Shown: piece after piece, positions 1-36,515 of the stretch | Position numbering within the stretch: position 1 is the first letter of the stretch | Layout of the letters: every line of letters starts with the position of its first letter | NCBI GenBank assembly: GCA_005879255.1 | Contig: VBKY01000095.1 | Coordinates: forward strand, 1 to 36,515 | DNA from: Deltaproteobacteria bacterium | GTDB lineage: Bacteria > Desulfobacterota_B > Binatia > UBA9968 | Direction: 5' to 3' | Length of the DNA: 36,515 nucleotides | Translations under genes and position numbers: made by a program | The notes under the pieces: model-generated | Seen by the model: only the letters and a program-made list of their open reading frames with translations | Told to the model about the DNA's origin: nothing | Database searches by the model: none

Positions 1-3
1 GGA

Positions 4-918
4 TCAGCTGCTCCGCGAGAACAAGCGACGAGCACGGGACCACGCTTCGACCAAGCCGCCGGGGAGAAATAGCACGACGAGCATGAAGAGAACGCCGAAG
101 ATGATTAGATGGAACTCCACTAGTTTTACCGCCAGTAGCTCTCTTAAGATCACATAAAAAAGCGCGCCGAGCACTGGTCCGTGGACGGTGCCGACACCGC
201 CGATGTAGGACATCAGCACGGCGTCGAAAGTCCAGGCGGGTGAAAAAGTGTGCTGCGGGTAGTAACTGACGTGATAATAGGCGAACGCGCCGCCGGCGAA
301 TCCGGCCAGCGCGGTGGAGAGCGCCAACGCGAGAAGCTTGTGGCGCAGCGCGCTCACGCCCGTAGCTTCGGCGGCGGCTTCGTCTTCGCGCACGGCACGA
401 ATGCCGAGGCCGAGGCGCGACGGCACCAGCCAAGCAACCACTCCTACGCACACCATCGCCATGACGAGAGTCAGATAATAACGTGGCAAAATATTGTACG
501 AACTAAGCTCCGCCGCGGGGATCGTTGAGATCTGCGGCAACAAATTCCCAATCGTGATGCGCAGAATCTCGGCTAATCCCAATGTACCGATGGCGAAATA
601 AGCGCCGCGCAGGCGGAATGCTGGGACGCCGATAAGCAATCCAAATAACATTGCCACAAGCGCGCCGGGGAAAAGCGCTAATACCAACGGCGTACCGCCG
701 ACCCACAGCGTGCGCGTGACCAAAGCGCCGAGTCCGAAAAATGCCGCATGGCCGAGATTGATCTGGCCGGCGTAACCGCCGAGCAGATTCCAGCTCTGCG
801 CCAAGACGACGGCGAGAAAAATTTGCACGCCGAGATTGAGCAGATCGTTTCGCGCGGTAAATAGCGGCAGCGCGGCGAACGCCGCGGCGAGCATGATTCC
901 CGCGCCGAGCGATTTCAC
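4..918 (-). CDS. livM: Branched-chain amino acid-type ABC transporter permease LivM
   Basis: Inner-membrane permease of a high-affinity branched-chain amino acid/amide-type importer, 304 aa. The protein is almost wholly hydrophobic and carries the LivM-type segment GYAGQINLGHAAFFGLGAL near residue 50, followed by repeated membrane helices. A cytoplasmic loop (GIRAVREDEAAAEATG) should be the contact for the ATPases. I start it at GTG 916-918, which overlaps the livH stop as GTGA, the usual translational coupling. The open frame continues upstream to 1440 but that part is low-complexity Arg-rich shadow of livH. The gene is last in a seven-gene operon and its stop (4-6) is inside the window. Substrate cannot be told from the permease; Liv-type systems of this taxonomic group often import other carboxylates or amides. 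Confidence 0.93.
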   Translation of the reverse strand: MKSLGAGIMLAAAFAALPLFTARNDLLNLGVQIFLAVVLAQSWNLLGGYAGQINLGHAAFFGLGALVTRTLWVGGTPLVLALFPGALVAMLFGLLIGVPAFRLRGAYFAIGTLGLAEILRITIGNLLPQISTIPAAELSSYNILPRYYLTLVMAMVCVGVVAWLVPSRLGLGIRAVREDEAAAEATGVSALRHKLLALALSTALAGFAGGAFAYYHVSYYPQHTFSPAWTFDAVLMSYIGGVGTVHGPVLGALFYVILRELLAVKLVEFHLIIFGVLFMLVVLFLPGGLVEAWSRARRLFSRSS

Positions 919-1787
919 GCGCGCGCTCCGAAGAGCCCTTGCGGCCGCACCACCAAGACGATGAGAAAAAGAATCAGCCCGACGACTTCGCGATACGGGC
1001 CGCCGAGAAAAACCACGCTCATCGCTTCGGCGAGGCCGAGGATGATGCCGCCGGCAAAGCTGCCGAAAAGTGAGCCGAGACCCGCGAGAACGATAACGAC
1101 CAGCGCTTTGAGCGTCCACTCCATGCCGATGGATGGGCTGATCGAGTAAGAAATACTGACGAGTCCGCCCGCTATTCCTGCGAGCGCTGTGCCGAGGGCG
1201 AAGGCGAGCAAGTAAGCCTTTCCGACGGGAATTCCCATCAGGGCAGCAGCCTCCCAGTCTTCCGCCGTGGCGCGAATCGCGCGCCCCCAGCGTGCCCGCG
1301 CCAAAAATAGATGCAGCGCCGCGAGAATGGCAAACGCGAGCACGAGACTGCTCAAGCGCAACCACGGAATTGCAAAATTGCCGAGCCTTAGCACCGCGCC
1401 GGCGTAGGCCGTAGTCACGGCGCGCTCGTCCGCCGTCCAAAGTCGAATGGCGAGAGCGTGCAGAACCAGTGTCAAGCCGAAGCCGATTAGCAGAGAATTC
1501 TTAATGCGCACATCTTCATGCGCCTTCACGACGAACTGAAAGAGCGCCCAGTAGAGCAAGAGTCCGAAGACAAACATCGCCGGTCCGATGGCAGCCAAGG
1601 AGATGAACGGATCGATTCGCCAAAGCGTGAAGAGCCAAAACGTGCCGTAGCCTCCGAGCATGAGTAGCTCACCATGGGCGACGTTCAATACGCGGAGAAC
1701 ACCAAACGTTAACGAGAGTCCGGCGGCCGCCAGACCGTAGAGACCGCCGACGAGGAGTCCGAGAATCAGTTGCTGGATGAGAATCAT
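915..1787 (-). CDS. livH: Branched-chain amino acid-type ABC transporter permease LivH
   Basis: Second integral membrane subunit of the Liv-type importer, 290 aa, normal length for the family. The N-terminal stretch GLAAAGLSLTFGVLRVLNVA followed by HGELLMLGGY is the classic LivH signature, and the coupling loop (RAIRATAEDWEAAALMGI) and C-terminal GLGSLFGSFAGG region are also typical. It pairs with LivM in the membrane; LivG and LivF power the pair. The ATG at 1785-1787 has no clear Shine-Dalgarno sequence; the 82-bp spacer to livF is mostly a heptamer repeat array. Confidence 0.94.
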   Translation of the reverse strand: MILIQQLILGLLVGGLYGLAAAGLSLTFGVLRVLNVAHGELLMLGGYGTFWLFTLWRIDPFISLAAIGPAMFVFGLLLYWALFQFVVKAHEDVRIKNSLLIGFGLTLVLHALAIRLWTADERAVTTAYAGAVLRLGNFAIPWLRLSSLVLAFAILAALHLFLARARWGRAIRATAEDWEAAALMGIPVGKAYLLAFALGTALAGIAGGLVSISYSISPSIGMEWTLKALVVIVLAGLGSLFGSFAGGIILGLAEAMSVVFLGGPYREVVGLILFLIVLVVRPQGLFGARA

Positions 1788-1806
1788 TGCAGATGGACCG
1801 ACGGGC

Positions 1807-1876
1807 GTAAGGAGTGAGGAGTGAGCGGGTGAGGAGTTCGTCCACCCCTAACTCCTGACACCTTACTCCTTACTTC
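1807..1876. repeat. Palindromic heptamer array in the livF-livH spacer
   Basis: Left arm of 7-nt units on the plus strand: GTAAGGA, GTGAGGA, GTGAGCG (1807-1827), then GTGAGGA one base out of register. The right arm reads TAACTCC, TGACACC, TTACTCC, TTACTTC in exact 7-nt steps (1849-1876) and is roughly the reverse complement of the left, so the transcript can fold into a long hairpin. The last unit contains the livF stop codon (1870-1872, read on the minus strand). Confidence 0.8.
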
Positions 1877-2601
1877 TTCATACCCGCTCCCCTTGCCAAT
1901 GGCCCCAGGTAAGCCGCCTGGATATGATCGTCTTCGAGCAATTTTTTGCCGTCGCCTTCGCCGACGATCTTGCCGCCTTCCAGGATGTAGGCGCGCTGGA
2001 CCAATGCGAGCACCGCATGCACGTTCTGCTCGACGATGAGCAGACTCATGCCGTCGCGATGCAGATTGGCGAGAACGGCAAAGATCGATTCGATGACTTT
2101 CGGCGCCAAGCCGAGCGACGGCTCGTCAAGCAAAAGCAAGTGGGGAAGTCCCATCAGCGCTCGCCCTAGGGCGAGCATCTGCTGCTCGCCGCCGGAGAGC
2201 AATCCCGCCGGCTGGCGTTGGCGCTCGAAGAGGCGCGGAAAGAGCGCGAAGACCCGCTCGATTTGTCCGTGTTTTTCTTTTTGCGCGCGCTGGGTGAAGG
2301 CGCCGAGATCGAGATTCTCCCTTACCGTCATCGTTCCGAAAAGCCTTCGTCCCTCGGGGACGAGCGCGATGCCGTGCTCGACGATCTTTTGCGGCGGCGA
2401 TGCGCTGATGATCTCATCTTCCCACCGGATCACGCCGGCTCGTGGCGCGAGCAGGCCGGCAATTGTTTTGAGCAAGGTCGTTTTTCCAGCGCCGTTGGGT
2501 CCGACGAGCGCCACCATCTCACCCGGCCGAATCATAAGACTCACGCCTTGCAGTGCCGGGAGCGGGCCGTAGGCGACTTGGAGATTTTTTACTTCGAGCA
2601 T
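1870..2601 (-). CDS. livF: Branched-chain amino acid-type ABC transporter ATP-binding protein LivF
   Basis: Cytoplasmic ATPase subunit of the Liv-type importer, 243 aa, standard length. All nucleotide-binding elements are intact: Walker A GPNGAGKTT near residue 35, signature LSGGEQQM near 136, Walker B LLLLDEPSLGLAP near 156, and the H-loop region as VEQNVH (Gln-Asn, as usual in LivF). LivF would pair with LivG. ATG start at 2599-2601. Its last codons merge into the downstream heptamer array, which supplies the TAA stop. Confidence 0.95.
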   Translation of the reverse strand: MLEVKNLQVAYGPLPALQGVSLMIRPGEMVALVGPNGAGKTTLLKTIAGLLAPRAGVIRWEDEIISASPPQKIVEHGIALVPEGRRLFGTMTVRENLDLGAFTQRAQKEKHGQIERVFALFPRLFERQRQPAGLLSGGEQQMLALGRALMGLPHLLLLDEPSLGLAPKVIESIFAVLANLHRDGMSLLIVEQNVHAVLALVQRAYILEGGKIVGEGDGKKLLEDDHIQAAYLGPLARGAGMKK

Positions 2602-2616
2602 TTTTTAGATAACCCT

Positions 2617-2714
2617 GTTCCAATTGTTCCAACAGTTCCAGACGTTCCAGGTGTCAGCTTCGGAAATCATTCTTAAACGATTGGAACATCTGGAACTATT
2701 GGAACCTCTGGAAC
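2617..2714. repeat. Palindromic 9-nt-period GTTCCA array (4 + 4 units)
   Basis: The left arm has GTTCCA at 2617, 2626, 2635 and 2644; the right arm has its complement TGGAAC at 2682, 2691, 2700 and 2709. The period is exactly 9 nt and the arms are separated by a 32-nt loop. The 3-nt spacers partly match between arms too. It fills the spacer between livG and livF, in the middle of a transcribed operon, so a simple terminator role is unlikely. Confidence 0.88.
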
Positions 2715-2715
2715 A

Positions 2716-3444
2716 TCAATCCGTTGCGCTTTCGCCGAGATACACTTCGATGACATGTGGATCTTTTGCCACGGTTGCCGGCGCGCCTTCGGCGATTTTC
2801 TCGCCGGCGCTAAGCACAACGATGCGATGCGAAAGATCGAGCAGCGCCCAGACGATATGCTCCACCAGGACGACGGTTAGACCGCCGCGCTGCAGCTGGC
2901 GAAGGAGATTGATCGCCGCCGCGGTCTCGGCCGGCGTCAGCCCGGCCATGAACTCGTCGAGCAATAAAAGTTTCGGCGCTGTCGCCAGGGCGCGCGCCAA
3001 TTCGAGGCGCTTTCGATCCATCACCGTGAAAGTGTTGGCAAGGCGATTCGACCGTCCCGCCAAACCGACCGAAGTCAAGAGTTCGCCGGCTTTGTCGCGT
3101 GCTTTGCTACCGCTCAGCCGTTCACGACCATAACCGAGACCAACCAGAACATTCTCTTCGGCGGTTAGACCAAGGAATGGACGCACGAGCTGAAAAGTTC
3201 GCGCCAGGCCGCGATGACAAAGCTGATGGGGCGGCAGTTTATTGGTACGCTCGTCCTGAAAGAAAATGTCCCCACTATCCGGATAAAAAACACCGCTGAC
3301 GAGATTGAACAGCGTCGTTTTTCCCGATCCGTTCGGACCCATGATGCCGAGGATCTCGCCCTCTTCAACGGTCAAACTGACATCTTTGACCGCAGCGACG
3401 CCGCCGAAGGTCTTGGTAGCTTTCCTTACAGTCAGCAGGGGCAT
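2716..3444 (-). CDS. livG: Branched-chain amino acid-type ABC transporter ATP-binding protein LivG
   Basis: Second ATPase of the Liv-type importer, 242 aa from the ATG at 3442-3444 (MPLLTVRKATKTFGG). The frame is open up to TTG 3492, 9 bp after the preceding stop, but the added residues do not look like family sequence. Neither start has a good ribosome binding site. Walker A GPNGSGKTT and Walker B KLLLLDEFMAGLTPAE are intact, and the LivG-type VEHIVWALLDLSHRI segment holds the H-loop. The ABC signature is degenerate: FTVMDRKRLELARAL occupies the place of LSGGQ, a drift also known in other LivG proteins. LivF has a canonical signature, so a single competent ATP site may suffice. Confidence 0.92.
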   Translation of the reverse strand: MPLLTVRKATKTFGGVAAVKDVSLTVEEGEILGIMGPNGSGKTTLFNLVSGVFYPDSGDIFFQDERTNKLPPHQLCHRGLARTFQLVRPFLGLTAEENVLVGLGYGRERLSGSKARDKAGELLTSVGLAGRSNRLANTFTVMDRKRLELARALATAPKLLLLDEFMAGLTPAETAAAINLLRQLQRGGLTVVLVEHIVWALLDLSHRIVVLSAGEKIAEGAPATVAKDPHVIEVYLGESATD

Positions 3445-3501
3445 TGGCAAGAAGGGATTACCAGCGTAAGTGAGCTTCGACTGTGGTGGCAAGAATGTGA
3501 C

Positions 3502-4695
3502 TTAGCGCTGGTTGAAAGGCAGCGCCGGATAAGCAAAGGCTGCGGTGGCGTTTTCTTTGGGCCAAATTAGATGTTGTTTCCCCTTTTGCCACTGAATAAA
3601 TACGCCGGAAATCTCTGCTGTTCCATCCGCGCGGAAGCGCAAGGGGCCCGACACCGTCATCATATTCGTACTCGCTAGTGCTTGGCGAAGCGCGTCGCGG
3701 TCCACCGCCTTGGCTCTCGTCAGCGCATCGGCAAGGATCTGGACAACGGCGTAACCGGGGCCTACGACGGGGTCGGCCAGCCGGTTGTGTTTGCGCATGT
3801 AAGTATCGTTCAGCTCCTTGACCTGCGGATACTTGAGGGCGGCGTGCCAACCCGTGCCCAATATCGTGTAGTCACCCGCGGCGCCAAGATTGTTCGTCCA
3901 AGCCGGCGAGTCTGACCCGCGCAGCAACACCAGAAACTTCGGCGTAAAATCCAGCTCTTTCATTTGTTTGACCAGCGTCATGCCGTCGGGCGGCGATGGC
4001 ACGCCCAAGACCGACTCAGCGCCTGCTGATCTGGCCTGTAAGATTAGGTTCGAGAAATCTTTGGCACCTGGCGCATATTCTCCCTTCACGACGACTTCAT
4101 ACCCGGCTTCCTTTCCGAACGATTCCCAGTAACCGCCGATTTCTTGTCCCCAATCGGTTTTCTCCAGAAACAAAGCTACCTTCTTGGGACGTTGATTCTC
4201 CGCCAGAGAGCCATTGAGAAGACGATAGGTTTCTCTGGCGATTTGCGGCGACTTCCAAAAAGGCGAGAAGAGATAGCGATAACCCTGCTTGTGAATGCTC
4301 TCCAGGGCAAATCCCACACCCAGGTAGGGAATGCGATTCTTCTCAGCGACAGTGGCACCCGCGGCATGAAGATCAGAGCCGACTCCTCCTAAGTAAGCGA
4401 CCACGCCCTGAGCGGCGTGAGTCTCCAATCGCGCGACGGTTTTAGTTGCATCGGATTCGTCATCGAGCACGATCAACTCCAAGAGTAAGCGCCGGTTCCC
4501 CACTTGGACCCCGCCGCCGGCGTTGATTTTTTCCACGGCAATGTCGTATCCGTGTTTGAGTTCATTGCCGATGGCGGCGTAGCGACCGGTGAGAGGCGTT
4601 ACGACGCCGACCTTAATGGTTTGCCCCATTGCCGCAACGCCAAAGCCGAGCCATGTGATCTGCATTGCGAAGAAAACCGAAACTATCGGTTTCAT
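3502..4695 (-). CDS. Periplasmic amino acid/amide-type ABC substrate-binding protein (LivK-like), copy 2
   Basis: Type I periplasmic binding protein (Peripla_BP_6/LivK class), 397 aa. An N-terminal signal peptide (MKPIVSVFFAMQITWLGFGV, cleaved about AMG-Q) precedes the mature start TIKVGVVTPLTGRYAAIG, the standard opening of the fold. I use ATG 4693-4695, with GAGG seven bases upstream, rather than an in-frame start at 4713. It is a close paralogue of the neighbouring 4780-5973 gene, with the same length and shared blocks such as LDDESD.TKTVARLE and GEYAPG.KDFS.LIL. It lies directly upstream of livG, so it feeds this importer. Substrate unknown. Confidence 0.93.
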   Translation of the reverse strand: MKPIVSVFFAMQITWLGFGVAAMGQTIKVGVVTPLTGRYAAIGNELKHGYDIAVEKINAGGGVQVGNRRLLLELIVLDDESDATKTVARLETHAAQGVVAYLGGVGSDLHAAGATVAEKNRIPYLGVGFALESIHKQGYRYLFSPFWKSPQIARETYRLLNGSLAENQRPKKVALFLEKTDWGQEIGGYWESFGKEAGYEVVVKGEYAPGAKDFSNLILQARSAGAESVLGVPSPPDGMTLVKQMKELDFTPKFLVLLRGSDSPAWTNNLGAAGDYTILGTGWHAALKYPQVKELNDTYMRKHNRLADPVVGPGYAVVQILADALTRAKAVDRDALRQALASTNMMTVSGPLRFRADGTAEISGVFIQWQKGKQHLIWPKENATAAFAYPALPFNQR

Positions 4696-4779
4696 GATCG
4701 CCTCATTAACCAATTGAACATGCCTTTCCTATCTGCACGCGCATATGCAGCGGGAGCGCAGGATATGGCCTCATGGCGG

Positions 4780-5973
4780 TTAGCGTTGACTGAAAGCCGG
4801 CGCTGGATAGCCGAACGGCGCGGTGGCAAACTCCTTGGGCCAGACCAACTCTTGTTTGCCCTTGAGCCATTGCAGGACGAAGACTTTGACTTCTCCGGTG
4901 CCGTCGGAGCGGAATTGAACCGGCCCCACGACCGTGGTCATTTTTGTGGCGGCGATGGCGTCGCGAAGCTTGTCGCGGTCCAGGGTTTTCGCGCGCGTGA
5001 CCGCATCGGCAAGAATCTGCAAGCAGGCGTAGGATGGTCCCACAAGCGGATCGGACGGGCGGTTAAAGAGTTTCTGATGCGCTTCGTTCAGCTCCGCAAC
5101 TTTGGGGTAACCCGCGGCGAAGTGCCAGCCAGGCGTGAGCAGCACATAATCGCCATCCTTGCTAAGATTCTGCGACCACACCGGCGGGTCGGCGGCGCGA
5201 ATGAACATATTGACCTTGGCGTTGAAATCCAGTTCCTTCATCTGCTTGACGATGGTCATGCCGTCCGGCGGTGATGGTAGCGCGAGGACGGCTTCGGCGC
5301 CCGCCGATTTGGCTTTCAAAATCAAATCGGAAAAATCTTTCGACCCCGGTGCGTATTCGCCACTCGCGGCGATCTGATAGGCATGCTTCTTGGCCGCGCT
5401 TTCCCACAGTCCGCCCATTTCTTTTCCCCAGTCAGTCCGTTCGAGAAAGAGCGCCACTTTGCGCGGGCGGTGCGCGGCGGGAATCAGCGCGTCGAGGAAA
5501 ACGAAGGTCTCATTTGTCAGGTCCGGCGATTTCGGAAAGGGCGAGAAGAGATAGCGCAAGCCCTGTTTGTGAATGCTGTGAAGCGCAAAAGCGATGCCGA
5601 GGTAAGGAATCTTGTTCTTATCACCGATGGAAGCCGCCGCCGCGTGCAGATCAGAGCCCGCTCCACCCAAATACGCTACGACGCCCTGGGTGGCGAAGGT
5701 TTCCAGGCGCGCGACAGTTTTGGTCGGATCCGACTCGTCGTCCAACATGGTCATCTCGATTTGTAGCTTCTTACCGCCGACCGTAACGCCGCCCGCGGCG
5801 TTGATTTGCTGCACAGCAATCTCGTAGCCGGTCTTAACCTGACCGCCAAGCGCGGCGTATCGGCCAGTCAGCGGAACCACGGCGCCGACTTTGACAGTTT
5901 GGGCGATGCCGTTGGAACCGAAGCCAAAAAACGCGACAACTGCGGCTAGTGAAATAAGAAGTACGCGTCTCAT
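4780..5973 (-). CDS. Periplasmic amino acid/amide-type ABC substrate-binding protein (LivK-like), copy 1
   Basis: Type I periplasmic binding protein, 397 aa, exactly the same length as its downstream paralogue. A signal peptide (MRRVLLISLAAVVAFFGFGS, cleaved about GIA-Q) is followed by TVKVGAVVPLTGRYAALGG. The ATG at 5971-5973 has AGGGAGA upstream; the open frame to 6150 is not coding. Conserved blocks shared with the other copy include YLGGAGSDLHAA, FPKSPDLTNE, KVALFLERTDWGKEMGG and PSPPDGMTIVKQMKELDF. The likely order of events is tandem duplication, then divergence, giving one permease/ATPase set two receptors. The MetE-like gene is upstream. Confidence 0.94.
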   Translation of the reverse strand: MRRVLLISLAAVVAFFGFGSNGIAQTVKVGAVVPLTGRYAALGGQVKTGYEIAVQQINAAGGVTVGGKKLQIEMTMLDDESDPTKTVARLETFATQGVVAYLGGAGSDLHAAAASIGDKNKIPYLGIAFALHSIHKQGLRYLFSPFPKSPDLTNETFVFLDALIPAAHRPRKVALFLERTDWGKEMGGLWESAAKKHAYQIAASGEYAPGSKDFSDLILKAKSAGAEAVLALPSPPDGMTIVKQMKELDFNAKVNMFIRAADPPVWSQNLSKDGDYVLLTPGWHFAAGYPKVAELNEAHQKLFNRPSDPLVGPSYACLQILADAVTRAKTLDRDKLRDAIAATKMTTVVGPVQFRSDGTGEVKVFVLQWLKGKQELVWPKEFATAPFGYPAPAFSQR

Positions 5974-6041
5974 GCGATTCTCCCTAGGCCGGGGTTTTTT
6001 ACCGCGACGATAGATAGCACTCTCGGGTTGGCGCGTCAAAG

Positions 6042-7145
6042 TTAAACCTTGCCCCACACCTTGCGGGCGGTGTCGACCACGAGCTTGAGCTTCTGCCACT
6101 GCTGGTCTTCCGTGAGCAGATTGCCTTCCATCGTCGAGGCAAAGCCGCATTGCGGGCTGAGCGCCAAGTCTTCCAGCGGCACGTACTTGCTCGCTTCGCC
6201 GATCCGACGCGCGAGCTGTTCAGAGGATTCAAGCTCCGGCAGTTTGCTGCTGATGAGTCCGAGCACGACCGTCTTGCCACGCGGCACGAAGCGCAGCGGC
6301 TCAAACGTGCCGGCGCGTTCCGACTCGTACTCGAGCAGGAATGCATCGACGTTGAGCTTGCCGAACAGCTTCTCGGCGATGGCGTCGTAGCCGCCTTCAG
6401 CGTACCACTGGCTGCGATTGTTGCCGCGGCACAGATGAATCGCCAGAGTCACGCCCGGACGTCTGGCGTCTTCCAAACAAGCATTATCGACGCGGATCGC
6501 TTCGTCGAGCGCCTGCTCAGGATCGAGTCCCATTTCATTCTTTACGTAATTGTGCCATTTCGGATCGATGTAATAACTGTAGCGCGGCGCGTCGATCTGC
6601 ACGTATTGCGCTCCCTCTTGGACCAGCGCCTGGATCTCGGCTTTGATGATCGGCACGATGTCCCAGAGAAAGTCGGAATAAGTCGGATAGATTTTGTCAC
6701 TGATCCCTTTCTTGTAATAGATCGCGGGAAACTGGTTGGCGGTGGGCAGGGTGACTTTGACGTCGCCGGGACTGTGCTGCTTGACGAAGGCGAATTCATG
6801 CTCGGTCAATCGGCGTTTCTGTTTGATATTGCCGACAATCGTGCCGGGCACCATTGAAGGACGGGACGATGGGCCGGCGCCGGTTTGCCAAGTCCGGGCA
6901 ACGGCCACGCCTTCGTCGATTCCTTCCACCGCGTCGTTGAAGTCACTCATGAAGTTGCCACGGCGCAACTCGCCGTCGGTAAAGATCTTGAAACCAAGAT
7001 CCTTTTGCCGTTGGATCACTTGCAGGATGTGCTTGTCCTCGAGCGCGCGCAGTTGCTCGTCGCCAACGTTCGCGCTGCGCGCTTGGAGAAGCTCTGCGGG
7101 TCGAAGAAAACTGCCGATATGTTCGGCGCGGTATTTGGCTGCCAT
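6042..7145 (-). CDS. Cobalamin-independent methionine synthase II family (MetE C-terminal-like) methyltransferase
   Basis: A 367-aa protein matching the C-terminal catalytic half of MetE, as in the YxjG/YxjH type. In MetE, zinc is bound by His, Cys, Glu and Cys; the equivalents here are H237 and C239 (AIHLCRGN), a Glu in LLEYESERAG (about 272-276) and C333 (SPQCGF). D185 in QIDAPRYS matches the substrate-binding Asp. The N-terminal half of full MetE is absent, so the methyl donor may not be polyglutamylated methyl-tetrahydrofolate. Start ATG 7143-7145 has a textbook AAGGAGG. First gene of the Liv-type operon, suggesting the imported compound is a thiol, amino acid or methyl donor; that is inference. 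Confidence 0.88.
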   Translation of the reverse strand: MAAKYRAEHIGSFLRPAELLQARSANVGDEQLRALEDKHILQVIQRQKDLGFKIFTDGELRRGNFMSDFNDAVEGIDEGVAVARTWQTGAGPSSRPSMVPGTIVGNIKQKRRLTEHEFAFVKQHSPGDVKVTLPTANQFPAIYYKKGISDKIYPTYSDFLWDIVPIIKAEIQALVQEGAQYVQIDAPRYSYYIDPKWHNYVKNEMGLDPEQALDEAIRVDNACLEDARRPGVTLAIHLCRGNNRSQWYAEGGYDAIAEKLFGKLNVDAFLLEYESERAGTFEPLRFVPRGKTVVLGLISSKLPELESSEQLARRIGEASKYVPLEDLALSPQCGFASTMEGNLLTEDQQWQKLKLVVDTARKVWGKV

Positions 7146-7166
7146 GAAAACCTCCTTAGGCTAATT

Positions 7167-7229
7167 GGCGTATGGCTAATAGCGTATAGATGGGAAACCA
7201 TATGCGATACGCCATATGCCATAGGCCAA
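7167..7229 (-). repeat. GCGTATG-family palindromic heptamer array, copy 1
   Basis: Nine contiguous 7-nt units exactly fill 63 bp (for example GGCGTAT, GGCTAAT, AGCGTAT at 7167-7187 and ACGCCAT, ATGCCAT, AGGCCAA at 7209-7229). The two arms are complementary. Read on the minus strand, the centre is GGTTTCCCATCTAT, matching the GGGTTCCATCTAT centre of the copies at 18841 and 20964. It lies between co-directional genes and, like the other two copies, has the same orientation as transcription. Confidence 0.88.
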
Positions 7230-7234
7230 CGCAT

Positions 7235-8281
7235 TTATTCCGCCAAGAGTTTTTTCAATCTCGCAACCACTTCGGGCGGCTGGGCGATCACTTCCTTCGC
7301 CAGCGTCGCTAACTGTTCGCCGCCGACGGGTTCGACCGGCCAATTGCGCTTTTTTGCATCGGCCAGCAGCTCCGGATCTTTGAGTGTATTGATCCAAGCG
7401 TCTCGGAGAATTTTGAGGCGATCCGCAGCGATCCCCGGTGGCGCGGTCCATGGCCGGCCAAACTCGTTGGGCGCCATGACCAGGGTGGCCAGTCTGCGAT
7501 CGGCATCACGGGTTTTGTAGCGGTCCATTAAGTCATACAGCGTTGGTGTTTCCGGCAGCATAGGATCTCGCTTCCGGCCGGTCTGCACAAACGGACGAGT
7601 GAAACCTTTTTTGAACCAGGTGATGTGCGGCTCGCGGCCAAAAAACGCCGCGATGGTGATCAACCGACACTGCAACTCGCCACGTTCGAGCGCCACGTCG
7701 ATGTCCGCCGCGCCTTGATAGCCGGTGATGATGGTAAATTTTACCCCGAAAACCTCCTCGATAAGCTTGGGGATATGATAGGTAGTCGAAGCTGTGCCGG
7801 TGGAGCCGCATTTGGGCGGCTCGGTAGCCTTGCGCAGGTCGTCAATCGTTTTGTACGGACTATCGCCGCGAAAAAAAACCACGGACTCGGTCTGTTCCGG
7901 GGTGCCGAGCCAGCTAAATTTCGACCAATCATACTGCACTTCTTTGCGGCCCAGTTGATCCATATAAATTCCCGGATTGATCGAGCCGAGCGTAAGACCG
8001 TCCGGCTTCGTGACGTTGTAAACATAGTTAGCCGCGATCACCGAACCGGCGCCGGGCATGTTTTGCACCGTGACGCTCGGATTGCCGGGAATGTGCTTTC
8101 CCAAATAGGTTGCGATGTGCCGGGTCCAGAGATCGTAAAGATCGCCGGGCTGTCCGCCGCGGATGACTCTTATCGATTTGCCTTGGAAGAAATTTTCCTG
8201 GGCGTGAGCTGAAAAGCTAAGAGCCAAGAGGATGGCGAATAAACCAGAGATCAGAAGTCGAAGATCAGAGATCGGTTTCAC
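7235..8281 (-). CDS. TctC/Bug-like periplasmic solute receptor (paralogue A)
   Basis: Extracytoplasmic receptor of the tripartite tricarboxylate transporter (TctC/Bug) class, about 348 aa from the preferred start. The mature part (NFFQGKSIRVIRGGQPGDLY, then GKHIPGNPSVTVQNMPGAGS and TKPDGLTLG) matches three paralogues in this window. A Cys pair, PPKCGSTGT and LQCR, is shared with them. The frame is open to ATG 8392, where it overlaps the upstream stop, but codons from 8392 to about 8281 lie in repeat DNA. The GTG at 8279-8281 gives a proper signal peptide (KPISDLRLLISGLFAILLAL) and paralogue-like length, although it lacks a Shine-Dalgarno. No TctA/TctB membrane genes are nearby, so it is an orphan receptor. 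Confidence 0.85.
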   Translation of the reverse strand: MKPISDLRLLISGLFAILLALSFSAHAQENFFQGKSIRVIRGGQPGDLYDLWTRHIATYLGKHIPGNPSVTVQNMPGAGSVIAANYVYNVTKPDGLTLGSINPGIYMDQLGRKEVQYDWSKFSWLGTPEQTESVVFFRGDSPYKTIDDLRKATEPPKCGSTGTASTTYHIPKLIEEVFGVKFTIITGYQGAADIDVALERGELQCRLITIAAFFGREPHITWFKKGFTRPFVQTGRKRDPMLPETPTLYDLMDRYKTRDADRRLATLVMAPNEFGRPWTAPPGIAADRLKILRDAWINTLKDPELLADAKKRNWPVEPVGGEQLATLAKEVIAQPPEVVARLKKLLAE

Positions 8282-8397
8282 TGGAGACACATGGAGGACG
8301 CAGAGAAAGCGCTCCGCGCAGGCCGCGTCTTGGCGGTTAATTCCTGCCCTCTGATTTCTGAACGCCGACCTCTGATCGCTGACCTCTGTCATCTGAT
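8242..8397. repeat. GATCAGA/CTCTGAT heptamer arrays flanking a second repeat core
   Basis: Right arm: seven contiguous 7-nt units at 8349-8397 (CTCTGAT, TTCTGAA, CGCCGAC, CTCTGAT, CGCTGAC, CTCTGTC, ATCTGAT). Left arm: GATCAGA, AGTCGAA, GATCAGA, GATCGGT at 8249-8276, the complementary word. Between them, 8281-8348 contains a different repeat-like segment (GGAGACACATGGAGGACGCA). The right arm includes the stop codon of the 8389-9462 gene. The left arm is translated as the signal-peptide n-region of the 7235 receptor. Confidence 0.8.
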
Positions 8398-9462
8398 CAC
8401 CCTATCCGCCCGCGCCAGCACGTTGGGCGGAATCGTCAGGCCGATCTGCTTCGCTGCTTTGAGGTTGATGATCAGCTCGAACTTCTTCGGCTGCTCCACC
8501 GGAAGATCCGCAGGCTTAGCTCCCTTCAAGATCTTGTCCACATACGTAGCGGCGCGCCGGGTCAAGTCGGTTCTGCTCACGCCGTAGGATATAAGCGCCC
8601 CGGCTTCCACATTTACTCCGCTCTCGTATATCGCCGGGAGCCGGCTCTTTACCACGAGGTCTCCAATTTGTGTTCCCTGAGAAGCGAGCACAGGACCTCC
8701 CAGCAAGAGGAGTGCGTCAGCACGCTCTTTGCTTGCGGCTCGGAACGCAGCCTCAATATCCTTGGGACTTCGTACATCCAGGTATTGAACCTTCACCGCG
8801 AGTGCCCCGGCGGCGAGTTCCGTCTCTCTTAACGCTTGTGCGGTGCTCGCGTTGGTTGAAGTCCCAAGGACGGCCACGCGCGAGAACTTAGGAACTATCT
8901 CCTTCAGAAGCTCCAATCGTTTGCCGCTTAGCTCCGGGGAAAGAGTTGACAATCCCGTGATGTTTCTGCCAGGCCGCGCCAGGCTGGCGACGAACCCGTT
9001 GCCGACAGGATCGGGATCCTGCGTCATTACGATAGGGATCGTATTCGTCGCTTCATTGGCGGGACGGGTTGAACCTAAACCACTCGTGACGATGACGTCT
9101 ACCTTGATACGCACAAGCTCGGCCGCCAGCGCGGGGAGGCGATCGAGGTTTCCCTCTGCATATCGCCACTCAATGACAATGTTTTTCCCCTCCACGTAGC
9201 CAAGCTCGCGCAGGCCCTGCCGGAATGCCTCGGTGCGGGCTGAGATGGTAGAAAGGGATTGACCAGATAGGAATCCTATCCGGGGGATTTTCGTTGGCTG
9301 CTGGGCCTCTGCCCTCGCCCCGCAAATCGCGAGTATGACAGCGATAGCAACAATCCCCACCAATTTTTGATTTCGGATCCTTCGGCGTGGCTCAGGACAT
9401 GCTTTAGATTTTCGATTGTCGGAAAAAGAATCCAGCCATCGCACCCAAGATCTTCTATTCAT
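8389..9462 (-). CDS. ABC transporter substrate-binding protein, PF04392-like (tandem copy 3)
   Basis: Exported receptor of the ABC_sub_bind (TrpX-like, PF04392) family, about 357 aa. After a signal peptide ending GARAEAQQ, the typical opening KIPRIGFLSGQ follows, then FRQGLRELGYVEGKNIVIEW, IPIVMTQDPDPVG and the C-terminal LKAAKQIGLTIPP. These are family hallmarks. The start is uncertain: ATG 9460-9462 (GAAGAGA upstream) is preferred over TTG 9477. The n-region before the signal peptide contains a translated repeat (KSKACPEPRRR). Third of three tandem paralogues; no matching permease or ATPase gene adjoins, so it must work with a distant one or as a sensor. Confidence 0.9.
   Translation of the reverse strand: MNRRSWVRWLDSFSDNRKSKACPEPRRRIRNQKLVGIVAIAVILAICGARAEAQQPTKIPRIGFLSGQSLSTISARTEAFRQGLRELGYVEGKNIVIEWRYAEGNLDRLPALAAELVRIKVDVIVTSGLGSTRPANEATNTIPIVMTQDPDPVGNGFVASLARPGRNITGLSTLSPELSGKRLELLKEIVPKFSRVAVLGTSTNASTAQALRETELAAGALAVKVQYLDVRSPKDIEAAFRAASKERADALLLLGGPVLASQGTQIGDLVVKSRLPAIYESGVNVEAGALISYGVSRTDLTRRAATYVDKILKGAKPADLPVEQPKKFELIINLKAAKQIGLTIPPNVLARADRVIR
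9370..9422. repeat. Translated 'ACPEPRR' repeat, copy 1
   Basis: The core GGATCCTTCGGCGTGGCTCA and following bases, down to TTCGATTGTCGG, recur almost unchanged at 10488-10537. Read on the minus strand in frame it encodes SDNRKSKACPEPRRR, placed just before the signal peptide of the PF04392-like receptor. The neighbourhood (AATCGAAAATC words) continues into heptamer arrays, so this looks like repeat DNA absorbed into a gene's 5' end. Confidence 0.75.
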
Positions 9463-9476
9463 TCTCTTCGCCCCCA

Positions 9477-9511
9477 ATCGAAAATCGGCAATCGAAAATC
9501 TACAATCACTT
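9477..9511. repeat. ATCGAAA heptamer array, copy 1
   Basis: Five contiguous 7-nt units: ATCGAAA, ATCGGCA, ATCGAAA, ATCTACA, ATCACTT. The last contains the stop codon (9506-9508, minus strand) of the 9506-10576 gene. It fills most of the spacer between two tandem receptor genes. Confidence 0.82.
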
Positions 9512-10576
9512 GATGACTTTATCCGCCCGCGCCAGCACGTTGGGCGGAATCGTCAGGCCGATCTGCTTGGCCGCTTTCAGATTGATGCTGAACTCGAACT
9601 TCTTCGGTTGCTCGACAGGAATGTCGGCAGGCTTGGCTCCCTTCAAGATCTTGTCCACATACGTAGCCGCGCGGTGGCCTAAGTCGGTAAAGCTCACGCC
9701 GTAGCTCATCAACCCCCCGTCTTCCACATATTCAGACCTGTTGTAAAACGCCGGAAGTCGGCTCTTAACCGCGAGCTCTGCAATCTCTTTTCGGCGAGAA
9801 GCGGCGACGGGGCTGTTCAGCACGAGGACTGCGTCAGCACGCCCCTTGCCTGCGGCTCGGAATGCGCTCTCAATATCTTTGGAACTTAGTACGTCCAGGA
9901 ATTGAAGCTGTACCTTGAACGGTCCCGCGGCAAGTTCCGTCTCTCTTAACGCCGGTACGGTGCCCGGGTTGGTTGAAGTGCCGAAGACTGCTACGCGGGA
10001 GAGCTTGGGTAGGATTTCTTTGAGTAACTCCAGCCTCTTTCCTGCTAAGTCCGCGCCCAGCGAGGATAACCCAGTAATATTTCCACCAGGTCGCGCAAGA
10101 CTGGCCACAAACCCGTTTCCAACAGGATCGGGATCCTGGGACATGACAATGGGAATCGTAGAGGTTGCTTCTTTGGCGGCGCGGGTCGATCCCGCACCAG
10201 CCGTGACGATGATATCTACCTTGAGGCGCGCCAGTTCGGCCGCAAGCGCGGGTTCGCTATCGAGTTTTTCCTCTGTATATCGATACTCAATAACAATGTT
10301 TTTTCCCTCCACGTACCCAAGCTCGCGCAGACCTTGTCGGAATGCCTTGACGCGTTCCGCGGAAGAAAGGAAGGAAGCACCTAGGTATCCTATCCGCGGG
10401 ATCTTCTTCGGCTGCTGCGCCTCGGCCCTCGCCCCGCACATCGCGAGTGTGACAACGAGACTAACAATTCCCACCAATTTTCGATTTTGGATCCTTCGGC
10501 GTGGCTCAGGACATGCTTTGGATTTCCGATTGTCGGAGCAAGAATTCAAAAATCGTTTCAGCAATGTGCTGTGCAC
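9506..10576 (-). CDS. ABC transporter substrate-binding protein, PF04392-like (tandem copy 2)
   Basis: Paralogue of the 8389-9462 receptor, about 356 aa, with near-identical blocks (FRQGLRELGYVEGKNIVIEY, QDPDPVGNGFVASLARPGGN, the C-terminal LKAAKQIGLTIPPNVLARAD). The signal peptide ends GARAEAQQ. GTG 10574-10576, with GAGG about ten bases upstream, gives a length matching the sister gene; the frame is open to TTG 10597. The same repeat-encoded KSKACPEPRRR stretch precedes its signal peptide, so duplication of gene plus repeat, or two insertions, are both possible. Binding ligand unknown; in the family, aromatic amino acids are one known case (TrpX). Confidence 0.9.
   Translation of the reverse strand: MHSTLLKRFLNSCSDNRKSKACPEPRRRIQNRKLVGIVSLVVTLAMCGARAEAQQPKKIPRIGYLGASFLSSAERVKAFRQGLRELGYVEGKNIVIEYRYTEEKLDSEPALAAELARLKVDIIVTAGAGSTRAAKEATSTIPIVMSQDPDPVGNGFVASLARPGGNITGLSSLGADLAGKRLELLKEILPKLSRVAVFGTSTNPGTVPALRETELAAGPFKVQLQFLDVLSSKDIESAFRAAGKGRADAVLVLNSPVAASRRKEIAELAVKSRLPAFYNRSEYVEDGGLMSYGVSFTDLGHRAATYVDKILKGAKPADIPVEQPKKFEFSINLKAAKQIGLTIPPNVLARADKVIK
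10483..10537. repeat. Translated 'ACPEPRR' repeat, copy 2
   Basis: Second copy of the element at 9370-9422, with the same GGATCCTTCGGCGTGGCTCA core and a few substitutions. It is again in frame as the n-region of the signal peptide of a PF04392-like receptor. The third tandem paralogue (10626-11609) lacks it and has an ordinary short signal peptide. Confidence 0.75.
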
Positions 10577-10596
10577 GTGTTTTTCCTCACTCCTCA

Positions 10597-10631
10597 ATCG
10601 AAAATCGGCAATCGAAAATCGACGATTATTT
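10597..10631. repeat. ATCGAAA heptamer array, copy 2
   Basis: Five 7-nt units: ATCGAAA, ATCGGCA, ATCGAAA, ATCGACG, ATTATTT. The first three units are identical to the array at 9477. The final unit holds the TAA stop (10626-10628, minus strand) of the next receptor gene. Confidence 0.82.
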
Positions 10632-11609
10632 AATCACCTTATCCGCCCGCGCCAGCACCGACTGTGGAATCGTCACACCGATCTGCTTCGCCGTTTTGAG
10701 ATTGATCACCAGCTCGAACTTCTTGGGCCGCTCCACGGGAAGGTCGGCGGGTTTTGTTCCCTTGAGAATCTTATCCACGTACTCAGCGGCGCGCCGGAAC
10801 ATCTCTGAACGATCCTCTGTGTAAGTCATCAGCCCGCCTGCCTCAACATACTGAACGTTAGGATACACGCCTGGAAGCCGATTCTTTGCCGCCAGCTCTA
10901 CGATCCGTTTTTGGTGAGAGCTTAAGAACCCGCCGCCGCCCAACATAAGCGCCTGAGCACGCTTCTTTGTTGCAGCTTGAAATGCCTCTTCGATGTCGTT
11001 GGGCACTTTCACCTGTACGGATTGAATCGCTACCCGTAAGGAACTAGCCGCGGACTCTGTCTCATTCAACAGGTACTTTGTGTTTGGGTTGCCCGGACTC
11101 CACAGTAAAGCCACCCGAGAAAGCCTGGGGACAACTTCCTTGAGCAGTTCGAGCCGTTTTCCGCTCAACTCTGCGTTAATGGAGGTCAGCCCCGTAATGT
11201 TTCCACCCGGGCGCGCGAGGTCCGCAACGATCCCTAGCCTAACGGCATCCCCACTGTATGCCATAACAACAGGGATCGCCTTGGTCGCGTTCTTAGAAGC
11301 CTCTGCCGCTTCAGTCCCGGTGGTGAGGATGACGTCACAGTTGAGACGGACTAACTCAGCGGCAAGACTAGGGAGCCGCTCAATCTTGCCGTCCCAATAC
11401 CGAGATTCCATTGAGATGTTGTGCCCTTCGATGTAGCCGAGCTCGCGTAAACGTTCGCGAAATGGCTTGAGGCTTTCCGCGGAACTAGAAGCGGTGCTCC
11501 CTATTAGGTAACATACCCACGGGATTTTCTTCGGCTGCTGCGCGTCGACTGTAAAGCTAAGAGCCAAGAGCATAGCGCTAAGCACAAGGACAAAGATTTT
11601 TTTACTCAT
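10626..11609 (-). CDS. ABC transporter substrate-binding protein, PF04392-like (tandem copy 1)
   Basis: First and most divergent of the three tandem PF04392-like receptors, 327 aa. A clean signal peptide (MSKKIFVLVLSAMLLALSFT, cleavage near VDA-Q) leads into QPKKIPWVCYLIG; then FRERLRELGYIEGHNISMES and the family C-terminus INLKTAKQIGVTIPQSVLAR. ATG 11607-11609 is preferred to GTG 11622-11624 because it gives an ordinary signal peptide. Family members are periplasmic receptors. The conserved C-terminal 60 residues across all three copies contrast with more variable ligand-facing loops, so the copies may bind different ligands; that is inference. Confidence 0.9.
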   Translation of the reverse strand: MSKKIFVLVLSAMLLALSFTVDAQQPKKIPWVCYLIGSTASSSAESLKPFRERLRELGYIEGHNISMESRYWDGKIERLPSLAAELVRLNCDVILTTGTEAAEASKNATKAIPVVMAYSGDAVRLGIVADLARPGGNITGLTSINAELSGKRLELLKEVVPRLSRVALLWSPGNPNTKYLLNETESAASSLRVAIQSVQVKVPNDIEEAFQAATKKRAQALMLGGGGFLSSHQKRIVELAAKNRLPGVYPNVQYVEAGGLMTYTEDRSEMFRRAAEYVDKILKGTKPADLPVERPKKFELVINLKTAKQIGVTIPQSVLARADKVIK

Positions 11610-11661
11610 AGAGCTTCTTCGCACTCTAAATTTCGGAATCGGAAATGCATTGCTTCATGCA

Positions 11662-11753
11662 CGTCATTCCGGCCAACCCCGGCGAAGGCCGGGGGCGAGC
11701 CGGAATCCAGAAAGTCTAAGAAACCTGGATTTCCGCGTGCGCGGAAATGACGG
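11662..11753. repeat. Four-armed palindromic element (CGTCATTCC type)
   Basis: Nested palindrome in the 188-bp spacer upstream of the receptor genes. The outer arms are CGTCATTCC (11662-11670) and GGAAATGACG (11743-11752); an inner pair GGAATCCAG (11702-11710) and CTGGATTTCC lies either side of the centre. Each half contains its own GC-rich hairpin (GGCCAACCCCGGCGAAGGCC and CCGCGTGCGCGG). Very similar CGTCATTCC...GGAATCCAG palindromes are widespread in proteobacterial genomes (general knowledge). Unlike the other spacers it is not heptamer-based. Confidence 0.8.
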
Positions 11754-11797
11754 CTTAACTAGCGCCGACTCCTCAATCGGGCTTGCGACGCAATGCA

Positions 11798-12721
11798 CTA
11801 GAGAAAAATCTCCTTGATGTAACGATACGCCGCGATGGCGGCGGTGGCGCCGTCGCCGGCGGATGTGATCGCTTGGGACGCGGAGTCCTCACGAATATCG
11901 CCGACGGCGTAAAGACCGTCTCGGGCGGTTTTCATTGAGCCGTCCGTCGGCACATGCCCGGTATCGCCCAGCTTTAAGACACTTCGCAAAAACTCCGTGT
12001 TGGGCTGCAAGCCAACGTAAACGAACAGTCCGGCGAGATCGACTTGCGATATTTCTCCCGACGTCACGTTGCGAACCCGCACACCGGTGACAACGTCGTC
12101 GCCGAGAATTTCTTCGATCGCGCTTTGATAACGCGGGACTATTTTTGAATTGTCCAACACTCTTTGTCGATACGAGTTTTGAGCAGAGAATTGTTCAGAA
12201 TTATGGAAGAGTACAACCTGCTCGGCAAAATTCGCCAGCGTGAGCGCCTCTTGGAGCGCCGAGTCACCGCCGCCGACCACGCCGACGACTTGGCCGTCGT
12301 AGAGCGGGCCGTCGCAGCTGGCGCAGTGGCTGACGCCGCGGCCCATTAATTTTTCCTCGCCGGGCACGCCTAGGTTTTTGAGCTTCGATCCGGTGGCGAC
12401 GATGATGGCTTTGGCGCGGTGGCGTTCTTCGTCGCTGATCACGGACCACAAGCGATCCTGCGCTTCCAGGCTAGAAATTTCGGCGCGCTGGAATTCCGCG
12501 CCTTGATCCGCCGCTTGACGTTGCACCGTTGGACACAGGTCATAACCGGCGATGCCATCCGGAAAGCCGGGGAAGTCTTCGATCTTCTCGATATTGATCA
12601 GATGACCGCCGGGGATGGTTGATTCCAATATCAATGTGGAAAGACCGTAACGCGCGGAGAATAAACCCGCCGTCAAACCGGCGAGGCCGGAACCAACGAT
12701 TATGACGTCGTATTCAGCCAT
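11798..12721 (-). CDS. trxB: Thioredoxin reductase-like FAD/dithiol oxidoreductase
   Basis: Low-molecular-weight thioredoxin reductase fold, 307 aa. FAD-binding GSGLAG (10-15), redox-active C133-A-S-C136 (SHCASCDG), second nucleotide-binding GGGDSA (about 150-155) and the C-terminal FAD motif VGDI are all present. Bacterial TrxB normally has HRRxxFRA after the second Rossmann strand, whose arginines hold the NADPH 2'-phosphate; here the site reads HNSEQFSA (173-180) with no arginine. This suggests NADH, ferredoxin or another donor rather than NADPH. It lies in the same direction as a TctC-like receptor and the selenoprotein gene, so it may reduce that Sec/Cys centre directly or through a thioredoxin. 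ATG at 12719-12721. Confidence 0.92.
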   Translation of the reverse strand: MAEYDVIIVGSGLAGLTAGLFSARYGLSTLILESTIPGGHLINIEKIEDFPGFPDGIAGYDLCPTVQRQAADQGAEFQRAEISSLEAQDRLWSVISDEERHRAKAIIVATGSKLKNLGVPGEEKLMGRGVSHCASCDGPLYDGQVVGVVGGGDSALQEALTLANFAEQVVLFHNSEQFSAQNSYRQRVLDNSKIVPRYQSAIEEILGDDVVTGVRVRNVTSGEISQVDLAGLFVYVGLQPNTEFLRSVLKLGDTGHVPTDGSMKTARDGLYAVGDIREDSASQAITSAGDGATAAIAAYRYIKEIFL

Positions 12722-12748
12722 GACGTAGGTTGTTCTCTGGAGTTTCGC

Positions 12749-12818
12749 GTGAGGGGTGAGGCGTAAGGTGTGAGGGGTTAGGGATACTCCTCACACCTCA
12801 CTGTTTACTCCTTACCGT
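12749..12818. repeat. Perfect-register palindromic heptamer array (5 + 5 units)
   Basis: Ten contiguous 7-nt units in 70 bp with no slip. The left half is GTGAGGG, GTGAGGC, GTAAGGT, GTGAGGG, GTTAGGG; the right half is ATACTCC, TCACACC, TCACTGT, TTACTCC, TTACCGT, i.e. its complement. It shares the GTGAGG word with the array at 1807. It fills the spacer between a TctC-like receptor and the trxB-like gene. Confidence 0.9.
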
Positions 12819-12864
12819 TCTTCATCTCCACTCATCGCATTGGTCTCGCCGCCGCCCACTGCGA

Positions 12865-13923
12865 TTATTCCCCCAGGAGTTTTTTCAGCCGTTGGATAAC
12901 TTCCGGCGGCTGCGCGATCACCTCTTTGGCCAGCGATTCAAGCTCCTCACCGGCTACGGGTCCGACGGGCCATCCGCGCTTTTTTGCCTCGGCCAAAAAT
13001 TCGCTATCTTTGACTGTTCTATTCCACGCCTCGCGCAAGGTTTTTATTCGCTCGGCAGGGACTCCGGGAGGAGTTACAATCGGACGACCAAAGATATTCG
13101 CCGCCAGGATGACCGTAGCCAAGCGCCGCCCGTTCTCGGGTGTTTTGTACTGGTCCATTAGCTCATGGAGAGTGGAGACATCCGTCAATGAAGTTTCCCG
13201 TTTTTTCCCGGTCTGAGCGAGGGGACGAACAAATCCATTTTTGCTCCAGGTAAGGTAAGGCTCGCGGCCGAAATAGGCCGTGGTGGAAACTGCACGACAG
13301 TGCACCTCGCCCCTCTCGATGGCGAGGTCAACATCCGGCCCGCCCTGATAGCCCGTGATCATAGTGAGCTTTGTTCCGAGGGTCTCTTCCATAAGCTTGG
13401 GTACTAGGTATAAAAACGAGCCTGTCCCCGTGGAACCGCATTTGGCCGGTTCCTTGGCTGCGCGTATGTCTTCGATACTTTTGTAAGGGCTATCCCGGCG
13501 GGTAATAAACACCCATTCGGTTTGCTCCGGTGTGCCGATCCAATTAAATCTTGCCCAGTCGAATTGCACTTCCTTTCGCCCAATGAGCTGGTCCATGTAG
13601 ATTCCCGGAAGAAGAGCGCCGATGGTGAGCCCATCCGGTTTGGCAACGTTGTAAATTTGATTCGCTGCAATCACTGAGCCGGCGCCTGCCACGTTTTGTC
13701 CGACGATCGCGGGGTTGCCGGCGATGTGCTTTCCCATGTGGTTGGCGAACAGGCGTGCCCAACCGTCATAGAGAGATCCGGCCTGATTGCCGATGATGAG
13801 CCTTATGCTCTTTCCCTGATAAAAAGGGGCTTGTGCCTGGAGCGTCGTGGTAAAGGTGAGACTCGATGCAACAAAGAAACAGAGATAAAACGTAACGGCC
13901 AAGCCTCTGGAAAATTTCGTCAT
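12865..13923 (-). CDS. TctC/Bug-like periplasmic solute receptor (paralogue B)
   Basis: Orphan TctC/Bug-class receptor, 352 aa. Signal peptide MTKFSRGLAVTFYLCFFVAS... cleaved near LQA-Q, then APFYQGKSIRLIIGNQAGSL, GKHIAGNPAIVGQNVAGAGS and AKPDGLTIG, as in the other paralogues. The conserved Cys pair is PAKCGSTGT and VHCR. The ATG (13921-13923) has AGGAGG at ideal spacing. It sits between the selenoprotein and the trxB-like gene on the same strand, so the operon may couple uptake of one compound with its redox conversion. No TctA/TctB partner is seen. Confidence 0.9.
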   Translation of the reverse strand: MTKFSRGLAVTFYLCFFVASSLTFTTTLQAQAPFYQGKSIRLIIGNQAGSLYDGWARLFANHMGKHIAGNPAIVGQNVAGAGSVIAANQIYNVAKPDGLTIGALLPGIYMDQLIGRKEVQFDWARFNWIGTPEQTEWVFITRRDSPYKSIEDIRAAKEPAKCGSTGTGSFLYLVPKLMEETLGTKLTMITGYQGGPDVDLAIERGEVHCRAVSTTAYFGREPYLTWSKNGFVRPLAQTGKKRETSLTDVSTLHELMDQYKTPENGRRLATVILAANIFGRPIVTPPGVPAERIKTLREAWNRTVKDSEFLAEAKKRGWPVGPVAGEELESLAKEVIAQPPEVIQRLKKLLGE

Positions 13924-13992
13924 CGTAGCCTCCTATGTTTGAGTCTACTGTTCCAGCAGATCGAATACGAATAAGCCGCGCTATCATCTGTA

Positions 13993-14020
13993 AATCGAAA
14001 CCCGAAATTCGAAACAAACT
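13993..14020. repeat. Short TCGAA heptamer array
   Basis: Four 7-nt units, AATCGAA, ACCCGAA, ATTCGAA, ACAAACT, just downstream of the selenoprotein stop. No complementary second arm is obvious, so it resembles half of the palindromic arrays elsewhere. Confidence 0.65.
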
Positions 14021-14026
14021 GCCCCT

Positions 14027-15688
14027 TCATCTCCACTCATCGACGGAAACAGTCTTTTGATAATTGCAGCCCATGATGCGCCAGTAGCCATTGGTCTCGC
14101 CGCCGACGACCACGACATGGATTTCGTCGAGCTTGAACATCTTGATCATTTCGTCCGGCGCAGCTTTCAATTTCGACGCGTAGGGTTCCTCGCCGAATGT
14201 CGCTCTGGGGTAGATGTAATTCTGAATCAGCTGGTAATCCCAATACTCGCCGGCCGGCATCAGCGCGTTCTCGTAAACCCACTCGATCATTTTTTCCTTG
14301 GTATCGAAGCCGCCGCGGTCGATATATTGCCTGGCTGCGATCGGGTCGAGTAAGAAAGTCGGCGCGCTGTGGGCGTCCATGCCGCGCAGCATGTTGCGCA
14401 CATGCTCGCGCCAGTATTTTTCCCGCACGCCGAGAGTAAATGCCGTGGAGCGGCAACCGGTGAAAATACTCAAGGTGCTGTCGGCCGGCTTGAATCCATG
14501 CTGCACGTGGAACGGCGCCCACGGACTGCGCTCTTCATTCTCGGCGAAGGTGACAGTACCGTACGCGTAGCCGTTGCCCTGGGAGCCCATGTAGCTATCT
14601 CCGGGGAGCGAGCCGCCCTGGAGATTTTGCGATAGCAAGCCATAGGCGCGGCCGATGGTCGCGTTGGCGTGATTGTACGGCGCCATGGCGCCGGTGCCGG
14701 AGTTCATGCCGATCTCGTTACGAATCGGACCGTTGACGACGACCATCGCAGCCATCGAACTGGTCGTGCTGCCGCGCGCGCTCACGCCGCTCGAAGCGAG
14801 CGCCAGTATCAGCGGAAAGTACTCCGGTCGCGCTCCCGCCATCACCGCGTTAACCGCTACCTTTTCAACCGTGAATTCCCAATACTGCCGAAATTGGTTC
14901 GAGCGCATATGCCCCGCGACTTCGTCCGGCTTGCGGCTCGTGTGCGCGAGCATTTCTCGCACTTTTCTTTCCGTCGGCAGAACGATCGGCAGCTTGTCCG
15001 TCCAATTATTCTCCAGGAACAAACGCTGCAGGTTCTCGTCCGTGTCGGAGTCGACCAGTCGCGGCGTCGAGCGCTCGAACTTGATCTCTTTGATGCGATC
15101 TCCCTCGGCGGGACGGGTGAGGCCTTCGATGACTTCTTGCATCACCGGCCGGCCGCTGATCGGGCTCTTGCCTTCGACATAGGCGCGCAGTTGTTCCACG
15201 GTCTTACCCATCACCGGCTGGGGCACGAAAGTGTAACGCGCCTCGGGCATGCCGTGCATTCGGGTCACCGATTGCACCGCCTTCTCGAAGGCGTTGGTGT
15301 GGATAGCGACGGTGGGCACACCGTACTTGCTATCGAGAGCGATTGCGTGCACGGCGACCGCCGGCGCGCAGGTACTTCAATGGCCGACACCGATGATGGC
15401 GCCGTCGCCGTTGGCTTTGATCATCTCCCAGGTCTTGGGATCGTCTTTTGTGTAGACGCTCGACATCTCTACGAGCTTGATCGTCACCGACGGCATGTGA
15501 TCGGCGAACCAATCCTGCACCTGGCGCAGGAAAAGCCCCGAGTCGTCGAAGCGCGGGTCGACTAAATAAAGGGTCTTGCCGTCAAGGCTCTCCAAGCGCG
15601 GCGCCATTGGTTTCGGCGTAATCTTTGGTGGAAAGCCTACCGGATTAAGCACCGAGATTTTGTCCGTTTCGTTAATGCCGTCGGCCAT
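14027..15688 (-). CDS. UGSC-type selenoprotein with in-frame TGA (selenocysteine 104)
   Basis: One 553-residue protein if the TGA at 15377-15379 is decoded as selenocysteine. The frame is open on both sides (103 residues before, 449 after) and sequence context flows across it: DGAIIGVGH-U-STCAPAVAVHAI, a U-x-x-C redox motif (U104, C107). Length and layout match what I recall as the UGSC family of (seleno)proteins, which has U/C-G-S-C at this place; glycine reductase GrdB has a similar U-x-x-C. A SECIS-like hairpin follows immediately. The start at 15686-15688 has AAGGAGG. A receptor and a thioredoxin-reductase-like gene follow on the same strand. Reaction unknown; a reductive cleavage is plausible. 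The alternative, a nonsense mutation, fits less well. Confidence 0.85.
15344..15370 (-). promoter_or_regulatory. SECIS-like hairpin directing selenocysteine insertion
   Basis: Read on the minus strand, it begins six bases after the TGA. Arms UGCGCGC-CGGC and GCCG-U-GCACGCA enclose the tetraloop GGUC. This gives 11 positions with ten Watson-Crick pairs, one C-A mismatch and one bulged U. The loop Gs lie 17 nt after the UGA, inside the window usual for bacterial SECIS elements, which carry a GG (or GU) in the apical loop and often a bulged U. Here the bulge is on the 3' side, not the 5' side as in E. coli fdhF. Confidence 0.75.
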
Positions 15689-16038
15689 GTTTGAACCCTC
15701 CTTGCGCTATTTATGTCCAAGCCGGTCAAGTCCAGGATCATTGCCTTGCGCCGCCGTAAGATTGCGAATGGCGCAAGCGTCGGTTTATACCTCCCAAACC
15801 TATTCGAAGTTGCGAACCAGCGTCAAGCGCAAAGGAGCGGGCCGCTTTTCGCGACACCTTAGTTTCTAAACTTCGTGAAGAAGAATACGCGTGCTCTAGC
15901 TTTGTTGTATTTGATAGCGCACCGTCACTTCTCTCATCGCGTTGTGGGTCGGCGTCGTTGCAGGTTGGTCCGTTGAGCCGAATAATTGTAATCATCCAAG
16001 AAATTCAAGTCTCTCAATAACGTCACCGTTGCGCTCGA
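15689..16038. other. Non-coding spacer upstream of the selenoprotein gene
   Basis: 350 bp between the selenoprotein start and the pilin stop. It contains the AAGGAGG of the selenoprotein at its left edge and presumably that operon's promoter, but I cannot point to a convincing -35/-10 pair. An 85-codon minus-strand frame (15738-15995) has no family features. There is no heptamer array, unlike most spacers here. Confidence 0.5.
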
Positions 16039-16425
16039 CTAATGGATCGAGCCAGTGGCGCTATCATAAGTAAAGTTTGGCTGAGTGCCGCCCGTTCTGG
16101 CGGCAGTCACTCTGTATGAAGTTGGCGAGAGGATGACGAACGATACGGTGACTCCGTCGGTTGATTGGAAGCTGTATCCGACGGTTTCGGCGAGGGAAGC
16201 CGGAAGCACAGATTGTTTGGCGTAGTAGGCTTCGATGGCAATTGACGCATTTCGAAGATCCGATTTCATCTGCGCATCGATCGCCTCGCTTCGATAGCTC
16301 ATGAACTGCGGTATCGCGATCGCGGCGAGCAGACCAATCACGGCGATCACGACCAGAATTTCGACCAGAGTGAAGCCGGCGCTCTTAAATGAGCGCTTCT
16401 TGAAAGCAGCAAATTGATGAAGCAT
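16039..16425 (-). CDS. Type IV pilin-like (PilA-type) prepilin
   Basis: A 128-aa prepilin. A 17-residue positively charged leader ends at Gly, with prepilin peptidase cleavage G17|F18 in SAG-FTLVEILVVIAVIGLL; Glu at mature position 5 is present, followed by the hydrophobic helix ending AAIAIPQF and the usual SYRSEAIDAQMKSDLRNA. The C-terminal domain is short and lacks a disulfide pair. ATG 16423-16425 is used (AAGGAAG upstream); a TTG directly precedes it. It stands alone, with no pil assembly genes nearby, so it needs machinery from elsewhere. Could be a major pilin or a minor pseudopilin; the 128-aa length fits a small major pilin. Confidence 0.9.
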   Translation of the reverse strand: MLHQFAAFKKRSFKSAGFTLVEILVVIAVIGLLAAIAIPQFMSYRSEAIDAQMKSDLRNASIAIEAYYAKQSVLPASLAETVGYSFQSTDGVTVSFVILSPTSYRVTAARTGGTQPNFTYDSATGSIH

Positions 16426-16683
16426 CAAGCCACAACTTCCTTAAGCTTACAAAAGCTGGCGTATGGTAATTGATTCGTCCACGAAGCACCAGATAAATTT
16501 GCCCGCGATTTTGGTTTTGAACTGCGGGACCGACTCGCACGAAACCTTTGAGGACTAGGCTCAGCGCCAACTTTGTCGTGCCGCCGAATGTTCTTGACGT
16601 TCAATTTAGATCTGCCTTATGTTGCAAACCACGCCGGCTTCGTCGTTCAACTTGGCGTTTAGTTATTCAGAGTGGGAGGCGAA

Positions 16684-17715
16684 ATGAAAAAGACGAGTAT
16701 TTGGCTCTTGTCCATTCTCTTGTGGTCGGTCGAAGCTGTGGCGCAAACTCCCTATTATCAGGGTAAAACTATCAGGGTCATCGTCGGCTATCCGGCGGGC
16801 AGCGCCCACGACCTGTGGGCGCGGCTGATCGCGCCGCAACTTACCAAGCATATTCCCGGCAACCCCGCCACGGTGGTCCAGATCATGTCCGGCGCCGGCT
16901 CGATGACGGCGACCAATTATATATACACCGTTGCGAAGCCCGACGGTTTAACGCTCGGTGTCAACAACGCGGCGCTCTACTTCGAACAGCTTCTGAAAAA
17001 GAAAGAAGTTCAATACGACTGGTCAAAAATCACCTGGGTCGGCAGCACGACGCCAACGACCCCTATGTTGTACATGTGGGCGAACACTCCCTACAAGACC
17101 ATCCATGACGTGCGGACCGCGACGGTGCCGCCGAAGTGCGGCGCAACGGGCACGGGGAATACAGGCTATTATCTTCCGAAATTGCTCGAACAAACCATTG
17201 GCGCTAAGTTTCAGATTGTCACCGGCTATCAAGGGGGCGCCGATATTGAAATAGCGGTCGAGCGCGGCGAAGTGCAGTGTCGCGCGTTCACCATCCAGGT
17301 TTTCTACGGCCGCGAGCCGTTCCATACCTGGCGCAGTAAAAATCAAGTGCGCGTTTTGGTTCAAGGCGGGAAAAAGCGCGACCCGCGATTGGCCGATACG
17401 CCACTGCTCAGTGAATTGATGGAGCAATACAAGACTTCGGATTTAGATCGCCGCTTGGTAACCGTGATGCTCGGTTCAGGCGAATTCGGCGCCGCACCGA
17501 TGTTCGCAGCGCCTGGAACGCCACCGGAACATATCAAGCTTTTGCGCGCGGGTTATGCCAAGGCGCTGGCAAGTCCCGAATTAATTGCCGACGCCAAAAA
17601 ACAGGGTCTCGAACCTGAGCTTATTCACGGCGACGAGATCGAAGCGCTGGCAAAAGAAGTATTGAATCAGACGGCCGAGGTCGTCGCTTCGATGAAGAAC
17701 GTCATGGGCGAATAA
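16684..17715 (+). CDS. TctC/Bug-like periplasmic solute receptor (paralogue C)
   Basis: Orphan TctC/Bug-class receptor, 343 aa, first gene of the plus-strand series. Signal peptide MKKTSIWLLSILLWSVEAVA-Q, then TPYYQGKTIRVIVGYPAGSA, TKHIPGNPATVVQIMSGAGS and AKPDGLTLG. The Cys pair PPKCGATGT and VQCR is conserved. ATG 16684-16686 has GGGAGG at good spacing; the frame's GTG at 16672 adds only four residues. It is followed at 62 bp by an NMT1-like receptor, an unusual pairing of two different receptor classes with no membrane component. Confidence 0.9.
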   Translation: MKKTSIWLLSILLWSVEAVAQTPYYQGKTIRVIVGYPAGSAHDLWARLIAPQLTKHIPGNPATVVQIMSGAGSMTATNYIYTVAKPDGLTLGVNNAALYFEQLLKKKEVQYDWSKITWVGSTTPTTPMLYMWANTPYKTIHDVRTATVPPKCGATGTGNTGYYLPKLLEQTIGAKFQIVTGYQGGADIEIAVERGEVQCRAFTIQVFYGREPFHTWRSKNQVRVLVQGGKKRDPRLADTPLLSELMEQYKTSDLDRRLVTVMLGSGEFGAAPMFAAPGTPPEHIKLLRAGYAKALASPELIADAKKQGLEPELIHGDEIEALAKEVLNQTAEVVASMKNVMGE

Positions 17716-17776
17716 AAGCTAAAGTTTTTGGCGCGGCGTCACTCCAGTTGTCTCACCATGTTTGCGATTGTGACCG

Positions 17777-18784
17777 ATGATCAAGGCCGTCTATCATCTA
17801 TTCATCAGTCTCAATTTGTTGTGTGCCCTCCCCGTCGGCGCCGCGACCGCGCCTGTGCGCGTCAACATCGGCGCGGCCTCGGTGAGCAGCAGCGCGCTTA
17901 GTTTGTGGGCGGCGCAGGAGCAAGGAATTTTTGCGAAGCATGGTGTTGAAGCTCAGCTTATTCTGATCCGCGGCAGGTCGACGTTGGTGGCAAGCCTCTT
18001 AACCGGAGAGATCCAAGCGGCATTTACTTCCGGTGTTTCGGTGCTCGGCGCTGCGGCGCAGGGAGTCGATGTGAAAATGCTCACGTCGATCTCGAGCCGG
18101 GTGAGCTGGAAACTGATTGCGATTCCGCAAATCAAAAAGGCAGAGGAGTTGCGCGGCAAGCGTTTCGGCGTGCAGAGCATAGTCGGCAGCACGTGGATGT
18201 ATGCGATGCTTGCCTTGGAACAGCTCGGCCTCGAACCCAAACGCGACAATATATCCTTTCTTCCCATCGGCGATCCGGTCACCATCGGGCATGCCTTGGA
18301 GGCCGGTCGCATCGACGCCGCGGTGCTCGATCCGACGCTGAGCCAGCGCCTGACCAGCAAAGGATTTTCGCAGCTCGTCGATCTGGCCAAGACCAATGCG
18401 ACCTTTCCGGGGTTAGGCGTAGGCGTGACGCGCACTTATCTCGAACAGCATGCGGTTGCGATTGAAAAGTTGGTCGCCGCGCTGACGGAAGGTTTGGTAT
18501 TCGTGCAGCAACCAGCGAATAAGCCCATCGCGCTGAAAATCCTCATGAAGCATCTCCGCATCAGCGATCCGAGCGTGGCAGAAAACGGTTATCAGGATCA
18601 TCTGCTGACGCTCAATCGAAAACCCTATCCGTCGCTCGACGGTTTGCGCAACGCGCAACGTTTGATGACGCAGCAAAATCCCAAAATCGCGGCGCTCAAA
18701 GTTGACGAGCTGATCGATGCGCGATTCGTGCGCAAACTGGATGAAAGTGGCTTCATCGATCGGCTCTACGCGTCGCAACGCTGA
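17777..18784 (+). CDS. NMT1/SsuA-like ABC substrate-binding protein
   Basis: Type II periplasmic binding protein of the NMT1/THI5-like (SsuA/TauA) class, 335 aa. Signal peptide ending about VGAA; mature start APVRVNIGAASVSSSALSLW, then AAQEQGIFAKHGVEAQLILI, LLTGEIQAAF and the hinge region KKAEELRGKRFGVQSI are family features. Such receptors serve sulfonate, thiamine-precursor or aromatic-compound importers. No ssuB/ssuC-type genes follow. The ATG has no clear Shine-Dalgarno. The stop TGA abuts the inverted-repeat element at 18785. Confidence 0.87.
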   Translation: MIKAVYHLFISLNLLCALPVGAATAPVRVNIGAASVSSSALSLWAAQEQGIFAKHGVEAQLILIRGRSTLVASLLTGEIQAAFTSGVSVLGAAAQGVDVKMLTSISSRVSWKLIAIPQIKKAEELRGKRFGVQSIVGSTWMYAMLALEQLGLEPKRDNISFLPIGDPVTIGHALEAGRIDAAVLDPTLSQRLTSKGFSQLVDLAKTNATFPGLGVGVTRTYLEQHAVAIEKLVAALTEGLVFVQQPANKPIALKILMKHLRISDPSVAENGYQDHLLTLNRKPYPSLDGLRNAQRLMTQQNPKIAALKVDELIDARFVRKLDESGFIDRLYASQR

Positions 18785-18956
18785 GCAGGCTGCTGAAAAA
18801 GCCTCATATGCTCGTTGTGCTCAATCGCCTCGCCCCAGTTGGCTTATAGCATATGGCCTATGCCACATGGGTTCCATCTATTCCATCTATACGCCATATG
18901 CCATCACCCATACGCCAATTACCGCCTCGCCTCTGAGATCTTTTTGAGCAGCCTGC
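18785..18956. mobile_element. MITE-like element with 17-bp inverted ends, carrying a nested heptamer array
   Basis: The ends GCAGGCTGCTGAAAAAG (18785-18801) and CTTTTTGAGCAGCCTGC (18940-18956) are inverted repeats with one mismatch. The interior keeps some sub-terminal pairing (CGCCTCGCC near 18826, CGCCTCGCCTC near 18923) and encloses the GCGTATG-family array at 18841-18918. Similar GCAGGCTGCTGAAAAA palindromes are frequent in deltaproteobacterial genomes (general knowledge). There is no transposase gene. The rest of the 358-bp spacer to 19142 holds only the ribosome binding site of the SDR gene. Confidence 0.7.
18841..18918 (+). repeat. GCGTATG-family palindromic heptamer array, copy 2
   Basis: Units GGCTTAT, AGCATAT, GGCCTAT, GCCACAT run in 7-nt register to the centre GGGTTCCATCTAT, followed by ACGCCAT, ATGCCAT, CACCCAT, ACGCCAA with a one-base slip near 18890. 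The ATTCCATCTAT part of the centre is duplicated relative to the copy at 20964. It is nested in the MITE-like element. Confidence 0.85.
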
Positions 18957-19142
18957 AAAGAGAGTTTTTCATGAGTCTGCTAACGGAAATTTCCGCTTCT
19001 AGTTACGAATTTCGAATTTGGTGTTAACGCAGGCTCCCGTTATTCGGCAGGACTCTAGTCTCGTCGTTTGGACACGTTGAATACATCTGTGGATTGCGAT
19101 ATTCGCTGCTTATATTAGCCCAAATATTTTTGGAGGTAACAC

Positions 19143-19883
19143 GTGCTTCAAGGAAAAGTTGTCGTTGTAACCGGCAGCGGGCAGGGTATCGGCAAACATG
19201 CGGCCAAAACATTCGCCCAGGAGAAAGCGAAAGTCGTTGTTGCCGACTTCAATGCGGACTTGGCGAAGAAGACCGCCGCGGAAATCGGCGAAGTTAGCGA
19301 AGCAATCGCCGTCCATGTTGACGTTCGAAGTGGGGACAGCGTTAAGGCGATGGTCGATCAGGTGGTTAATCGTTTCGGCCAGATCGACGTGATGATGAAC
19401 AATGCGGCGATCGTGCCGCACTTTGCCTGGAACATTCCGCGCTGGCCACTCATCGCCGATATGCCTTTGGAATTTTGGGATCGCGTCGTTCACACCAATC
19501 TGTACGGAACATTTTTCGGAACCAAGCATGTGATCCCGCACATGGCGAAGAGAAAATCGGGTCACATCATCAATCTCTACGGCGGCGGCGGTCTGAAACC
19601 GGGCGGCGCAGCCACCTACATGGTCACCAAGGATGGTATCCGCACGTTTACGCGCTACGTCGCGGAAGAAGTGCGCGATTCGAATATCTGCGTGGTGACC
19701 TTCTCACCGCGCGTTCCAATCGCCACGGAAACCGCGCCGGAAGAAGCGCTCAAGCGCTTGCCCGGTCCCGAGATTTTGGGGCAAGGCTTCGTGCTTTGCG
19801 CGCAACTGCCGATGGACCAGAGCGGCAAGTGCTTTGCTCATGAGAGCGGCAAACTGGTGGATGAGTCGCCGAGGGAAGGTTAG
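19143..19883 (+). CDS. Short-chain dehydrogenase/reductase family protein with altered active site
   Basis: Classical SDR, 246 aa, NAD(P)-dependent fold. Cofactor motif TGSGQGIG (10-17), DVRS and NNAA (86-89), Asn119, and Y159-x-x-x-K163 are present. The catalytic Ser expected 13 residues before the Tyr is replaced by Tyr146 (INLYGGGG). Asp36 in VVADF at the end of beta-2 favours NAD(H) over NADP(H). GTG 19143-19145 is the start, with GGAGGT six bases upstream. It precedes two amidohydrolase-2 genes and may act on the same alcohol/ketone intermediate. With Ser missing it could be a weak or altered oxidoreductase. Confidence 0.88.
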   Translation: MLQGKVVVVTGSGQGIGKHAAKTFAQEKAKVVVADFNADLAKKTAAEIGEVSEAIAVHVDVRSGDSVKAMVDQVVNRFGQIDVMMNNAAIVPHFAWNIPRWPLIADMPLEFWDRVVHTNLYGTFFGTKHVIPHMAKRKSGHIINLYGGGGLKPGGAATYMVTKDGIRTFTRYVAEEVRDSNICVVTFSPRVPIATETAPEEALKRLPGPEILGQGFVLCAQLPMDQSGKCFAHESGKLVDESPREG

Positions 19884-19887
19884 AAGA

Positions 19888-19922
19888 AGGCAATAGGCGA
19901 CAGGCATTAGGCAATAGTTAAG
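19888..19922. repeat. AGGCAAT heptamer array
   Basis: Units AGGCAAT, AGGCGAC, AGGCATT, AGGCAAT, AGTTAAG in exact 7-nt register, starting 5 bp after the SDR stop. There is no complementary arm. The last unit runs into the AGGAGA ribosome binding site of the next gene. Confidence 0.78.
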
Positions 19923-19937
19923 AGGAGAAATTCGCAG

Positions 19938-20957
19938 ATGACAGTGATTGATGCCGACGCGCATGTGATTGAGAACGAATCGACATGGGACTACATGCTC
20001 GAATCCGAGCGGCAGTTCAAACCGAAAGTTGTCAGTGCGACCAGCACCAAAGATCCCTTTGATTATTGGATGGTCGATGGGCGCGTCATCCCGCGCAATA
20101 ACGTTGGCAGAGACCTCCCGGTGGCGGCGCGCGAAATGACCGATCTCAATTTGCGCATCAAACACATGGACGAGCTGGGCATCGATTGCCAGGTGATCTA
20201 TCCGACATTTTTTATTACGCCGGTGAGCCGGCGGCCGGATATCGATTTTGCCGTGTCGCGCAGTTACAACCGGTGGATGGCAGACATCGTGAAAAAAGAA
20301 CCGACACGTTTCCGTTGGGTGCTCGTGCCGCCACTGCAGAGCATGGAGCATCTCCTGGAAGAGTTGAAGTTCGGCAAGGAGAATGGGGCTTGCGGCGTCT
20401 ACATGCGTGGCCTCGAAGTGGAACGCATACTGAGCGATCCGTATTTTTATCCCTTGTACGAGCAAGCGAGCGCATTGGATCTACCGATCTGTGTTCATTC
20501 GGCTAATGGGGCTTTTACGACCTACGATTTTTTCGCCGATGATCCTGGTTTCTCCAAGTTCAAACTAGCTGTCATCGGCGCGTTCCATTCGCTGGTATTT
20601 CACGGCATCCCGCAGCGCTTCCCGAAGCTCCGGATCGGCATCATCGAAGTGAGCGCGCAGTGGATTTCTTACGCGGTTCACGATCTCGCGCGGCGTTTCG
20701 CGCGGCGCGGCAAGCCGTTTCCGAACAATGTTCTTAAAGAAAACAGAATCTACGTCACCTGCCAGACCGATGACGATCTTGATCACGTTCTCAGCTACGC
20801 GGGAGAGGACAATCTGGTTATCGGAACAGATTATGGCCATGCGGACAATGCCGCGGAGATCGAAGCGCTGCGCAAGTTGCGCAATGACGGCAAGCTGCCC
20901 GGTCACGTGATCGACAAGATTCTCGACGATAACCCGCGGGCGCTGTACGCGCTCTAG
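19938..20957 (+). CDS. Amidohydrolase family 2 (PF04909-like) metal-dependent hydrolase, paralogue 1
   Basis: TIM-barrel metallohydrolase/decarboxylase of the amidohydrolase-2 type (relatives: ACMSD, 2,6-dihydroxybenzoate decarboxylase), 339 aa. Metal and active-site candidates are the N-terminal D-A-D-A-H-V-I-E (D7, H9), H187 in ICVHSANG, H217 in AFHS, and D298 with H301 in GTDYGHAD. These fit a mononuclear Zn/Mn site. ATG with AGGAGA upstream. A second copy follows directly. Probable role: hydrolysis or decarboxylation of a ring-derived acid; exact substrate cannot be told. Confidence 0.9.
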   Translation: MTVIDADAHVIENESTWDYMLESERQFKPKVVSATSTKDPFDYWMVDGRVIPRNNVGRDLPVAAREMTDLNLRIKHMDELGIDCQVIYPTFFITPVSRRPDIDFAVSRSYNRWMADIVKKEPTRFRWVLVPPLQSMEHLLEELKFGKENGACGVYMRGLEVERILSDPYFYPLYEQASALDLPICVHSANGAFTTYDFFADDPGFSKFKLAVIGAFHSLVFHGIPQRFPKLRIGIIEVSAQWISYAVHDLARRFARRGKPFPNNVLKENRIYVTCQTDDDLDHVLSYAGEDNLVIGTDYGHADNAAEIEALRKLRNDGKLPGHVIDKILDDNPRALYAL

Positions 20958-20963
20958 CAGACC

Positions 20964-21039
20964 GGCATATAGCATATGGCGTATGGCTTGTGGCGTATGG
21001 GTTCCATCTATATGCCATATGCCATCAGCCATACGCCAA
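20964..21039 (+). repeat. GCGTATG-family palindromic heptamer array, copy 3
   Basis: Units GGCATAT, AGCATAT, GGCGTAT, GGCTTGT, GGCGTAT, then centre GGGTTCCATCTAT, then ATGCCAT, ATGCCAT, CAGCCAT, ACGCCAA. The register is 7 nt throughout except a 6-nt step at the centre. It starts 6 bp after the stop of one amidohydrolase gene and ends shortly before the ribosome binding site of the next. Confidence 0.88.
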
Positions 21040-21064
21040 TATTCTCGAATTTGGAGGTTGTAGG

Positions 21065-22102
21065 ATGTTAACAATCGATGCCGACGCTCACGTTATCGAA
21101 TGCGAGAAAACTTGGGATTATTTGGAGGGCGAAGACAAACGTTATCGGCCAGTGCCCATCGCGGTCGACATGCCGACGGGTAAGAGGCAAAATTTTTGGA
21201 TCATCGGCGGGCGACTGATCGGTGGTCGCGACAATATTGGGCAAGACACGTCGAAAGAGTCGCGCGAGATGGCCAACATCGATTCCCGCCTGAAACACAT
21301 GGACGAGATCGGCACCGGCGTGCAGGTGCTCTATCCAACGCTTTTTCTCCGACCGGTGACCGACAATCCCAGGATCGAGCTGGCGCTATGCCGTTCCTAC
21401 AATCGCTGGATGGCGGACATCTGGTCCAAAGATAAAAAACGCTTGCGCTGGGCGGTGCAGTTGCCGCTTCTGACCATGAACAAAGCCCTGGACGAGCTTC
21501 GTTGGTCGCATGGCAACGGTGCGTGTGCGGTTTTTGTGCGTGGCATCGAAACTCACCATACCCTACACGATCCCTATTTTTTCCCGCTTTATGAAGAAGC
21601 GAGCCGACTCAACATGCCCGTCGGCATTCACTCCGGCATCGGCAACTTCACCGTCAATGAAATGCTCGGCGGCGAACCATTTCGTGTCGCCAAACTCATG
21701 GTGATCGGCGGTTTTCATTCGATGATTCTGAACGGCATCCCGGAAAAGTTTCCCAAGCTGCGGATCGGCGCCATCGAAGTGGCGGCGCAATGGGTGCCTT
21801 ATTTAGTCCATGATCTCAACCTGCGTTTTCCGAAGCTCGAAGGGAAAAAAGCGCGGCCTGACGTGCTGAGTGGCAGCAATCAGTTATTCGCGGCGTGCCA
21901 GACCGACGACGATTTGCCTTACGTGCTCAAGTACGCCGGTGAAAATTGCCTGATGATCGGCTCGGACTACGGCCACGCCGACAACGCCAGCGAACTCTTG
22001 GCTTTGTCGAAGCTCAAAGAGAGCGGTGACATCGATCCGAAAGTGATCGACAAGATCCTCTGCACGAATCCGGCAAAGTTTTATGGGTTGGATGCGGATT
22101 AA
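21065..22102 (+). CDS. Amidohydrolase family 2 (PF04909-like) metal-dependent hydrolase, paralogue 2
   Basis: Paralogue of the preceding gene, 345 aa, with the same landmarks: IDADAHVIECEKTWDYL (D7, H9), H189 in VGIHSGIG, H218 in GGFHS, and D301/H304 in GSDYGHAD. Shared blocks such as CRSYNRWMADI and GIPEKFPKLRIGAIEVAAQW show a duplication. I start at ATG 21065-21067 (GGAGG at good spacing); the frame's upstream 25 codons are repeat DNA. Two co-expressed members may form a hetero-oligomer or process related substrates. Confidence 0.9.
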   Translation: MLTIDADAHVIECEKTWDYLEGEDKRYRPVPIAVDMPTGKRQNFWIIGGRLIGGRDNIGQDTSKESREMANIDSRLKHMDEIGTGVQVLYPTLFLRPVTDNPRIELALCRSYNRWMADIWSKDKKRLRWAVQLPLLTMNKALDELRWSHGNGACAVFVRGIETHHTLHDPYFFPLYEEASRLNMPVGIHSGIGNFTVNEMLGGEPFRVAKLMVIGGFHSMILNGIPEKFPKLRIGAIEVAAQWVPYLVHDLNLRFPKLEGKKARPDVLSGSNQLFAACQTDDDLPYVLKYAGENCLMIGSDYGHADNASELLALSKLKESGDIDPKVIDKILCTNPAKFYGLDAD

Positions 22103-22107
22103 AAAAT

Positions 22108-22152
22108 CGTGAACGTGTTCGTGGGGCGTGATCGTAATCGTGGAACCGTACG
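22108..22152. repeat. CGTGAA hexamer-like array
   Basis: CGTG/CGTA words recur at 22108, 22114, 22120, 22127, 22133, 22139 and 22147, mostly 6 nt apart. It begins 5 bp after the amidohydrolase stop. The remaining spacer to 22302 has a small hairpin (CCTTTCC...GGGAAAGG, 22205-22227) and nothing else recognisable. Confidence 0.65.
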
Positions 22153-22302
22153 ATAAAAGCAGAGAGCGCGGCAATCATTAGTTGTAGTGTGCAAGCATTC
22201 GAAGCCTTTCCTCTCGACAGGGAAAGGTTGGATAGGGGTGGCGTTATACAATGCAAATCACCCCCACCTTACGTCGGACTCGGAAGAGTGGAAGGGACGT
22301 AA

Positions 22303-23448
22303 ATGGCTGACAGATTCGATCTGTTACTAACCGGCGGCACTGTTCTTAACCCAGCGACAAGCATCAATCAAAAGCTTGACGTTGGCGTCGCCGGCGATCG
22401 TGTCACGGCGATTCAAGCCAATCTGCCGCGCGCCAACGCGAAAACAGTTTTGGACGTTACCGGCTGTTACATCACTCCAGGTCTGATCGACTTTCACGTG
22501 CACAGCTACTGGGGCGTGAACCCTTACGGCTGCAATCTGGACTCCCTTTGTCTTGCTACCGGTGTGACGACCACGATGGACGCTGGCTCTGCGGGGCCGG
22601 TGAATTTTCTCGGGTTTAGAAAGCTTGTTCACGAGCAATCCAAGACTCGTATGCTAGGGTTCGTAGCGCTCGCTCAACATGGAGTCTTGAACGCGCCGGG
22701 AGAATTGCTTCAGCTCGGCTTTGCGGATTCCGACGGGGCGGCGGAAACGGTTGGCAACAATCGTGACATCGGCATCGGCATAAAAGTCCGCATGCATAAG
22801 AAAGCCATCGGCGACAATAGCCGCGAGGCGCTGCGTCTGGCAATCAAAGCCGGCGAGGCGACGCGCACGCCGATCATGGTACACGTGGGCGACACGGCGA
22901 TCGGTATGGACGAAATCGCCGACACGCTGCGGCCAGGCGATGTCATCACGCATTGCTACACGCCGCAGAAACCATCGATCATCGATGAATCCGGAAAGCT
23001 GCTGCCGTTAGTTCGTAAGGCCAAAGAGCGCGGCGTGATCTTCGACGTCGGCCATGCCGGCGGCCACTTTGATTTCAATCTCGTTGAGCGCGCCATGGGC
23101 GAGGGCATCGTGCCTGATGTCATCAGCTCGGATTTGCACGGCCGCTTGAGCCAGCCGGGCTTCGGCGTCGTCGGCGATTTACCTACGGTGCTGACCAAGT
23201 TCTTGCCATTGGGTTTGAGCTTCGAACAGATCATCGCCAACTGTACGGTAAACGCGGCCCGTGTTATCGGTTGGCAAGATCGAATCGGTAGCCTCGAAGT
23301 CGGTCGTGAAGCGGATATCGCCGTCCTGCAGATTCTCGACGATCCGGTGACGCTGCGCGATTCGGTCGGTGGAGAAAAACTGCATAAGCAACGCATTGCG
23401 GCGAAGTGGACGATTCGCGCGGGCGAAGTATTTACGGGCCGAGGGTAG
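22303..23448 (+). CDS. Amidohydrolase/deacetylase family metallohydrolase (carboxylysine type)
   Basis: Amidohydrolase-superfamily enzyme, 381 aa, of the dihydroorotase/deacetylase type. A short N-terminal beta-sandwich precedes the barrel. Ligands for a binuclear site: H65-x-H67 (DFHVHS), K161 (GIGIKVRM, candidate carboxylated lysine), H194 (MVHVGD), H217 (THCYTP) and D277 (SSDLHG). This set fits a cyclic amide hydrolase or N-acyl amino acid deacetylase. The C-terminal region (GSLEVGREADIAVLQI) closes the sandwich. Its TAG stop lies in a palindromic repeat. Possible role: opening a cyclic amide or imide in the surrounding catabolic series; inference. Confidence 0.88.
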   Translation: MADRFDLLLTGGTVLNPATSINQKLDVGVAGDRVTAIQANLPRANAKTVLDVTGCYITPGLIDFHVHSYWGVNPYGCNLDSLCLATGVTTTMDAGSAGPVNFLGFRKLVHEQSKTRMLGFVALAQHGVLNAPGELLQLGFADSDGAAETVGNNRDIGIGIKVRMHKKAIGDNSREALRLAIKAGEATRTPIMVHVGDTAIGMDEIADTLRPGDVITHCYTPQKPSIIDESGKLLPLVRKAKERGVIFDVGHAGGHFDFNLVERAMGEGIVPDVISSDLHGRLSQPGFGVVGDLPTVLTKFLPLGLSFEQIIANCTVNAARVIGWQDRIGSLEVGREADIAVLQILDDPVTLRDSVGGEKLHKQRIAAKWTIRAGEVFTGRG

Positions 23449-23472
23449 CGCACCGCATGCCGTGCCCTTACA
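23445..23472. repeat. GTAG-GGCAC-type palindrome, degenerate copy
   Basis: Imperfect palindrome centred on CCGCATGCCG, ending GCCCTTAC. It resembles the better copy at 24534-24560, with which it shares the GCCGTGCCCT arm. Its first bases include the TAG stop of the upstream amidohydrolase. Together the two copies bracket the frameshifted receptor gene. Confidence 0.65.
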
Positions 23473-23504
23473 TCTCAATAATCTTGCGAAGCAAAGAGGG
23501 GACG

Positions 23505-24537
23505 ATGCAACGAGTGGTTCCATTATTATTGGTCATTTTGTTTGGTTCGGTGTCCGGCGCCGCAGCGCAAACTCCCTATTATCAAGGTAAGACAATTACC
23601 ATTATCACGGGCAGCCAAACCGGCGACCTGTACGACATTTACGCGCGCATGATCGCGACGCACATGGGAAAGCATATTCCCGGCAATCCTGGCATTCTGG
23701 TTCAGAACATGACCGGCGCGGGCCATATCGTAGCGGCGAATTTTGTTTACGCCGTCGCTAAACCCGACGGCCTGACTTTGCTGGCTCCCAATCCGAATCT
23801 TTACATCGATCAACTGATTGGCCGGCCCGAGATCAAATTCGACTGGGCGAAATTTGCGTGGCTCGGCAATGCATCGCGCACGACGGACCTGCTTTACATG
23901 CGCACCGATGCTCCGTTCAAGACCATTGAAGATGTGCGCAGCGCCAAGGAGCCGCCCAAATGCGGCGCCACCGGCACTGGAACCACGGGATACCTGGTGC
24001 CGAGATTGTTGGAGGAGACGATCGGCGCCAAGTTCAATATCGTAACGGGATATAAAGGCGGCAACGAAGTCGACTTGGCGGTTGAGCGAGGTGAGATCCA
24101 GTGCCGGGCGTTTAGTCTTACCGCGTTTTTTGGCCGCGAGCCGTTTCACACCTGGCGAAAAAACAACTTCGTGCGCGCCATCATCCAGCTCGGCGAAAAG
24201 AGAGATAGCCGGTTGGCGGACGTACCGACCCTCAATGAATTGATGGACAAGCACAAGACGCCGGATGTCGGGCGAAGACTGGCCCGTATTGTAACCGCCT
24301 CGGAAATATTTCAACGCCCGTACATGGGCCCACCCGGCATGCGTCCGGAGCTTGTCAAAGTCATCCGCGAAGCGTTCGAGAAAACCTTAGAAGGACAATG
24401 CATTCTTGGAGGAAGTGAAAAGCAAAAAGCTCGATGCCGAGTACACGTCCGGTGAGGAAATGGAGACCTTGGCCAAAGAAATGATGTCCCAACGGCCGGA
24501 GATTATCGAACGATTGAGAAAAGTATTGGGCAAGTAG
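23505..24537 (+). pseudogene. TctC/Bug-like periplasmic solute receptor (paralogue D), frameshifted near its C-terminus
   Basis: Fourth TctC/Bug-class receptor. Start ATG 23505-23507 (GAGGGG upstream) gives signal peptide MQRVVPLLLVILFGSVSGAA-AQ; then TPYYQGKTITIITGSQTGDL, GKHIPGNPGILVQNMTGAGH and the Cys pair PPKCGATGT and IQCR. The frame is intact to about 24392. There an extra G in the GG at 24393-24394 shifts it into a false end at 24455. Dropping one G restores DNAFLEEVKSKKLDAEY and the paralogue-like end IIERLRKVLGK, stopping at TAG 24535-24537. It may be a recent mutation or a sequencing/assembly indel; only the last 50 or so residues are affected. Confidence 0.85.
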
Positions 24538-24560
24538 GGGCACGGCACGCCGTGCCCTAC
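24534..24560. repeat. GTAGGGGCACGGC palindrome
   Basis: 27-bp near-perfect palindrome: GTAGGGGCACGGC, central A, CGCCGTGCCCTAC (one base lost in a G/C run). It contains the restored TAG stop of the frameshifted receptor and ends 16 bp before the next start codon. A degenerate relative lies at 23445. Confidence 0.8.
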
Positions 24561-24576
24561 AGTTTGGAGGTGCACC

Positions 24577-25284
24577 ATGAGTTCATCATGGGAAAACGTC
24601 AAAGTCGATAACTCGAACATGCGCGCTTACGTGAGTGCGCCCGACAACGCGCAAAGAGTTCCCGCAATAATCGTCGTCCAAGGCCAGACCGGCGTCGATG
24701 ACTTTGTCGAATTCTCAGACATGGTTGCGCGGGAAGGATTCATCGCTGCGGCGCCGGATCTTTATCATCGCGATTCGCCGGAATGCAAAGACGATGCGCC
24801 GACGCGGCGGATGAGGCTGCGCGATGCGACGGTGATTGTGGATATCAATGCTACGGTCACCTTTCTCAAGTCCCAGAAATCCGTCGATCCCGGCCGAATC
24901 GGTATCGTCGGTTTCTGCATGGGTGGACGGATCGTCTATCTCATGGCGGCGGTGAGTCCAGATATCAAAGCGGGGGTCATGTACTACGGCGGCGATCCGT
25001 TCTCTGCGTGGGGCGATGGCGCGTCGCCGTTCGAGCGCACGAAGAATATTCACTGCCCGATAATGGGCCACTTCGGCGAAGACGATAAAAATCCATCGCC
25101 GGCAGATATGCGGAGGCTCGATGCCGAGATGACGCGTCTCGGCAAACCACACGAATTCCATTCCTATGCGAATGCCGCTCACGCCTTTGCCAATTTCGGC
25201 TCGGCGAATTATCGAGAACACGCGGCAAAGGCGTCGTGGCCGCGGACGTTCGGATTTTTCTCGAAGCATTTAAAGAGCGCGTAA
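24577..25284 (+). CDS. Dienelactone hydrolase family protein
   Basis: Alpha/beta hydrolase of the dienelactone hydrolase class, 235 aa, normal length. Catalytic triad: nucleophile C114 in GFCMGG, acid D169 or D170 in GEDDKNP, and H202 in AAHAFAN. The Glu that activates the Cys in classical DLH (near residue 36) is replaced by Gln (VVQGQTGVDD), so chemistry may differ. GGAGG lies upstream of the ATG. In aromatic degradation the family opens dienelactones to maleylacetate; with the amidohydrolases nearby, a ring-cleavage or lactone step is plausible but unproven. Confidence 0.92.
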   Translation: MSSSWENVKVDNSNMRAYVSAPDNAQRVPAIIVVQGQTGVDDFVEFSDMVAREGFIAAAPDLYHRDSPECKDDAPTRRMRLRDATVIVDINATVTFLKSQKSVDPGRIGIVGFCMGGRIVYLMAAVSPDIKAGVMYYGGDPFSAWGDGASPFERTKNIHCPIMGHFGEDDKNPSPADMRRLDAEMTRLGKPHEFHSYANAAHAFANFGSANYREHAAKASWPRTFGFFSKHLKSA

Positions 25285-25289
25285 GGATC

Positions 25290-25334
25290 GTTTAAAACGT
25301 TCAAGCTGTTCAAAACGTTCAGGCGGTTACCAAT
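25290..25334. repeat. 9-nt-period GTTCAA array, copy 1
   Basis: Five units at 25290, 25299, 25308, 25317 and 25326: GTTTAAAAC, GTTCAAGCT, GTTCAAAAC, GTTCAGGCG, GTTACCAAT. Exact 9-nt period, starting 5 bp after the stop of the dienelactone-hydrolase-like gene. It shares the GTTC-A-NNN design with the array at 2617 but has one arm only. Confidence 0.82.
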
Positions 25335-25423
25335 TACCGGACACGGGCGAAACCGCACCGCGTTGACAGGGATGAGCCGACTGTACTAGACCCTCAAACG
25401 TTCTGAAGAGAGGAGGATCCGAG

Positions 25424-26461
25424 ATGAAACGCTCGCTAGATTTTCCGTCTTCTTACCTGTCTTTGAGGGCAGGCCGTAGATTTGCTTTCTTCATAATCGC
25501 CGCGCTTCTCTCGCCTGGGTCGCTCCAGGCCCAGGCGCTAAAGAAAGTGCCTTTCCCGTTCTCGCCCATCGGCGTCAATTGCCTTCCTTGGTTTGTCGCT
25601 AAAGATGCGCGCATCGCTGAGAAGTACGGCATTGACTTCGACCCCGTCTTTATCGGCGCGTCTTCCGCGTTGTTTCAGTCCATGCTATCGGGCGCCGCGG
25701 ACTTTGCGGGTTCCGGGGGGCCGGCGGTGATATCAAACATCTTGCGGGGAGGTGACATCATCCATATCACGGCGATGGTGCCGCGTTTCACTCAATCCAT
25801 CATGGTGAAGTCGGATATCAAAAAGCCCGAAGACATGGCGGGTCGAAAAATCGGCGTGAGCCGGCTCGGAACCGTGACTCATTTCGCGTTGCAGACGGCG
25901 ATCGACAGCTACGGTGTGAAGAACGTCACGATCTTACAAATGGGCGGTCAACCTGAGGCCTTCACGGGGTTAGTTCGCGGTTCCGTTGACGGCGCGGTTT
26001 TCTCGCCGCCGTATAATTTTCAACTCAAAAAGCAAGGTTACAATGAGCTTGTTTCACCGAGCGATTTGCAAAAGCTCACCGAGTTCATCACCAACGGAAT
26101 CGTCGCGCGTAGATCCGTTGCGGAAAAAGACAAAGACATGGTTTTTCGCGTGATCAAAGTCACGGCAGAGTCCATTAGACTGATTCAGACAGATCGGGAG
26201 CGGACGAAGAAAGTCATGATGAAATGGATGCCGATCAAAGACGCCGACCTATTGGAACAGTTGTATCGTTTCGCCACGGAAAACTACGCGAAAGAAGGTT
26301 ATGTTCAAGAAGGTGCCCTACGGGCGATGACTAAACAGATGGTGGCGAGCAATCTCGTCGACGCCAAAGCGGCGTCGAGCACTCCGGTGACGGCGTACTT
26401 CGATAATCGCTACGTCGATGAGGTGAAGCGGTCGGGGTTCTTCGATCAGTTGTGGAAATAG
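25424..26461 (+). CDS. NMT1/SsuA-like ABC substrate-binding protein
   Basis: Type II periplasmic binding protein, 345 aa, distantly related to the 17777 gene. A long n-region with RRFAFFIIAALLSPGSLQAQ forms the signal peptide. Mature landmarks: GVNCLPWFVAKDARIAEKYG, the SMLSGAADFAGSGG ligand loop, and KKPEDMAGRKIGVSRLGTVT. The ATG has a strong GAGGAGG nine bases upstream. No membrane or ATPase partner is next to it. The ligand is likely a small organic anion or aromatic by analogy with the family. Confidence 0.88.
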   Translation: MKRSLDFPSSYLSLRAGRRFAFFIIAALLSPGSLQAQALKKVPFPFSPIGVNCLPWFVAKDARIAEKYGIDFDPVFIGASSALFQSMLSGAADFAGSGGPAVISNILRGGDIIHITAMVPRFTQSIMVKSDIKKPEDMAGRKIGVSRLGTVTHFALQTAIDSYGVKNVTILQMGGQPEAFTGLVRGSVDGAVFSPPYNFQLKKQGYNELVSPSDLQKLTEFITNGIVARRSVAEKDKDMVFRVIKVTAESIRLIQTDRERTKKVMMKWMPIKDADLLEQLYRFATENYAKEGYVQEGALRAMTKQMVASNLVDAKAASSTPVTAYFDNRYVDEVKRSGFFDQLWK

Positions 26462-26486
26462 CGGCTGGAGAATCGCTTCTCCATCT

Positions 26487-26531
26487 GTTCAAGTCGTTGC
26501 AGATCTTCAAATCGTTCAAGCGCCGTTGACC
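26487..26531. repeat. 9-nt-period GTTCAA array, copy 2
   Basis: Units GTTCAAGTC (26487), GTTGCAGAT (26496), CTTCAAATC (26505), GTTCAAGCG (26514), CCGTTGACC (26523) at a 9-nt period. It begins 26 bp after the stop of the NMT1-like gene. Same word as the array at 25290, so one gene is bracketed by two copies. Confidence 0.75.
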
Positions 26532-26613
26532 ATGATGCGGTTCGTCGGATACTCTTTGAGCAACTGCTGTAACTCATTACGACCGATCTCCAGCGCCAAA
26601 AAGGAGAACCGCC

Positions 26614-26898
26614 ATGCTGTCCGCCATCGTTCTCTTGAACACCGAACGAGATAAAACCAACAAAGTTGCCGAAACACTCGCCGACGTGGACGGTGTCAGC
26701 GAAGTCTATTCTGTCGCGGGTCGCTATGATTTGGCCGTGATCGTGCGTGCGAGCGACAACGATCAGCTTGCCAAGATCGTGACGGAGCATATTCGCGCAG
26801 TTCCAGGCATTACCACTTCAGAAACGCTGATCGCATTTCGCGTCTATTCCCGCCACGATCTGGAGCGGATGTTCTCTATCGGCATGGAGAAGGAATAA
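26614..26898 (+). CDS. Stand-alone Lrp/AsnC ligand-binding (RAM) domain protein
   Basis: A 94-aa protein that is just the effector-binding/oligomerisation domain of Lrp/AsnC regulators, without the DNA-binding helix-turn-helix. The pattern AIVLLNTERD, then VSEVYSVAGRYDLAVIVRAS and IRAVPGITTSETLIAF matches the alpha-beta RAM fold, including the Gly-Tyr-Asp ligand loop. The ATG has AAGGAG. Such single-domain proteins bind amino acids or modulate full-length regulators. It converges on the ABC importer with only 9 bp between stops. Confidence 0.9.
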   Translation: MLSAIVLLNTERDKTNKVAETLADVDGVSEVYSVAGRYDLAVIVRASDNDQLAKIVTEHIRAVPGITTSETLIAFRVYSRHDLERMFSIGMEKE

Positions 26899-26907
26899 AT
26901 TAGAGAA

Positions 26908-27963
26908 CTAGAAAACCCAGAATTCGTCTTGCGGGATCGCCACCCAACATTCGCCGGGGGCGCGCGCTTCTTCGCCCCAAACACGCAGGCGCAGTTCGCC
27001 GAACTGAAGCACGTATTCCCAGCGTTCGCCTAAATAGAGAGCGGACTTCAGTTGCATCTTCAGATGGTTCTCGCCGCCACTGTCGGCTAAGCGGACCCGC
27101 TCGACGCGGATAAGTCCCGTACCCGGCGCGCCGGGCTCTTTATTTCCCTGTAATTTGCCCCACAGACTCCAGCCGTCGTTTTCGAGGCGGGCGCGGTTGC
27201 CGGAGATTTCGGCGATCTTGCCATCGAAGCGGTTGTTGCTGCCCATGAACTCAGCGGCAAACTGGCTGGTGGGGCGGCCGTAAATTTCTTGGGGCGTGCC
27301 GTTTTGTTGAATCTGTCCTCGATCCAATAACAACACGCGATCGGCGATCGCCAATGCCTCGGTTTGGTCATGGGTGACATAGAGCGCGCTATTGCCGATC
27401 TGTTTAATGAGCTCACGCACCCAGGCGCGGGCGTCTTCGCGCAGCTTGGCGTCGAGGTTCGACAACGGTTCATCGAGCAACAAAACCGGCGGATTGTAAA
27501 CGATGGCGCGCGCGAGGGCGACCCGTTGCTGCTGGCCGCCGGATAATTGATGCGCGTAGCGGTCCACTAGATGGCCGAGTCCAAGGCGCGCCAACACGTC
27601 GCCGACCCTCTGGCGGATCTCTGCGTCGGGCACGCGTCTTAAGCGCAAGCCATAGGCAACGTTTTCAAACACACTGCGATGCGGCCAAATCGCGTACGAT
27701 TGAAAGACCAATCCCAAGCCGCGCTGCTCGGCGGGAATTTCAAACCCGCTCGCCGCGTCGAACACGACTTTGCCGCGGATTTCGATCTTGCCTTTGTCGG
27801 GACGCTCAAGGCCGGCGACCGAGCGCAGCAGCGTCGTCTTGCCACTGCCAGAGGCTCCGAGGAGAGCGAGGACTTCGCCTTGGTGTAGCTCAAAGGACAC
27901 GCCGCACAAAACTTGCGCCGTGCCCAGCTGCTTTTCGATATTCTCCACGATCAGATCAGGCAT
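26908..27963 (-). CDS. ABC transporter ATP-binding protein (FbpC/PotA type)
   Basis: ATPase of an Fbp/Pot-type importer, 351 aa. Walker A GASGSGKTT (about 36-44), signature LSGGQQQRVALARAI, Walker B LLLDEPLSNLD and the switch His in YVTHDQTEA are all intact. The C-terminal 110 residues (from GSNNRFDGKI) form the TOBE-type regulatory domain. Its ATG overlaps the permease stop by 8 bp, showing translational coupling. With the permease and receptor it completes an importer for a small anion, metal chelate or polyamine-like ligand. Confidence 0.93.
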   Translation of the reverse strand: MPDLIVENIEKQLGTAQVLCGVSFELHQGEVLALLGASGSGKTTLLRSVAGLERPDKGKIEIRGKVVFDAASGFEIPAEQRGLGLVFQSYAIWPHRSVFENVAYGLRLRRVPDAEIRQRVGDVLARLGLGHLVDRYAHQLSGGQQQRVALARAIVYNPPVLLLDEPLSNLDAKLREDARAWVRELIKQIGNSALYVTHDQTEALAIADRVLLLDRGQIQQNGTPQEIYGRPTSQFAAEFMGSNNRFDGKIAEISGNRARLENDGWSLWGKLQGNKEPGAPGTGLIRVERVRLADSGGENHLKMQLKSALYLGERWEYVLQFGELRLRVWGEEARAPGECWVAIPQDEFWVF

Positions 27964-29623
27964 CGAGTCTCACTCCTAAACGAAGCGCGATAAAAAGTAT
28001 CAACCCGACCAAAGCAATTTCGATGACGGAGAGCGCCGAGATCAAATCCAAGGCACCGGTGCCCCAGAGCGAAACGATCAACGAGCCGATCACTTCGGTG
28101 CCGGGCCCGAGCAAATAAACGCCGGTCGAGTATTCGCGCACGAACATCATGAACACGAGCAACCAACTGCCGATCAGACCGAAGCGAATCAGCGGCAGGG
28201 TCACGTCGCGGTAAACCGTGCCTTGCCGAGCGCCCGTGACACGCGCCGCTTCTTCGAGCTCCGGCTTGACCTGCAACAGGCTCGCGGAGATCAAACGCAA
28301 TCCATAGGCGAGCCACACCACCGTGTAGGCGATCCATAGGCTGAACAGCGTCGTGCGCAGCGGCGCGATCGGCTTGAAAAACAAAAACACCCAGAGAAAC
28401 GCCAAGCCGACGATGAGTCCGGGCAGCGCGCGCGGCAACATCACCAGATAATCGAGAAACGAAACCCAGCGGCTCTGCCAGCGGTGCGCTGCGAGGCCGA
28501 TAATGGCGTAGAATACGACGGACAAAGCACCGCCAATACTGCCGATCAATAGTGTGTTGACGATGCCGCGGACCAAATTGGGATAACCTAGGAGCCCGCG
28601 AAAATGATCCAAGGTCAAAACTTCGGATAACTTAATTCCTTCGCCCCATTGGCTAACGACCGAGCGCAAGGCAACGCCGATCAGCGGCAACAAGACCGTC
28701 ACTGCCAACCAGAGCAAAACGATCGCGACCGCAGGCCAGCGCAACGTACCGAGCGGCAGTGGGCGAAATGCTTGGCCTTTGCCGCCGATCACGGCAAAAC
28801 GGCCGGCCGTACGCAGCATGCGGCGCTGCATGTAAACCAGCGGAAAAGTGAGCGCAACGATCGATAGCGCAACCACGGCCATGAGGTGATAGGACGGCAC
28901 GCCGAGCAAATTGGTGAGCTTGTATAAATACGTCGTGAGCACGAGCAAACCGGCGGGATCACCTAACACCAGCGGCAAGCCGAACAATTCAAAGCCCAAC
29001 AAAAAAATCAAAGCGGCGCTAAATAGAATCGACGGTAACACCAAAGGCAAGCTAATCGTCGCCGCAATGCGCCACGGGCCGGCACCAGCGACTCGGGCGG
29101 CTTCCTCCACCGAGGGATCTAAAGTTCGCAACGCGGAGGAGACGTATAGGAACGAGTGCGGCACGTGGGTAAGCCCGGCGATGAGAATCATGCCGTAGAG
29201 AGAATAGAGATTCCACGGCACGCGGCCGACCAATGCTTTGGTCCAAAGCGAGAAAAAGCCTACAGGTCCCACGGCGACGACGTATCCGAAGGCCAACACG
29301 ACCGGCGAGAGAAAGATCGGCACGAGCAGCCACGGCTCGAGAAATTTCTTTCCCGGCAAATCGGTGCGCACGAGCAGAAACGCCAGCAGACTGCCGAGTG
29401 GTACCGAAATCAATGTCATGCCGAGGGAAACCAGCAGAGAGGTGCCGAAGGCGGAGTGAAAACCGGAATCGGTGAGAACGTAGCGATACGCGCCGAGGCT
29501 CAGGGCGGCCGTCGGGCTAAAGAAAGCTTCGCTAAGAAAACTTTGGTAAATGATGAGCCCCAGCGGTCCGAAGACCACCAGGGCTACGCCGATCACCGCG
29601 AACGAACGGAGAGTCCGGCTCAC
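27956..29623 (-). CDS. ABC transporter permease, fused two-domain FbpB type
   Basis: A 555-aa inner-membrane protein with two homologous halves, each of about six helices with the binding-protein-dependent permease (EAA) loop: EEAARVAGAGPWRI in the first half and EEAARVTGARQGTV in the second. This fused layout is typical of Fbp/ThiP-like importers and supplies both halves of the channel. The GTG start (29621-29623) follows the receptor stop by four bases and has no visible Shine-Dalgarno, so reinitiation is likely. Confidence 0.93.
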   Translation of the reverse strand: MSRTLRSFAVIGVALVVFGPLGLIIYQSFLSEAFFSPTAALSLGAYRYVLTDSGFHSAFGTSLLVSLGMTLISVPLGSLLAFLLVRTDLPGKKFLEPWLLVPIFLSPVVLAFGYVVAVGPVGFFSLWTKALVGRVPWNLYSLYGMILIAGLTHVPHSFLYVSSALRTLDPSVEEAARVAGAGPWRIAATISLPLVLPSILFSAALIFLLGFELFGLPLVLGDPAGLLVLTTYLYKLTNLLGVPSYHLMAVVALSIVALTFPLVYMQRRMLRTAGRFAVIGGKGQAFRPLPLGTLRWPAVAIVLLWLAVTVLLPLIGVALRSVVSQWGEGIKLSEVLTLDHFRGLLGYPNLVRGIVNTLLIGSIGGALSVVFYAIIGLAAHRWQSRWVSFLDYLVMLPRALPGLIVGLAFLWVFLFFKPIAPLRTTLFSLWIAYTVVWLAYGLRLISASLLQVKPELEEAARVTGARQGTVYRDVTLPLIRFGLIGSWLLVFMMFVREYSTGVYLLGPGTEVIGSLIVSLWGTGALDLISALSVIEIALVGLILFIALRLGVRLDA

Positions 29624-29627
29624 AAGT

Positions 29628-30701
29628 TTATCTTTTCAGTGCTTCCTTCCACTGTTTCATGAATTCCAAGCGCTTGTTTTGTTCGAGACCGGCGAGGATA
29701 TCCGTGTTCACCTCGATGGGTTTCAATGCCTTGCCCAGATCCTTGGTGAGGCCAGCGGCGGTGATCGGTCCAGGCACGTCGCTGCGAATCGAATAGACCA
29801 GGGATTTCTCGGACATCACGGTTTGGCCGCGTTTGGAAAGAACGTAGTCGAGAAATAGTTTGGCGGTGTTGGGATTGCGCGCTGTCTTCGAAATAAACGC
29901 GATGCGCGAAAACGCCAGCGTGTAATCCTTCGGTAATACCAACCCGAGAGACGGATCTTTTTTCTGGCGCAGCAGCACATAGGAGCCGATAATATTGTAG
30001 GCCAAAGTATGCTCGCCTGAGCCGACTTTCTCCAGCATCGCGCCCGTGCTCGTGTAAACTTTTGCGCCGGTGGCGCCGAGTCCCTTGGCGAGATCCCAGA
30101 ATTGCGGGAACACTTTTGCGTCCTGAGTCATCATCAGAAAACCGACGCCGCTCTTCTCCGGATCGAAAGTCGCGATTTTCTCCTTGAACACGTCGTGCTT
30201 CTCTTTCATCAAGCGAATCAGATCGGAATGGCTCTGCGGCACAGCGTCGGCGGGCAACAGGCGCTTATTGTACGCGATACTCACCGGTTCGAAGGTCGTG
30301 CCGTAGGCTTGATTCTGCCAGACGGCCCACTTGGGCAAGCCGGAGCTTTCCGGCGAGGCATAACTCAGAGCATTGCCTTTGCTCGCAAGCTGAAGCTGCA
30401 GGTCCATTGCCGAGCTCCAGATGAAATCCGCAGTACCGGCACCGGAAGCCGACTCGGCGGTGAAGCGGTTATATATTTCCGTAGTATTGAGATCGTTGTA
30501 TTCAACTTGCAGGAACGGATAGAGCGCTTTGAAATCCTGCAGCAACGGCTCGACGCTGGCCGAGTCGGTCGAGGAGTAGATAATCAACTTTCCTTCTTTT
30601 TGCGCCGCGGCGATGGTGGCGCCGCTCTCGGCCGCATAACTCCGCGAAAGTTGTCCGAGAAGCGCACTAATCAACAACGCGACAAATAAAATTTTTCTCA
30701 T
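29628..30701 (-). CDS. Periplasmic Fbp-like ABC substrate-binding protein
   Basis: Type II periplasmic binding protein of the Fbp class, 357 aa. Signal peptide MRKILFVALLISALLGQLSR... cleaved near SYAA-ES; mature landmarks AAQKEGKLIIYSSTDSAS, FKALYPFLQVEYNDLN and KTARNPNTAKLFLDYVLSKR. Iron-binding FbpA proteins carry adjacent tyrosines near the C-terminal lobe hinge; here the equivalent stretch is LAYNIIGSYVL, with no Tyr pair, so iron is not assured. Start ATG has CAGGAGG upstream. First gene of the three-gene importer operon. Confidence 0.9.
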   Translation of the reverse strand: MRKILFVALLISALLGQLSRSYAAESGATIAAAQKEGKLIIYSSTDSASVEPLLQDFKALYPFLQVEYNDLNTTEIYNRFTAESASGAGTADFIWSSAMDLQLQLASKGNALSYASPESSGLPKWAVWQNQAYGTTFEPVSIAYNKRLLPADAVPQSHSDLIRLMKEKHDVFKEKIATFDPEKSGVGFLMMTQDAKVFPQFWDLAKGLGATGAKVYTSTGAMLEKVGSGEHTLAYNIIGSYVLLRQKKDPSLGLVLPKDYTLAFSRIAFISKTARNPNTAKLFLDYVLSKRGQTVMSEKSLVYSIRSDVPGPITAAGLTKDLGKALKPIEVNTDILAGLEQNKRLEFMKQWKEALKR

Positions 30702-30770
30702 CTTTGCCTCCTGTTCCCATATTTCGACGAGCGGTCGGAAGGGTAGTACAGGGTTCAGCTTATGTCAAAT

Positions 30771-32426
30771 TTATAAGGCTGCGGCAGTCGCGTCATGTCG
30801 GCCAGGGAAATCGTCGATGACGATCATCCGGCCATTTTGACCGGCAATGAATTGCGCTTTTGCCAGCACGCGGAAAAACAGCTCGGCGGCGAATTTGCGA
30901 TTCTCCACGAGATCTCGTTTCGTCCAAAAGTATAAACGTCCTGTCGTTAAGAGCTGCTTTAGCAAATGCAAGCCAATCGCTGTTTTGGAGTTTTCGGCGA
31001 ATTCGTCAACAAGAGTCATCAGGCTCGTCGCTAAACAAACCGGTAGCCCTTTGAGAAAGTTAATGATGCGCGTCGTCACCAAAAGAGTGTAGATCTCGTC
31101 GCGGCTAAAATTTTTCGTTTCAATCGCCAGCGCCGTCAAACGGGCCTTCACATAATCTTCCTCTGTCAGAGTCAATCCGTGCGCGATGGGCGAATTTGGG
31201 ATTCGATAGAACGGGGATGCGCCGAGCAGCACGGGAAGGCGCGCGTTGAAAGCCATCGTCTGGATCATGCTTTCCAAACTTTCATTGGGAAGGCCAAGAA
31301 TTTGATACGAGACCATCTTGAAGCCGAGTGCGTGGGCTTTGTTAACGACCTTCACGTAGGCGTCGAGCGTGTGCGGACGTTTTGTGGTTTCACGAACGGT
31401 CTTGTCGGAGCTGACGAGCGCGAGGTTGAGCTGTGAGAAACCGGCTTCGAACATCAGCTCGAGCAATTCATCGTCGAGACTTAAATAACTGATGCCGTTC
31501 ATCGCGACATATTCCATCTCGCGATTGGGAAAGCGCGCGATCAGACGGCGACACAGTTCCTTGAACGTGTTCTTGTAGTAAGTCAGGTTGTCATCTTCGA
31601 AGTCGATGATGCGGTAGCCTTGTCGATAACGTAATTCGATTTCTTCGAGAACGTTTTCCAAAGAGCGGCGGCGATAGTTTGTTCCAAAGGTTGTGTGCAC
31701 GGAGCAGAATGAGCACTTGTGCGGGCAGCTGCGAGACGTGATCATGAAAGTCATCGGTTTGCCGGCGAGTGTATAGGTCGATGGCGCGAAATCGCTCAGA
31801 TCGGGAACCGGCAGATCGTCGATCGGGAAGTTGTCGGCCATCTGATTCAACGTGATTTTGCTATCGCGCTTGTAGGCTAAATTCGGAACCTCTTCGAGAG
31901 ATCTCTGATTTAGCAGATGACGCAAGAATTCGACGAACCCCTTCTCGCCTTCGCCGCGGATGACGAAATCCACGTGTGGCGACGCAAGCAGCGACTCCGG
32001 CGCCGCTGAAGCATGCGAGCCGCCCATGACGACAACCGCAGCGGTCCGGTGTTTCACACGCGCGGCGATTTCGAGGGCTTCGCGGTAGTAAGGTGTGAAG
32101 AGCGAAGAGATACCCACGACGTCGGGTTTTAGATCGGCGATTTCGGCTTCGATCTCGTCGAATGATTTACCGAAGTGATAGAACTGATGGAAGGTCGAGA
32201 AGGGCGACTTGTCGGCGGCAGAATAGTAGTCGGTTAAGTAACGAAGCTCTTCGGGAATGGCTATGGTCCTACGCCCACAGCCGTGGTGGTAGTCTTTGAT
32301 GATGATATCGATATCGGGAAGATATTTTCTCACCGCGGCTTTGAGATAAGCGAGGCCGATGGGCTGCAGGCGGACATCGGTATCGTAGAAATCCCGAACG
32401 GGTGGCTGGATAAGAAGAACTTTCAT
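30771..32426 (-). CDS. B12-binding domain radical SAM protein
   Basis: A 551-aa cytoplasmic enzyme with an N-terminal Rossmann-like cobalamin-binding domain (1 to about 180; LLIQPP, VGISSLF, VVVMGGSHAS) and a radical SAM domain with the cluster motif C234-P-H-K-C238-S-F-C241. After the barrel comes a roughly 200-residue C-terminal domain without a clear assignment. The DxHxxG that binds B12 base-off in some relatives is absent. Members methylate unreactive carbons or rearrange cofactors and lipids; the exact reaction is unknown. Start ATG 32424-32426 with GAAAGG upstream. It stands alone on the minus strand. Confidence 0.9.
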   Translation of the reverse strand: MKVLLIQPPVRDFYDTDVRLQPIGLAYLKAAVRKYLPDIDIIIKDYHHGCGRRTIAIPEELRYLTDYYSAADKSPFSTFHQFYHFGKSFDEIEAEIADLKPDVVGISSLFTPYYREALEIAARVKHRTAAVVVMGGSHASAAPESLLASPHVDFVIRGEGEKGFVEFLRHLLNQRSLEEVPNLAYKRDSKITLNQMADNFPIDDLPVPDLSDFAPSTYTLAGKPMTFMITSRSCPHKCSFCSVHTTFGTNYRRRSLENVLEEIELRYRQGYRIIDFEDDNLTYYKNTFKELCRRLIARFPNREMEYVAMNGISYLSLDDELLELMFEAGFSQLNLALVSSDKTVRETTKRPHTLDAYVKVVNKAHALGFKMVSYQILGLPNESLESMIQTMAFNARLPVLLGASPFYRIPNSPIAHGLTLTEEDYVKARLTALAIETKNFSRDEIYTLLVTTRIINFLKGLPVCLATSLMTLVDEFAENSKTAIGLHLLKQLLTTGRLYFWTKRDLVENRKFAAELFFRVLAKAQFIAGQNGRMIVIDDFPGRHDATAAAL

Positions 32427-32630
32427 CGACCTTTCGAGCTGTATATCCGATTCTATGGCCCGAGGAAACTTGAACCTGTCATAAACAAGCCGCCATTAAA
32501 ACGGGCGGGCGGAAGAATTTCCCGACTCGGGCTTCACCTTCCTTTCTTTTAGTTCTTGCCCGCATATTGCTAGATCGCGTAGAATTCGCGGAAAATCAAA
32601 TCACTGCAAGCGGCTACGAATAGCAACAAC
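32427..32630. other. Spacer between radical SAM gene and restriction-modification remnant
   Basis: 204 bp with no recognisable gene, RNA or heptamer array. It must hold the radical SAM gene's promoter. A stop (TAG 32580-32582) in frame with the HsdM remnant closes the possible coding frame on the left. Confidence 0.4.
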
Positions 32631-32909
32631 AATAAATCTCTGGAAGCTTGGATCTGGGATGCGGCGTGTTCGATCCGCGGCGCGGAGGATGCACCGAAGT
32701 ATAAGGAATTCATCCTTCCATTAATTTTTGCGAAGCGACTCTGCGACGTTTTTGATGACGAGCTAGATCGTATCGCGAAGGAGGTTGGCTCTCGGACCAA
32801 GGCGTTCAAACTGGTGAAGCACGCTGGTCCGCTTCTTCCTGCCCGGCGCAGCTTTAGTCTTCAGACCCCGACCTGCCAGAGGTGGAGGCTGTCGGTGACG
32901 CTGTGGTAA
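32631..32909 (+). pseudogene. hsdM: N-terminal remnant of type I restriction-modification methylase HsdM
   Basis: The plus-strand frame reads NNNKSLEAWIWDAACSIRGA, EDAPKYKEFILPLIFAKRLC and DVFDDELDRIAKEVGSRTKA, the well-conserved opening of HsdM-type N6-adenine methylases. It has no ATG or GTG in frame. After about residue 60 the match hops between frames (LVRFFLP and DPDLPE occur in the other two), then stops at 32907. The SAM-binding and NPPF catalytic regions are gone. This is a decayed fragment, not a gene. Confidence 0.8.
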
Positions 32910-32928
32910 ACTGTACATAAAGCTGGCG

Positions 32929-33426
32929 ATGAAACGCACCTTGCAGGTTTTGAACGAACTGGAACTCGGCGGCGTGATTGACCGTTACGCGATCGGCGGC
33001 GCGATGGGCGCGACCTTTTACGTCGAACCGCTGCTCACGTTCGACCTGGACGTGTTCGTGGTCCTGCCGCAGAGTGCTGCCGGCTTACTCTCGCTGGCTC
33101 CGCTTTATGAAGCGCTACTGGCGCGGGGTTACATTGAGGAAGGCGAGTGCGTGCTCATCGAGGGCGTGCCGGTCCAGTTTCTTCCTGCTTACAACGCACT
33201 GCTGGAAGAGGCATTGAGGGAAGCCCGAGAGACGTTATATGAGGAAGTACCTACGCGAGTGGTTCGGGCAGAACATCTTATCGTCGTCTGTTTGCAAACC
33301 GGTCGGGACAAAGACCGGGAACGAGTGCGCATCTTTCGCGAGCAGGCGGAACTGGATATGAATTATCTGGCTGGCGTGCTCCAGCGCCACGGTCTCGAAG
33401 GGAAATGGAAGCAATGGACACCCTGA
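32929..33426 (+). CDS. Nucleotidyltransferase-like protein of a two-gene module
   Basis: A 165-aa protein with a minimal nucleotidyltransferase signature: IGGAMGATFY (GG at 23-24) and, 15 residues on, TFDLDVFV (D39-x-D41), as in AbiEii/MNT-like enzymes. The third carboxylate is not clear. It overlaps the next small gene by 22 bp. Such pairs lie next to type I restriction genes in other genomes (from memory), consistent with the HsdM and HsdR remnants on either side. Role unproven; a toxin-antitoxin or modification function is possible. Confidence 0.75.
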   Translation: MKRTLQVLNELELGGVIDRYAIGGAMGATFYVEPLLTFDLDVFVVLPQSAAGLLSLAPLYEALLARGYIEEGECVLIEGVPVQFLPAYNALLEEALREARETLYEEVPTRVVRAEHLIVVCLQTGRDKDRERVRIFREQAELDMNYLAGVLQRHGLEGKWKQWTP

Positions 33427-33602
33427 AACCGGAAATCGCCCGGCTTTTCGCCGCGAAGGAAGCGCGCCGCCACAAGCTGGCGGCGCTGCCTTTCCCGGAC
33501 AAGGTGCGAGCTGTGGTGTGCCTCCAGGAAATGGCCGCTCCGGTATTGCGCGCGCGAGGTATAAAAGTGCGCGTATGGAATCTCGACGACCGCGTCGCGT
33601 AA
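33405..33602 (+). CDS. Small conserved protein partnered with the nucleotidyltransferase
   Basis: A 65-aa basic protein (MDTLKPEIARLFAAKEARRH, then KLAALPFPDKVRAVVCLQEM), probably two helices and a short C-terminal strand. It starts inside the nucleotidyltransferase gene; ATG 33405 or the in-frame ATG 33414 are both possible. I recall this sequence type following such nucleotidyltransferases, but know of no tested function. A partner or antitoxin role is inference from the overlap. Confidence 0.7.
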   Translation: MEAMDTLKPEIARLFAAKEARRHKLAALPFPDKVRAVVCLQEMAAPVLRARGIKVRVWNLDDRVA

Positions 33603-33605
33603 TTC

Positions 33606-33833
33606 ATGCCCTTACCCGGGGAACACAAAACCGTCCAGGCCCGTATCCTTGCCTACGCCCAAGAGATTGGTTGGGGTTACGTCTCGCGGGCCGATGCTGA
33701 AGCCCGACGTGGCTTCGATCCCGACGGTGCCACTCCCGAGGACCGCGCTCGATTGGCATCTCTGTATTTCGACGATCTGCTCCATGCCCAAACAAGAACG
33801 CGCAGAATGAAAGTCCGGAACAATGGCCAATAG
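33606..33833 (+). pseudogene. hsdR: N-terminal remnant of type I restriction endonuclease HsdR
   Basis: 75 codons beginning MPLPGEHKTVQARILAYAQE, then IGWGYVSRADAEARRGFD and ASLYFDDLLHAQ, the recognisable start of an HsdR subfamily that is normally around 1000 residues. After about residue 62 the similarity ends (TRTRRMKVRNNGQ) and the frame stops. The nuclease motif and helicase motor are missing. The start codon is 3 bp after the small gene's stop, as in an intact operon. It overlaps the start of the SWIM gene by 11 bp. Confidence 0.75.
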
Positions 33834-35598
33834 AGATCATCACATGAAAACATCTTCGCCTTTTGCGCCGTTCGTTGAACCGCGCAATCTCCGCCGCATG
33901 GCAGGCGGAGTTTCGTTCGAACGCGGCGAGGACTATTTCCTCAATGGACAGGTCAAGGCTTTAGCCGAACACGAGGGAACGATCACGGCAAAGGTGCAAG
34001 GCACTCGCCCGTATCGGGTCAAGTTTTGGATTGATGAGGAGGACGACCTGGAATACTCGTGTACTTGCCCGGTGGGTGCAGATGGTGAATTCTGCAAACA
34101 TTGTGTGGCCGTGGGACTCGCATGGCTCGAAGTTGGACAGTCGAAGTCTCCGGGACAAGGTAAGGCGCAGCAGGGTGTAACAATGGACGATGTTCGCGCC
34201 TATCTCCTAGGACTAGACAAGAACGCGTTGGTGAAGATGGTCGTAGACCGCGCGATGGAGGACGACCACCTGCGCCAGAGCCTATTCATCAAGGCGGCAA
34301 AGAAAGGCGCCAAGAAACTCGACCTCGCCACCTATCGACGTGCCATCGATGACGCCGTGGAACCGGACGGATTCGTTGACTACCGAAGCGCCTATGACTA
34401 TGCGCATGGGATCGAAGAGGCGATCGATTCCGTGGAGGAGTTGCTGAAAGAAGGACATCCCGTGGAGGTCATCGAGCTTGCGGAACACGCTCTCAAAGCG
34501 GTCGAAGAGGCCATGGGATCGGTCGACGACTCGGACGGGTACATGGGCGGCATTCTCCAGCGGCTCCAGGATCTTCATCACAAGGCGTGCAGGAAGGGCA
34601 AACCCGATCCGGAAGCGCTGGCCCGGCGACTCTTCGAATGGGAGCTGCGCACAGACTACGACACGTTCTACGGTGCTGCGGCAACCTATGCGGATCTCCT
34701 CGGGAAAAAGGGGGTGGCTGTTTATCAGCAGTTGGCGGATGCGGAATGGACCAAGGTGCCGGCGATCGGCCCCGGCCGCGATGACCCCGAGAAGTACGGG
34801 AAGCGATTTCGGATTACGCATATTATGGAGACGCTTGCCCGCCAGACGGGAGATGTAGAGGCGATCGTTGCTGTAAAGAAACGTGATCTTTCTTTCGCTT
34901 ACCACTATCTCCAGATCGCCGAAACTTATAAGACCGCCCGGCAGCATGACTTAGCGCTGGAGTGGGCGGAGCGCGGTATTAAGACCTTTCCGGAACGAAC
35001 CGACTCGCGGCTGCGCGAGTTCCTCGCTGAGGAATATCACCGCCGCAAACGTCACGACGATGCGATGGCTCTGATTTGGGCGGAGTTCACGGAATCTCCG
35101 AGTCTGGAGCAATATAAGAAATTGAAAGGTCATGCCGAACAGGTTGGGCAGTGGAAGTCATGGCGGGAGAAGGCGATCGACGATTTGCGTCGCGAGATCG
35201 CCAGGGCGAAAAACGAACGTCAAAGAAATCGATGGCCGTACTATCACAAGGCGGATCATTCGGAACTCGTCCGGATATTCCTTTGGGAGAAAGATGTAGA
35301 AGGCGCTTGGCGTGAGGCCCAAGAGGGTGGCTGCTCGAATGATTTATGGCTGGATCTCGCTGCGAAACGGGAGAAAGAGCATCCTGAAGATGCGCTGCCG
35401 ATTTACCAGGGTCAAATCGATCCCACGCTCGATCGAAAAAACAACGAAGCGTACCGGGAAGCTATCGGGCTACTGCGAAAAGTGCGCGAGTTGATGGTTC
35501 GGCTCGGACGGGATAATGAGTTCACAAATAGCCTCGATAAAGTTCGTGCGTCGCATAAGCCCAAGCGGAATTTTATGAAGTTGCTTGAAAGATTGTAG
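33823..35598 (+). CDS. SWIM zinc-finger domain protein
   Basis: A 591-aa cytoplasmic protein. The N-terminal part ends in a SWIM zinc finger: C80-T-C82 ... C91-K-H93 (YSCTCPV...FCKHCVAVGLAW). The rest is helical, with TPR-like stretches (AETYKTARQHDLALEWAERG; EYHRRKRHDDAMALIWAEF). SWIM proteins are thought to bind DNA or proteins; this long bacterial type is of unknown role. Start: ATG 33823 or ATG 33844, neither with a strong ribosome binding site. It lies right at the break point of the restriction locus. Confidence 0.88.
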   Translation: MANRDHHMKTSSPFAPFVEPRNLRRMAGGVSFERGEDYFLNGQVKALAEHEGTITAKVQGTRPYRVKFWIDEEDDLEYSCTCPVGADGEFCKHCVAVGLAWLEVGQSKSPGQGKAQQGVTMDDVRAYLLGLDKNALVKMVVDRAMEDDHLRQSLFIKAAKKGAKKLDLATYRRAIDDAVEPDGFVDYRSAYDYAHGIEEAIDSVEELLKEGHPVEVIELAEHALKAVEEAMGSVDDSDGYMGGILQRLQDLHHKACRKGKPDPEALARRLFEWELRTDYDTFYGAAATYADLLGKKGVAVYQQLADAEWTKVPAIGPGRDDPEKYGKRFRITHIMETLARQTGDVEAIVAVKKRDLSFAYHYLQIAETYKTARQHDLALEWAERGIKTFPERTDSRLREFLAEEYHRRKRHDDAMALIWAEFTESPSLEQYKKLKGHAEQVGQWKSWREKAIDDLRREIARAKNERQRNRWPYYHKADHSELVRIFLWEKDVEGAWREAQEGGCSNDLWLDLAAKREKEHPEDALPIYQGQIDPTLDRKNNEAYREAIGLLRKVRELMVRLGRDNEFTNSLDKVRASHKPKRNFMKLLERL

Positions 35599-35683
35599 GA
35601 ACGGCCTCCCGAGCTAAATTAGCTATCCATTAAGCCGAAATGAAGTGAAAATCCGAAGCGACATCAATTAAGGGAGTCAATTC

Positions 35684-36515
35684 GTGAAGATCGACCAAAT
35701 CGAAACCACCGTGCTCGAAATGCCCTATACCAAGCCGCTGGTGACCGCGACCAATAATTTCACCGTCGCGCGTGGTTTGTTGGTCAAAGTTGTCAGCAAC
35801 GGGGGAACGGAGGGGTACGGCTATGCCGATCTCTTCCCACGCACGGGCGAGACGCCGGATACTGCGCAGCATGTTATCGAATCCGTGCTCAAACCGAAGG
35901 TCATCGGCAAGGAACTGGAGGATCTCGCGCGCATCAGAGCCGACGTCGATCATGCGCTAACCGGCAACCCGCGGGCCAAAGCAGCCCTGGAGATGGCTTT
36001 ATGCGACGCTCTGGCGCGTAGTTATCACATTCCACTCTACGTCATGCTCGGCGGCCGATACCGCAGTGAGATCCAAGTCATCAAAATGGTAAGTGTCGGC
36101 GCGCCCGACGCAATGGCCGAGGAGGCGAAGCAGCTGGTGCGCGACGGATTGGCGTTAAAGCTAAAGGTCGGCGGAAAAATCGAGCAGGATCTCCCTCGTG
36201 TCGCAGCGGTGCGGAAAGCGGTCGGCGACGATGTCTTTATCAAGGTCGACGCCAACGAATCCTACGACGCGAAGACCGCCATTCGTTTGGCCAAGGGTCT
36301 AGCCGATCATGGTGTGGAAATTTTCGAGCAGCCGGTGCCGCGCGATCAATTCGACGCGTTGTGGGAAGTCAAAAAGCATTCGCCGATCAAGATCGAAGCG
36401 GACCAGTCGGTGCGCAATGCGGCGGAGGCGCAATTGGTGATCAAAAATCGCATGGTCGACTCGATCAACACGGGGATTCCGAAAGTCGGCAGCATCGGCG
36501 AAGTGCGGCGGATTG
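35684..36515 (+). CDS. Mandelate racemase/muconate-lactonizing enzyme family protein (partial)
   Basis: Enolase-superfamily enzyme, cut off by the window end after 277 codons. Start GTG 35684-35686 with AAGGGAG eight bases upstream. The capping domain (KIDQIETTVLEMPYTKPL) is followed by the barrel with K159-x-K161 (LKLKVGG) and metal ligands D189 (KVDANESY), E215 (IFEQPVP) and D240 (IEADQSV). This arrangement fits the MLE subgroup (muconate cycloisomerase, dipeptide epimerase, OSBS). Substrate unknown. The C-terminal catalytic residues lie beyond the window. Confidence 0.9.
   Translation, partial: MKIDQIETTVLEMPYTKPLVTATNNFTVARGLLVKVVSNGGTEGYGYADLFPRTGETPDTAQHVIESVLKPKVIGKELEDLARIRADVDHALTGNPRAKAALEMALCDALARSYHIPLYVMLGGRYRSEIQVIKMVSVGAPDAMAEEAKQLVRDGLALKLKVGGKIEQDLPRVAAVRKAVGDDVFIKVDANESYDAKTAIRLAKGLADHGVEIFEQPVPRDQFDALWEVKKHSPIKIEADQSVRNAAEAQLVIKNRMVDSINTGIPKVGSIGEVRRI

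Follow-up and report, generated by a model that had tools for sequence, protein, structure and literature searches.

A gene with an in-frame TGA

This locus raises the question of whether a TGA codon between two open reading frames ends translation or is decoded as selenocysteine (Sec) within one long gene. A preliminary description of the window (the whole stretch of 36,515 nucleotides analysed here, contig VBKY01000095.1) had proposed that the two frames abut in phase at this codon, giving GVGH-U-STC, and that they form a single gene for a 553-aa selenoprotein. The frames behave as described: on the minus strand, the frame opened by the ATG at 15688 runs in continuous phase to the TGA at 14029-14027 and crosses one in-frame TGA, at 15379-15377, and the component open frames of 103 aa (15688-15377) and 441 aa (15352-14027) share that phase. 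The protein encoded at the related locus L001 is 90% identical to the 553-aa protein over residues 1-553. A probable ribosome-binding site lies upstream of the ATG (Table 1), and none was seen in the 40 nt preceding the earliest start codon of the 441-aa frame, a GTG at 15352. An in-phase TGA junction by itself is not rare in the window, where nine junctions flanked on each side by at least 80 open codons were counted, including the TGA of residue 104 and the gene's own stop. Comparison with related genes makes it very probable that the gene encodes a Sec-decoded, two-domain UGSC selenoprotein of 553 aa.

Table 1. Positions of the features discussed, numbered along the window
Feature	Position	Strand	Evidence or remark
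Probable selenoprotein gene, whole	14027..15688	minus	553 aa with TGA as Sec; stop TGA 14029-14027
Probable ribosome-binding site AAGGAGG	15697..15703	minus	8 nt upstream of ATG 15688
In-frame TGA, predicted Sec104 of U-S-T-C	15377..15379	minus	TGA in 10, TGC in 9 of 19 covering relatives
SECIS-like hairpin	15344..15370	minus	GGUC loop at 15359-15356
Codons 108-112, top of hairpin	15353..15367	minus	the only codon-invariant ones among 112 columns, 15 TGA genes
UGSC domain, residues 1-197	15098..15688	minus	PF24696 match at residues 13-172; structure model; fold comparison
C-terminal domain of unknown function, residues 198-553	14030..15097	minus	no Pfam match at E ≤ 0.01; separable in some relatives
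TctC-type solute-binding protein, next downstream	12865..13923	minus	PF03401, 66.8 bits
Thioredoxin-reductase-like flavoprotein, second downstream	11798..12721	minus	PF07992; TIGR01292 319.8 bits, below cut-off 343.45

Codon 104 is TGA or TGC in related genes

A genome scan yielded 20 related loci (L001-L020), of which 19 cover residue 104; L020 covers residues 378-552 only. The site is occupied by TGA in 10 loci (L001-L008, L014 and L017) and by TGC in nine (L009-L013, L015, L016, L018 and L019). TGA or a Cys codon at this position in relatives is what would be expected of a bacterial selenoprotein, and the occurrence of one or the other in 19 of 19 covering loci is beyond chance. A second scan, of 118 genomes from the class to which G001, the source genome of L001, belongs, gave matches in 70 at E ≤ 1e-30. 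It added four close TGA genes (L036, L037, L039 and L040), while L035 and L038 repeat L001 and L007. Among the 30 loci that were read, nine distant relatives with 27-37% identity also have TGA at the site (L041-L047, L049 and L053), within the motif U-G-S-C or, in L049, U-G-G-C; more distant matches with an internal TGA appear beyond these 30. Two further observations were made among the close genes: the frame of L040 shifts near residue 378 of the gene, through a frameshift or an assembly error, and the genome of L001 holds a second TGA-containing relative (G001:C327:2309-3946), 62% identical over residues 8-553.

In a tree of 24 rows, the TGA and TGC genes lie on opposite sides of one branch with a support of 100/100. 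The 15 TGA genes are therefore not independent, and the distribution corresponds to one switch, not many. The sister clade would have Cys in place of Sec, and the two domains of the protein are sometimes parted there.

Protein databases reflect the same site. Cys occupies positions 104 and 107 in all 39 full-length relatives of a protein alignment (A3). Among the best 120 database matches, 67 have 546-569 aa (65 with CSTC, two with CSSC) and 53 have 410-441 aa, as would a product started downstream of the site; residue 104 is absent from the 11 of these short entries that are included in the alignment. Two 441-aa entries (P0027 and P0030) bear the name 'UGSC family (seleno)protein'. The expectation that automatic callers split the gene is borne out by these entries, some of which may owe their length to contig ends. 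Up to 53 of the best 120 matches hence stand in the databases without roughly the first fifth of the protein and without the catalytic residue.

The hairpin downstream of the TGA

The hairpin reported to follow the TGA was confirmed, with its bulged U on the 3' side and with a GGUC loop that starts 17 nt after the UGA; its stem has 10 pairs and one mismatch, and its folding energy is -15.7 kcal/mol. The bacterial SECIS model outlined in PMC13188914 has four points, namely a loop of 3-9 nt on a stem of 4-16 bp, a G within the first two positions of the loop, a distance of 16-37 nt and a minimum free energy of at most -7.5, and the window hairpin agrees with all four. By itself the hairpin is unremarkable and within chance: equally good folding was reached by 39 of 200 dinucleotide shuffles and by 632 of 5000 synonymous recodings, and as much structure, relative to the codons used, occurs in 41 of 176 windows along the gene.

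Comparison among relatives, in contrast, supports the claim of a SECIS element just 3' of the UGA. Codons were aligned for 15 TGA genes, the window gene included, with pairwise nucleotide identities of 0.55-0.90, and columns with at least 13 rows were considered. The amino acid is invariant and degenerate in 147 columns, and a single codon is used in 10 of these. Of the columns with an invariant amino acid, 112 have four- or sixfold degeneracy, and a single codon is used in five of them, which are the consecutive codons 108-112 that form the top of the hairpin; the remaining five of the 10 encode Ile, Tyr, Phe and Asn and are spread over the gene. This codon conservation in the TGA genes is beyond chance. 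Most of it is gone in the TGC genes, in which a single codon is kept in three of 51 such columns, including 108, in a comparison restricted to the first part of the gene because four TGC genes stop at about 200 codons. The 39 nt that follow the codon have an average folding energy of -16.7 kcal/mol in the 15 TGA genes versus -7.8 kcal/mol in the nine TGC genes (Mann-Whitney p 1.7e-4), and GGTC stands at +18 in 15/15 and 2/9 of them, respectively. The weakest hairpin among the TGA genes is that of L014 (-8.2).

Pair counts for the hairpin structure are 91.7% in 12 distinct TGA sequences versus 71.1% in the nine TGC sequences; a shuffle control lends these counts no support, with values as high in 500 of 500 shuffles, and two-sided pair changes were absent among the TGA genes. 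The distant TGA relatives have a different stem, GTCGTGG/CCACGAC, forming a perfect 7 bp close behind the TGA in seven of nine; L043 and L044 fold otherwise. GGTC occurs at +19 in L042 and L045, and in L046 and L053, two of the seven, the loop lacks G in its first two places.

Selenocysteine machinery in the genomes of relatives

The machinery for Sec insertion was assessed in the genomes of relatives, which stand in for the window's own genome. In the first set, SelA and SelB scored over the cut-off in 9 of the 10 TGA genomes, the exception being G006. A tRNA-Sec of at least 66 bits was found in six of the 10 (G001, G002, G003, G005, G014 and G017), with 127 or 150 candidates scored per genome and an Rfam cut-off of 47 bits. 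ARAGORN called tRNA-Sec at all four high-scoring loci tested. Weaker matches of 47-53 bits (e.g. in G009, G010, G013 and G019) also pass the Rfam cut-off and were taken for other tRNAs because of a gap in the scores, not by one-by-one tests. SelD was over the cut-off, each time with an in-frame TGA, in all five TGA genomes searched for it (G001, G004, G006, G007 and G008). G006 yielded neither SelA or SelB over the cut-off nor a tRNA-Sec; its SelD with an in-frame TGA suggests that the other genes are probably missing through incompleteness.

SelB was scored in the first genome set, and 13 further TGA genomes were scored for SelA and tRNA-Sec. SelA was over the cut-off in 12 (not G021), and a tRNA-Sec of at least 65 bits was found in 10 (not G021, G124 or G133). 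Both were present in all four of the further close TGA genomes (G036, G098, G104 and G126), and neither was found in G021, the genome of L049. Across both sets, no tRNA-Sec was found among the 127 or 150 candidates scored in each of G004, G006, G007, G008, G021, G124 and G133. As for the nine TGC genomes, SelA and SelB were both over the cut-off in four (G011, G012, G016 and G018), which also have a tRNA-Sec of at least 75 bits, as does G015, where SelA and SelB appeared only as matches below the cut-off; in G009, G010, G013 and G019 neither protein was over the cut-off. Both were in G020, whose locus does not cover the site.

A UGSC domain fused to an unannotated domain

The N-terminal part of the protein matches the Pfam family UGSC (PF24696) at residues 13-172 with 87.8 bits, against a cut-off of 25. 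This match, together with the Sec or Cys codon kept across relatives, upholds the U-x-x-C motif and the UGSC kinship claimed for the protein. The NCBIfam equivalog NF041046 gave 61.4 bits for the window protein, below its cut-off of 125; the distant relative L042 reaches it (139.4). A structure model of the UGSC part has alternating strands and helices, and in a fold comparison it was best matched by alternating beta-alpha proteins, with no Foldseek match at E ≤ 0.001. Thioredoxins were absent from the 50 matches listed, an absence that does not exclude a thioredoxin fold; such a fold is suggested for UGSC in PMC2398784.

The remainder of the protein had no Pfam match at E ≤ 0.01, and a stand-alone version of this C-domain, L052, matched neither Pfam nor NCBIfam at E ≤ 0.5. 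Homologues of the C-domain are nevertheless numerous, at least 8000 in the database (8000 of 8000 scored candidates were homologous). A stop interrupts the linker near residue 197 in four Cys relatives, L009, L013, L016 and L018; the C-domain beyond this stop is still open, with the frame unchanged in the first three and a different frame in L018. A second stop likewise divides the two parts in the distant TGA relatives L041, L042, L045 and L047, and both parts lie in one frame in L043, L044, L046, L049 and L053. Judged from these comparisons, the protein is a fusion of a UGSC domain and an unannotated domain of ~350 aa, the latter a separate gene in some relatives. In six other proteins (L050, L054, L056, L057, L063 and L064), the C-domain follows a front part that has C-x-x-C and is not UGSC; that of L050, the one scanned of the six, is AhpC/thioredoxin-like. 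The C-domain thus repeatedly accompanies thiol or selenol redox domains. It contains a Cys, C412, that is conserved in 47 of 51 alignment rows.

Alternatives to decoding as Sec

A nonsense mutation or a sequencing error in an ordinary Cys gene would make the locus a pseudogene or an artefact, a suspicion fed by the single base that separates TGC from TGA and by the fact that the window stands without its genome. It is nonetheless exceedingly improbable, as TGA recurs at the same codon in 10 of the 19 covering records and in nine distant loci, the flanks are open and conserved, and the codons of the hairpin are conserved in the TGA genes. We give almost no credence to the TGA as a true stop between two genes, one for a 103-aa protein and one for a 441-aa protein begun at GTG 15352. 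Products of 441 aa do stand in databases, and the UGSC part and the C-domain are parted in some relatives; the stop of the parted relatives, however, is at about residue 197 and not 104, the GTG lacks a visible ribosome-binding site, and a break at the TGA would cut the UGSC match in two. Reading of the UGA as Cys, Trp or some other residue, by an altered code or another kind of suppression, would accord with Cys as the alternative residue at the site. We consider this very unlikely, given that the gene itself ends in TGA, that SelA and SelB accompany it in nine of the 10 TGA genomes and that conservation of the hairpin codons goes with TGA. In the preferred reading, SelB with Sec-tRNA would read UGA 104 as Sec, guided by the hairpin 17 nt downstream.

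Neighbouring genes

The two genes downstream encode a TctC-type solute-binding protein and a thioredoxin-reductase-like flavoprotein (Table 1), the latter a possible electron donor. Proteins related to this flavoprotein are encoded near the gene in L001, L002, L009, L010, L013 and L020 (on the opposite strand in L020), so that with the window included seven of 21 loci have one; its absence means little at several of the other 14, because those loci end soon after the gene. No other gene was seen to recur beside most of the loci.

The window as a whole contains four TctC-type solute-binding genes within its 36 kb (7235-8392, 12865-13923, 16672-17715 and 23406-24455) and three ABC_sub_bind-like genes in a row (8389-11624). 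The genes at 12865, 16672 and 10626 were assigned by Pfam and the others of these two types by the likeness of their translations. The end of the TctC-type gene at 23406-24455, on the plus strand, leaves the frame of the family, and a paralogue-like C-terminal part is present there in a different frame, owing to a frameshift or an assembly error.

Kinship with GrdB and a possible role

GrdB, selenoprotein B of glycine reductase, is a substrate-cleaving enzyme. The L042 protein matched a GrdB profile with E 3.4e-4, and profile-profile comparison by hhalign aligned UGSC with GrdB, Sec on Sec, with a probability of 93.5% for the distant set and 86.7% for all sequences, versus at most 1.4% in column-shuffle controls (40 each). 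The close set alone matched weakly (6.7%, or 35.3% with C written at Sec). The UGSC profile is thus a distant relative of the Sec-containing part of GrdB, mainly through the UGSC relatives of the window protein. Two observations concern GrdB-like genes themselves. In the class of G001, the PF07355 match of such genes (L065-L084) stops where a TGA occupies the position of Sec in 20 of 20 loci read. G038, G120, G082 and other genomes hold many mostly small frames, often of 140-260 codons, whose match to PF07355 is confined to about positions 200-345 and which are possibly links between GrdB and UGSC domains.

Sec104 and Cys107, which closely follow the third strand of the UGSC domain, would make up a selenol/thiol pair, and a redox use of this U-x-x-C pair is likely by analogy. 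We infer that the pair may reduce or reductively cleave a small organic substrate that the fused C-domain would hold, and that it may be recharged by NAD(P)H via the nearby flavoprotein. Reductive cleavage with electrons from the flavoprotein is a tentative proposal. The protein could instead be a real selenoprotein that serves as a redox-repair or thioredoxin-like helper, with the TctC and flavoprotein neighbours incidental, an explanation that differs in role only and has a sizeable chance, though well short of even. The 14 of 21 loci without a close flavoprotein favour it, though several of them end soon after the gene, as do the C-domain proteins with a thioredoxin-like front part in place of UGSC. 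Against a helper role stand the best matches of the UGSC-part model, which are alternating beta-alpha proteins (with the reservation on the 50 listed matches given above), and the kinship with substrate-cleaving GrdB. Extending the substrate-cleaving role, we speculate that UGSC might be a stripped-down, GrdB-type catalytic branch that forms, with the C-domain and its at least 8000 homologues, a Sec-dependent reductive-cleavage system of uncultured bacteria, in which the flavoprotein would replace the partners of glycine reductase; this remains doubtful.

Comparison with known systems

A 2026 review (PMC13188914) counts UGSC among selenoproteins with largely uncharacterised functions. The fused gene offers a lead on what the family, whose members databases often hold shortened, does: it links UGSC with one particular partner domain, the kinship with GrdB hints at a chemistry and the flavoprotein points to a source of electrons, and all three are testable.

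Both the UGSC family and a fusion involving UGSC have been in print since 2008 (PMC2398784), and the family also appears in PMC13188914 and PMC9312934; the window protein therefore adds a member to a known family. It resembles the UGSC family (seleno)proteins (PF24696, NF041046; the 'UGSC-containing' proteins of PMC2398784) in its domain match and in U-x-x-C with Sec or Cys. It differs from them in having U-S-T-C instead of U-G-S-C, in scoring below the NF041046 cut-off and in the fused C-domain of ~350 aa. The UGSC/Unknown_1 fusion described in PMC2398784 likewise joins UGSC to a conserved domain of unknown function, Unknown_1 being likened here by description only; domains fused to UGSC proteins have, according to that paper, a conserved Cys as a rule, and C412 is conserved here. 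With GrdB (PF07355, TIGR01917), in which Sec followed by x-x-C or x-x-S lies in the C-terminal part, the likeness is this Sec motif and the profile match of Sec on Sec. Unlike GrdB, the window protein matches neither PF07355 nor TIGR01917 at E ≤ 1, and the N-terminal 310 columns of GrdB found no match in UGSC (1.2% and 0.6%).
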